Origin: Daucus carota subsp. sativus
Taxonomy: Eukaryota > Streptophyta > Magnoliopsida > Apiales > Apiaceae
DNA length: 64,000 bases
Direction of reading: 5' to 3'
Assembly: GCF_001625215.2 (NCBI RefSeq)
Contig: NC_030383.2
Span: 5,158,779-5,222,778 of the forward strand
The position numbers were made by a program, and so were the translations under genes. Within the stretch, counting starts at the first letter, position 1; every line of letters begins with the position of its first letter. Positions 1 through 64,000 of this stretch are shown here, one piece after another. Under the pieces are notes generated by a model. It did no database searches. It was given only the letters and a program-made list of their open reading frames with translations, and had not been told where the DNA came from.

Positions 1-300
1 TTGTCAGGGAATTAAGTCATGGCTTAAAATATATACTACTGATATTTAACTAAAAAATTTAATCTTTATAAAAGGAAAAATGAAAGAAGTAACCATATTC
101 ACGATTGTAGACGGCAAGCATGTTTAACTTCGAAATTCTGGTTGATCGATGTTAACATAAGAGAAAATTTCATAGGACAATGGTTAAATTCCTAATTGAG
201 GATCATTAATATAATTGTACGTACATAGATAATGCTGCATGCATACTACAAATAAAAGCAAGCATGAAAACAACTTATTCAAGTCATGAAAATTGCGATC
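1..300. repeat. Duplicated AGP 3'-flank segment, copy A
   Basis: Two stretches here recur elsewhere. Bases about 1-105 resemble 2606-2715, and bases about 178-295 closely match 4988-5105, which is the 3' flank and 3' UTR region of the arabinogalactan-protein gene. The order is the same in both places, so this looks like one duplicated segment whose second copy was split by the Pack-MULE insertion at 2792-4884. The similarity fades near base 300, where the orphan gene's 3' region begins. Seen directly by comparing the two stretches. Confidence 0.75.
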
Positions 301-410
301 ATTAACCCAATAAACACAACATTACAACTGCTTCAGAATTGCTTCAGAATCACTCAAGTCTAACATATGACAAAAATCATGATTAGGCTCCTAAAATCAT
401 CCTCTCTCCA

Positions 411-806
411 TCACGGATGCTTTGCATAATCGTCGAAATTTGATTTTTCAATATCTTTCACTTTTGCATCGTATTCTGCCCAGCTTTCTTCCAACAAGGC
501 TATCCTTTGCTCATCCGTGATCTCTTTTCTCAAGAAAGAATTATTTATATCTCTACCTTTTATGTAGTAATATTCACATAACGGCCGGCCAACTCCATAC
601 ATAACCTCAGTGCGAGTCTCATCCTTAGTCGGTACCCAGTGTCTGCCCTGTCTTGCTTTTCGATACTGCAACAACCGCATCTCCGCAGCAAATTTCTTCT
701 TCTCAAAAGCCCTATCCGCTGCAATTGTAAGAAGTCGTTTTGTTTTTTTACAAGTCCATTCTTGCATCTCCTCATCAAGCTTTCTCGATCGTTTCTGATT
801 CTTCAT
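411..806 (-). CDS. Uncharacterised small charged protein (131 aa)
   Basis: The single-exon frame starts at an ATG at 806 and ends with TGA at 411. A good TATA box (TTTATATAAAG on the minus strand, about 884-894) lies some 80 bases upstream, which supports a real transcription unit. The protein is rich in Lys, Arg and Glu, with a basic, probably helical N-terminal half (residues 1-50) and an acidic helical C-terminal part. It has no signal peptide or membrane segment. I do not recognise the family. It sits beside the duplicated AGP 3' flank, so it may have arrived or been exposed by that rearrangement. It could be a lineage-specific gene or a fragment of a larger one. Confidence 0.5.
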   Translation of the reverse strand: MKNQKRSRKLDEEMQEWTCKKTKRLLTIAADRAFEKKKFAAEMRLLQYRKARQGRHWVPTKDETRTEVMYGVGRPLCEYYYIKGRDINNSFLRKEITDEQRIALLEESWAEYDAKVKDIEKSNFDDYAKHP

Positions 807-2605
807 ATAGAGCTTTGTAGTACGCGCTGATAAGAAATGTGTGGTTGATTCAAGTGATGAAAAAAACTACAGAACGAATGTTACTTTATATAAACATATG
901 TAGTCTTATTTCTATAATTATTTTATAAAATATGATGAATGTCATTTTAATTCAATGAAGCATATAGGTTACATACTAAATCTATGTGATTAATCAAATT
1001 TTTATATAAATCCATGATATATATTTGTAGACATAACCTAAATACATAATCGATAATTTTAAATTTTCAATCAACAAATTTCTACTACATATATGAGTGC
1101 CTAATTACAATTTTATTAATTCACTACTTACATAAATAATACTTAATTATATATATATATATATATATATTGCAATGTAATATAATTAAATTTAATTCTA
1201 AAATTAAAAATCCACATTTTAATTTTATATTTATATAATGATGTTATTCAAATCACTACTATTTATGTGCATGGAGGGGAGTAAACAGTGCCTTCAATTC
1301 TGTCCGCCCTGAATAAGGACGGACAATGTTTATGCCAGCCGTTTAGTGTGTCCGCCCACTTGGCCACAATTTGGGTGGTTACTTCTGACAAACCAAAACT
1401 TGCTTGGTTAGTTTTGATATATGAATGTGTGGGGTGGTTAGTTTTGAGAGGGAGCCTCAGAATCACTTATATCGAATTTAGAGTTAGAGTTCGAACCCAT
1501 GTTTATTGTTTAGTATAAAAATATATATTTCGAGAGCTAGTTGAGAATAAGTGAATTAAGTGTATGATGCAAAGCAACTGCAACTGCAGTGGCTGCACTG
1601 CAACTGCACTGTAGTTATTATATCGAAACTAAAACAGCCCGCACCTCAATCTCTGCAATGCCATTAATCAATGCAAGTGGTTAAAACTTAATACATATGT
1701 TTTGTAATAGAGTCCATCTTTTACTTTACAACAGTTTTTGTATATTACATGTTTGTCTTGCATTTAGGGTAAAATAAAACACTTGAATGCTTGCAAGTTC
1801 CAGCTAACCTAAATTAGTAGATATTTTTTCAAGGGGCTTTCTGCCAAGACGTAACTAGTGCCACTCAAGAACTGTCTGGGAACTTGTATCAAACATGTAA
1901 CAGGCATCAATCAAAAACTTGGTTCTCCTAACAAACTAATGTCTGAGGCCTAGACATCCTTAATAACAAAGCTCGTCAAGTAATTAAACATAGAACACTA
2001 AGTAATACATATAAAACAATAAAAGTAAAGATTAATTAACCCCATCAACAAAAGTGGACATAAGTAAAGAAGCATATTAGCATACGAATTGTACCTGATA
2101 GTCTCAGAACTCAGAAGAACTTGAATTAAGCTTCGGCTTGTAATAAGAAAAAATGACGCTGCTTATCGGTTATCCCAATTCTACCCAAAAATGGGCCATG
2201 GTTTGGACTGAATGGGCTCAAAGCTGAAAGCCCAGCTGACTTATTAGCCATTTAATAATTCATTTTGCTTCGAAAATATAATATATTTTTTTTGATGATC
2301 GAAAATATAATATTTTAAACGTTATGTTTGGGTTGGAACTTCGCTTTATAACGTTATTTTCTCCATTTTTTAAAATATGATATTATTTGTATAGAGGAGA
2401 TGTAATTATAAAATAATACAGGTAGAGTCAAATAAAAAAAATTCTGCGATCAGAATAAAATATAAATATAGTATAAAAAGTACGATTTTTAAATATAATT
2501 AAAAAAATTGGTAAATAAAATAGAAGATGACAATATATTGTTTTGGAATAGAAATTGGAAGGAGATTGTTTGAAGTTAATTAGTATTAGGGGAGTCATTT
2601 GATTT
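807..2605. other. Gene-free AT-rich stretch
   Basis: No convincing gene was found. It holds a (TA)n microsatellite at about 1147-1170, a short hairpin at about 1301-1325 (TGTCCG pairing with CGGACA), and a run of short CTGCA-type repeats at about 1570-1615. A sequence like a tRNA B box (GTTCGAACCC) lies near 1490-1500, but no complete SINE or tRNA could be assembled around it. Confidence 0.5.
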
Positions 2606-2782
2606 TTCTTTTTCAGGATATAGAATCATGCCTTAAAAATATATATATTAGTGATATTTAACTAAAAATTAAAAATTGAGAAAAAAAATAAGAAGGAACC
2701 ATATTCATGTGTTTTCTCAATATATCATATTTTCCCAAAGTAAGATATCAAACACCATTATCATAAAAATGGTCAAACATCA

Positions 2783-2791
2783 TTTTATGAT
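2783..2791. repeat. Target-site duplication, left, of Pack-MULE
   Basis: TTTTATGAT here is repeated exactly at 4885-4893, directly outside the two inverted ends of the element. A 9-bp duplication is the signature of Mutator-like transposition. Confidence 0.9.
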
Positions 2792-2804
2792 GAGTGATTG
2801 ACAC

Positions 2805-3333
2805 TAGGGGTGAGCAAAGAAAACCGAAAAACCGAAACCGAGCCGAAAAACCGAAAAACCAAACCGAAAAAAACCGTAACCGACAAAAACCGAAAAAAAC
2901 CGTAACCGAACCGAACCGACATAACGGTTTGGTTACGGTTACGGTTTTACCCCTAAAACCGAACCGAAAAACCGAACCGCTTATATAATATATAATAAAA
3001 ATATAATATTTATTATATATTATTATATATAACATATTATATATATGTGTGTGATACAATATATTATTTATATAGTTTAATAAGAGAAATTGATATTATA
3101 AGTATATAAATATTTTTCTAAAATTAAAATTAGTATTAAATTTGTATATACTAGTTTCTAATCATATAAAAACCGGAAAAAACCGAAACCGACCAACGGT
3201 TAACCGAACCGGAAAAAACCGTTTCAAACGGTTCGGTTACGGTTTCTACCTAAAAACCGAACCGAACCGAAATACACGGCTCGGTAACGGTTTTAGATAG
3301 AAACCGAACCGAACCGACCCGTGCACACCCCTA
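2805..3333. mobile_element. hAT MITE nested in the Pack-MULE left arm
   Basis: The 529-bp element has terminal inverted repeats TAGGGGTG / CACCCCTA and a perfect 8-bp target-site duplication, ATTGACAC, at 2797-2804 and 3334-3341. The duplicated bases are part of the MULE inverted repeat, so the MITE inserted after the MULE. Both subterminal regions are built of short AACCGAAAAACCG-type repeats in opposite orientation, flanking a TATAT-rich centre. It has no coding capacity; the translated frames are low-complexity artefacts. hAT superfamily follows from the 8-bp duplication and the TAGGGGTG end. Confidence 0.9.
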
Positions 3334-3592
3334 ATTGACACTTTGCACCCCTTATGTTTAGGCGCTTTTTCGATTTGGTCTCAAACAATTTTTTTTGGCA
3401 GTATGCACCCTAAAGTTTGAAAAGCGCTTCGCTTTGCACCCTTTTGACCACTCTCCGTTAATTGACCGTTAAAGTTAACAGATTTCAGGTTTTCACTTTG
3501 CACCCCACAGTTTTAATTTTTTTTCATGAGTATTTTTGAAATATATTTTTTTCAAAAAAAAATATTTTCCTGAAGACTCTTATATTTTATAA

Positions 3593-4354
3593 GTGGTGCT
3601 GGATCCAGTTGAGTACTCGAGGATAGAATTTCCAGACATCAATGTAGTTAGAGAGAATCAGCAGATGGTGACTCAGTATTTCAGTTTAGAAGGACATGGT
3701 TCTGTGTCGAGACATGATCTGATTAATTCTGGTTCATTTCTTCGCCTTGGTGCACCGCATCAACCTGTAGATGACTACGAGATGACTGCTAACTCATTTG
3801 ATGACAACGGGTATGTATCTCTATCTCCCAACGGCAGTGTTCAGAATTCAGGTTTCTTGAGTTCTACGATGACAAGCTTGAGTGATGACCGCAACTCTGG
3901 TGACTCCATGAAAAAGAAGAGTCATCCTCTTGTTGGTCTGCTGAATTCTCCAAATCAGTTGATCACTAAAGAGGCATTAAGGCCTACGGCTTGTCCAGAC
4001 ACTGCAACATCAAGAAAAGGACTTGAAATCCTATACGCGAATATACCTAGTTCCAAAGACAATGTTCAAGAAAGCAGCAATGCCAAATTTGTTACTCAGG
4101 CACTGTCAGCTCCGATTGGGAATATAAACCTGGAAGCTGAACAATCCGCTATGCAGCAACAAATTGTTGACATGTACATGAGGAGCATGCAGCAATTCTC
4201 CGAGTCCCTGGAGAAAATGAAACTCCCAATGGATCTCAACAAGCCGGAAACTGACAACCAAGGTAATGTGATCCAAAACCTTAACAGCAGTGTAGAAGTT
4301 GAGAAGAAAAAAGACGCTGCAAGGGTATTTTACGGCAGCAGGGCATTTTTCTGA
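3593..4354 (+). CDS. Captured host gene fragment in the Pack-MULE (conserved plant protein of unknown function)
   Basis: The 253-codon open frame has no ATG at its left end (it opens after a stop at 3590). The first in-frame ATG is at 3665 and would give 229 aa. The protein is Ser/Asn-rich at first and then carries a helical block near residues 180-215 (SAMQQQIVDMYMRSMQQF, then ESLEKMKLPMDL). It ends RVFYGSRAFF, which looks like the true C-terminus of a conserved plant family whose function I do not know. There is no intron across the frame and no membrane segment. It lies wholly between the two MULE arms, so its promoter and 5' end come from transposon sequence. It may be transcribed as a chimera or be inert. 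The intact frame argues for recent capture, selection, or both. Confidence 0.7.
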   Translation: MVLDPVEYSRIEFPDINVVRENQQMVTQYFSLEGHGSVSRHDLINSGSFLRLGAPHQPVDDYEMTANSFDDNGYVSLSPNGSVQNSGFLSSTMTSLSDDRNSGDSMKKKSHPLVGLLNSPNQLITKEALRPTACPDTATSRKGLEILYANIPSSKDNVQESSNAKFVTQALSAPIGNINLEAEQSAMQQQIVDMYMRSMQQFSESLEKMKLPMDLNKPETDNQGNVIQNLNSSVEVEKKKDAARVFYGSRAFF

Positions 4355-4884
4355 ATCATCCTTAATGCAGCAGCAGACATAAACTCTATGAACAAATTTG
4401 CTAATGGTGATTCCTATATGAAAGTTAATGTATCATGTATATGGTGCGATTTTGTTTCTCAAGTATGTTAAATTTGATGGCTTTGTTTAACTTAGTTCTG
4501 CAGAGGAAAATCATTTAATCTGTTGGCTACCAGTCATGTAGTAGTCTTGTGTACTGTATAACTGGAATGTTTATCTTACATGTATCTGCGTTGATCATGG
4601 GAAGGGAGGACGAGGCCTTTCACTAGGCCATCGACGGTCTTGAGGAAAATATTTTTTTTTGGGAAAAAAATATTTCAAAATACTCATGAAAAAAAATTAA
4701 AACGGTGGGGTGCAAAGTGAAAACCTGAAATCTGTTAACTTTAACGGTCAATTAACGGAGAGTGGTCAAAAGGGTGCAAAGCGAAGCACTTTTCAAACTT
4801 TTGGGTGCATATTGCCAAAAAAAATTGTTTGAGACCAAATCGAAAAAGCACCTAAATATAAGGGGTGCAAAGTGTCAATCACTC

Positions 4885-4893
4885 TTTTATGAT
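4885..4893. repeat. Target-site duplication, right, of Pack-MULE
   Basis: TTTTATGAT matches 2783-2791 exactly. Confidence 0.9.
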
Positions 4894-5137
4894 TAAAAAT
4901 AATGTTATGTTTATCTATCTTTCACTTGTTAATAAATGATATTTCGGGTCAACTAAATCTAATGCCGGGAAAACATAAGTAAAAGATTTCACACAATGGT
5001 TAAATTCCTAATTGAGAATCATTAATATAATTGTACGTACATAGATAATGCTGCATGCATACTACTAATTATAAAAGCAAACATTGAAATCAACTTATTC
5101 AAGTCATCAACTAAATCTTATTGAAACACACATTTAC
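4894..5137. repeat. AGP 3' flank, copy B of duplicated segment
   Basis: Bases about 4988-5105 match 178-295 almost base for base. The stretch includes the AGP 3' UTR. Together with 2606-2791 it is the original of, or a duplicate of, the segment at the window start. Confidence 0.7.
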
Positions 5138-5647
5138 TCAAACCACTATGAAACCAGCAACCGCCGCAGCAACAGCAGCACAAGAGATCTTCAAACCAGT
5201 GGCCTTGCTATCCGATGGCGCGGGCGCATCTGCAGCAGCGGGTCCGTCAGCAGCAGGCGCATCTCCGGAGGCACCACCCTCAGCTTCGGGGGCTGGTGGG
5301 GATGTTGCATCGCCATCGCCTGAGGAGCCGCCAGGGCTCGAGGATGAGGATGAGGATGATGATGAGGACGAATCATCTGAAGGGGTGCTGGAGCTGCCAG
5401 AGGATGAGCCTGATGAGCCCGATGAGCCCGGAGATGAGCTCGGGGACTTGGAGGATGAGGATGAGGAGGAGGTTGGTGGGGAGGCCTTAGGAGAGGATGC
5501 AGGTGCTTTGCTGCCACCTGCTGGGGGACTCGATTTAGGAGAGGCCGAGGGGCTGCTGCTCGGAGAGCCTGATGGTGAGTTAGCCGCGGAAGCAAAGCCA
5601 ATGAGAGCCACGAAGAGGAGGGAAAGGACAATAATGTGGCGTGCCAT
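5138..5647 (-). CDS. Classical arabinogalactan protein (AGP), GPI-anchored
   Basis: The 169-aa single-exon protein starts at the ATG at 5647. Residues 1-21 form a signal peptide ending FASA. Residues 22-145 are almost entirely Ser, Pro, Ala and Gly, with SP and AP dipeptides that in this family become hydroxyproline carrying arabinogalactan chains. There are long Ser runs near 60-105 and an acidic Ala-rich stretch before the C-terminus. The last 20 residues are hydrophobic, following a small-residue site (SDSK), as expected for a GPI-anchor signal. AGPs of this kind act at the plasma membrane and cell wall; some relatives are pollen- or anther-specific. The Ser-rich repeats are prone to length change. 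The 3' flank is duplicated at 178-295. Confidence 0.85.
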   Translation of the reverse strand: MARHIIVLSLLFVALIGFASAANSPSGSPSSSPSASPKSSPPAGGSKAPASSPKASPPTSSSSSSSKSPSSSPGSSGSSGSSSGSSSTPSDDSSSSSSSSSSSSPGGSSGDGDATSPPAPEAEGGASGDAPAADGPAAADAPAPSDSKATGLKISCAAVAAAVAGFIVV

Positions 5648-6180
5648 CTGTGTTGATTATGGTGCAATGAGTTTTATTCCAGGTTGATGGAGATTAGAGA
5701 GGTGACAGTACTAATGGATGGATTAAATGTATTTGTTTGGATGTTAATTTGATTTTTGTTGTTAAAATTTATGTAAAGGAGAGGGAAGGATCAGCGCAGA
5801 GGACGGGAATGTAGGGAGGAGATGAAATTCCAGGTGTAGTTTATTTAAGCTTTTCTGGTTTTCCTTCATTCCAGGAGTTGAATGCCATTGAAATTTTAGG
5901 AACCATGCAGTTGATTTATCGCCTAAGAGAGAATAAGACGGATATCATTAAACTAAGCGATTGTTAACTTTTTTTTTAAAGAATAAGAGGGATATAATTG
6001 GACTAAAAAAGACGGTTAGAGTGGGGATAGTTTCATATAAAAATACAAGTTAATTTTTAATTATCAATGAGGGCTTGTTACCGGATCAATTTATTTTCAG
6101 CGAGAAATGTATTTTGGTTTGTACTTCAGTTGAAATTTGGATTTTACGGATTATGATTTTGTAAATAAAGGTGAAAGATG
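5648..6180. other. AGP upstream region
   Basis: This is the 5' side of the AGP gene on the minus strand. A TAAATAAAC-like TATA candidate lies near 5838-5850. Nothing else is recognisable. Confidence 0.4.
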
Positions 6181-6189
6181 GTATGCGTG

Positions 6190-6470
6190 GGGTGATGACC
6201 CCAAAAGTCCCTGTTTAGCAGCAAAAAGCCTATATTGTCACTTTCTGAAAAAATGTCCCCAACTGTCACTTCAGAACGCAATTTCGTGTTGTGTTTACAA
6301 ATACGCAACTTTAAGTCATGTTTTTAGTTGAAAACGCAACTTCAAGTCGTGGTTTCCTCAGAAAATAAACGCAACTTCAAGTTGTGTTTTGAAATGACAG
6401 TTGGAGCCATTTTTTCAGAAAATGACATTGAAGCCTATTTGCCTTATAGTGACTTTTGGGACATTTTCTC
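6190..6470. mobile_element. Mutator-type MITE, 281 bp
   Basis: The ends are inverted repeats of about 75-80 bp sharing CCCAAAAGTC, AAGCCTAT, TTTCTGAAAAAATG and CCAACTGTCA in mirror order. The flanks carry GTATGCGTG (6181-6189) and GTATGCGTT (6471-6479), an 8-of-9 match to a 9-bp target-site duplication. The centre has several copies of an ACGCAACTTCAAGT motif. No coding capacity. Confidence 0.8.
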
Positions 6471-6703
6471 GTATGCGTTTACTTGCCCTAAATTTCATTT
6501 GTGCTGGGTACTTCACAAATGTCCATAACTTGATCTAGATTTGTTTCATTGGTTTCATGTTCTTGTTTGAATTATAAAGAAAAAGTTCTAATCTGTTGTT
6601 GTTTCATACTAACTCTGAGAACTTTAGTATTGTGCAAATGTACAAGTATTGCCAATTTCATGTGTTGCCCCTGGGGCTGCTGTTAGTATTGTGCAATAAG
6701 GAC

Positions 6704-7415
6704 TAGGGCTGCACATGGGCTGGGTTGGACCGGTTTCGGCCATTCAAGCGACCCAACCCATTTAGTACGGGTTACAAAAATTTAACCCATTAATCATAAA
6801 AAGAATTAGAAACCCAACCCTACTAATTGTATGACGGGTTGGGTTGGTTAGGGTATGGTTGATCGGGTTGAAAATTTTGCAGGATAAGCATAATCCAAAA
6901 TATGTTTTGCACCATTTTGTTGTGTACAATTAGCAATAACATAGAACATTGCACCAATACAAAATATCAGGTGCTTTTACAGTGCAGATATTCTCTCCAT
7001 ACTAAGGTGGACAGCTGAATCTTAATACACAAATAACTATTAAAAATAATATTTTCTCCATGATATATAATCATAAGAACTAGCAATGTGAGTCGTTTGA
7101 TTTAAACTACAAAGCTTTATTTCTAATTGTTTCTGCACATTGCACTACACTCACTGCACATTCTATCATCAAATAAGTAAATATAATTCCGTGAGCAACC
7201 AAAAATATTCTATCGGAGTGTTAAAAGATATATTTTGACCGGGTTGGGTTGGTTTAAGGTTTTTAAAAGTTATATTTCAACCCAACCCATTATAAACGGC
7301 TCAACCAAAAATCAACCCAATTAACCCATAGTTTGGAATGGGTCGAGTTAGTCGGCCTAGTTCAAGGTTGAGTTGGGTTGGTTTGAACGGGTTGGACAAC
7401 ACATGAGCAGCCCTA
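6704..7415. mobile_element. hAT MITE, 712 bp, with GGGTTGG subterminal repeats
   Basis: The terminal inverted repeats are TAGGGCTGCACATG and, mirrored, CATGAGCAGCCCTA. A perfect 8-bp target-site duplication, ATAAGGAC, lies at 6696-6703 and 7416-7423. Both subterminal zones are packed with GGGTTGG / CCAACCC repeats, around an unrelated AT-rich centre. The design resembles the element at 2805-3333, with different repeat units. No transposase frame is present. Confidence 0.9.
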
Positions 7416-7423
7416 ATAAGGAC

Positions 7424-7885
7424 ATATGGTTCCTATTGTTGTTACAATGGATTCTGATATGGAAAACTGGAACCTGATATTCCAGTGGTCTCACCATTCA
7501 AGGAACAAGGAACATTGACAGAACATAATTCAAATTAAGAACAGGGTTTTTGAAGAAAAAAATTCAGCTGCTTCTGGTAATTTTGAGAATTACAACGTTA
7601 CACATGCTCGATATGAAACATGGTTGTACCAGAAAAAAAACTGGAGAATAGACAGAAAAGACATCAAATATAGCATTTATCCTCGCTCAATAGAGGCTTG
7701 CTATTTTATTTACAAGTCTGTAGTACGGATCAGGATGAAAAATAAAAGAGAAACCTTAGGGACTATGAAAAATCAAAGAGAAACCTTAGGGACTAGATCG
7801 TCTTATAAAGGCACTCTTGTACAAACTGCACTGTATGCTACAAAACATAAGAGGATTATTATTGATAAAGAACCTGAAATGCTGA
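7424..7885. other. Aldolase 3' flank
   Basis: This contains the 3' UTR of the aldolase gene (minus strand). A short direct repeat, AGAGAAACCTTAGGGACTA, occurs near 7747 and 7778. Nothing else was seen. Confidence 0.4.
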
Positions 7886-10385
7886 TCAGTATTTGTAGTC
7901 CTTGACATGAAGGCTCTCAGCGGCACCTTCACCCAAAGGAGCATCACCCTGGTATTTACCAAGAGTTGCCTCCGAGTTGGCCTTGCACCTTGCCAGGAAT
8001 GCAGCCTGTGCCTTCTCAATGTTTTCTTTCTTTCCTCCCCAAGCCTTGAGAGTGCTCTGCTGAAGAGCCCTTCCATAGGAGAACGTGAGACTCCAAGGCT
8101 TCTTTGTCTGCAGCTTGTTCATGGCATTAAGGTTAACAGTAGCCTCCTCCTCGCTCTGCCCACCAGATAAGAACACAACTGCAGGAACAGCAGGAGGCAT
8201 AGTGCGCTGCAGGGCACGGACAGTGTGCTCAGCAATAACCTCAGGTGTAACTTTTCCAGAGTCAGATCCTGGAGTCACCATGTTGGGCTTCAACAAAGTT
8301 CCCTCGAGCAGGACTTTGTGGTCATTGAGGGCCTTGTAACAAGCAGCAAGAACACGTTCTGTTACATCAGCGCACTTGTTAATATCATGGGCTCCATCCA
8401 CAAGTATTTCAGGCTCCACAATAGGGACCAAGCCATTCTCCTGGCAAATAATTGCATAACGGGCCAAACCATTTGCATTTTCATTAATAGCCAACTGTGA
8501 AGGCTCATTTGGTCCAATCTTGAGCACTGCACGCCACTTTGCAAACCTAGCGCCTGCTTCATAGTATTTAGCACAACGGGCAGCAAGGCCATCAAGACCT
8601 TGAGTGGTGGTCTCACCATTGGTACCAGCAAGCTCAACCGTGCCTGTGTCAACCTTAATTCCTGGGAGAACTCCACCTTCCTTCATGACGTCAACAAAAC
8701 GTTTGCCTGAAAATCAATTTGAGATTCCTTATTAATGGAATTTTCACCACTAAAACTATTCATGCTGTGAAAAGATATCTAGAACTATTTTACAAAAAGT
8801 GGCTTGAAGTAGCATAACATATACACAAGGGTCTCATGTAAAGAGTCTAGACACACTACATATTAGTAAACCATAAAGATTCTAAAAAACACATATTTAA
8901 TATAAAAACAGGTAGAGGCTATAATGTCAATGGAAGAACATTGATGCCTAAGCGCCATGCCGCGGATAAGGGTATTGCCTCTGCACTTTACATAACAGAC
9001 TCATTACTTAAACCAGCCCAAGTGACCAATATATTAGGCAACCTTTATAATATATCTGTGCTACAGTATTTTAAAGTTTCTGCAGATACCATACAAAACA
9101 CAAAACTACAACTGTGAAGATAAAAAAAATAAGAGAAACATATCCTAGATATGAGCATAAAGTACGAGTGATGAACTAGAAAATTTAGAGAGACATCAAG
9201 TGCTAGATATGTAAAACAAGTCAATTTGTTTAATGACCCTCAATAATATGACACGTGTTGGTAGAATCCGGATCTACCTGCAGCAGTACTCTGATAAAGA
9301 GTTTCCTCGAAAAGAATTACACCACTAAGGTACTGCAGGCAGCCAGGGGTGCAGAAGAGAAGCTCTCTGAGTTCCCTCCTATTTGACTCATTATTTTCAA
9401 CATTAATGCTTGATAAACGCTTGCCAATTGTGCCAGTTGACTCATCAGCAGCAAGAATACCCTTCCCAGGGGTTCCAATGTAAGTAGCATTAGCAATCAG
9501 CTCATCTGTAAGATTGAAATCAACTTTAGCATACACAACAGACAATAAATTGCATTAAGCAGACATTTATTAGGGTATTTTTTTCATTTATTTTTTAAAC
9601 TCACTAGGGTAATTAAGAATAACAATCCAAGTACGCTCGTCACAGGTGTAGTACGCAATAAGAATAAGAAATTTATGAAAATAAATAAAGCTTATTAATA
9701 TAGGAACGAAAACCCACCAAAGTAGAGATAATATATGTTTTCTACAAGGTTTACGCCTTGCCATATCAGTCAAGCTTGTGACGGAGATAGGCTTCCGGCC
9801 TACCTCTTGTCAAGCTTGATCTTCCAGAATGCTCGTTGTCTACAATTTTTTAGGCGCTTAACATATCATTACAGTACGACAATCATAAGTCATGATCAAA
9901 GGAAACAGAGGAAATTAAACGTAATATTAACCATTATAACCTTGTGAAATATTGTAACCACCAAAGATCGAGAATCCCAGTGTGATCTAAACACTCGTTA
10001 TCTGCATGACTACATTCTATTAATTAATCTACCTATGATCAAAAAGGTCCAGTATGGTTTATAGAATACACTGAAACATAGCAATATTATTACCAATATT
10101 ATTATTGAATGACAATTTGTGATCTGAGTAATTGAAGGACACGAGAAAACAGATCAGGGTCATGCATTCTGTGACACAGTTACAAAAATGAAACATAAAT
10201 ACAGATAAAAAAAATCAAAGAGTCTGTCTAAATTTAAATGCATGCAGCAGATCAAAACCAAATGAACAAGAAACAATAAGCAAGCAAACAACTACAACAT
10301 ATGATCTGGAACCATATAATGTTGCCGGATTAAGGACAAGATTAGAAAGGAGATTACCAGCATATTTGCCCTTGAAGCAAGACAT
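7886..10385 (-). CDS. FBA: Fructose-bisphosphate aldolase, class I, cytosolic
   Basis: Cleaves fructose-1,6-bisphosphate to dihydroxyacetone phosphate and glyceraldehyde-3-phosphate in glycolysis, and runs in reverse in gluconeogenesis. The three coding exons are 10385-10358, 9505-9278 and 8706-7886. They join to 1077 nt, giving 358 aa, the usual length of plant cytosolic aldolases. The N-terminus [13 protein letters not shown] has no transit peptide, which separates it from plastid forms. Catalytic residues are present: Lys142 (FAKWR), Glu183 (IVEPE) and the Schiff-base Lys225 (EGTLLKPNM). The C-terminus ends in the essential Tyr (HVKDYKY). The first exon codes only nine residues plus one base, as in homologous genes. 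All introns are GT-AG. The gene appears intact. Confidence 0.96.
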
Positions 10386-11938
10386 GATTGTTGAATTGAT
10401 GATACCTAAGAAATCGTGATTAGAGAGATGATGAGAATGATAGAGGCTCTGTTTATTTAACCTCTCATGTAAGGGGGAAGTTATTTTTGGCAAACAGAAA
10501 GCATATAATTAGAAAATGTAAATAAATAGTGAAATGAGTAATTTTGTTAAATATATCAAGATAATTTGTGGCTAGTAATTATCGAAAATAAGCTTGTAAA
10601 TTTACTTCCTATAAAAAAATTAAAATAAAAATTCTCCTTTTTCATAAATTAAAAGAAACTTTATAAACATATATATATATATAGCAATTTATTCCACTTT
10701 TTTATATATACTTGTGATTCGAAGACTGTAAAAAATCTCTAAATTTGGATAATTTTATAACTATTTTTTATGATAGTGAAGGGGTCACAAACTTCTTTAT
10801 GCTTTATATTATTTTACGGAAGAAAATTTTTAAGATAAATAATTTTGAAGTTAGGTTACCTCTTCTAGATGAAGTCGAAATCAAACACAAACTTGGAGTC
10901 AGTGGTTTAAAAGTTGGTGATTGGAATCGTTTTTCAGGTTGTGCAGTGATAAATAGATTAAAAAAATATTTTACGAACCGCCTAAACGAGGACACGTCTG
11001 TTGATCAAAAAGCAGTCAAAACAAAAATATAAATTATTTGTTCTGTCAAAAAAAAATATAAATTATTTGTTATCGCTTGCTTCTTCTATTCAATTGTATA
11101 TGTTTGTTTTTCACAGTTCGACATGCATTTTAGGACTTTTTAAAAATATAATTTTCTTAAATTTTTATAAAAAAAATATTTAAAACAAATTACAAAACTA
11201 TACTTTATTAAAGTACTAAAATTCGTATAATGTCCCATCTCTTAATTAATATATGTCATTTGCCTGGGACGAAGGTCTCCCGCAACATCCTATTAGCCGG
11301 GACGGACCGAGTATTTATGAAAATAGCAACCTAGCAACGAAAGAGCAGCATGAGGAATGCTTCAGTTAAATATTCTAAGATCAGTCGAGATGAACATGGA
11401 GTCGTCCAGATAATAATATTTTAAGCAAACAATGCGGTGGATGAGTAAAAACAAACCACTCACTCTGTTCAGTTGGCTCTAAACAAATGGGCCCAAATCT
11501 TGCTTTCTTGTCGAATATGTGAAAATAAGTTTACACTCTAATTAATTCTGATATATTGATATATTGAGTGGATTATTGATAAATTTTTGATCTTATTTAT
11601 ATTAGTTATTTTAAATTTAGTTATATTTCGTAATCATTTTATGAAATTAGATTAAAATAAATTATTATATTATATCATATAACATGAATTTAATTAAAAT
11701 TTAACGTGAATTTATTCAAAACAATGATGATAAATGTAGGTTGAATTCGATGAAAAAAGAATACCAGTAAATTTTTGATTACAAACAAGTAAGAAAGAAG
11801 AGATATTATATTTGTTCACAAAAGCTTCGTTAATTCACCTCTTACATTTATAATTTTTTTTAAATTAATAAAAATGTAATTTTATTTTAAATCAACAATG
11901 TAAAGGAGATCAAAAATGTGTGACATCCACTTCATATA
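10386..11938. other. Aldolase upstream region and AT-rich intergenic DNA
   Basis: The aldolase promoter and 5' UTR lie at the left end. A (TA)n tract occurs near 10670-10682. A weak 95-codon frame near 10745 lacks an ATG and resembles nothing I know. A Stowaway-like terminus (GGGACGGACCGAGTA) near 11297-11311 has no visible partner. Confidence 0.4.
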
Positions 11939-12187
11939 CTCCCTCCGTCCCAAAAAGAGTGAGCTGCTTTGACTTTGGTTGTAAGTTTAGTTGAAAAGTG
12001 GGTAAAGTGGTGGGATTTATCAATATTTAAAAATAGATTTGAGATAGTGGAAAAAATTAATGGATGTAATAGTGTTTATTTAATAAAAAGAGAATATAAA
12101 ATAGAGATAGTGAGCGTAATAGTGAAAAATAATGTTAAAAAATAGTAAGCATGATAGGTTGATTCTTTCGAGACGTACCGGAGGAAG
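11939..12187. mobile_element. Stowaway (Tc1/mariner) MITE, 249 bp
   Basis: Begins CTCCCTCCGTCCC after a TA and ends with a decayed mirror copy (CGGAGGAAG) before TA. The TA target duplication and the CTCCCTCCGT end are diagnostic of Stowaway elements. It lies in the HsfA3 upstream region. Confidence 0.8.
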
Positions 12188-12451
12188 TATTCAAATAAAC
12201 AACCTAATTTATATGTAATAATTAATCTAGTTTCAACATCACAACAGGAATTTATTTCTTAACAATTAAGGTTGGCAACTTGGCTTCCGCCGGACCGCTA
12301 ACGCATCGCTACAGACATCTCAACTTGGTGACCCACCGGTTCACAAAATAAAGCCACCCCATTGGCCACACCAGATTCTTTGACAACAACTGTACTTGCC
12401 ATAAAAATATCCAACTCCCAGACACAGTACTTTCAATAAATATCCACACAA

Positions 12452-12457
12452 GTCGGC
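12452..12457 (-). promoter_or_regulatory. DRE/CRT core in the HsfA3 promoter
   Basis: GTCGGC on the plus strand is GCCGAC on the minus strand, the core bound by DREB/CBF factors. It lies about 73 bases upstream of the TATA box. In Arabidopsis HsfA3 is a direct target of DREB2A through such elements, so this site is a plausible conserved input; that link here is an inference from one motif. Confidence 0.5.
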
Positions 12458-12524
12458 GCTGAACTTTCACTTTCACATGAACCAGCCTCCTCCGCGTCGC
12501 CAACAGTAGCCGCCTTTCACTCCC

Positions 12525-12531
12525 TATATAA
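12525..12531 (+). promoter_or_regulatory. TATA box of HsfA3
   Basis: TATATAA lies 94 bases before the ATG at 12619, the normal distance for a short 5' UTR. Confidence 0.7.
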
Positions 12532-12618
12532 ACATGCTCAGTACCCTCTTCTCCGATATTTTCGAATTTTATTTGATAAATTTAACCTTTTTTTTTTGGT
12601 CTCTCGAATTTGTTAAAA

Positions 12619-14566
12619 ATGAACTATTATGAAGATGCATGGTCGAATGTTGTTCCTCAGCCGCTGGTGGTGGACTCTTCGATCCCGCCTTTTCTGTCGA
12701 AGACGTTCGATCTGGTGGATGATGCGGCGTTGGATTCGGTGATTTCGTGGAGTGGTGGAGGGCTGAGCTTTGTGGTGTGGGATCCGCTGGAGTTTGCGAG
12801 AGTTGTACTTCCCAGGAATTTCAAGCACAATAATTTTTCGAGCTTTGTTCGACAACTCAATACTTATGTGGGTACATTTAATTAAATTAGCCTCACCACA
12901 AGTTGAAGTAGTATGTATCTGATTCTTGTTACAATCTGTAATTAATTAATTGTTTTAAGATGACCATTTTGTTTACTGGTTATACTTTTACCTGATCTTG
13001 ATGTAATAATAGTGTATAAAGCCGCCAGATTGTAATAGGTTCTCTTGTAATTTTAAGCTAGTGAGGGGATTATCCAAACCAAAACGAATGTACCCAGTAT
13101 ATTCCATTTAGAGTAGGGTCTGTGCAGGGTAAAATGTACGTAGACCATATTTCTGTTAAAGAGCAGGGAGGCTCATTTTGTGAAGGCTCCCTTCTTAGTG
13201 CAGGACAGAGTATTGAATTACTTAATTATGTTGTTGAGATAGTTTTGTGTTTTTAGGATCATAGTGTTAACTACGATGAGTGGTCTGTTTAGTTTGTAAT
13301 ATGTTCTAGTGGCTGGGAGTGTTTTAAGGAGGAGGAGCTTGCCTGGCTCTTCCCTTCTATTGGAGTGGGAATTCATTATCTTGCAGGTAGTTTTCTGAAT
13401 TTTTTTTGTTACACTCAATCTGTCATGCTATTAATGATATCTAACTTTTGCTGATTTATTATATCTAACTTCTTTTTGCTGATTTATGATATTTAACTTA
13501 TCTTTGCCTCTGATTGCTTCTATCTCGTAATTATGAAATGATTTCTTTCATAAAATGTGGAGTTCTCGCTTTTTCTTATTGGAATTATTCATAGTGGAGC
13601 TGTTATGTGCAGGGATTTCGCAAGATTGGAACCGAGAGGTGGGAGTTTGCAAATGAAAGTTTTGTACGAGGGCAGAGGCATCTGTTGAAGAACATACAGA
13701 GGCGCAAGTCACCTCATTCTCAGCAGGCCGAGAATATGGTTGGATCTTCACTTGAAGTAAGAAAACCAGCAGTAGAAGCTGGGATAGAACAGTTAAGAAA
13801 AGAGAGGACTGTGATGATGCAGGAGGTCATCGAATTGCAGCAGCAACATCGTGAAACGATTCAGCATATGGAAGCAGTGAACGAGAAGCTCCAAGCAGCA
13901 GAACAGAAGCAGAAGCAGATGGTTTCTTTCTTGGCAAAAGTGTTCCACAACCCTGCGTTCTTGGCTCGCCTTCAGCCAAAGGATCAGTTGAGCATTATGT
14001 CTCCAAGAACCGCAAAAAAGTTCATGAAACATCAGCAAACTGAACAGGCTATGTTAAGTTTGTCTGAGGCTGGACAGATAGTAAAGTACCGCGATGATTT
14101 AGACCAGAATCTTGCCACACCTTCAAGAAATCCTCACCTAATCCCAGTAGCAGCTGAACAGATAGCTCATTTTATCTCGGAAGAAAAGGTTGATAGCCCT
14201 GGTTTAGGTGCAGAAGGTCCACCATGTCATTTTGAGAACATTGGATCATATGCATTCGACATACCAGATGATCTTCCTAGGCCCCTAGAACAAGGCAGAA
14301 TGGGAACTCCAAAACTGGAGCCTAAAGAGTGTTTTCAGGAGTATTCTGTGTCTCCCGGATTTGAAGAATTGGCAAGACCAGAAAATTGGAACATGGGTTT
14401 TGAAGCTGGAATTTCAGGTTCTAACACTGAAGTGTGGGGTAATTTTAATAATTTTGTTGCACCAGAATTCAGAGTCACCAGTGGAATGTCAGATATATGG
14501 GAGGTAAGTTCCTCAGAGGTGGCAGTAGGTCCTGAATTCGATATTTGGCCAGCTGATGAGTTTTGA
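12619..14566 (+). CDS. HSFA3: Heat stress transcription factor A-3
   Basis: Class A heat-stress factor that binds heat-shock elements and drives chaperone genes late in heat and drought responses. Exon 1 is 12619-12867, exon 2 is 13613-14566; the protein is 400 aa. The intron splits the DNA-binding domain after QLNTY, the position conserved in all plant HSFs. The DNA-binding domain covers residues about 24-117 ([29 protein letters not shown]). The HR-A/B coiled coil is about 145-215 with the class A insertion. A basic nuclear signal (KNIQRRK) follows the DNA-binding domain. The C-terminus has four Trp-centred activator motifs ([23 protein letters not shown]), a hallmark of HsfA3. The N-terminal extension is shorter than in Arabidopsis HsfA3. 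The ATG at 12619 is the first in frame. Confidence 0.92.
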
Positions 14567-15615
14567 TTTCAGAGCCAGGTTGGCCATCCCCCTAGGGATA
14601 CAACTTCTTATGCACTTATGTTAAAAGCACAATTTGGTTCTATATCGAGTACATATTTATTCATTTGATCGATTAATTTTAAATTTACTCAAACGGACTC
14701 TAGGCCTCGAAGGTTTCTAACAGAGGAAAGATACCCTGATGGTAGTTCTCTGTTCTTAAAACACATGTATAACTTCTGTAACATACTTACTATAGTTGCA
14801 AATTCTTTAACAAGTGTACCAATTACGCATAACCAATTAAACAAAAAGTTCGTCATTAATCTGATTTTGTTAGTTCAAGTACAGATAGGCGATGGCCTAA
14901 CTAAAATATTATGCAAGTACTTGTCTGGAATCTGTGCGATTCATTTCACACTACGGTCACTAAAATTTCTGACATCCGCTTGTACAGAAATTACATGTAA
15001 ATATGTGATAATATGAGCAAAAAGATCGCCAAACCCAACTAGAAAATAAATTTATACAAGTACAGTGAAAATTTTCTATGATTGCTAACTTCTGCTGCCG
15101 TCCAAAATGTTGTTCCAGGAAGCAAAATGAACAAATTTATGTACATCAATGCCTGCAAGTGAGAAAATAATTGTTTAAGAACACATGACTTCTCATATTA
15201 AAATACCTTGCATAACCAAGTGTCTTTTTATCACTAAGCTTGAATTTTTAGTATGCCAGATGTTATCCTTTGTGAAGATGTCAAAAAAACAGAACCTAAA
15301 AACCCATTAACCAATACAACAACGAACACAAGGCAAAATAAGAAACAGGCGCCTGCCAACATCAAGTCTCAAGTCAAGGTCAATTGCTTAACACCCTGAG
15401 GTAGAAGACAAAAGAATTGCTTCCACAATGATGTAGCAAGAACATATAAGGCTCTGCTCCATTGCTTAACAAAACTCAATTAAAATACTGATGAAATTGG
15501 CTCTTAATAACAGAAACTGAAAATTTAAAATTACCGAAAATTATGCTTTGGGGGCAATCCAGGCAGTTATCTGCCTTTGCAAGAATGTATTTGTGCACAA
15601 AAACTTCAAGATGCT
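14567..15615. other. Intergenic, 3' ends of HsfA3 and CTR1
   Basis: The two genes converge here. The stretch holds their 3' UTRs and AT-rich sequence; no repeat or further gene was seen. Confidence 0.5.
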
Positions 15616-18600
15616 TCATGTGACCAGAGGGTTATCAGCACGCTCAAGTTGCAATGTGGGAGGTTTTATCAGCGGTCTTAAAGTCTCCATGATGCTGGCA
15701 AATGACGGGCGTTTCCATGGCTCACTGTGCAATTAATGGGGCAAAAATTAATGTTTCATGTAATGAACAATTAACAAGAGGGAAGAAATTGCAGACAAAA
15801 TGCTACTCACTTCGCCCAGCATGCCTCAATTATGGAAGCAACTTGAGGATTAACATGACGGGGAATTTCAAGCCTTTTGCACTTGAAACCAACAGCTGCT
15901 ACAACCTAAAAGACCATATATTCACATTATATCAACGAATTTAATATAACAGACGTAACAAAACAGATCATATGTAACTCATACTCTTTGTTCTAAATTA
16001 TAAAATAGCTTAACTTTGTATATATACCTGAGCTGGATTGAGATTACCCCAGGGTTGTTGCAATGTTGCAAGCTCCCACAAAATCACCCCAAAGCTGTAT
16101 ACATCTGACTTTTCATTTGATGGTTCGTCACGGAGGACTTCTGGAGCCATCCACTCAGGCTAAAAATGCAAAATTCAAAAACAATTTATAAAGCTATAGA
16201 TGATGCCACTTTCTTCTAAAGTTCTGTGTGCGGGGGAGGGAAGGGAGGGAAAAAACTCACAGTTCCTGCAGCTGACTTTGATGAAAGATATGTGTTTGCC
16301 TTCAAGCGAGATAAACCAAAGTCACAAACCTGAACTCATGCAAGTAGAGGGAAAAAAATTAGCAAGTGGTATAATTACTTGCAACACAGAAATATATCAA
16401 ACAAGAACATGAAACATATTGTTATCAACTACAAGAAAAAGGTGGGACATAGTTCTGTGAAAACAAAACAGATGACCAGATTGTACCAAGAGAACCTTAT
16501 AAAATAATGTTCAGTACATGCACAAACCTTTCTTCATCTCTTTACATATGCTTGCGTATTTAGAAATTAATATTAATACTAAATTAGGGTTCCAAAAGTA
16601 AAGACTTATATCTCACATTTAATTGCCCACTTTACGGTTTACTATATTTTCCTAATGGAATCTTAGCGCGGCTCATTTTATTGTATTCATGAACTAATTA
16701 CTTTCCAAGTTGGAAAAGCATTTACCAGCTTAAAGGTAAAACATTTCAAAATTTTACCCTCTTACTGTAGATGAGTGGTATTCAAGGATGAACAATTCAG
16801 AAGAACACAATTTAATCAAGATTAATAAGAAAAATATTCTTTCAAATATAATTTGGAGTACTAGAAGTTTCCAATATCAGGTATTGTACTCTTGAGAGCG
16901 TATCATATAAGGAGTTAATTTGTCATCTTATTTTTCATCTAATTAGTATTCAGCATCCACAATCTACAGAAAACTCTGTCAATCAGATAGTGAGGAGCAA
17001 TGACAAGGCATTGTGATATAACTATCAAACTAAGATTACATCTAAAAAAAAGTAGCAAGCAGATAAAGATAGCACAAAAAAAAGTGCACCATATCAAAAA
17101 AATTCAAAAAGCAATGATTTTCAGTAAGCCATTTATTCCCAAAACTCCTCCCTTTGTTTTGGTTTTATAAATATGCTATCACTAAATTTATTAAGTAAAT
17201 ATGATGATACGAGTCATATGCCATATTTCTCAATTTTTGAATTTTTTTTAGGCCAAAAATATAAATAAACAGGATAACACAAAGTATATATGAACAAGCA
17301 ATACAGCTTCTGAAGTCACTATAATCAAGAGAACTAAAAAAATGTCACATATATACAGCTCGTCCATGTGACTAGTTCCAGACTTGTACTTGCCTTTACT
17401 GTGTATTTTTTGTCAACTAGAAGGTTGGGAGATTTCAGATCACGGTGAACAATGGGAGGATTGCGTCTGTGTAGATAATTCATCCCCTTGGCCTATTGTA
17501 ACCACAAAAATTGTTAAATAATAAAGCAGAACAACTGAAGGAAACAGATGCTGATGAGTAAATGAGCATCACAAAACACAAGCAAACAGCAGAAAGTTAT
17601 ATATGACAGTATATGGTACCACGTCATAAGCCATACTCAGCCGACGCCTCTCATCCAGAGTTTCTTTTGCACCAGATTTATGTAGTAGTCTATACAAACT
17701 ACCTCTAAAGGACAAAATAAAAACAGTCAGTCAGAAAACAATGCCACTAGCAATGCTACAAACGTTGCAATGTAATAGGCAAAGGAGTAGTTGATGAGAA
17801 GTTACTTGACCTTGATAAATACTCTGTAACTATCGACAAATTTGGAGGCTGTGTAACAGCCCCCATGAAGAGAACAATATTAGGATGCCGGAGTCGTCTC
17901 ATAATTGCAACCTATTTGACACAAATTAAAAACGTTTATTCCAGAACAAAGAAGGATAAGTATGGACATATCATATCTATTATTAAATATAAATAACCTT
18001 ACCTCCCTCAAGAACTCCTTAAACCTTTCTGCATGAAAATCTTGTTCCATAAGAATTTTGACAGCAACATCCTGTATGTTTGAGCTTTTGTAAGATCACA
18101 GGCATAAAGAAATACTGCAGTATAATGAACAATTACTGCACAATACAAAATTTAACCAGTGTAGGAGGTTAAAGATGAACGTCATTTAAAAACATGACAC
18201 TATAAATTGCCCCAACATAAAGCAACAATGATGGTCAGTCTTAAGGCACTAAACTACATGCATGGAACTTCAAAAAGGAAAACCTGCCCCAAACAAATAC
18301 GTTCAATTTCTTTTTTCGCCAAGTTAATGAAGTTTTAATTACACTGAGTGAGTTGTATAATCATTCCTGCTCTTGTATAGTGTTTTTAGAACAAAGACCA
18401 GTTTCCTTCCAACTACGCGAAGAAATTGTACTACATTTTGCAGATGAAATGCTGTTATTGAGGAGCGCATATGGATCAGACACATATTTTATTAAAGTAT
18501 GTATTAGTTCTATAAAGAATACATCACTGCAAACCAAAATTACAGTCATCTAGCAGCTACTTAAGCATGTCTCGAAATAAAAAATCTATCACTAAATAGG

Positions 18601-21600
18601 TGAATACTTACTGAGCCATTCCAGTCAGCACGATGAACGGTACCAAAAGAACCTGACAATGCAACAATTCAAAGAATATTATCTCAACTGCCAAGATTTG
18701 CCTATTCTACAATGTTAGTCGGACTGCTATAAGGGGATTACCTGATCCAATTTTTTCTTTTAGATCTAGATCACTCCATGGAATGTCCAAATCTTCCACA
18801 TCAAATGGAAGCTCCCTGGGTCTACTTGTTACCAGTTGACTAGTCTGATCTGTACCCGTGTTTACTCTTGGATCGGGGAATGGTGCCATCATATTTCCAG
18901 GATATGCATTAGTAAGATCTCTGTCACGAATCATTGGCCGGGATGCTCTTGGTGGCAAATGTGATTGAATAATATCACCACTATTGCTTGGACTAACCCC
19001 AGTACTTTTTCTATGCATGTCAGGCTTCTTAATATGCAAGAAGTCCTCAGCATCCCCGTCAATAACACTACCTGTTTTGTTCCAAAAACAGTAGAACTCA
19101 TCAGTCACCAGAGCAGCATGATAAACAATCATGTGAAGTTCTGTCAAAGTAGATTCATAACAGCAGGTATTTATTAGATAATATTGTTACAAAATCAGAA
19201 CTAGTTATACCAAAGGGAATATATATAAAAAAAAAAAAAAAAGTGCGAAAACAAAAGAATCCAAACTCGGACAGAAAACTTAATACAAACTATCTCAAAG
19301 TTCGACGTTCACAACAATATGTGGTCATTCAAGTGTGACCAAGTTCTCATGTTCTATATATACGCGAATTGTGATGGTTCCACGCAACTAATATAAAGAT
19401 GCATTTCAACAATCTTTAGAATCCTCAAAACCTTTAATCCAGCATACCACATTAATATGCTGTAAAATGATGCACAGATTTCGTACCATTTTAATACGCT
19501 TCTCATGTCTTACCTAACATCAGGTACATCATGCATAGAAAGCTATTATCATATAGCTCACTAATAGTCCACCACAGTAGATTCAAATAGACATGTATGG
19601 GAGAATATGGCTAGTTAATCTGAACAAATATTCAGATTGATTAGTCTTTACCACATAACTAACACGTAGATACATTTATCTACTGAACAGCATAGTAATC
19701 TTTTAGAATTTCATATAAAAGGTACACACAACCATATTACTGTGAAATTGTTATGTTGCTTATGAGTTAATGTTTGCGTTTACCTTCTATATTTCAGCTG
19801 AAGAGTACCAATAGCTATTCGATTGGAGTGTGGAGTTCAATTTTTACATATTATTGATCATATATACTAAACATAATTAAACAAGAAGTACAATCTACCA
19901 AATATATCAAAAAGCACAATGGTGATGCAAGGATCCTTACATGATGCTAGTGATTACTCGTTAGAAGTAGCATTTTTTTTTTGTAACATGTGGTTAATTG
20001 TAATATATTCTTATGCAACAAAAGAAACAATAGCCAAACTCCAATCAGGGACAAGTGAAACACTAAACTGCTAATATTTACTGAATATACATGACAAGCG
20101 CAACGGCGAAAAATATTGTCATATTCATTCAATTATAAGACAATATTGAGATTTGGTACAAGTGATATTTATGTATTTTCAGAAAATCCGAAGCTGGACC
20201 AGTACCGTCACAGACAACCCTCCGCACAACTTACTTTTAGAAGACTAACACTAGACACTGGCCTTTTGCATGTGTGATCAAGGATATATACCATACAAGA
20301 CGGTCAATTTAATTATTACAGGTCTATCAGCATACTGTCATGTCAACATGCAGGACATTATAATTTATAGCATGATTTCGTCCAGCCAGTCCATCAAGTT
20401 TAAATGTTTGTGCTTCCAGCACAATTTGACCATCTTTCCTCTTTGTCGTAATATAAACAAAACAAAAACAACACCCAAAAATTCTATATTTTACTTCATA
20501 CATATAAATTTTAATTGACTACTAAACATATGTGATATACCAACAGTTCCATGCCCTTAAAATAAGCAATAATTAGAATAATAACATATAGAATATAGTA
20601 GAACCACCATGTACATGAAAGAATGACCAGAATGCGTTGATAATTGTCAAAAATTCTTAAGACAAAAAGAGGATATTTAATATTTGTTGGTTTCTGCATA
20701 CAAAAAAAATTGAAGGCATAATAGAAAAATGAAATTACCAGCTGAAGAATCTTCAAACAAATGATCAAGCGATTGACAATCTGAAAAATATTGTTTTGCT
20801 AATGATCTAAAATCAACTGTTGGTCCAACTTGTCTGTACCGCGGAAAGCGCAGTGGTGATGAGATTGAGATGGAAGACGGACCATTCAGCAAAGAATCAG
20901 GTTTGTGCAAGCTTCCTGGCTTGCCAATCAAATCAACAAGAAACTCCCTGTATCAATAAGCAAATATTTAGTTTCTTAGCTAATGTGTCATGATGAAAGC
21001 CACAATTTATCAATATAATAGTCAGTTAAAATTACATGGTCTAGAGAATAGAATGAAGAGAAAGGGGGTGGACAAATTTCTGAAAGTGAAAATGAAATTT
21101 TCTGACTTCTACACCCTAGGCTGGTTATAGTCTATTACCATTATTATGCTGAGCAGATGAAAACCTGCCTCGGCTAAGTTATTCTTCAACTGATAAAAAT
21201 ATAAGTGTTAAAGGAATATGGACTTTGAACTTAAAGGCAATCATTGCCAAAACACCACCGCAGTGGACAATATGAAAAAAGATTATCAATTCCTTTCCAT
21301 TATATATATTATACATAAAAAAAACAATCTACTAGTCTACTCTCGTGCTTGCCATCCAGTAGATTTTAATCTGAAGTTACAAAGATAGATCTTACAAGTG
21401 ACAAGTCTATCCCCATAATACATAGTTGCAGACTTCTTGAATCACATTTCATAATGTCAAATACAAAAGTTACAAGTATCAACCAAATAAAGGACAGATA
21501 TGTCTTGATGGTAAATGTGGTCCGATGAGGGTGAGTTGCATGCAGACCTTATTTCTATTACCAGGACTACTTATTCCTACGCGCAAAGAGGTTGCTTTAG

Positions 21601-24600
21601 TGGCTACGCTACCCCAGATGCTAAGTAAAATATTTGAAAAGACGCTATAATGAAACTCACTAAAGAAGTAACAGCGTAAAACTAAAACAGAAGTTGTGCC
21701 ATTTCAGAAAAAAGGAGTTCTGCCAAGTACTACCTAACATCCACATAACTCACATACTCCTCGCAATAGTCCTGAAAGCTTCCCTTCCCCTCCAATTATT
21801 AATAACACTACTGCAATATCAACCGCTCCTAGCCCTCCCCCAACCACCATAACACCATAAGGGTGCTCCGAAACTCAAAAAGATATCTGTGACTCTAATA
21901 AGTCGCCCAATTTAGCTTCAATGTCATGGACCTCTTGCCAGAGGTCATATCCTCCCATGTCTACTTCCTTCTTACCTCTCAACTAATAAGCTCTCCACCC
22001 TCTCACCAGAGGTAGAGTCTGTCTCGTGGGGACATGGCCAAATCATAGCAAATCTTACCACTCTAATTTGTACTTTTGGTGTAATAGGTGCAACTCCCAA
22101 CTATGTTTTAAAAACCTTATACGGTATTGTGTCCAACATGATACAATCACAAGTGCATCGCCACATCCTCATCACTGAAACTAGTAACCTTCCACTCATC
22201 CAACTACATTAATATATCTCTCTCTGTGTGTGTGTGTGTGTGTGTGTGTGTATTACTCCGCTAGAAACCTCCTTAAAATAAAAACTAGAAAGTAAAATTA
22301 AGAAATTCATAAATCACGTCGAAATATAGCACATATGGTATGCAAATTGATCTTTGGGAGATGGAGAAAAATATAGTGAAGTCAGATTTCAAAAAAAACT
22401 CACCAATTGACGGGAAAAATAAAATTAAGAGGCTATTATGTGGAATTATGTATGGAAGGGTGTATTTTGTTTGTGTGTCTACGGGCATTAGATTAGACTC
22501 ATAACGGCTTAAATTAGTTTCTAGTTTATATTTTAATTTTGTTTTCTATTTCATCACTCGCCCATATATATGGGTCATGTTCCTCTTAGAACCCTTAACT
22601 ATTGGTTAAGGTTCTGCTGCACATGCAAAATATGCCATGTTTGTATATTATATTTTGAAATTATTTTCGAACACACACAACGATTTAAAAAAACATGTAT
22701 TTAGATTTGAATCCTGAAAATCTATTTAAATTTTAGAGTTGTGCAGCAAAACCTTAGTGGTTCTAAGGTTCTATTTATAACATATGATATCCATGCCGAT
22801 TTGGTTATAATGATCCCCCAGCTATACAAAAAAGTCACAAGTACGAGCTTAAGTATGTGCATCCCAACACGTGGCATAAACTCTGCTCAGAATTCTAGGA
22901 AAATCTTTTCTTAGTTAACACAGATGATAGTTGACAAACGTACTTAAGACATTTTATCTACAGAAGAGGCATGCGATAATAACTGAAGTTTGAACTGGAA
23001 AGTTATGTCACGACAACTTTGTCATATATCTAATCAATCAGAGGAAAACAGATAATTATATATGTAGATGTAATGTAAGTTCAAAGATTAACCTATCCAG
23101 CCCGAATCGAACAACACAAGAGGAAGCATCATCTCTTTTACAATATCTGCATCCTTTAGCTATACGGCATGGTAGGTCAATTGTGTCAGCTAGAACCTGA
23201 AAAAACAAAAAACAGAAAATATATAATAAATCTGAGCGTGAGTTTATAACTTTAATAATATATTGATCTTGATGACAGGCGGATCATCAGTAATAAGATG
23301 ACAATTTTAAAAATTATCTTAAAAAAAATATCTACCCAATGCGTTCTTAACAAAAATGAAAAAGAAATTTTCGCTTGGCATGAAGGACGGAACATTCCTC
23401 TTGTATAAGCACTATATTTTAAAGCCTAATTTCAAGTGAAAAACATTTGGTCACATTATAATGTCTATAGCTTACTTTGAATAATATGGCCCGATGTCTG
23501 CAGAGGCCAACACTGAGGCTGCCAATAGGAAGGACAACAGATCCTAGACATTCTCTCAAATCATCACTGCACTCCTTCCAGACAGGAAATAATTCATCTT
23601 CTCCAGAGGAAGGCGTATCCCTTGTGGACGGAAAAATAACTTACTTTATAAACCAGCACATGCATCAAAAAAGTAATACCTACGATAATGTTTGACACCA
23701 TTATAATACGAGACGCTGTAACTCACCCCATACGATTGCAGATAAGTTTTGCTAGCTGATCTACAACCTCATCTGTGGTGTTGCAATTAGAGGACACACT
23801 GTGAATCCTATTTTGCAATTCCTTTAAAGTTGCATCACTGCGTCTATCAATTAAAACTACTTCAACTAAAGATTCAATTCTTGGATCTATACACTTCAAG
23901 GATTCAATTGCCGGTATGCGACCATTATCTTGCAAATCAGAGCACACACTCCATACATAGGGATCGATCCCGTTGATAGAATAGAACCCATCTGGAATTC
24001 TATCGAAGTATGATAAACATCCATTTGCCTAAAATACATTTTTTTAAAGAGAAGAAAACTAGTATTAGAATCTGTATGGGTAACGTATATGACTTGCAAT
24101 AATAAATAAATTTCACTACATGTAAAGATCTTTATACATGTGCTTTCGTGCACTGGAAATTGAACAAAGCACGAGAACATATCAGGAAAAAATCCATTTT
24201 CTGAGGTAGTACAACTATTAAGTACGTATCTGGTAAAAAAACAAAATGGTAACATTTATAAGTTCACGCATCTTTTAAACAAATTGCTATTGTTTCATCT
24301 TTTTCAGAAAGCTGAACCACCGTATCAATATTTAATGGCATGGTAAGGCATATTGATTACACTGAACATCTAATGCCAGTAATATATTTGAATACCACAT
24401 GATAATGGCACCAAATATTTGTACTGGTGTGGCATTGAAGAGCATGTAATATGATAATATGTTACATACCATACACTACTCAAAATTCTGCATTTGCCTC
24501 ATCCGCAGACAAGGGTAGTACTCTCAAACAAATGTATACCTACTATAAATGATTATCGTCTTTTATCGATTTTGTTTACTAAAATGCTGAATCATACTTT

Positions 24601-25459
24601 TTAACATCAAACGAAACATTAAGCACATTGATTGTCCTGGACGTGAATCAGTCAATGCCAGTATTATGATCGAAAGTCCAAACACCCTCGCATATAATTA
24701 TTTGCACTATTGTGATATCAAGGAGCATGCAAAATGATAACATGTTTCATACAATATACTACTCAACATTCTGCATTTACCTCATCCGCAGACAACGGTA
24801 GTGCTATCATAACAGATAATTACTTACTATATATTATCAAATATTTTCCCTGGTCAACACAATCAGTATCTAACATATAATCCAAGATGATCACATTCCT
24901 AACTCACACATTACAAAATCACAAGAATCCATACCCAAAATCGATGCGACATAATCTCAGCAGAACCCGCTGACGCAGACCTGGGAGGAGGCAAATCATC
25001 AACAACCGGATCCAAGAAATTAGGATCATCCGCCCTAGTCGCCTCCGACGAAAGCCTAAGCGCCAACGACAACTGCAACTGATAACTCTCCTCCGTCTGC
25101 TGCGCCCAGCTTTTCGAAGACGAAAACGAAACCCCCCCACCGCCACCGCCTCCCCCACCATCCATCCCCATAGACCTCAATTGCTCCACACCCAATCCAT
25201 CCTGATCCACCGAAGCCACATAATAATCGCCCCCAGAAATCGAGCTCTCCCCAAAACTACTCCCACTCGATTGCCTCTGAATCGAAGTGGCCCCCATCCG
25301 ATTGAGCTGCGACGGTTGTTGACGGTGATCGGTGAAATCCCAATCGGACTTGAGCTTATTGCGCTCGGCGGAGTTGGACTCGTAGTAAGAGGCGGCGGGG
25401 GTGGATGTAAGAGAAGGGTCTTCCTGGTTGAGTAAAGTGTAGTTAGAGCGTCTTTCCAT
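15616..25459 (-). CDS. CTR1: CTR1-type Raf-like Ser/Thr protein kinase, negative regulator of ethylene signalling
   Basis: In air CTR1 is held at the ER by ethylene receptors and phosphorylates EIN2. The 15 coding exons are 25459-24935, 24028-23727, 23620-23476, 23196-23093, 20947-20739, 19071-18742, 18652-18612, 18071-18003, 17911-17811, 17704-17620, 17492-17394, 16329-16261, 16159-16028, 15905-15811 and 15724-15616. They sum to 2415 nt, 804 aa; Arabidopsis CTR1 is 821 aa. The N-terminus has [10 protein letters not shown] and [10 protein letters not shown]. The EDR1-type regulatory domain follows ([45 protein letters not shown] minus its last residue in usual form). The kinase domain starts near 535: Gly loop [11 protein letters not shown], Lys557, HRDLKSPN at 653-660, DFG at 673-675, WMAPEVL. 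Intron 11 (16330-17393) uses a GC donor. Two introns exceed 1.6 kb and hold transposon debris. The gene appears intact. Confidence 0.95.
21515..21610 (-). mobile_element. Possible SINE remnant in CTR1 intron 4
   Basis: On the minus strand, CTAAAGCAACCTCTTTG and, further on, AATAAGGTCTGCATG with CTCACCCTCATCGGACC resemble the conserved body of common plant SINEs, which carry AACAGCCTCT and GGTAAGGTCTGCGTACA blocks followed by CCCCAGACC. Ends and target duplications are not visible, so this is an old fragment at best. Confidence 0.4.
22215..22252. repeat. (TC)n(TG)n microsatellite in CTR1 intron 4
   Basis: A short CT run passes into about 13 TG units. Likely length-polymorphic. Confidence 0.9.
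22587..22773. mobile_element. Small inverted-repeat element in CTR1 intron 4
   Basis: The arms 22587-22625 and 22740-22773 are imperfect mirror copies (TAGAACC, then TTAAGGTTCTGCTGCAC against TAAGGTTTTGCTGCAC). The size of about 190 bp and the intronic position suggest a MITE. No clear target duplication was found, so the superfamily is open. Confidence 0.5.
24340..24830. repeat. Tandem duplication inside CTR1 intron 1
   Basis: Two diverged copies lie about 283 bases apart. The best-preserved part is GCATTTGCCTCATCCGCAGA at 24490 and its near match at 24773, with further shared blocks AATGCCAGTA, GAGCATG and ATACACTACTCAA before it. No coding content. Confidence 0.7.
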
Positions 25460-26833
25460 TGCAGAGGTTTTGGGGTTTGGTCTGGATTCAGACAGGCTTG
25501 AGAGTGAGAAGACCGGTCATTGTGTTTTGGTTACTTTTCATCCTTAATTTTCTTACAAGTAGGCTGTTTGTGTCTACATTTTCGCTTAATTTATATTCCC
25601 CCACCGCTTCGGTTCGTTGTATACAGACGGGGAATGTACAAATAGTGTTGGCGTCTTCAGCCCTTCATTTATTTTATTTGCTTTAACTTCATTCAATATT
25701 AATTTCAAAAAAAAAAAAATCTTCATTTAATATTAGTATCTAAATTTTTTAAGATATGCTTAAAAAATCGATACTTATTTTGAGATGGATAGGAGCGGAA
25801 GAATTATGTGTCAAGTCAAAATCTCATCGATATATATGATATTTATATTTAGACATGTATAAGAGTTGGACTAAAATAATAACAAAATATATATATTATT
25901 TATAATTGGTTCATATAAAAATGGTTATGTTACGGTTTGGCTATCCGACAAATTTAGTTGACTGAGGATTCATATAAAATATCGAGTCTTACGATGGTGC
26001 TAACATATTATCGGACAAATCAAATTGTTCCTCTCAGAAATTGACACTTGTTGATTTATCACCGCTCTCCATTATCCAACCAGATAGCTTTTATAATGAA
26101 ATGAACGAAAATATATGTAATAAAAATATCTAGAAATTGCATATGAATCTTTTATGTAAACCCACTTCATATTAATGTATATTATCATATCGATAAAGAT
26201 AAATTTCGTACGTGCACAAGAAATTATCATTGATCGTATTATTAAAACATAATTCTCTTGATGTCCAAATTTTAAGTACAATCAAATAAGAAATCATCGT
26301 CAATATATATAATTGATCATATTATCCAATTTTTATCAAGTCTAAAATTTGGAGGCAACAAAAATAAGAGATCATCGTTAAACTTGATTTTGAAACCAAA
26401 TTTCATTACAGAGCTAAGTTTGGGCAGTCAAACTAGAAACCACAATCTAAAATTCTTTCATAACTTGTTTTTTACTCGTCAAGTCAATTAAATAAATATC
26501 ATTATCGAGTCCAATATCTATACCTCATATAGAAAATCTTTAAACTGATGTGAAAACAAACAAATATAAAAATAACGAATGCGATGAAGTTACAAGTCAA
26601 GTATTAATTGAAAATTCAAACGATCAAGTTAACAACGATCTCACTCCAAAGTAATGACAACATCAAAAGCATGTGTCAATACCATGAACAAATACCTTAT
26701 TTCCCAGTAAATAATGAGATTGTAAAACAGTGCTAATTTTATTCATTGATTAGTCGTTTTGATATCCGTCGATATCTTCTTATTTTCATCTATTAGTATA
26801 TTAGAATTATTCGTGGACCTTTGTTTCACTTGT
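25460..26833. other. CTR1 upstream region, gene-free
   Basis: The CTR1 promoter and 5' UTR occupy the left end. The rest is AT-rich with no recognisable gene or element. Confidence 0.4.
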
Positions 26834-27250
26834 GTGAATCCAGTAAATTGAAATACTTACGATTCGTCAATTTATTTTGCATATCCATATAGATAATTGA
26901 GAATCATTTGTTAGAGTCTTGGAGTTCATTTGTTAAAGTTTCACATCATTCTTTTACATAATATTATCAAATACTATATTCGTTGAAGTTTCATATCACT
27001 CTTTGACATAATACTATCAAATGCTATTTAAGATCACAATTACGCTATTTGTGAATCTTGTGAATTGAAATACTTATGATTCGTCATTCTATTTTGCACA
27101 TCCGTATAGATAGTTGAGAATCATTTGTTGAGCATTGGAGTTTGATTGTTCGTTAAAGTTTCACATCATTCTTTGACATAATATTATCAAACACTATATT
27201 CGTTAAGTTTCACATCACTCCTATCTATTTAAGATCACAATTACTTGTTA
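26834..27250. repeat. Two-copy tandem repeat, about 217-bp period
   Basis: Copy 1 is 26834-27050 and copy 2 is 27051 to about 27250. Shared blocks include GATTCGTCA, TTGAGAATCATTTGTT, AAAGTTTCACATCATTCTTT and ACATAATATTATCAAA. Part of this is repeated a further time within each copy. Not coding. Confidence 0.8.
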
Positions 27251-27791
27251 TTTGTTATTGACAATTTGGTACACCGACATGAAAAATGAATGTTTGGATT
27301 TCAAGTTTTGATACACGAAATACGAAAGTACAAGAATATAAAAGTTAATATAATATTAATAATATAATTCTGTAAAATCTTACACCATATTATTATTTAT
27401 GTGAAGAGAACATTACACCATACTATTGTTCAATGCGGGAACCGTAAAATCTTGAACAAATGGCAAAATGCATAATTTAATTCTATGTAAGAGTTGTCAA
27501 TCCGCTATAAACAGAATTGAAAATACCCAAAAATGTCGTAGAAGGCCGCCCATCTACAGCCTACAAGGTTTTAATCATTTGTGGCTGAATCTTTTTGGTC
27601 CAACATAGCTATCAACAGTCCTCTCGTGGCATCAGCAAGGTCGAAGGAATATACTGTATGCCATGGTCAATCATCATTCAACCAGCTGAAACTCTGACAG
27701 TAGCATCAACAAGGACAAAAATTGATTTCAGTGGCTAAGTTATACACAGATCATGGACTTATGGTAGTCTGAAGCAATAATTGGTATGAAC
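27251..27791. other. 3' flank of the FkbM gene
   Basis: AT-rich, containing the methyltransferase 3' UTR. Nothing else was seen. Confidence 0.4.
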
Positions 27792-29668
27792 TTAATCCAT
27801 TTTGGTGCAATGGGCATCAGTACCATGCTGCGTACAATGATGGTAACCCACACTATGCAGGAACTCTCTAATTTCTTTGGATGTACTGTTGCTGGCTTGC
27901 AACAGTCTTTCGTCTTCCTCGTATATTAAAAATGGGGCTTCCCCTTTCTTCCTTGATAACAACTTTGTAGCTCCTTTAAGTACATGATATTCCCATCCCT
28001 GGACATCTATTTTAAGAAGAATAACGGGTACAGATTCTGGAATGACTTCATCAAGTGGAATAGTCCTTACTTGAATGGCAATCTCCTCATTGGATTTAAA
28101 AGCCAACTTTGCACCAGAGGCTGAAACTGCACTATTGTCAAGCCGACCAACCAACTACATTTGCACAAAACAGTTCAAATATCAATAGAAAGTTTGCTGT
28201 TCTGTTACCAAATTGCAGCCAAAAGCAATAAATGGAAAGAAGGAACACAAGTGGAACAAGCTAAATGATATGGTAAATTAACTGATACCATCATATCCAG
28301 TTATAATTAAAAGGTGCACATAAAATAGGCACACTCTTTCCAACATTAGTCCCCCCCCCCCCCCCCCCCCCGGCCCACTCAAGTTAGGCACATGCATAGG
28401 ATTGTGAGGGCGCAAGATGTTGATTCTTTGAAGTCAGGTGCAAACCACTTTTTTGTTACCCTACAATTTGCCTTGGCCATAAACATATAAAACAGAAATA
28501 TAAGATTTAGGCATCTAACAAAGTTATTTGAGTCGATAAGAAACGTGAGCATTACCACCCTATTAGAGTAATATATTAGTATTTACTCTTTTTTTACTAT
28601 CCTCAGATGTTCCTTGCAAGTATTAAAGATTGGACTACTTTTCCATACGGGCCTAGTAGGGAAAAGAATGAACATTCCTGACCTTCTAAGTTAAGTAGGT
28701 AGTCGCTCCCTTCTTGTTAAATACCTAGGATTTTACTAATTATTGGTCGCAAATGACCATCAACTTTTAATACGTCACGCCTGGATAAGCCGGAGAAAGA
28801 TTTTGAGCCTCGCTGTCTCTAGTCCCTTAACAACTATGACCATATACAAAGTAATAAATCGCTACCCATTTCTGATGCCATTTTCAGCAGTGGAATAACT
28901 TCATTCTGTCCAATAACATCACAAAAAAGAATAAATACAATGTACTCCCAAATAAATCCACAAGACCGCAAGTATAAAACTAAAACACAATCTGATCATA
29001 TCAAGAAACATATGTATACGCAAACATATCATAATTGCAGTAAATTATAAGCTAATCAAATAATCCACCTTATGAAAAGTAATATTCCCAACTCGATCAG
29101 ACGCGGCCGCTTCAAAAACAGTAACCAAATCCTTAACCCGATTAAAATACACCCCCTCGCATATCCTCTGCAAATTCTCAAACACAGGCTCAAATGCGAA
29201 AACTCTAAACCCCATAACCGCAGCCGCAAACGAAGCCATACCCACATTAGCACCAACATCAACAAACACCCCCATTTCTCCCTCCCCCTTCTTCTCCTCC
29301 AAATAATCCTGCACCGTGCCCGATATATCGGGCTTTCGAAACATTTTCCCTTTCAAGATCCTAACAATGTTCTTGTGAGGCTTTTCGGGCAAAGTTCCGA
29401 AATCAGAGAGTGAATAAAGAAAAGGGTATTTGAGTCCCTCAACAACGCTGGCAATGACAGGGTGAGCTTGAGGTGAATTGTAGCAATCGAAGGGCTGAAT
29501 TGAGGGGCTGTGAATTAGGGTTTTGGAGTGGAAACTAGGGTTTGGATTTGAAGCGTGGAATGTGAGGTAAAGGTATGTGAGGAGGATCAGAAAAGTGGAG
29601 GAGAAGAGAATTAGGGTTTTGGAGGTGAGGATTTTAGTGGGTTTGTCTTTTTTCCAAGCATTTGCCAT
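27792..29668 (-). CDS. FkbM-family SAM-dependent methyltransferase, type II membrane protein
   Basis: The two coding exons are 29668-29069 and 28154-27792; together 963 nt, 320 aa. Residues about 18-37 form a single membrane anchor (LILFSSTFLILLTYLYLTF) behind a short basic N-terminus, suggesting a Golgi or ER lumenal enzyme. Motif I for S-adenosylmethionine is at about 137-145 (VFVDVGANVG), followed by an acidic loop (FAFEP). Exon 2 carries the FkbM core LLKIDVQGWEYHVLKGA and the YEED motif. The family methylates oxygen atoms on sugars or small molecules; the plant substrate is not known to me. The intron contains a 21-base poly-C run at 28351-28371. All splice sites are GT-AG. Confidence 0.88.
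28351..28371. repeat. Poly-C homopolymer, 21 bases, in the methyltransferase intron
   Basis: An uninterrupted run of 21 C sits in otherwise AT-rich intron. Rare in plant DNA; its length may be a sequencing or assembly artefact. Confidence 0.85.
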
Positions 29669-30296
29669 GGGAATTGGGGGGTGATTTTGCCGGGAAAATT
29701 AGGGTTTAAGTATCACAAAGATAGGATCTTGAGCATCAATTCTTGATTTACTTGCAGCACAGGAGAAAGCAGTAGCTGCTGCCTGCTAGCCTATATTTTA
29801 GTTCAAAAAAACTAGATTAATTAATTATATTTCCCTTAATTTATGTAAAAAATTGCAACATATAATTTTAAACCGCTTAATTTGGGAAGTACACTGTACA
29901 AGTACTAATTATATTGCATGATAACTTAATTGTTTTCCCTTCAAATAAAAAATTGTGTATGATATCTAAAAGATATTTATTATATAAATTTGTTTAAAAT
30001 AATTAGTCAAAGGCTATACTTTGATTAATTTTTCTTTCTGTTAATAGAAATGGAATCCTTGGCCGACTAACCTAATATTCTGGTAGTATCATATAAAAAA
30101 GATTTATAGCTCATTCTATACAGATGTGCCAATGTGCCATACGGCCCATACCATACTATAATAGTATTAAGCTCTTATTTTACTGGTATAATAATGAAGT
30201 ATATTGACCCTGGAAGGCTGGAACTGATAAAAGTTCCTCTGTTTCTGTAGCTTGAACTGGAACTAAAGATCTGTGATTTTTATGCCAAGAATTTTA
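29669..30296. other. Intergenic, divergent promoters
   Basis: The methyltransferase (minus) and reductase (plus) genes diverge from this 630-base AT-rich stretch, which must hold both promoters. No clear element was identified. Confidence 0.4.
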
Positions 30297-31642
<1,346 letters not shown>

Positions 31643-32184
31643 AAAAAGCTTCTGTACCTCAAGAGAACTTCAAATTCCCTGTTCCTGGATGCGCTGTCTT
31701 GTACTAATTACACTTGTAATTCACCTAAATGTTTAGCTTCATTCTATTCATTAGTCAGTGTTCCAACAATCTGATTGAACTCTTAGATAACAATAGCACG
31801 AGTTTGATTGAAATTACAGACTACTTAGAAGGTCACTAGACTAAATGTTGGCTGTGCCAGATCGACATTGTCTTAGTTTAAGATCTAAAATAGGTCATGA
31901 CCTTCGACTAATCAATAGACTTCTCTTTTTTTTTTGAATCTGTGAAAATATTCCGGACATTTTCTTGTCAGATATTAAGAATTTTGTCTAAATTTTCACG
32001 GGACATCTCATGTCTCCTCCTATTATCGGATGAAGGATTTTCTTCGTATGAAAGAACCATTCTTTTTAATATTATATTTCAGTACAATTTATTTAGAGAA
32101 AAGTTATTCCGAAAAAAAAAAATACATGGTAACAAACCCCTTGTCATATGTACAATGCCCCGCCATTTTTAACAACACTTTCAA
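31643..32184. other. Intergenic between reductase and PPR gene
   Basis: Reductase 3' UTR and PPR 5' region; no repeat or gene seen. Confidence 0.4.
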
Positions 32185-33768
32185 ATGTTTCAAAAAACCG
32201 TTACAACCTACAGAAACACAAGTATCGCTTCCTTGTCCAAAACCTGCAAAACCTTAAACCAACTCAAACAAATCCATGCTTACCTCCTCAAATCAATCTT
32301 ACACGAAACCCCTTTTGCCATCGGCCCCATTCTCTCTGTCGCCGCAACCTCTAAGGATGATACATTCTTTACTTATGCCAATGCCATTTTTCGAAACCTC
32401 ATTCTTCGCAATACGTTCATGTTTAATACAATGATCAGAGGAAATGTAGAAAGAAATAGACCTGTACCCGCAATTCTATGTTATAAAGAAATGTTGAATT
32501 GTGGGTTTTTAGCGAATAATTATACTTTTACACCTTTGATCAAGGCGTGTTCAATGCTAGATTGTAGGAAAATTGGGTTCTTGGTGCATGCCCATGTTGT
32601 AGTTTTGGGGTTTTGTGGTGATCCTTTTGTTGGAAGTGCGCTTATTGAGTTTTATTCGAGTGATCTTGACTTGCGGTTAGCTCGGGTGTTGTTTGATGGA
32701 ATGCCAAGGAGAGATGTGGTTTTATGGACTGTGATGATTGATGGGTATGGTAAGATGGGAGATGTTGAGAATGCGAGAGCTTTGTTTGATGAGATGCCAG
32801 AGAGAAATGTGATTGCGTGGAGTACGATGATGGCAGCGTACTCGAGGGTCAGTGAGTATAAGGAAGTGATTTCCTTGTATTCATTGATGCAGAGAGAGGG
32901 TGTAAGGCCGAATGAATCAGTTCTTGTGAGTGTTACAACAGCATGTGCTAATCTTGGTGCATTGGCACAAGGAATGTGGATTCATTCCTTTGCTAAGCAG
33001 AACAAGCTTGACTCTAACCCCATCTTAGCTACTGCTTTGGTCGATATGTACTCGAAGTGTGGTTATCTAGAATTAGCTTTATCAGTTTTTGAAAGTATTG
33101 CTGCGAAGGATTCTGCCTCATGGAATGCTATAATTTCTGGAGTTGCAATAAATGGGGAGGCAATAATGTCACTGGAACTATTTAATAAAATGGTTAAGGC
33201 TGAAGTCCAGCCCAACGACACAACTTTTGTTGCTGTGTTCACAGCTTGTACACATGCTCGCTTGGTTAACAAGGGACTTGAGTTGTTTGAACAGATGAAT
33301 TCTTTGTACGGGGTTGAACCTAAGTATGAGCATCATGCCTGTATGGTTGATCTTTTGGCAAGAGCTGGTAGGTTAGAAGAGGCTAAGACCTTCATAGACA
33401 ATAGGATGGGTGGGATTGGAGAAGGAGATGCCAATGTTTGGGGAGCTTTACTCAATGCATGTAGAATATATGGCAATGTGGAAATTGGGGATGAAGTATG
33501 GAAAAGGCTTGCTAACATGAGAGTATCTGATTCTGGGACTCATGTGTTGTCTTATAATATTTATAAGGAAGCTGGCTGGGAAAATGAGGCAAAAGGGGTG
33601 CGGAAGTTGATCTCGGAGTCCAGAATAAAGAAAACTCCTGGATGCAGTGTTTTGGAGGTAGATGGAATGGTTGAGGAATTTGTAGCAGGTGATCTTTCGC
33701 ATCCACAAGCTCAAGAAATTTGCAGAATGCTTAGTTCTTTGTTTAATGTCATGCATACTCTTGAGTAG
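32185..33768 (+). CDS. Pentatricopeptide repeat protein, PLS subfamily, E type
   Basis: Intronless 527-aa protein, as is usual for plant PPR genes. Successive P, L and S motifs run from about residue 75 to 410 (for example FMFNTMIRGNVERN, VVLWTVMIDGYGKMGD, NVIAWSTMMAAYSRV, DSASWNAIISGVAING). They are followed by an E/E+ region: ALLNACRIYGNVEIGDEV, then the PGCSVLEVDGMVEEF signature and the HPQAQEI segment. There is no DYW deaminase domain. The N-terminus is basic and Ser/Thr-rich, consistent with a mitochondrial or plastid transit peptide. Members bind organellar RNA and usually specify C-to-U editing sites; the target cannot be read from here. The ATG at 32185 gives the longest frame with a natural N-terminus. 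Confidence 0.93.
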   Translation: MFQKTVTTYRNTSIASLSKTCKTLNQLKQIHAYLLKSILHETPFAIGPILSVAATSKDDTFFTYANAIFRNLILRNTFMFNTMIRGNVERNRPVPAILCYKEMLNCGFLANNYTFTPLIKACSMLDCRKIGFLVHAHVVVLGFCGDPFVGSALIEFYSSDLDLRLARVLFDGMPRRDVVLWTVMIDGYGKMGDVENARALFDEMPERNVIAWSTMMAAYSRVSEYKEVISLYSLMQREGVRPNESVLVSVTTACANLGALAQGMWIHSFAKQNKLDSNPILATALVDMYSKCGYLELALSVFESIAAKDSASWNAIISGVAINGEAIMSLELFNKMVKAEVQPNDTTFVAVFTACTHARLVNKGLELFEQMNSLYGVEPKYEHHACMVDLLARAGRLEEAKTFIDNRMGGIGEGDANVWGALLNACRIYGNVEIGDEVWKRLANMRVSDSGTHVLSYNIYKEAGWENEAKGVRKLISESRIKKTPGCSVLEVDGMVEEFVAGDLSHPQAQEICRMLSSLFNVMHTLE

Positions 33769-34930
33769 CTCTTTTCGGAAATGATGGTGATGGCTATTGA
33801 CATCGTCGCAAAATTGGATGCTTAGAAATATAAAGAGGTGATTTTATTTTTTATAAATATTACAATTACTTGCCCCTCTACACAAATTCTTGACTTTCCT
33901 ACTTATCCTCTCTATATCTACTGAGTCCAACATAGTACTAGTTAATCTAACATATGACATTATTGTGCCTGTCACATCAAAGATGAGAATTCTTTGGTGA
34001 AATGAGTCTAAAATCCAGGGTATAATATGAACCAACATAGGACCAGAGCTGTAAGGTATCAGCGTGTATTTTCTCTAAAAATACTTGTTTTCCCTTGTGT
34101 GGATACTTTTCAGTGAATGAAGCATGAAGTTGAGGTAATATGAGCATTTAAAGGTTTTATTCTTTGTGAACAGAGAGGAGTTGTGTGGTTGCATAATCAG
34201 CATTATGAGATTCTAGTAGTAGAGTGGATATATGACCTATATTCTTGGGCACGATAAGAGGACCCACTCACATAAATATGACAGCACCCTTAAAGAATTA
34301 ATCTAATGACGAAATTATGTTTCTAGAAATGCAAGCGCTCACCCTCAAGTTCCTGAGCTGTCTCAGAAGTTTGTTATTGATGAAATCAGTAGTCAAAGGA
34401 CTCGGCTGTAATTAGATTAGAACTCTTACCTTTATTTTTCATCTTCACTAGTTCAGTAAAGGTCATATTGCAGGGATCTTAGCATATAAGCTTACATCTC
34501 TATCTTGCTTTTTTATTGCATTATAGCTAAATTATGGCATAGGGTTACATGTCTTTGTTGTTTCTAGTTGCCATCTTCAACTGAAGTTCTACTGTTCAGT
34601 TGCCTCATTATTAAAGCTTGATTTCACCATTTTGTGTATATTGATTTTTTTGTTGAGATTTATATGAACAAGTATACCTAGTAAGTAGTAATGACGAAAC
34701 TAAATTTCGAGGAACCTTGCATATGTAACATCTCCTTTAGACAGTATCTGCTTAAGTTATATTTGCACAACAAGGAAAGCCTGGTATTCATAGTATCCAG
34801 GAACTGATAGACCTGGCAAAGATCAATGTCCATGGCTATAACAAGATAGTGGTCAAGGTTCAATACGATTTACCACATGTTAATGGCCTCTTTTTGTCCA
34901 ATGAGAGATCATAACTGACATGAGTTTGAC
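33769..34930. other. Intergenic, gene-free
   Basis: PPR 3' flank and AT-rich DNA. No gene, RNA or recognisable repeat was found. Confidence 0.4.
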
Positions 34931-34934
34931 TTGA

Positions 34935-35388
34935 TAAGGAGTTGTGTCTGTTGAAACTGAGTAATGTCTTGAGTTTTGTAATTGATGGCCATGAGGTGTG
35001 GTTTGCGAAATACTCAGGGAGTTTGAAAAAGCCTCAATTTTACGGAAATTTTAGTTTTGATAGAGATGCTTTGAAAATGGAATTGGACATGTTCAGCCAT
35101 ATAACAAATTTTTTTCAAAGGAAATAGAAACATTTAGTGTGCACATTGTAAATTTTGATGACATATTAATAGAGTGCTATTACAAACTTCATGTTTTTCA
35201 TTTTCAGCGATCTAGCAGCTGATGCAACAAGAAGACAGGGTTTCGGGTGGTATGGTGGACCCAAGAAGGTCAATTTGTTTGGGAATGATTTGCACAAGCA
35301 AACTATGAAGAGTGGGGAAGCTGTCTGCTTTTTTAGAAGTTCAGCAGCAGACTCTGATGGCATTGTGGATCTATGGAACAAGTGGTAG
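34935..35388 (+). pseudogene. Broken gene remnant, possibly BAHD acyltransferase C-terminus
   Basis: Two open pieces are visible. The second (about 35206-35388) reads DLAADATRRQGFGWYGGP then KKVNLF and ends DGIVDLWNKW. GFGWYGGPKKV resembles the DFGWGxPKKV motif that all BAHD acyltransferases carry near their C-terminus, most like anthocyanin/phenolic malonyltransferases. The first piece (about 34942-35124) I cannot place. The HxxxD part and most of the enzyme are missing, there is no shared long frame, and the Asp of DFGWG is replaced by Gly. I infer a decayed 3' fragment; the family call rests on one motif. Confidence 0.4.
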
Positions 35389-35479
35389 CTCAAATGACTC
35401 GGATGTTAATATGATGGAGAAATAAACCGGCAACCAGAAGACTATTAACCGGTATTCCTCTAACTCTCATTAGCTACCA

Positions 35480-35750
35480 TAAACATCTATTGTTGGATAG
35501 TTGATACGGGAGCAGCAAATTATGTAAATGACTGGAAATCTGGAAATTGGTCACAGTACGGAAAGACTTGCTAACAAAAATAATTCAATTTTTTTAAAAA
35601 ATAATAATTTTAACTATGCAATCAAAAGACTTAAAAATGTGAACGGAAGAAGTATTATGATCCTTGCATGCATGTCTTCAATCCTGTTCTGCATACTAAA
35701 ACTAAGCACATTGAGGTGAACCCTTCTGACCAGTATCATACTTTCACCAG
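35480..35750 (+). mobile_element. Ty1/copia retrotransposon fossil fragments
   Basis: Short traces look like a copia protease region (WIVDTGA) and, about 180 bases on, the C-terminal end of a copia RNase H (TKHIEV). The element is broken and nearly all of it is lost; no terminal repeats were recognised. Old, by its decay. Confidence 0.4.
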
Positions 35751-35822
35751 AAAAATACAACATACAAGTTAATATCTAATGAAACTATTAAATCCCCGAT
35801 ATTTACATTTATTATTTTTGTA

Positions 35823-36125
35823 CTCCCTCCGTCTCAATTTATAGGTCCAGTTTGGGAAAAAAAATTGTCCCAAAATACTTGTCCCTCTCTTCTTTCAATA
35901 CAAATTTATCTACATATTAATTGTGATTTTTTTGAAACTCAACATTATTTTCATTTCTCAATGCACTAAATCTCTATATTTATTGTGATTTTTTTGAAAC
36001 TCAACAATATTCTCACTTATCAATGCACTAATTAATGATACATGAGATAAGATTCCATCTGACCAACTTTTTTCTTAATATGTGTGTTTATTCCAAAATG
36101 GACCTATAAATTGAGACGGAGGGAG
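35823..36125. mobile_element. Stowaway MITE, 303 bp
   Basis: Near-perfect inverted ends of 27 bases, starting CTCCCTCCGTCTCAATTTAT, flanked by TA on both sides. The close match of the two arms indicates a young insertion. Confidence 0.93.
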
Positions 36126-36380
36126 TATGTAGAAAGTTGTGACCACAACTGTTTGATTTAAAACATGTACGATGACATCCCAGATCCAGAACTTACACGT
36201 GGGTTTGTTCGGTAGGGACAGCTGAAAGTCCCCAAGTCTTTACGCTTATGGCCACCGGAGTGACGGAGTCCGGACCCTCACGTGAAATTTCCAACTTCAA
36301 ACTCAGAGCTTCCATAAAATAGGACAATAAGCTTTACTGCTTTCTCTATAAAACAGTATAGCAGACAGCAATGTGTATTA

Positions 36381-36619
36381 CTTCCTTTGTCTTGAGACCG
36401 TTCCGTTTGAATTTTTTACACGTAGTTTTTAAGTTTTCTTATTCTAGTGTTAAATTTATTGTTTTTTATATTTTAATAAAAATATATGATTGACTTTTTA
36501 GTTTTGAAAAAGAAAATTTTGAAAATAATAATTTTACTTATATAGTCAAAAAGTTTAGAATTATGTATCGAAAAATCAAACGATCTCTAGTTGAAAACGG
36601 TTCGAAACGGAGAGAATAG
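36381..36619. mobile_element. Decayed Stowaway-like MITE
   Basis: TA flanks a left end CTTCCTTTGTC and a right end that mirrors it loosely (CTATTCTCTCCGTTTCG on the other strand). The two arms share ACCGTT and GTTTGAAT-like blocks. Older than its neighbours. Confidence 0.5.
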
Positions 36620-36647
36620 TATCAAAGTGAATTAGTTTAATTCATTT

Positions 36648-36908
36648 TTAATGGATAGATTTTGGTGCATTCTGTTCTAATCTATGGACAGTTAAGTAAT
36701 TATGGTCGTGGTTGTCAGCACTTAGCATCCTCTCATGTTTAAATGGCAAAAGACAATGAAATGAGAAATTGTCATTCATATTATCAGATCTCAGTGTCAC
36801 TATCAAAAGAGAGTTAAATAATGCAACAAACACAAAGAACCGGACTATTTTGAAAGCAACAACATTTCGTAGATCTGACATTTCATCTACCCCTTGAAAA
36901 TTTAACAT
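36648..36908 (-). CDS. Candidate small secreted peptide precursor (speculative)
   Basis: The frame starts at an ATG at 36908, with a second ATG nine codons on, and codes 86 aa. A TATA-like box (TATAAATATATAC on the minus strand, about 36992-37005) lies some 90 bases upstream. The second Met is followed by a basic stretch and a hydrophobic core (IVRFFVFVALFNSLLIVTL), which could be a signal peptide or membrane anchor. The remainder is short, polar and His/Asn-rich, ending NAPKSIH. It matches no plant peptide-hormone motif I know (CLE, CEP, IDA, RGF, PSK). It may equally be a chance frame. Confidence 0.25.
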   Translation of the reverse strand: MLNFQGVDEMSDLRNVVAFKIVRFFVFVALFNSLLIVTLRSDNMNDNFSFHCLLPFKHERMLSADNHDHNYLTVHRLEQNAPKSIH

Positions 36909-37074
36909 AAAATACTTGTCCCCATCCCAATTATTCTAACTACCTCCCATTGACCCTTGTTGTGCGATTTCGTTTCGCTTGTAAAAAACACTGTATATAT
37001 TTATACTACTTTTCTCCTTTTATTTAAATGATGAATATTGATGAAATATCTGGATAAATTGAGATTACAAAGTC

Positions 37075-37324
37075 CTCCTTCCGTTTCAAATTACATGTCC
37101 ACTTAACAAAAATCACACAGTTTAAAAAAAATGGTTGTTTATAAATTAATTGCATTAAATAACCTTAGTATGTGGTATTAGATTGATCTAGAAAATATAA
37201 ATTAAGAGATATGTTGAGTTGAATTGACTTTGAAAATATGATTTTGCATTGAAAGTTGAAGTGGACAACTAATTTAAAACAATTTTTTTTTCAAAAATGG
37301 ACATGTAAATTGAAACGGAGGGAG
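37075..37324. mobile_element. Stowaway MITE, 250 bp
   Basis: The left arm CTCCTTCCGTTTCAAATTAC mirrors the right arm, which on the other strand reads CTCCCTCCGTTTCAATTTAC. The right end is followed by TA; the left TA is lost. Confidence 0.85.
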
Positions 37325-38160
37325 TATCAAATTTTGTAGATTTTTTCCATATTGAAAACCAAGTATTGTGCTTTTATAAAAAATTAAATTTATATTAATT
37401 TTGACTAAAACTACATTTGTAATATATTTGCAGTACTTGTTAATTTTAGGAGATCAATCACAATAATCCTCCTTATTTCCGGACCGGGTTCCGTGTCAGT
37501 TTAAAACTGTATTACTCCTATTTTATTATTATTTGTGAAAGGACATTAATAGAGCAGGAATGCAGGATAAGTATATACCAGATCTGAATATCTGATACTC
37601 AAATACTCCTCAAAATGGAAAGGAGCAGGTGGGGAGAATTTTCTAATCAGCGTCGGCACGATTACTTCTTCGTACCAAGAAATTGGAAATTGAAACTAAT
37701 TAATTAATTTATAATTTATTAAAAACTTTTCTGATATATTACAGATTTTCAGTTAAATCAGAATGTAATCCATAAATTGATAAATATTTTTAAAAAATTA
37801 GTCAATTTTTTTTAATAAATCAATGAATTTTGAAACAATTCCCAAATCAAGCAATACAATTTGCATATATTTACTAAAAAATCACAAATTTTCTTTTAAT
37901 CACACACTTCACAAGTTGGGCCAAAAGCTTCCCAAACTGATATATGGGCTGTTTTCCCCAGAAATTACGTGCCCAGTTCCCCTCTTCACTCTCACCCTGC
38001 CTAGATCTCCTCTGTTTAGTACTCACATTTATATAAACCCTAAAATCCCAATCTTGGCAATTCTCCCAAACCCACCCAGCAACTCACCAAATCAATCTCT
38101 CTCTCTTCTGGGTCACCAAGATTTTGAATCTTTCTCACAAAGATTCAATCTTTTTTCACA
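37325..38160. other. Upstream region of the translocator gene
   Basis: AT-rich, then a CT-rich 5' UTR. A TATA box (TTTATATAAA, about 38028-38037) lies about 125 bases before the ATG. Confidence 0.6.
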
Positions 38161-39210
38161 ATGGGCAAGGGAGGAGCTCTGAGCAAGAGTGTGTTGAAGA
38201 GCATCATTTTGTCATACACATATGTGTCTATATGGATCTTTCTCAGCTTCTCTGTGATTGTTTACAACAAATACATCCTGGATCGAAAGCTCTACAATTG
38301 GCCTCACCCCATTTCTCTAACTATGATTCACATGGGCTTTTGCTCAATTCTTGCTTATTTGATTATTAAAGTGTTCAAATTGGTTGAGCCAGTGACTATG
38401 TCTAGAGATCTTTACTTAAGATCTGTTGTGCCTATTGGTTTGCTTTACTCTCTTAGTCTTTGGCTTTCGAATTCTGCTTATATATATTTGTCGGTGTCGT
38501 TTATCCAAATGTTGAAAGCTTTAATGCCTGTCGCTGTTTATTCAATTGGTGTTATGATGAAAAAGGAAACTTTTAGATCTAATACTATGTTTAACATGGT
38601 TAGTATTTCCTTTGGGGTTGCGATTGCGGCGTATGGGGAAGCAAAGTTTGATACTTTTGGGGTGGTTTTGCAATTGGGGGCTGTTGTTGTTGAGGCTACT
38701 AGGTTGGTTATGATTCAGATTCTGTTGGCTGCTAAAGGGATTAAATTGAACCCCATTACTTCGCTTTATTATGTTTCACCATGTTGTTTTGTGTTTCTGT
38801 CAGTGCCTTGGTTGATTGTTGAGTTCCCAGTGTTGAGGGAGACTTCGAGTTTCCATTTTGATTATTGGATTTTTGGGACTAATTCTATTTGTGCATTTGC
38901 TTTGAATCTTGCTGTGTTTTTGCTTGTTGGGAAGACTTCTGCATTGACTATGAATGTTGGTGGGGTAGTTAAGGATTGGTTGTTGATTGCTTTTTCGTGG
39001 TCGGTGATTAAGGATCAAGTGACTCCGATTAATTTGGTCGGATATGGGGTGGCTTTCTTGGGTGTTGCATATTACAATCACCTGAAATTGCAAGCAATGA
39101 AGGAAAATGAAGCTCAGAAGAAGGCACGGGAGGCTGATGAAGAAGGTGGAAAGTTGTTGGAAGAGAAATCGGAAGAAGTTGGGCAGAAGAAGAACGAGGC
39201 GGAAGACTGA
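38161..39210 (+). CDS. Putative sugar-phosphate/phosphate translocator (TPT/NST family)
   Basis: Intronless 349-aa protein with about ten membrane segments, closest in memory to the Arabidopsis At2g25520/At4g32390 group. Relatives sit in Golgi or other endomembranes and are annotated as probable sugar-phosphate or nucleotide-sugar exchangers; the substrate of this branch is not settled. The N-terminus [19 protein letters not shown] is short and has no plastid transit peptide. Family landmarks are [33 protein letters not shown], the conserved Lys-Arg pair region ([14 protein letters not shown]) and [17 protein letters not shown]. The last 40 residues are a charged Lys/Glu cytosolic tail. The gene is complete, with a TATA box and a CT-rich leader upstream. 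Confidence 0.9.
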
Positions 39211-39859
39211 TTTTTGAGAAAATTGGTTCTTCTGTGAGTTCCCAAGTCTGCAGTTATGTTTCTAATTAGAATTTAATTTGTTTTTTAAGTATGTAATTTA
39301 TAAGAGTTCCGTTATGTCTTCAACATGTTTAGTATGCTATGTTACTGTGATGTTATCTGATATTAATCTGTAGAATCACAGGGCCAATTGGTCTAATTAT
39401 GTAGCAAGAAAGACTTTCAGGCTTATATATAGCTAGCTTATATGTGTCATCTTCCATCTTTCATCAAACAATGTTAAGATGAATCTTTAATGTGTTCCAT
39501 CTTTCATCTAGCCCAAGTGTTTTAAAATTACCCCAGATCTGTTGTGTTTTTAAATTTAGGTGGTCCAGCTGCAGATCTAGAATCTTTTAGTTTTCGGAAC
39601 TTTGTGATTGCTGTTGCATTGTACCCTGCCATACCTGCTATAAACTCATGTGACTGCTGTACTAAGATCAACCTCTGATGACATTATAATAACGTTAAAA
39701 GGACACGCAACTAACTACACAATCCAATATGAGAATTTATTTTTTATTAAACATGAGTCAAGTTAACTGAAATATTTCATAAACAAATTACAAAGGAAAT
39801 AGTTTCGAAAAGCCTAAAATCTAACTAGAAAGCAATGGAGAGTTTTTGTTCAGCATATT
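39211..39859. other. Translocator 3' flank and start of the tandem array
   Basis: The left part is the translocator 3' UTR. From about 39610 the sequence (TGCTATAAACTCAT, GCTGTACTAAGATCAACCTC) is repeated at about 43500-43700 beside the third CCDC124-like gene, marking the edge of the duplicated unit. Confidence 0.6.
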
Positions 39860-40240
39860 CTACCAATCCCATTCAACTGTGCTTTCCAGTCTCTCCTTCT
39901 CCAGTTCAGCAAGAAACTCGGCTTTTCGAGCCGCAGCTTCTTCTTGTTTCTTAGCTTTCTCTGTATTTCGTCTTGCAGCTAGTCTTTCCTCCTCCAGCTT
40001 AGCAAGAAGTTGATTCTCGGCTTTTCGGGCTGCAGCTGCTTCTTGTTTCTTGGTTTTCTCCTCACGTTTTTTTGCAGCACGAGACTTAATTCCTTCTCCT
40101 GCTTCACGCCAATAATCGTCTTCTTTCTGGCAAGCCTCAAGCCCTTCCTTGCGCTTTTCACGTTCGATTGTGGCAGCTATCTTTCTAACAACGTTTGCCA
40201 TGGTTTTGGCCTTCACTATCTTTTTCTTAGTTGGCTGCAT
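39860..40240 (-). CDS. CCDC124/Lso2-like small coiled-coil protein, tandem copy 1
   Basis: The frame starts at ATG 40240 and ends at 39860, 126 aa. A TATA box (40334-40343) lies about 95 bases upstream. The middle part, YWREAGEGIKSRAAKKREEK and then EAAAARKAENQLLAKLE, resembles the N-terminal helical half of plant CCDC124, a ribosome-associated protein whose yeast counterpart Lso2 is only about 90 aa and binds idle ribosomes. The conserved PKK-type start of CCDC124 is replaced by MQPTKKK, and the C-terminal half of CCDC124 is absent; instead a second Ala/Glu/Lys helix repeat (KKQEEAAARKAEFLAELE) ends STVEWDW. The protein is extremely charged. Whether it still binds ribosomes is inference. Confidence 0.7.
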   Translation of the reverse strand: MQPTKKKIVKAKTMANVVRKIAATIEREKRKEGLEACQKEDDYWREAGEGIKSRAAKKREEKTKKQEAAAARKAENQLLAKLEEERLAARRNTEKAKKQEEAAARKAEFLAELEKERLESTVEWDW

Positions 40241-40333
40241 TTTCTGTTTTGCTAGCTTGTTTAACAAATTTTCTCACACAATAACAAACTCTCCGAGGCT
40301 CAGATTATGTTTTATGGCTATGCCATGAAAGAG

Positions 40334-40343
40334 TATATATATA
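40334..40343 (-). promoter_or_regulatory. TATA box of CCDC124-like copy 1
   Basis: An alternating TA run is preserved at the same distance from the ATG in all three copies (see 41928-41935 and 44180-44187). Confidence 0.65.
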
Positions 40344-40851
40344 GGGTGGGCCAAATCCTTGTAATCCTAAGGCAAATCCAATTCTGATTTATATTATTGA
40401 AATAGTGTATAAATTCTTGTAATCCTAACACAATCCTAACACAAGTTCAAGTTTAATTTATTTTATCAAAATATATGATAAAGTTAAATCTTATTTTATA
40501 TGGACTTTAGGATTTGAGTCCAGTGAATTCGAATTCTAGTGAAAATTATGATAAAAAGAATTTAGAATATTTTAATATACTCACGATACTTAATAAATTG
40601 TGAATTCTATTATTTATTCACTTAATATTTATAATTTAATATTATTTAATACTTTTGCTTAATTTTATTTAGATTTTATATATATTAATAGACTTACAAA
40701 TATATTTTAAATTTGAATTATTAATATGTTTTTGTTAGTTTTGTCAACATAAATTTCTAGTAATTAGGTTTTTCAAAATAAATGTATTTCAGCCCCTATC
40801 AAACGGCTTCTCCGGTAAACAAATACTTTGATCACAGTTCCAAGTAGTTTA

Positions 40852-41157
40852 ATGGCGATCTTCGAGGGACAATTGGGCAAACAAAAGTTAAAAGCGTTTC
40901 CAAAAGCTGTTAGTGTGTCGAATACAGAGGCTGGAATGGAGGCTGAAGATCGTGTGCTTGAGGATTTAACAAAGAGAGATTAAAGAAGAGAACAAATTCA
41001 GAAGAATATCAAATTGGGGCCTGATATAATAGCAGATTTTGACATGAATGAGGCAGAGGAATATGAAACATGGAGGGTCCGTGAGACTGCAAGGATCAAG
41101 AGGGATAGAGATCACCGAGAAGCAATGTCCAAGGACAAGAAGAAATTGCTGGGATAA
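40852..41157 (+). pseudogene. MFAP1-like decayed gene, copy 1
   Basis: The first frame (MAIFEGQLGKQKLK onward) stops after 44 codons. Further on, NEAEEYETWRVRETARIKRD and HREAMSKDK match the conserved C-terminal region of MFAP1, a spliceosome protein that has NEAEEYExWKxREIxRIKR. Compared with copy 2 it lacks about 45 bases in the middle (the KIETKQIV region). Both copies are far shorter than true MFAP1 (about 430 aa) and lack its acidic central and C-terminal end, so they look like a shrunken paralogue. It is head to head with CCDC124-like copy 1, about 610 bases between starts. Confidence 0.7.
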
Positions 41158-41453
41158 GAAACATGATTTTATATCACAGTATCCACCACTATCGTCAAAA
41201 CTATCAAGTGACTTATGACTATATGATCTCCCCGAACTCATTATAGCCACCAAATTTATTTCATATCTCACTATTTTAAATCTTGAAATTAATTAATAGA
41301 AAACTTAATGGAATCCATGTGAGAATTGATTTTATCAACCATGACCCATGAGTCAAGTTATCTGAAATATTTTATAAACAAACTACAAAGGAAAAGTTTC
41401 GAAAATCCTAAAATCTAACTAGAAAGCAATGAAGAGTTTTTGTTGAGCATATT

Positions 41454-41834
41454 CTACCAATCCCATTCCTCTGTGCTTTCCAGTCTTTCCTTCTCCAGTT
41501 CAGCAAGAAACTCGGCTTTTCGAGCCGCAGCTTCTTCTTGTTTCTTAAGTTTCTCCGTATGTCGTGTTGCTGTTAGTTTTTCCACCTCCAGCTTAGCAAG
41601 AAGTCGATTCTCGGCTCTCCGAGCTGCAGCTACTTCTAGTTTTTTGCTTTTCTCCTCGCGCTTTTTTGCAGCACGAGACATAATTCCTTCTCCTGCTTCA
41701 CGCCAATAATCGTCTTCTTTCTGGCAAGCCTCCAGCCCTTCCTCGCGATCTTCACGTTCGATTATGGCAGCTATCTTTCTAACAATGTTTTTCATGGTTT
41801 TGGCCTTCAATACCTTTTTCTTACTTGGCTGCAT
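41454..41834 (-). CDS. CCDC124/Lso2-like small coiled-coil protein, tandem copy 2
   Basis: 126 aa, same length as copies 1 and 3, with no gaps. The TATA box is at 41928-41935. Copies 2 and 3 are closer to each other than to copy 1 (shared MQPSKKK, KNIVRKIAAIIERED, LTATRHTEKLKKQEE). The core YWREAGEGIMSRAAKKREEK is kept. Most differences from the other copies are conservative, and the frame is open in all three, which argues for coding constraint. Confidence 0.7.
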   Translation of the reverse strand: MQPSKKKVLKAKTMKNIVRKIAAIIEREDREEGLEACQKEDDYWREAGEGIMSRAAKKREEKSKKLEVAAARRAENRLLAKLEVEKLTATRHTEKLKKQEEAAARKAEFLAELEKERLESTEEWDW

Positions 41835-41927
41835 ATTTTGTTTTGCTAGCTTCTTTAACAATTGATTTCACACAATAACAAACTCTCCGAGGCTCAGATT
41901 ATGTGTATGGCTATGACATAAAGAGTG

Positions 41928-41935
41928 TATATATA
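41928..41935 (-). promoter_or_regulatory. TATA box of CCDC124-like copy 2
   Basis: TATATATA about 95 bases before the ATG, as in the other copies. Confidence 0.65.
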
Positions 41936-42039
41936 AGGTTCTCCGGCCAAATCTTTGTAATCCTAAGCCTAGTCCAATTCTGATTTATTTTATGAAAGAG
42001 TGTATATAGGGTTCTCCGATCGAATTTCTGTAGTCCTGA

Positions 42040-42260
42040 CCCGAGTCCAAGTCTAATTTATTTTATCAAAATATATGATAAATTTAGGATATTTTTACAA
42101 TCCTAACGCAAATCCAAATCTAATTTATATATGATAAATTTAGGATATTCTTACAATCCTAACGCGAATCCAAGTCTAATTTATTTTATCAAAATTTATG
42201 ATAAAGTTAATCCTAACGCAAGTCCAAGTCTAATTTATTTTATCAAAATATATGATAAAG
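42040..42260. repeat. Short tandem repeats between the head-to-head pair 2
   Basis: Three to four imperfect copies of an approximately 60-base unit (AATCCTAACGCAAGTCCAAG, TCTAATTTATTTTATCAAA, ATATATGATAAA) lie in the shared upstream region. Copy 1 of the array has fewer. Confidence 0.65.
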
Positions 42261-42662
42261 TTAAATTCTATTTCATATAGACTTTAGGATTTGAGTCTAG
42301 TAAATTCAAATTCGGATGGAAATTACGATAAAAAAAAGTTTAGAATATTTTAATATACTCAGGATACTTAATATACTTGATTGTGAATTCTAGTATTTAT
42401 TCAATCATATTTATAATTTAATATTATATAGTACTTTTGCTTAATTTTATCTAGATATTATATATATTAATAGACTTACAAATATATATTAATTTTGAAT
42501 AATTAATATGTTTTTATTAGTTTTGTAACATAAATTTCTAGTAATTAGGTTTTTCAAAATAGATGTATTTAAGCCCCATCAAACGGCTTCTAAATCAAAT
42601 AAACAGAATTACTTTGCATCCTCTGTAAAGAAAATACTTTGATCACAGTTCCAAGTAGTTTA

Positions 42663-43216
42663 ATGGCGATCTTCGAGGGAGAATTGGGCAAACAAAAGTT
42701 AAAAGGGCATTCACTACAGAGGCCGGAGGCCGAGGAGCCTGTGCTTGAGGATTTAACCATACAGAGATTAAAGAAGAGAAAGATTGAGACGAAGCAGATA
42801 GTGGCCAAGGAGATACGCAAGGACGAACAAATTCAGAAGAATATCAAACTGGCGCCTTATATAGGACCCGTTTGGCTGAGCTTAAAATAAGTACTTATTG
42901 CTTAAAATAAAAAAGTGGAGTAAAAGTCAGAAGCAAGTTAAAACTTATAAGTGATTAAACTGTTTGGGAAATAAGCAAAAGTCCTGAAACAAAAACTAGT
43001 AATCCTAACTTCTTTTAAGTGCTTCCTGATTTTTTACACAAACGGTACAAATAAGTGCTTATAACTTATAAACTCAGAAATCGACTTATTTATGTGGTGC
43101 CAAACACCACCATAATAACAGATATTGACATGAATGAGGCAGAGGAATATGAAATCAAGGGTGATAGAGATCACCGAGAAGCAATGTTCAAGGACAAGAA
43201 GAAATTGCTAGGATAA
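42663..43216 (+). pseudogene. MFAP1-like decayed gene, copy 2, interrupted by a MITE
   Basis: The left part codes MAIFEGELGKQKLK, then EEPVLEDLTIQRLKKRKIE and TKQIVAKEIRKDEQIQKN, clearly like the MFAP1 stretch RKIETKQIVVEEVRKDEEIRKN. A MITE at 42864-43111 breaks the frame. To its right, MNEAEEYE and DRDHREAMFKDKKKLLG resume the MFAP1 similarity, with a short internal deletion relative to copy 1. Not expected to make a working MFAP1. Head to head with CCDC124-like copy 2. Confidence 0.75.
42864..43111. mobile_element. MITE (PIF/Harbinger-like) inside MFAP1-like copy 2
   Basis: 248 bp, ends GGACCCGTTTGGC and, mirrored, GGTGGTGTTTGGC. It is flanked by ATA on both sides, and copy 1 shows the empty site, so the borders are well fixed. 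A 3-bp duplication and the GTTTGGC end fit PIF/Harbinger. It inserted after the array duplicated. Confidence 0.8.
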
Positions 43217-43705
43217 GAAACATGATTTTATATCAAAGTGTCCACTGTTCTCATCAAAACTATCAAGTATTTGATCTCTCGGAACTCATTTTAGCCACAA
43301 AAATAATTTTATATATCACTATGTTAAATCTTGAAAAACAATTAATTAAAAACTTAATGGAATCTTTATCAGCAGATGATATCCGAGCCTTAGGATTACA
43401 AAAAAAAAAAAAAAACAAGAACGAAGATTATAAAAAAATTGTAGCAAACACATTATCTGTTTGTTAACTTTTTCATTAATATTTTTTCAAGATTTTGATG
43501 ACCGGCTATAAACTCATCTTCCTGCTGTACTAAGATCAACCTCTGATAATATTATAATAGAAAGGACAAGCAGCTAACTACACAATCCATATGAGAATTT
43601 ATTTCATTAATTATCTGAAATATTTGATAAACAAATTACAAAGGAAATAGTTTCGAGAAGCCTAATACATAACTAGAAAGAAACAGAGTTTTTGTTGAGC
43701 ATATT

Positions 43706-44086
43706 CTACCAATCCCATTCAACTGTGCTTTCGAGTCTTTCCTTCTCCAGTTCCGCAAGAAATTCGGCCTTTCGCGCTGCTTCTTCTTCTTGTTTCTTAA
43801 GTTTCTCCGTATGTCGTGTTGCTGTTAGTTTTTCCACCTCCAGCTTAGCAAGAAGTCGATTCTCGGCTTTTCGGGCTGCAGCTGCTTCTAGTTTCTTGCT
43901 TTTCTCCTCGCGCTTTTTTGCAGCACGAGACATGATTCCTTCCCCTGCTTCACGCCAATAATCGTCTTCTTTCTGGCAAACCTCCAGCTCTTCCTCGCGA
44001 TCTTCACGTTCGATTATGGCAGCTATCTTTCTAACAATGTTTTTCATGGTTTTGGCCTTCAATATCTTTTTCTTACTTGGCTGCAT
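43706..44086 (-). CDS. CCDC124/Lso2-like small coiled-coil protein, tandem copy 3
   Basis: 126 aa, TATA box at 44180-44187. Very like copy 2, with EELEVCQKEDDYWREAGEGI and the shared end ESTVEWDW. Unlike copies 1 and 2 it has no MFAP1-like partner upstream; homology of its upstream region ends near 44520. Its downstream flank matches that of copy 1 (39610-39860), which suggests unequal exchange between units. Confidence 0.7.
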   Translation of the reverse strand: MQPSKKKILKAKTMKNIVRKIAAIIEREDREEELEVCQKEDDYWREAGEGIMSRAAKKREEKSKKLEAAAARKAENRLLAKLEVEKLTATRHTEKLKKQEEEAARKAEFLAELEKERLESTVEWDW

Positions 44087-44179
44087 ATTTTGTTTTGCTA
44101 GCTTCTTTAACAAATTTTTTCACACAATAACAAACTCTCCGAGGCTCAGATTATGATTTATGGCGATGCCTTGAAAGAG

Positions 44180-44187
44180 TATATATA
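44180..44187 (-). promoter_or_regulatory. TATA box of CCDC124-like copy 3
   Basis: TATATATA about 95 bases before the ATG, as in copies 1 and 2. Confidence 0.65.
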
Positions 44188-45049
44188 GGCTGGTTTGCCG
44201 ACCGAATTCCTTTAATCCTAGTGTGAGTCCAAGTCTGATTTATTTTATCAGAGGTAACGAGGTATGGTATAATTAAGTTCTATTCTATATCGGCTTGAGG
44301 ATTTTAAGTCCAGTGATTTCGAATTCTAGTGGAAATATGATGAGAAGAGTTTAGATGAATATTTTAATATACTCATCATACTTCCTTATATCTTGCTTGT
44401 GAATTTTACCGTTTACTCACTTAATACTTTTAATTAATATTATTTTATATTTTGTTTAGCTTTATGCAGGTTTTATATATTAATAAATTTTCGAATGTAT
44501 TGTGATATTGGATTAATATGTCTTCTTCGGCCGTTTCAGTGAGTTTAAAAATTGTAATTGTGAATGAGGGAGGTTGTTTATATGGATTTCAATAAAACTG
44601 AAAAATTATATGTTTGTATAATAAGTCAGAAATCGACCTAAAGTCAGAAATAAGTTTAAATCATAAACTGACTTAAAACCAGAAGTTGGTTTAATGTAAT
44701 TTTTTACTAAACTAGTTTTTTTAATAATATTTATCCATAAGATATAAATTATCCATAAATTATTTTTATTTTTATTATTATATTTTTAAAACTCATAACT
44801 CAGTAATAAGTCAAAATTAACCGAACAGAATATTTTAAACTCCCAACTTATTATCACGGTAAGTTAAGTTAAATTAAGTCATAAGTCATGTTCGTTCTTA
44901 AAAGCAACTCTGGCAAATGAATATGACAACCCTTTCACTATATCACAGAAAAACAGAACAGATAGATTGTACATGATCCAGTCCTGTTTCCGCGTAAACA
45001 AGCAACAAAAATAACATACAATCTTGAAATGAAGCATCCTAACAAGTTG
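44188..45049. other. Upstream of array copy 3 and NPF 3' flank
   Basis: The array homology ends near 44520. From about 44600 to 44900 there are scattered AAGTCAGAAATCGAC and ATAAGTCA blocks like the interior of the MITE at 42864-43111, perhaps a decayed relative; no ends could be defined. Confidence 0.35.
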
Positions 45050-47724
45050 CTAACATTTTTCGTTAATCTTCAATTCTTCCAATGCAGCAGGTTTAGCAGT
45101 TTTATGTGCCTTGAACCACTTTGCACAAACAAGATTCAGGACAAAGTTTATAAGGCTAAGCATGGCCACTAGGCCGTAGAATAAATCGAGCCTTCCGAGG
45201 TTTATATTGTCTGCCAGCCATCCGTTTCCGTGGTTCCCAGTGAATTTCTTGACAACAGAGACTAGGAAACTACTGAGGAAAAAACCAAGTGACAGTGTAG
45301 TGAGAAAGAGGCCAGTGCTCATTGTTTTCATCCCTTTCGGTGACTGAGTTATGAAGAAATCAAGCTGGCCGGTGTATATGAAGGCCTCACCGGCCCCTAT
45401 TAAGAAAAATTGTGGGATCAGCCAAAAGACGCTTATTGGTAGAGTCGCGGTTGTGCTTCCTTTGTGTTTTGCAACTGATAACCTTTTCATCTCGACTAGT
45501 GATGCGACTCCCATTCCAATAACTGACAGAATAAGGCCTATGGCAATCCTTTGTAAGTTGGTAAAGCCTGTGTTCATAGTTAAGCTACACTTTGTTAATT
45601 ATAAGTCATATTCGGCACTTCTTGCATAATGCTGAGTGTAATGATCTGTACCTGGTTTTCCTTTCCACTTCTTCCAAAGTGGCATGACAAAGCGGTCATA
45701 AACTGCAAGTGTGATCAATATGGCAGCCACGAAGAAGACAGTGAGAGAGCCTGCTGGTATCTTGAAATTTCCTACGAATCTATTCATGGTCATCGCTTGT
45801 TGAACTGAAAAGGTGATCATCTGAGCATATACAGTCCAGAAAATGATGGTTGTGGCCCAAATTGGCAACAGTCTTACCATCATTTTCACTTCCTCTACTC
45901 TTGTCACTGAGCATAGCTTCCAGGGATTTGGAACTGAACCATGATCAAAGTCTCTTTCTGTGACAATCGCTGCCTTATCCAAGAACCTATATGTTTAGCA
46001 TAAGCTTTGAATTAATAAACTATTTACTCCCAAAATATTTTTGGCGCAAATGAAATAGCAATATCCAGTTTTATGATTGTTGTATCTTCGCGTGTGTTGG
46101 TTCTTTTATTGTTTTTTCCAGTGTAAGCTTGTGTTTCAGAAGATAGAACTAACCAGAACTGATCCGTGTGATGAATCCTCAAAGCTTCTGGAGAATCCTC
46201 ATACAAAGACATATCATATGGAAGTTCCATTTTTTTCTTCTTTATAGCAGCTACGACTACCTGCAAAATGCTAACTATGGGGCTCCCCACACTTTTCTTG
46301 TACCTGTATCTTCTAGTCCCTGATAAGAATATTAGTATTGCTACTAGCATAGACACGGAACAAACTCCATATCCCAAGCTTCGGTCCACTTGATCTTGTA
46401 TGTAAACAAGCACAGTAACTGCCATGAAAGTTCCCATGCTAACAAAGAAGAAAAATCTGTTAAAGAAATAGGCCATCTGTGCCTTCTCCTTCTCATCTTT
46501 TTCATCAAATTGATCAGTTCCAAATCCCGAAACACTGGACTTCAGGCCACCAGTCCCTAATGCAACAAGGTATAGAGCCAAGTAGAGGATTCCCATTTGA
46601 GACCCATTAGCCTGTTTGCAATTGCTCATGTCAATAGAGTGGCATGCTGGTGGACGCAGTTGTGGCAGTTTGGTAGATAATGCTAATGTTGCAGTGCCCT
46701 TGAACATTAAAGAAAAAGGTATAATGAGACTCAGATAGTATGTGGTGGCGAGATATAGTTATACAAGAATTGGGGATGTTAATAGAAGACGCACAAGAGT
46801 TTGAATTGAAGCAAAGATTGCAATGGTCTTGTATCTGCCTAGGAAAGAGTCTGCTAAAAAGCCTCCAAGTAAACACAAGAGGAAAGATGTGCCCATAAAA
46901 TCTGTAACAATATTGGCTGAAGCAGCACTTGGAATATGCAGAATCCCGCCTAGGTATGTCACAAGGTTTACAGCTATGCCCATTGTTGAGAGCCTCTCAC
47001 ATATCTCAATTCCTGTAAGATATTTCAAGTAAATCAAAAAACTTATTTAAACAGTAAGCATCAAAAAGAGGTCAGCAGGAGGGGAAAGACATTCCCCTTC
47101 TGTCATCATGAACAATAATATTCTGCTAAAAATCATAGTGAAAATGGGTGTCCGAATCAGAATCTTCACAGTTCAAATTAATAGCTCATGTAGTACATCA
47201 TCATCCATGATAATCTTGACCAAAGAATGAATGCCATGAAAATGAACAAATATTCCGAGTCTTGACTGGGACCCCTTAATATCTCTTCACTAAGAGCACT
47301 GGTTACGAATACAGTAGTCAAGAAACATATTTTTCAGCAAATTGTCACATTTGGTACGATCAAAGATTTTGTCTATGTCATTGTCTAGTTCTGCATGTGG
47401 CTATGGCCATTAGTAGATTCAGTCAGCTCTATTCCTTCTTATGCATGTTACTTTAGTGTAAAGTTCTTGAAAATTTGCGAAACAGCATAACAACCATTTA
47501 AGATAGAAGACAATAAAAGATATGTGAAATGAGTAGATATGGCATGCTAAAATATCAGCAGTATGGCCTTAGATTTTGTGAGTTGGGGAAGTTGTGAAAA
47601 TCAGCATCTCAGCGAAGCAAATAGACGAACCTAAAATAAGGGCAGCGGGCACCCAACCACCAGTTTTGGACTTGTCAGCAGGAAAACCCTTGTAATCAAC
47701 AGCGTCGTAAACTGTCAAGCTCAT
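45050..47724 (-). CDS. NPF6.2: NRT1/PTR family transporter, NPF6.2 (NRT1.4) type
   Basis: Proton-coupled nitrate transporter of the major facilitator superfamily. Arabidopsis NPF6.2 stores nitrate in the petiole. The coding exons are 47724-47631, 47012-46795, 46698-46154, 45986-45652 and 45567-45050, summing to 1710 nt, 569 aa. Features include DAVDYKGFPADKSKTGGW, the proton-coupling EICER (ExxER) motif in the first membrane helix, TDFMGTSFLLCLLGGFLADS, a charged central loop (AIKKKKMELP), VEEVKMMVRLLPIWATTIIF and QLDFFITQSPKGMKTMSTG. Twelve membrane segments are expected. Wording and loop lengths follow NPF6.2 rather than NPF6.3, and the Thr101 region of NPF6.3 is not conserved (IQTLGTATL). 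Introns 2 and 4 are under 100 bases. A TATA box lies near 47936-47945 on the minus strand. Confidence 0.92.
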
Positions 47725-50700
47725 CTTTTCCTCCTAAGAAACATATAAAATTGACAAGTGAGGTAACCAAGAGTAAGAGTCAAAAAATATTGCATCAGAA
47801 GTCTGTAAACTTGAGCTACATACTAACCATTTGAAGAGAAGCCTTGAAAAGCTAAGAAGATACTCAGAGTCAGAAGCCAATGATATAGTTCTCCTCCAAC
47901 TCCAAACTTATACTTGTTTACCTTGGAAGGTGTGCCCTTATATAGGCAATTATTTGTAACTTATACAGTGACTCCACTAGTGGTTATTTGAGACAGACGG
48001 TAGAGATCAGGCCTATTGCACTATGCGCTGAAAGTTGTATTCCAATTTTGTTCGTTTTTTTATATTCTCTTTCACTAATATTTTCTTTATTCTGGATTTA
48101 AGGGAGCAAAATTTCATGTCAATTTTTGAAATGAAAGGCAGACAAAACTTTTTGAACATTAGCTCCTCTTCCATCTCTTGTATGGTGTAAATTGATTTTG
48201 GAGGCAGTGATGAGGCAGTACTGCACTGTCTTCCTTTTATTGCAAGTGCTTCTGCAGCCCCACCAGAACCACCATTCACCTCTCTTTATCTTCATGACTC
48301 CAACTTGTCTATACAGAAAACTATTCTACAGTGTACGGCAGAATATTTAGCAGATTTATCTGAGCACATTTTAAGTAGTCAAGATGAATTCAATATTACC
48401 GAAGAGACAATTATACTGGAAATAGACAGTTGTGTTTCAGTTAAGAGTCTGTGGAGGTCTGTCACTATATTCCTCAAGTTCACATGTTTTATTTTTATAT
48501 AATTTCATAAGAGAATATGGCGACCCTAGGTAGCTACCTACAGTTAACGTTTTTACCTCAAGTCCGGTATTCTATTCGTATATGTGACATCTACTGCAAT
48601 TCCAAATAATATTCTTCAAGCATAACATTATTCAAAGCCATGATTAGCTAAACCAGATGCTAATACCTTTAAATGTGTACTGGATCTCTTGATGCTTTCT
48701 TTACTGAAAACATGGTGACAATGAACCTAAGACCTGGTACTGTTGATGACTATAGTGCAGGTCAGTTTCATGGGGTTTTATTCTGTTTTCTTCAAATCCT
48801 TCATTACTGGAGGAGCCCCTAATATATACAGGGAATCTTATGAGTGGAGATTTGACAATACCTTTGTTATGTCCTGATCACTTGGATGCTCTTAATTAAT
48901 AGTGTGATCAAGCTCATCCGTTCTTTGCGAGACGCACATTTTTAGAGCCATGTATAGCAGGACACATGCATGATGCAGTCGGCACACAAATAGTTTCTAT
49001 GACGCATTAAGACCACCATTTTCCATGAAGCATTAAAACCAACATAAAAAATGAAGATTGTCCCTACCGCACTGAAGAATGAATGGCCTTCTCAGACACG
49101 TATACACTTAAAATTGTAATCACCATGATCAGAAAGGTAATGAGGCATGTTCTTCAGTTGATAATAAGTTAAAAACCTAAAGTTATGCTCTTTAGAGTAA
49201 AGCTGATATTTCCTAATCTTCAGCTAATCAACAATTTACATGCAGATCAGTAACTTTATTCTACCACATTATTCCTTTTTGATTTCCAGTGCACTTAACT
49301 GTTTGTTTACGAGAATCAAGGATTGCCCGAACTTCTAAAATAAAGTTGAGAGTTCAATTTACTGTAATTAATTTACTTTTTTGTCTAGAGTTCTTAGTCC
49401 TGGTATATATGCGGTCAGGTGTTCAAAGATTTGTTCAGCTATTTTTTTTAATTCTGAGGATCCTATAGGAAGTATTCATTCGGCACAAATCTAAACCAAC
49501 TCAAATGTAGACTTCAGTTAAAAAGCATTTGTCTAGTGTTTGGAGGTTTTAGGAAGAACCGGGCACTTAACATGCTATCAAAGTACATAACTCAGAACAG
49601 TAACATCGACAGTAATAAAATCCTTGCACATGAAGAAGAACTAAAGAACAGCACAGTACCCGTAAAGAGAGTTATTTTACAGCATGAGGAAGCAGCCAGC
49701 AGGTAAGGTTAATTGAATATAGCATCGAAGCAGCTAACTATTTTATCGAGATACTATTGTTGATTATCTTTTACCGGGAACTCGATGAGCAGAATAAACA
49801 AGTGTCTGCAAGTGTCATTTGGGATTTATTGACCTTTATTTTAACGGTTCTCTTATCTCTATATGGCATACCAGCAATCCGGTTCTTCTTGCCAATATAA
49901 AATTATGGACTGTCAAATAAAATAAATCCACTCGCATAGGCATAATCTTTGTTTCATACAAAGTATCTTGTCTATAGAATCTAGCAATCATCATGGTGAT
50001 ACATTTCAGACTTAAGAGTAGGGCTCTAAAATGATCCGAGTGATTCTGGATATCATCTTGGTTCACGATCTTTTTATTCGAATATAAATCGATCCAATAT
50101 TTAAGATCCGAATATAAGTCTGTATCGTACTTTCGATTTTCTAACCAGATAGTTTATGATCTACCTAATATGAGCTGAATAAGAATTTAAAATTTTATAA
50201 AATGGTGACTATTTACTTACAAATATAATATTTTATTAAAAATAAAATCTATATATGAGCTTAAATCGAATAGAATAATGAATCATATTATAAAAATTAA
50301 TATGATACTATCTGGTATATAAAATGCTCATATCCGTATCATATTGTATCCGAGTTTAATTTTTCTGCCAGATTTGGATCATTTTCAAAACAAATACGAG
50401 ACATGTATATTTCCGAACCAGATATAAGTCATGGCCGGTCAAGACGCCAGGATGCCCGGATCGATTTACCTCCTGTTCCAGAGGATCTAAAAGCCCAAAT
50501 CAACCTTAATTAAGTTGCAACTTCTCCGATTTGTATCTGTTTCTTCACATGCTGGAATTTGCACTTTCAGAAGAAAGTACTTCCATATTATTTTGCCGTA
50601 TAAATTACAGCTTGCACTCCATATATTTGGCTAAAAGAAAATTACTATTAACACTTCCAAAACAAACAATTTGACCCTTGAACATACAATCAGTCTTTGC

Positions 50701-51248
50701 ATTTGCCGGCCAAAGGGGATTTTCTGTTCGATTCAATCGTCAGTGTAATTGTAAGGTAGAGGAAAACAAGTTGAGTAAGATATGTTTGTGTCCAAACTAC
50801 AATGTCTAGAATTCTCCATGAAGTAAACAATATTATGCTTGTAATAAGACCAAGTTATGATATACAAAGTGCATTTCATTTTTCTTGATATATTCAGCCC
50901 TGTTTTAGATTAATTTTTTCATCAGCCTCGGCTGATAGCACCTTGATGTCAAGTTTGAGGTGGGACATTACCACTGGAATGGTTCAGAGTAAGCAAGAAT
51001 AACATCATGAAATAACTTCATCATTAGGATCGGAGGCAAAAGCATGAAAGCATAAATTATATCAGCATGTGATAGATCCTTGTACCAGACAATAACAGAG
51101 CATCATTCCAGCAAAAAAAATTAAAATAGAAAGGCGAAAACAACTAAAACCGTCACTGGCAAAAGTGAAATTTCCTCAACTAAAACCAATGGAATGACTT
51201 CAGCAAATCAAGCCTTTCCTTACATTGGATATTCTCCCAACCAGTTTC
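47725..51248. other. Long gene-free stretch
   Basis: The left end is the NPF promoter. Small frames at about 48013-48279 (minus) and 48305-48502 (plus) match nothing known and lack support. Around 49990-50400 the sequence begins AGGGCTCTAAAATGATCC and ends with a loose mirror (GGATCATTTTCAAAAC), perhaps an old hAT-like element, but no target duplication is visible. The rest is AT-rich with the SNU13 3' flank at the right end. Confidence 0.4.
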
Positions 51249-52983
51249 TTAGATTAGGAGCTTCTCGATGGCATCCTGCAGCCAGATGAAAATTTGGCAT
51301 TAGAGATCATGATACAAAACTCATGCTAATGCTTCAACAAACAAAACATGCAAGACACAACATACCTTAAGTTGTTGTATTTGGGATTTAAGTTGGCTTC
51401 CCTCGTTGCTCGTCACAGAACATGAAATTACAGGTCTTGTGACTCCACAAGCTCGCCCAAGTGCTTGCTTTGATGGTACAAATACATAAGGCACATTCTG
51501 CAAAGATTTAATAACAGCATTAATACACTGCTGTATATGCACTACAATATTGAGGGTCAAGCTTAATCACATCATAGCAATCAAACTACAGTTAATTTAA
51601 CAATAACTTAAATGCTAGCACAGGATATACATACTATCATTTTGCTCTATACTTTTGTTCACTTGTGCAGGTAATATGATTGAAACAAATGATGCACATC
51701 AATCCCAAGTGAAATTTACAGCTTAAGTTAGGGAAGCTAGAATAAGCAGGCTCTTAAACAACTCGATGGAATTACACAGCTGGATAAAACCATGTAACTA
51801 AAAACTCAAATAAGTTGCTTTTGATTTACTTTATTCCCAAGGAGGAAGAAAGAAAATTATGATGAAATAAAATGCAGGATTGGCTTTTTCCATTTCTCTT
51901 TTGCTTGAAAGTTTTAGGAGAGGTTATACCATTTCCTATTTTTATCTTCAGATCTGATAATATTAATGGGATTAATTTCATGAATTCGTCATCTTCAGAA
52001 CTCAAATGAAAATTCAAATAGAGAGTGTACTAACTGAAACGAAAAGGAGGTCAGGGCCAGACTTCCAGAGTTTAGCAAAGATTCACTAAAGAGGGTGAAG
52101 TAATTCCCAGAGGAATGGGATGATTCTACCTAAGAATCTATTTTTCCTTGATCAGAGACCTCCAAAGTCCTAAACATAGCGAGTACAAACCTCCATACAA
52201 TAATAGATTACACTTCTGTTAAAATAAACATTTTGAATCCCTCCAAAAAAAACTACAAAAACATAGTAGAGATTAAAATCCACATAAATCTCAACTCATT
52301 TTCACTCTCACATGTTTTCATATACAACACGAAAAAGATAGCTACTTGAAAGTAGTGTCATGAAACAAGTATCCGTCCAAAGGGTACAAAAAAATCATGC
52401 CAATTCCAATTAATGCTACACAACCGCATTCACACAAACAATATAGAAACTTTTCACATATTAAACGATGTCCGTCAAACCTTATCTTCGGCAAGGAGAG
52501 GAAGATGAAGAAGAATTTCAAGGGGCTCAGTGTCGGCTGCCATGACCACAAACTCAGAAATTCCTCTGTTCAGGGTTTTAGTTGCTGCAATAATCCAAAA
52601 AAAAGTTGTTTATTTATCAAAACCAAATGTTCAAGCCATAAAATCACTAAAAGCATACAAATACAGTAAAAGCTCAATGATATTCATCAAGATTAAAAAT
52701 ACAAAGTTATTGAGATTATTTATTTATAGGGTATATATCATCTGGGTTCTACTGTATTATTGTGATTAGGGTACCTTCATTAGCACCCTTTTTGAGCTGC
52801 TTGTAATTAGCAGCTTGTTGAACAAGGTCAAGTATTGTTATTGTGAGCTGTGCATCTGCCAATGGATATGCTTTTGGGTTCACTGCTTCTTCTCCTGCCG
52901 TCTGAAACATCCATTATATTTAGTTATTTACATACAAGAATCTTGAAAACTGAAACTAAAGATGACAAGACAAGTAGTACCAT
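51249..52983 (-). CDS. SNU13: SNU13 / NHP2L1 (15.5K) RNA-binding protein
   Basis: L7Ae-family protein that binds the kink-turn of U4 snRNA in the spliceosome and of box C/D snoRNAs. Coding exons are 52983-52981 (ATG only), 52901-52775, 52584-52481, 51497-51366 and 51275-51249. They sum to 393 nt, 130 aa; the Arabidopsis protein is 128 aa. Evidence: [57 protein letters not shown], then [20 protein letters not shown] and a C-terminus DAIEKLLI. The first coding exon holds only the start codon, followed at once by a GT donor (CACAATG|GTACTA). If exon 1 were unspliced, an upstream ATG directly before the acceptor would give MFQTAGEEA instead, which fits the family less well. Confidence 0.93.
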
Positions 52984-53314
52984 TGTGCTGGATGTTGGAT
53001 GCAATGCGAAGTGGCTGCTGCTAGGGTTTTGGTTTATGCTATTTCCACAAACCACAGGGTTTAAGAGTGTTGATATATTAGTAGACCACGGATGGAGTGC
53101 AACGACGTCGTGTTTTGAGTTGAGGCTCGGTTTTTTGTTACTCGAAATATGAGTAGCTTAATCAAAAATAATAGTAGTAATAAATAAATATGAGCAGATT
53201 CAATAACTATTAACTAATTTGTGTTTAAATAGTGTTTGTAGAATGTGGAAATCAAAATTATTCGGCAAAGTCACTGTCGATTAATTGGATAATCCTTATT
53301 AGAATTAATCGGTA
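52984..53314. other. SNU13 5' UTR and promoter
   Basis: Contains the transcribed leader with AACCCTAGCAGC (a telobox-like AAACCCTA variant near 53020-53030), a motif common in promoters of plant ribosome-biogenesis genes. Confidence 0.45.
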
Positions 53315-53557
53315 CTCCCATCGTCTCCCTCATTTGTTTACATTAACGGGCGGGGCTCGGCACGCATTCTAATGCTCTTATAAAACGTAGTTTGATAAAC
53401 TATTTTGAACTTTTTTTCCTTCCGAATAAAAGTTTGATGTTTATATTTTTATATAAAAAAAATTAAAAATAAGTTATACAACTATGTTTTATATGCGCCT
53501 TAAAATGCTGTCGAGCAGTGTAAAAAAACCGTAAAGAAATGAGAGGGACAGAAAGAG
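53315..53557. mobile_element. Decayed Stowaway MITE, 243 bp
   Basis: The ends CTCCCATCGTCTCCCTCATT and, mirrored, CTCTTTCTGTCCCTCTCATT are flanked by TA. The arms have several differences, so the insertion is old. Confidence 0.7.
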
Positions 53558-55350
53558 TATTAATCAATAAAGTCTTTGTCTAGCGATTAACTGGATAATT
53601 GAAATGATTAATCAGGATATAATCAGATATATTAAAATAATATAGTAATATTAAATTTATTTAACCTATTAAACTAGTTTATAAGATATGGTACGACTAA
53701 TTAGATTTAAAAAAACGAATATCTTGCGGTAATATATCGGGTGATTGATCAGTCAAAACAATTTTTTGAACATGCAGTTAGCAATCAATCATCTCAAACA
53801 CAACACCACCAGCCCTATAGTTCGGGTGCAGCTGCAGGAACACCTCCATCCCATGATAAAAGTTGGAACGTGTAAATTCGAAAATTTAACGAAATGTATT
53901 CAAAGCAGCATCCATTATCAAAGATCCACTTGATCTGTAATTCTTAATACTTTTACTATTATCGCTGACTCATAATATCCGGATACAAAAGGGATAACTT
54001 CTTACACTAATTCATAATATTTTTACTGAAAATGAAATTATATCGAGGATACATTTGCAATACACGTTCTATTTACCTTGTATTACATAAAGAGACCCGA
54101 TAAGAGGCTGATACGCTGCAGAATAATAAGAAAAGTATGAAAGAAACATTGACAATGTATGAAGTGAGCATGGTCAAAAGCCAAATATACAATCACAAAA
54201 GTGTCAATAATTGGTCCACAAGATTTCATATTGGTAAAAACCTTATACAACTATAATTTTGGTCTTGGTAGCATAGAGGTATACACGGCAGCTGCAAATG
54301 CACTTGCAATCCTCGTCTCTCACTTTCCCGGGCACAATATCAAAACTGCTAACTTCTTTATAAAGAAAACTACTTGAAACAGTCACATTGACCACAAAAT
54401 CTGAAATACGAAACAAAAGTAGATTTCAGATGTTTTCCTTTGACCACACAATCTCCAGCAAAAACAATGTATCTGTCCAAACAAATTGAAGAACAGCAAT
54501 CCAATGCTTTATATTGAAAAGTTAGGAATAACAAGAATATATGATTGGAACATAAATAAACATGTTATTAAGGTTTCCTCAAGTGTAACTTCCAAAGTAA
54601 TGGCATAGGACTAAATGCGCTATGCAATTTTAGTCTTGGAATAGAAAGCATGATTCTTCTCACGCATACTGACAGTACAACAGAGCTTCAAGCCAAATTC
54701 TTATGATTTTTTCTTTTCTAAAATTTTGATTCTTTAGGGTCTGAATAAAGCAAGTGAAGCAACTTACAGAGTGGTGCTACAGTGACCCAAAAGAAATTCC
54801 CCTAACATTCAACCAAGCCCTTTATACAACTTCTGTCGGAAATAACAGTTATGCGATGACAATTAAACAACCAATACCACTGGGTTACAGAAGGGACACA
54901 AGGAATTATAGACCAATAATCGGAAATCAGTTAGTGGACCCATTGGTTAATATGGCAGATCTACTATCAGAGACTGATAAACTTATGCATAATGTAAGAT
55001 TAACATTGTTGGGTCCCAAGGAGAGAAGAATTGGCCATTTAACAAATGCAATGAAAAACATTGAAAAATTAATTATATGCTAGTTGCATTATGATTTGAC
55101 TAAAGCAAAGGAAATATACAAAAGATGACTTTCAGAGGAACAACATATGTCAATCATCTCCGGTTTCAGAAAACTTATTAATTACTGAAAACTCTTTGTT
55201 GTTTGAAATATGAATTCTATGTTGAAAGCCAAGAAGACAAGTACATGTCATAATAAGTAAAGAATAATAATATGACTAAAACTTAAATTCTTCGATATAT
55301 ATATAACATGAAAAGAAAATGACTGAGGGCGCAGAACACACACCCAGACA
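53558..55350. other. Gene-free stretch; weak frame at 54754-55083
   Basis: AT-rich. A 109-codon open frame at 54754-55083 (plus) opens without an ATG; its first Met is 34 codons in. It resembles nothing I know and lacks promoter or splice support. The right end is the DnaJ 3' UTR. Confidence 0.35.
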
Positions 55351-56421
55351 TCAAGCCATATTCCGGAACCGCTTCAAAGCATCACAATAGGGTGTCTCCT
55401 TTATATAACCCCAACGAAGTCGTTGAGCCTCAACATGACAATTCTGAGTAAGAAGAGATGCATACTCCCTTTCAATTTTTAACTCCAGCGCCCCTCGTTC
55501 ATTGCTGCCATAAGGGTACTGCTGCTCAAAGTCGGCTGACTTGACATAAAAGTTAACACCCTTTTGTGTGGAAACACGATGCTCATATGGATATTCTCTT
55601 GAAAGGATATAGATAGGCTGTGAAGATGGCAGAAAGTTCACCAACAAGATCAAAATCACCGGCAACAACTGAAGCAAAACCCTCATATTAGAACCACCTG
55701 CAGACCCGTTGTTATTCCCAAACCTCACATTCACTCCTCCAGGTCCAAAATTAAAGCCAGTAAAATGTGTAGTAGCACCTTGATTCATCCCTCCAAAGAA
55801 AAAATTCCTAAATATCTCCTCAGCATCAACATCGCCATCATAAAACCCATTAAACCCTTGATTACGCCTCGCAGTCCTTCTCTCATAAACCGGCTCATCT
55901 GATCCAACAACATCATAAGTCTTCCTACTCTCCACATCACTCAAACATTGAAACGCCTTAGACACCAACTTAAACGCCTCCTCAGCTCCCGGAGCCTGAT
56001 TCTTATCCGGATGAACCTTAAGCGACAACTTCCTATAAGCCTTCCTAACATCATCAACACTACACGACCTCTCCACTCCCAAGATCTCATAATAATCCTT
56101 CTTCCTCTTAATCTCCCGAACAATACTATCCTGCTCTTCACTATACGCCACCGAAGCCGTCCCACTACTCGCACCCCTACGCCTAGTCCCCGAATTCAAA
56201 CTCCCCTTATTCATATCCTTCAACGGATCAAAACTCGACCCATTTGTCGAATCCCCCCCACTTTTCCCCTCAATATCAGCCAAGATATCATCAACTGACA
56301 ACGAAGGATCAAGACGCCTGGCTTTCGCAACAAACTTAAGTGCCCTAACACGATCACCAGAATCAAGAGCATCACGGCCGATCTTGAGACATCTAATAGC
56401 TTCATCTTTGTTCCCCTCCAT
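55351..56421 (-). CDS. ER membrane DnaJ (J-protein) with DUF1977, DNAJB12/14-like
   Basis: Single-exon 356-aa protein; the ATG is at 56421. It has an N-terminal TPR-like helical region (residues 1-50, [17 protein letters not shown]), a J domain at about 108-172 with the HPD motif at 137-139, and a Gly/Phe/Asn-rich linker. One membrane segment follows at about 247-263 ([17 protein letters not shown]), then a DUF1977 C-terminal domain ([17 protein letters not shown], ending near [14 protein letters not shown]). This order is that of ER tail-region J proteins such as human DNAJB12/14 and Arabidopsis DnaJ 49, which recruit cytosolic Hsp70 for membrane-protein quality control. The gene is intact and single-exon in its coding part. 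Confidence 0.93.
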
Positions 56422-57983
56422 CACAATTCACACCTCAACTAATCAATTCAACACAATTACCTATACATACATATACAGCAATATATGAATCTCAAAATAG
56501 AATACGTACAGTGCAAGTTTAGTAAGAAGTAAATATAATTCAGATGGAGAATGATGAGATTATGCTTACAGATGAGTGGAGAGCAGTTACAATCGGATCA
56601 ATTGATGCAATTTGTATGAATTGTGAGATTAGGGTTCGATGAATTTTGTAATTGGGGGTAAAAATTGAGATATTGTTGGAACTTGTAATCGTCGTCAAAT
56701 AAGACTCGGCACACAAGGTGTGTAGGTAAGGAGGACGGGGGGAACCGTTTCGCACTCTTTCATGTTTTTTTACAATTTTTGATTTTAACTTAGATTTGAT
56801 ATCCTCGTTCCAAATTTAATATTCTATAATTATTTAAAAATAGAACATCACACACATATAATTTTCATCAAAAGTTTAAATGATAGTATTTATTTGTTAT
56901 TATCGAGATGAAATATCAAAATAATGTATATAATAAATATAAACAAGTCAAATATAAATTTATAAATAATTATATGCATGTATATATGTGTGTATAAACT
57001 CTGATCGAGAGACGAGATGATCGATTCGAAAGTCATTAGAAAGCAAACTTATTTGTCAATAAACACATTTTCCTCTCATCATTGGTCTGTGAGCGTGAAA
57101 CGTAAAGTAAAAAAATTTCAGTGTTTTTCATTAAAGGGTCGTATATTTAAAATTGTTAAGGGAAATTGTAATTATACAATAAATTTATTAAAAAAAATAT
57201 TAAATTTATATTTTGGAGCGCCCATTATAATTAATTATAAGTGACAAGAAAATTTTGATGAATAATAGGAATTATAATATGAGTGATTTTCAACTGAACC
57301 AGCGAAAAACGTAGTTAATAATAAAGGAATTCATTATCGAAACCCTTCTGTTTTACATCGTGCTCCAGAGTTGAAAATGGGAGAAAAAAGAAGAGATTGA
57401 TGAAAATTTTGAAATTATCATCCCTATCCTATCCATGCTTCAGAATTATTTCAAGGAGAGAAAAGAAAAATTTTGAATTGGAGAGAAGTTACAGTAGATT
57501 TTGACAATAAATTTTTTTGCTTCAAAACCGAAAAGACCCAAGAAGAAAAGAAAAAAGAAATTTTCATTTCTCTCCGAACTTGAGAACACACAAGATATTC
57601 ATTTTTAAGAAAAAATTATTTCTCTTTTTTCCCTTTATTACAACTTTTTACGTGATTTGAAGTTTTTAAAAATTAATTTCACAGTTTATAAATTTCAATT
57701 AAAATAATCTATAACAAACAAATAATTTAGGAAAGCGGTAAAAAAAAGTCATGAATAATGGCATAAACTATTCTTCAATAAGCAAAACATCTATTCCCCA
57801 ACAATGTTAAGTTGCATTACACTTCAAAAATTGGAACTAATCGGCATTGGCTACAACTTTTAAAATCCAAAAATTGATCAATAGAATTCATAAAACTAGC
57901 AGCTTGTCCAAAACCATTTAAGGGTTAAACTTCATTCTACCAATGCATCCATAGTAGATACAAAAGTTATATCCGGAGACCAA
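56422..57983. other. DnaJ upstream region and helicase 3' flank
   Basis: The left end holds the DnaJ 5' UTR and promoter. The rest is very AT-rich. Small frames here look like chance. The right end is the helicase 3' UTR. Confidence 0.4.
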
Positions 57984-61115
<3,132 letters not shown>

Positions 61116-61536
61116 GGTTGCTGAAAATCAAAATGTGGTTGGATTGTTTGTGTGTTTAAGTTGAGTGATTGTGAAAGTGTATATATAGAGAGGTGGTGAG
61201 GGAAGTAGAAGGGGTGGGGTTGATTTACGGTAAACACATTTTCCCGAGAGAGATGGAGAGAGAGGTGGGTGTAATTAGGGAGAGAGAGATAGTGGGGATT
61301 GGCGAAAGTGCTGAGGTCCGATGGTGTGGGAGTTGAGTAGACAGAGAGGGGGCAGCTGCTTTCTAGTAGTACTATGAATTGTAGTCTTCATTTTGCGTGT
61401 GCGATCATACCAACAGTCCTAACAAACGTCAGAGGTTATTCCACCCAGATTTTAAAAGATATTTTCACTTATAAAATTTGATATATGTAGTTAAAATTTT
61501 TTTTTAAACTATCAGAATCATGATATATTTAATTAA
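61116..61536. promoter_or_regulatory. Helicase promoter and leader
   Basis: Contains the TATA box at 61180-61187 and a GA-rich block (GAGAGAGA, about 61245-61290), on the minus strand a CT-rich stretch typical of plant core promoters. Confidence 0.55.
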
Positions 61537-62000
61537 CGGGGGTGTATTTGATTGGGATTTTAATGCATTGTTTTTGGTCTATAGCTTTTAATGGATTGTA
61601 TGAGATTTTGATTTTGTGCGGATTCTTGACGAAATGTCGCAGAGTTGATAGGATTTAGGTACAATACTTCAAAATCCCATTGAATTTGGTGGGATTTCAA
61701 AAAACTTAAAATACACCGAAAAATGCCACAAAATCTATCATTTTATGAAATGAAAAAAAATCAATCAGCATTTGAATACCATAAGATTTTAATGGATTTC
61801 AAACAATCCCAATCGAATACCCTCGGATTTTAAAGCATAATTTAAAATCTCAATTGAATACCACCAGATTTTGTAGCATAATTTAAAATCCCAATTGAAT
61901 ACCTCAAGATTTTAATGGATTTCAAACAATCCCAATCGAATACCCTCGGATTTCATGAATGCAAAAAAATGCTTTAAAATCTCAATCCAATACACCCCTC
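61537..62000. mobile_element. PIF/Harbinger-like MITE, 464 bp
   Basis: The ends GGGGGTGTATTTGATTGGGA and, mirrored, AGGGGTGTATTGGATTGAGA are flanked by TAA on both sides (61534-61536 and 62001-62003). Inside are several tandem copies of a unit containing CCCAATCGAATACC and ATAATTTAAAATC. No coding capacity. Confidence 0.8.
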
Positions 62001-62432
62001 TAAATAATGTCAAAGATTTTTTTTCATTTATAAAATTTGAGATACTCAATTCGTATTTTAAGAATGTATCAAAATCTCGACATATTAAATTAGAATTTTA
62101 AATTATTTAGTACAAAATTCGTTGATATTCAAACTTGATTTTAAATTATGTTTAAAAAATTAGATAATATTCGATTGTGATTATATGAGATTCATTAAAA
62201 TATGATCATATTCAAATATTTATAAATTGTTTTACACTTCAAAAATAATAATAAATTTTATAAGATTGTTTAGTATATATTAAGATATTTAAATTCTCAT
62301 CAAAATCCGTGAGATTTTGAAATATTATGCATAAATCCTAAAGACTCTGCATCAATTTTGCGACTTTTTATTAAACACTCGCATAAAATTAAAATTAAAT
62401 ATAATCCACTAAAATTCATAAATTATATAATA
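62001..62432. other. AT-rich gene-free stretch
   Basis: No gene or recognisable element was found between the two MITEs. Confidence 0.5.
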
Positions 62433-62713
62433 CTCCCTCCGTCCCTCCCATTTCTTATCGTTTGGGTTGGACACGGAAGTTAAGAAATATGTATAAAGTA
62501 GTGGAAAAAAGAAGGAAAAGTGGGTGAAGTGATGGGACCCATTGATTTTTAATGTATAAAAAGAAGATAGTGGAGTAAAAGTAGTGTGAAAAAGAAAGAA
62601 AAGTGAAGAAGTGGTGGGACCCATTAACTATTTTGGGTAAGTTTTGAAATGTAAAGAATTGGATGGGACACCCCTAAAAAGAAAGTGTAAAGAAATGGAG
62701 GGGACGGAGGGAG
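62433..62713. mobile_element. Stowaway MITE, 281 bp
   Basis: The ends CTCCCTCCGTCCCTCCCATT and, mirrored, CTCCCTCCGTCCCCTCCATT are flanked by TA. Well-matched arms mean a young copy. Confidence 0.93.
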
Positions 62714-62786
62714 TATCTATTAAAACATAGAGCGAGAGTTGATGGATAGTGTAGCTCATCATGTGCTTTGATCCTTGAGCACACAA

Positions 62787-63000
62787 GAGAAAGAGTTCTC
62801 ATATATTTGCAGCAAGAATCAGGTTATGAGTCACAAGAGGCCTACGTGCAGGGGTTCAAACTACAACGTAGTTCTTGCGGGTCAAACTAGCAAACGAGAG
62901 AAAGAGTTCTCGTATGTTTGCAGCAAGAATCAGGTTATGAGTCACAAGAGGCCTACGTGCAGGGGTTCAAACTACAATGTAGTTCTTGCGGGTCAAACTT
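62787..63000 (+). repeat. Two-copy tandem repeat, 111-bp unit
   Basis: Copy 1 is 62787-62897 and copy 2 is 62898-63000 or so; they differ at only a few bases. Shared blocks include GAGAAAGAGTTCTC, CAAGAATCAGGTTATGAGTC and CTACGTGCAGGGGTTCAAAC. The near identity means a recent duplication. An open frame crosses both copies but looks incidental. Confidence 0.9.
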
Positions 63001-64000
63001 TCTAGCGCGGGCTAGATGTCAGTCCGATCCAATATGATCCAGGTTCGTAGGACAGTGAAAGCCGTCGTCAATGGAAACCCGTACTCACATGGTCTAGGAT
63101 CATATGACAAAAGACTGTCATGAAGCGGGCAGGAGAACAGATAATGATCCAGTAAGAGGTAAAGACCTCAACCGGGACTAGTCATGAGCCATCATGTCTT
63201 GTTTATCTTATAATGGGGTGAGGGAGTCAATCACCATCTTACGGAGGGAACCCGATAATACTCTTATGGGGAGAGAGCCCGATAGTCCTCTTGTGCGGAG
63301 AGAGAGCCCAATCATCCTCTTCTGGGCGAGGGAACTCGAGATAAAGGGGCGTAGCCCTAGTGAGAGCTCACAAGACACTTGGTAAAATAACGTGGACGAC
63401 TCCTCCGACGAGGCATATTTATAGTATAAATGATGAGACCTTAGAGCTAGCTAAAGAATGAGTCCTGACGAGGTGGTCACTAGACTACCAACCTTCAACA
63501 ATAATGACCCCAATAAACATGACCAAGAGGTAGCTAGACCTTAAGCGTTGATAAATCTTCTAAATAGTGGAGGCTCAATAATGAGGTGATTATAAGAATA
63601 ATAAGGAATAGTGGAGGCTCAATAATGAGGTGATTATAAGAATAATAAGGCATATTGATCTGAAGAGCCGATAATCTCTATTAATAGCGGGAATGAACTT
63701 ACTTGATGATCCATACCTAAATGTGAGCGGTTGAGATCCATGTCAAATTTGGAGATAACAAAAAGGGAGAAGCATTATTTAGAATTGCTATTCTACATTA
63801 GAATTTGTATTATACATTAGAAACGGTAATCTGTATAAGATGATTTTATCAAATAATATATATAAAGCACATTAAACCCCGGAAAATGGATAACACAGAA
63901 ACAAATTACATAAAGAGGTTCTTGTTTGTGTAGAATATATTTCGTTAGAGATTGGATTTTATCTAACAATTATTATTATATTTTATAGGTTTTTAGGTTG
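63001..64000. repeat. Repeat-rich block, probably the non-coding end of a larger transposon
   Basis: Base composition is less AT-rich than its surroundings. It holds approximate repeats of GGAGAGAGCCCGATAGTCCTC (63260-63330) and a near-perfect 44-base tandem pair at 63563-63606 and 63607-63650. No gene was found. This style of sequence is common in retrotransposon terminal or untranslated regions, but no ends are inside the window, so the class is unknown. Confidence 0.45.

Follow-up and report, generated by a model that had tools for sequence, protein, structure and literature searches.

CCDC124 is a protein that parks idle ribosomes. The ribosome-binding part of human CCDC124 and of yeast Lso2 is made up of an N-terminal basic helix, a Tyr-Trp hinge and a second helix. 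Besides the hinge, Lso2 makes contacts through N-terminal residues in the mRNA channel and through G45, R47, N50, K52 and K53. In human CCDC124, W39 occupies a pocket of uL5 and Y38 is stacked on W39 (PMC7392345, excerpts). Lso2 is 92 aa in length, and a putative shorter isoform of CCDC124 co-migrates with yeast ribosomes (PMC6135351, excerpts). In plants, work on the family member OXS1 has treated it as a stress regulator. The Arabidopsis protein AtOxs1 (At1G16210) and fission-yeast Oxs1 are homologues and belong to the family DUF1014, as does human Ccdc124 (PMC5224502, excerpts). Among the papers listed in a limited survey of the open-licence literature, none was seen that deals with CCDC124 of plants in ribosome hibernation or with truncated CCDC124 paralogues. 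CCDC124 is mentioned in two plant YABBY papers. For carrot, resequencing of 630 accessions is reported (PMC10581907).

In the window, i.e. the whole 64-kb stretch of carrot DNA that was analysed, the list of open reading frames contains three intact 126-codon frames, which form tandem units on the minus strand and are termed here copies A, B and C (Table 1). The earlier note described three genes of equal length, each with its own TATA box. All three frames are indeed present, and a pattern scan finds the start of a TATATA box 101–103 bp upstream of each ATG. That the family is expanding, as was also proposed, is not shown: a single parent stands beside the three copies of the array, and some sites point to gene conversion.

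Table 1. Features of the array, in positions of the window
Feature	Positions	Strand	Basis
Copy A, 126-aa truncated CCDC124 paralogue	39860..40240	-	ORF; E 8.8e-6 in genome search
Copy A, helix-2 segment, first repeat (best parent match 55-81)	39981..40060	-	
Copy A, helix-2 segment, second repeat (best parent match 52-82)	39888..39961	-	DNA alignment
Copy A, predicted TATA-like box	40334..40343	-	Pattern scan
MFAP1 pseudogene fragment beside A	40860..41148	+	Pfam genome search, tblastn
Copy B, 126-aa truncated CCDC124 paralogue	41454..41834	-	ORF; 83% identical to A
Copy B, helix-2 segment, first repeat	41575..41655	-	
Copy B, helix-2 segment, second repeat	41482..41556	-	
Copy B, predicted TATA-like box	41928..41935	-	Pattern scan
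MFAP1 pseudogene fragment beside B, left of insert	42671..42872	+	tblastn
MITE-like repeat in MFAP1 fragment B	42868..43111	.	Genome matches; ends inspected
MFAP1 pseudogene fragment beside B, right of insert	43118..43207	+	tblastn
Copy C, 126-aa truncated CCDC124 paralogue	43706..44086	-	ORF; 84% identical to A
Copy C, helix-2 segment, first repeat	43827..43907	-	
Copy C, helix-2 segment, second repeat	43734..43808	-	
Copy C, predicted TATA-like box	44180..44187	-	Pattern scan

As judged from sequence, the three copies are shown to descend from CCDC124. When they were compared with the whole genome, the matches listed outside the array comprised one CCDC124/OXS1 gene, at C6:17247610 (E = 8.8e-6), and no second place up to E 1. 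The reverse search from CCDC124 returned the three copies (E 8.3e-8 to 1.1e-6) and nothing else among the matches listed to E 10, and the copies and the carrot CCDC124 are reciprocal best matches among the first-look candidates scored. The homologous part lies inside the first exon of this parent gene and so gives no sign for or against a retrocopy origin. Identity to the parent is 46–50% over aligned columns, and for copy A it is 50% with exon 1. Local alignment scores of 206, 180 and 180 compare with shuffle means of 73–81; none of 1000 shuffles equals the real score for whole copies, and for the hinge alone (residues 38–62) none of 2000 is as high for any copy. Against the parent, residues 1–37 taken by themselves fall short of significance (63–119 of 2000 shuffles reach the real score), and the copies resemble human CCDC124 weakly when compared with it directly (5–23 of 1000). 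Frames rich in Lys, Glu, Ala and Arg were sought as decoys; 18 qualified, but the 12 listed all belong to the array itself and do not serve as decoys. The shuffles, and the lack of any other listed genome place, rule out composition bias as the explanation of the match. The derivation from CCDC124 proposed in the earlier note is upheld, and the likeness is more than Lys/Glu/Ala coiled-coil bias. Copying of the parent's chromosomal region has no support: the one neighbour examined, a TPT-family transporter, has no match near C6:17.2 Mb, its high-scoring relatives being on C5, C4 and C1. A PDB sequence search with copy A gave no match up to E 1, and the sole PDB match of a four-sequence profile, an INO80 subunit (E 0.59), was taken as chance.

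The copies keep the whole N-terminal half of the parent, about residues 1–85, and lack the C-terminal Pfam Ccdc124/Oxs1 (PF06244) region, which in the parent takes up residues 146–187, where exon 1 ends, and continues in the following exon. The PF06244 profile matches none of the three copies, and its genome search gave nothing but the parent's two exons among the matches listed to E 1. The Pfam LSO1_2-like profile (PF22048) gives no match to the copies, and it scores the parent at 16.6 and 19.2 bits, below its cut-off of 27 bits. Parent and copies alike share the block YWREA-EG.(x)SRAAKKREE without change. Comparison with the ribosome contacts of Lso2 and CCDC124 covered the hinge: its Trp (W39 in human, W42 in yeast) is present as W44, after Tyr43, and this pair, invariant in the three copies, is aligned to parent Y38-W39, numbered as in the human protein. 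The copies have four to five extra residues before the hinge relative to the parent. Of the stretches compared, the hinge is the least variable among the copies; in columns 39–62 one of 24 positions varies, compared with 24 of 126 overall (P 0.03, with boundaries chosen by eye). Each of the three copies also has the second-helix segment twice in tandem, a feature that the earlier note overlooked; the DNA alignment score of the copy A repeat pair is 46, against a maximum of 17 in 500 shuffles. The earlier view that a core was kept and the rest of CCDC124 lost is right as to the C-terminal region, but the whole N-terminal half remains and carries an internal duplication.

Relative to CCDC124/OXS1 (DUF1014, PF06244), the Tyr-Trp hinge and the SRAAKKREE block are identical, whereas the PF06244 region is missing, the helix-2 segment is duplicated and the C-terminal end reads VEWDW in A and C and EEWDW in B. 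Like yeast Lso2/Lso1 (PF22048), the carrot copies are a small basic helical ribosome-binding part with paralogues, the binding being predicted in carrot. They differ in length (126 compared with 92 aa), in having no profile match and in the extra helix-2 repeat, and their small size comes from a shortened CCDC124 gene, unlike that of Lso2/Lso1. Another parallel is Tig2, a plant truncated trigger factor, a paralogue cut to its ribosome-binding domain with a role of its own; it is, however, an unrelated protein, of chloroplast ribosomes and conserved in streptophytes (PMC11731035, excerpts).

The array also carries fragments of MFAP1. On sequence grounds, the MFAP1 similarity of the main pieces is real. 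The tblastn searches were made with composition correction and masking off; because these settings allow bias, the identification rests on 51–62% identity of the main pieces to the carrot's own MFAP1, on collinear order and on the Pfam score of fragment A. The carrot MFAP1 frame matches the window at 2e-18 for A and at 1e-12 and 7e-6 for the two sides of B; the matches of the short N-terminal pieces are each weak (E 0.034 and 0.89). The E-values of a further search with the MFAP1 fragments refer to a database of five sequences. In the profile search of the genome, fragment A is above the Pfam MFAP1 cut-off (33.1 bits, E 9.8e-6) and fragment B is absent from the listing; a 75-aa frame of B scores 12.9 bits, below the cut-off. 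Following copy C, no tblastn match was found up to E 10 and shared DNA words are chance-like. An MFAP1 match to copy A itself under the same settings (E 4.7e-5, 27% identity) was taken as bias.

No continuous frame crosses the MFAP1 domain. The two fragments have an internal deletion in common. In A, the main piece (40936–41148) has one in-frame stop and the weak N-terminal piece (40860–40892) is in another frame. The left side of B likewise has a weak N-terminal piece (42671–42724) and a main piece (42717–42872) in different frames, and B is split by the MITE-like repeat, which has at least 40 matches elsewhere over most of its length, 86–95% identical (40 of 3497 candidates scored). The other MFAP1 pseudogenes of the genome, at C3:40.64 Mb and C4:15.1 Mb, are decayed too, but unlike the window fragments they retain C-terminal parts; the genome matches listed include no CCDC124-like place on C4 or near C3:40.64 Mb. 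MFAP1 is a dead passenger whose pairing arrives with the duplicated unit, and the head-to-head pair is therefore without demonstrated functional meaning. What stands of the pairing in the earlier note is the presence of fragments on the other strand beside A and B. Its observation that the short frames stay open while their MFAP1 partners decay is correct for all three frames.

Omega across the copies is 0.49 overall. It is about 0.19 for B and C, and about 1.2 on the branch to A, which is indistinguishable from neutral. Pairwise values are 0.175 for B–C (2dlnL 11.4), 0.48 for A–C (2dlnL 3.6, not significant at 5%) and 0.92 for A–B by maximum likelihood, with a YN00 dN of 0.104 exceeding the dS of 0.083. 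Codons 101–126 have an omega of about 0.05 (2dlnL 16 vs neutral) and codons 1–100 one of 0.86 overall; the P-values of this split at codon 100 are optimistic because it was chosen after the site pattern was viewed. In codons 1–100, 20 of the 25 A-specific changes alter the protein, which matches the no-selection expectation of 0.76. The earlier note would have counted Ka/Ks near 1 against its proposal; copy A has such a value and B and C do not, and along the frame Ka/Ks is low in codons 101–126 but not in codons 1–100. Coding constraint on B and C is likely, and copy A may be either diversifying or relaxing; mosaic sites suggest gene conversion between B and C.

Perhaps the units are recent tandem duplicates without a function, still too young for their frames to have been lost, in an array that is drifting. 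The near-neutral copy A, the plainly dead MFAP1 parts and the chance of three stop-free frames from substitutions alone (0.098, about 10%) are consistent with drift, which is nevertheless unlikely given the low omega of B and C and of codons 101–126. In addition, the frames have no gap events compared with 7.7 expected from about 0.17 gap events per substitution in the flanks (P about 0.0004, with pairwise counts treated as independent, which the pairs are not). This test pools upstream intergenic and 3′ flank pairs, leaving out the 5′ UTR/core promoter (4 gap events in 35 differences) and the MFAP1 region (5 in 20). Divergence in the coding sequence is 0.10 for A–C and 0.05 for B–C, compared with 0.26 and 0.30 in the upstream intergenic flank; for A–B it is 0.089 in both (P 1.0). 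The frame is also intact despite saturated synonymous divergence from the parent (dN 0.35–0.39; NG86 gives a dS of 4.6 for B and no estimate for A or C).

The reading preferred here, on which belief is evenly balanced, is that the copies are Lso2-like CCDC124 paralogues that bind idle 80S ribosomes and that arose by truncation, helix duplication and array copying. A CCDC124/OXS1 paralogue would have been truncated in the carrot lineage or earlier, retaining the basic N-terminal helix, the hinge with its Tyr-Trp pair and helix 2 and dropping the C-terminal Ccdc124/Oxs1 region. The second-helix segment would have doubled in tandem, and duplication of the short gene together with the MFAP1 pseudogene fragment next to it would have built an array of three units, the third without an MFAP1 piece; the copies appear to swap sequence by gene conversion. 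On idle 80S ribosomes, each protein may stretch over the intersubunit face, with its first helix pointing to the mRNA channel, Trp44 in the 60S hinge pocket and helix 2 toward the A site and GTPase centre. Ribosomes might thereby be kept restartable, or the copies might compete with full-length CCDC124. For the copies, we infer expression, ribosome binding and a role in dormancy.

Coding genes could also act off the ribosome, as OXS1-like nuclear bZIP partners or as competitors of OXS1/CCDC124 in disulfide-stress transcription. AtOxs1 binds Pap1 and gives fission yeast protection from diamide and Cd, and bZIP10 is bound in vitro by the Oxs1 proteins of all three species, fission yeast, human and Arabidopsis (PMC5224502, excerpts). 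Such a role is improbable, since the copies lack the PF06244 region, with which the predicted export signal of S. pombe Oxs1 and the third part of its NLS would align by eye, while the stretch that varies least among them is the hinge that in human CCDC124 touches the 60S subunit. More doubtful still is a helical Lys/Glu-rich protein of true CCDC124 ancestry with an unrelated new role, having lost ribosome binding through altered geometry: it draws on the duplicated segment, the extra residues before the hinge and an AlphaFold2 model of a copy as one continuous helix (5–125, pTM 0.34, four sequences), but the hinge residues are kept and the parent too is modelled as one helix running through the hinge (10–94, pTM 0.25), so that the model cannot tell whether hinge geometry is kept.

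Under the preferred ribosomal reading, carrot, or its order, may have re-created a stand-alone dormancy factor of Lso2 size by truncating CCDC124 and doubling the 60S-side helix, keeping next to the full-length gene several copies that form a dosage- or stress-tuned set, like yeast Lso1/Lso2; this further step is tentative and somewhat doubtful. A natural paralogue with the ribosome-binding half alone would split the two proposed roles of the family, at the ribosome and in the nucleus, and a crop whose seeds go dormant would then allow the question to be tested. The helix duplication would be a natural variant of the 60S-side arm.

The first exon of a CCDC124/OXS1 gene on C6 is the apparent source of three frames, A, B and C, arrayed in tandem in the window (tabulated below). 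As the earlier note claimed, all three have the same length, exactly 126 codons, and each has its own TATA box: a pattern scan places a TATATA sequence beginning 101–103 bp 5′ of the ATG in all three. AATAAA lies 103–119 bp 3′ of the stop in A and C; copy B has GATAAA at 118, AATCAA at 123 and its earliest AATAAA at 194 bp past the stop. Protein identity to A is 83% for B and 84% for C.

Features of the array and its neighbours (window coordinates)
Feature	Position	Strand	Remarks
Transporter gene, TPT family	38161-39210		intact; Pfam PF03151
Copy A	39860-40240	minus	ATG-to-stop, 126 codons
Copy B	41454-41834	minus	ATG-to-stop, 126 codons
Repeat family D2 (find_repeats)	41937-42194		3 of 5 copies in flank upstream of copy B
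MITE-like element	42868-43111		244 bp; interrupts MFAP1 fragment B
Copy C	43706-44086	minus	ATG-to-stop, 126 codons
PTR2/POT family frame	45050-45577	minus	PF00854, E 3e-26
PTR2/POT family frame	46024-46707	minus	PF00854, E 1e-41

The proposed similarity to CCDC124 is borne out by reciprocal genome searches, which covered 441,086,747 bases in 11 contigs (C3, 64,558,952 bases, has the window at C3:5158779-5222778). Searched in six frames with protein A, the genome gave four listed matches with E no higher than 1, namely copies A, B and C plus C6:17247613 (E 8.8e-6). The Pfam Ccdc124 profile, PF06244, matched two exons at this C6 place and no others up to E 1; it is the sole CCDC124 gene found in the genome, here termed the parent. 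The reverse search, with the parent first exon as query, listed that exon and copies A, B and C (E 8.3e-8 to 1.1e-6) and nothing else up to E 10. Biased composition as the only source of the similarity is ruled out, as the copies, locally aligned with the parent exon, score 206, 180 and 180, shuffled means are 73–81, and none of 1000 shuffles scores as high. Residues 38–62, the part with the Tyr-Trp hinge, by themselves exceed all 2000 shuffles in each copy; residues 1–37 alone are unremarkable against the parent (63–119 of 2000 shuffles as high). Direct similarity of the copies to human CCDC124 is weak (5–23 of 1000 shuffles as high) but the parent matches the human protein at E 2.6e-12. Thus, the link of the copies to human CCDC124 passes through the parent. 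The open-licence literature searched showed no account of plant paralogues truncated from CCDC124.

The copies align with parent residues 2 to ~85 and have 4–5 additional residues ahead of the hinge; Y43-W44 of the copies corresponds to Y38-W39 of the parent. The PF06244 match in the parent comprises residues 146–187 and the following exon, and the profile does not match the three copies. In each copy a second helix-2 segment lies 3′ of the first. Aligned with each other as DNA, the two repeats score 46 in A, 37 in B and 35 in C, against maxima of 17, 16 and 18 in 500 shuffles per copy. Both repeats in all three copies share their best parent region, residues 55–81 and 52–82 (0–3 of 1000 shuffles as high), and therefore the internal tandem duplication is older than the array. 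Calculated pI is 9.1–9.9 for the basic N-terminal 62 residues and 6.3–6.6, near neutral, for the remainder. AlphaFold2 predicts a single long helix for copy A and, for the parent too, a helix that runs on through the hinge, so the models do not bear on the bent shape.

The plus-strand MFAP1 fragments beside A and B, earlier described as shrunken genes paired with the short ones, are present, but they are dead and do not constitute a gene. The genome carries MFAP1 as two intact 405-codon open frames, one at C3:59.7 Mb and one at C1:52.0 Mb whose first Met is codon 10; further copies, at C3:40.64 Mb and C4:15.1 Mb, have decayed. In the numbering of these frames, the fragments match only residues ~27–44, weakly, and 206–297, and the two parts are in different reading frames. 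Fragment A has an in-frame stop. The element that interrupts fragment B has at least 40 matches over most of its span at 86–95% identity (40 of 3497 candidates scored); it shows short terminal similarity near GTTTGGC. The frame at 42663-42890 begins in the register of the second MFAP1 piece, not of the N-terminal one. Past copy C, the unit's upstream flank can still be recognised, and no MFAP1 piece was found there. The statement that the short frames stay open while MFAP1 decays holds, and the "head-to-head pair" is a duplicated segment with a live-looking frame and a dead fragment.

Coding differences number 34 (AB), 38 (AC) and 20 (BC) of 381, with zero gap events. In the upstream intergenic flank, divergence is 0.089, 0.257 and 0.301, with 5, 10 and 13 gap events, respectively. 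The coding sequence is thus far less diverged than the flank in AC (Fisher P 9e-8) and BC (P 1e-18), and equally diverged in AB (P 1.0). By upstream flank the sisters are A and B; by the first 300 coding bases they are B and C (A is the odd one at 25 of 35 sites); and by the last coding part A and B again (C is the odd one at 8 of 11). Sites of like type cluster more tightly than in any of 20,000 permutations, forming 15 runs where the mean is 27.8. These shifting relations and clustered sites suggest that B and C have undergone gene conversion over coding bases 1–300; formally, unequal rates plus chance could still yield such mosaic sites. Three of the five D2 copies lie 5′ of copy B, where the flank seems to have lengthened through short direct repeats.

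The reading frame has been kept in the copies. At 0.168 gap events per substitution, as in the flank, the tree should carry 7.7 coding indels, and it has none (P about 0.0004); A by itself should carry 4.4 (P about 0.013). The chance that substitutions alone leave all three frames stop-free is 0.098. Pairwise maximum likelihood omega is 0.92 for AB, 0.48 for AC (2dlnL 3.6) and 0.175 for BC (2dlnL 11.4), and YN00 gives dN 0.104 above dS 0.083 for AB. A three-sequence codon model gives omega 0.49 (2dlnL 4.4 versus neutral); fixing kappa at 2 gives 0.51. With A set apart (2dlnL 7.5 over one omega), the ratio, proposed earlier as a check, is near 1 in A (1.2) and well below it in B and C (0.19). 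B and C look to be under coding constraint, and A may be either relaxed or diversifying. Codons 1–100 alone give 0.86, no different from neutral, and codons 101–126 give 0.05 (2dlnL 16). Against the parent, dN is 0.35–0.39. Saturation has been reached at synonymous sites, with a third-position identity of 0.39–0.44 over 82 codons; dS is 4.6 for B and not estimable for A and C.

Of the neighbouring genes, the two PTR2/POT frames could be exons belonging to a single peptide/nitrate transporter gene. Four degenerate fragments of the TPT-family gene, spanning amino acids ~178–349, occur on C9 (two), C8 and C1. All have identical stop counts (3 TGA and 2 TAG), a pattern suggestive of a mobile element that picked up one piece and multiplied it.

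In the human 80S ribosome, CCDC124 covers the surfaces for mRNA and for tRNA in the A and P sites; its W39 sits in a pocket of uL5, and Y38 stacks on W39. The binding position of yeast Lso2 is near identical (PMC7392345). Lso2 has 92 amino acids and is entirely ribosome-associated, and co-migration with yeast ribosomes has been seen for a putative shorter isoform of CCDC124 (PMC6135351). The carrot copies contain the ribosome-binding part of CCDC124 and Lso2, including Tyr-Trp, and from this we infer that A, B and C would bind ribosomes. The doubled helix-2 segment would lengthen the 60S-side arm. A competing known role is that of OXS1. The DUF1014 family, which includes human Ccdc124, also contains Arabidopsis At1G16210 (AtOxs1), homologous to Oxs1 of fission yeast; AtOxs1 shields fission yeast from diamide and Cd, and in vitro Oxs1 proteins bind bZIP10 (PMC5224502). 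By eye, two predicted features given for S. pombe Oxs1 in that source, the export signal and the third part of the NLS, resemble stretches of the parent that are absent from the copies. Accordingly, the carrot copies would keep the ribosome arm without those shuttle signals.
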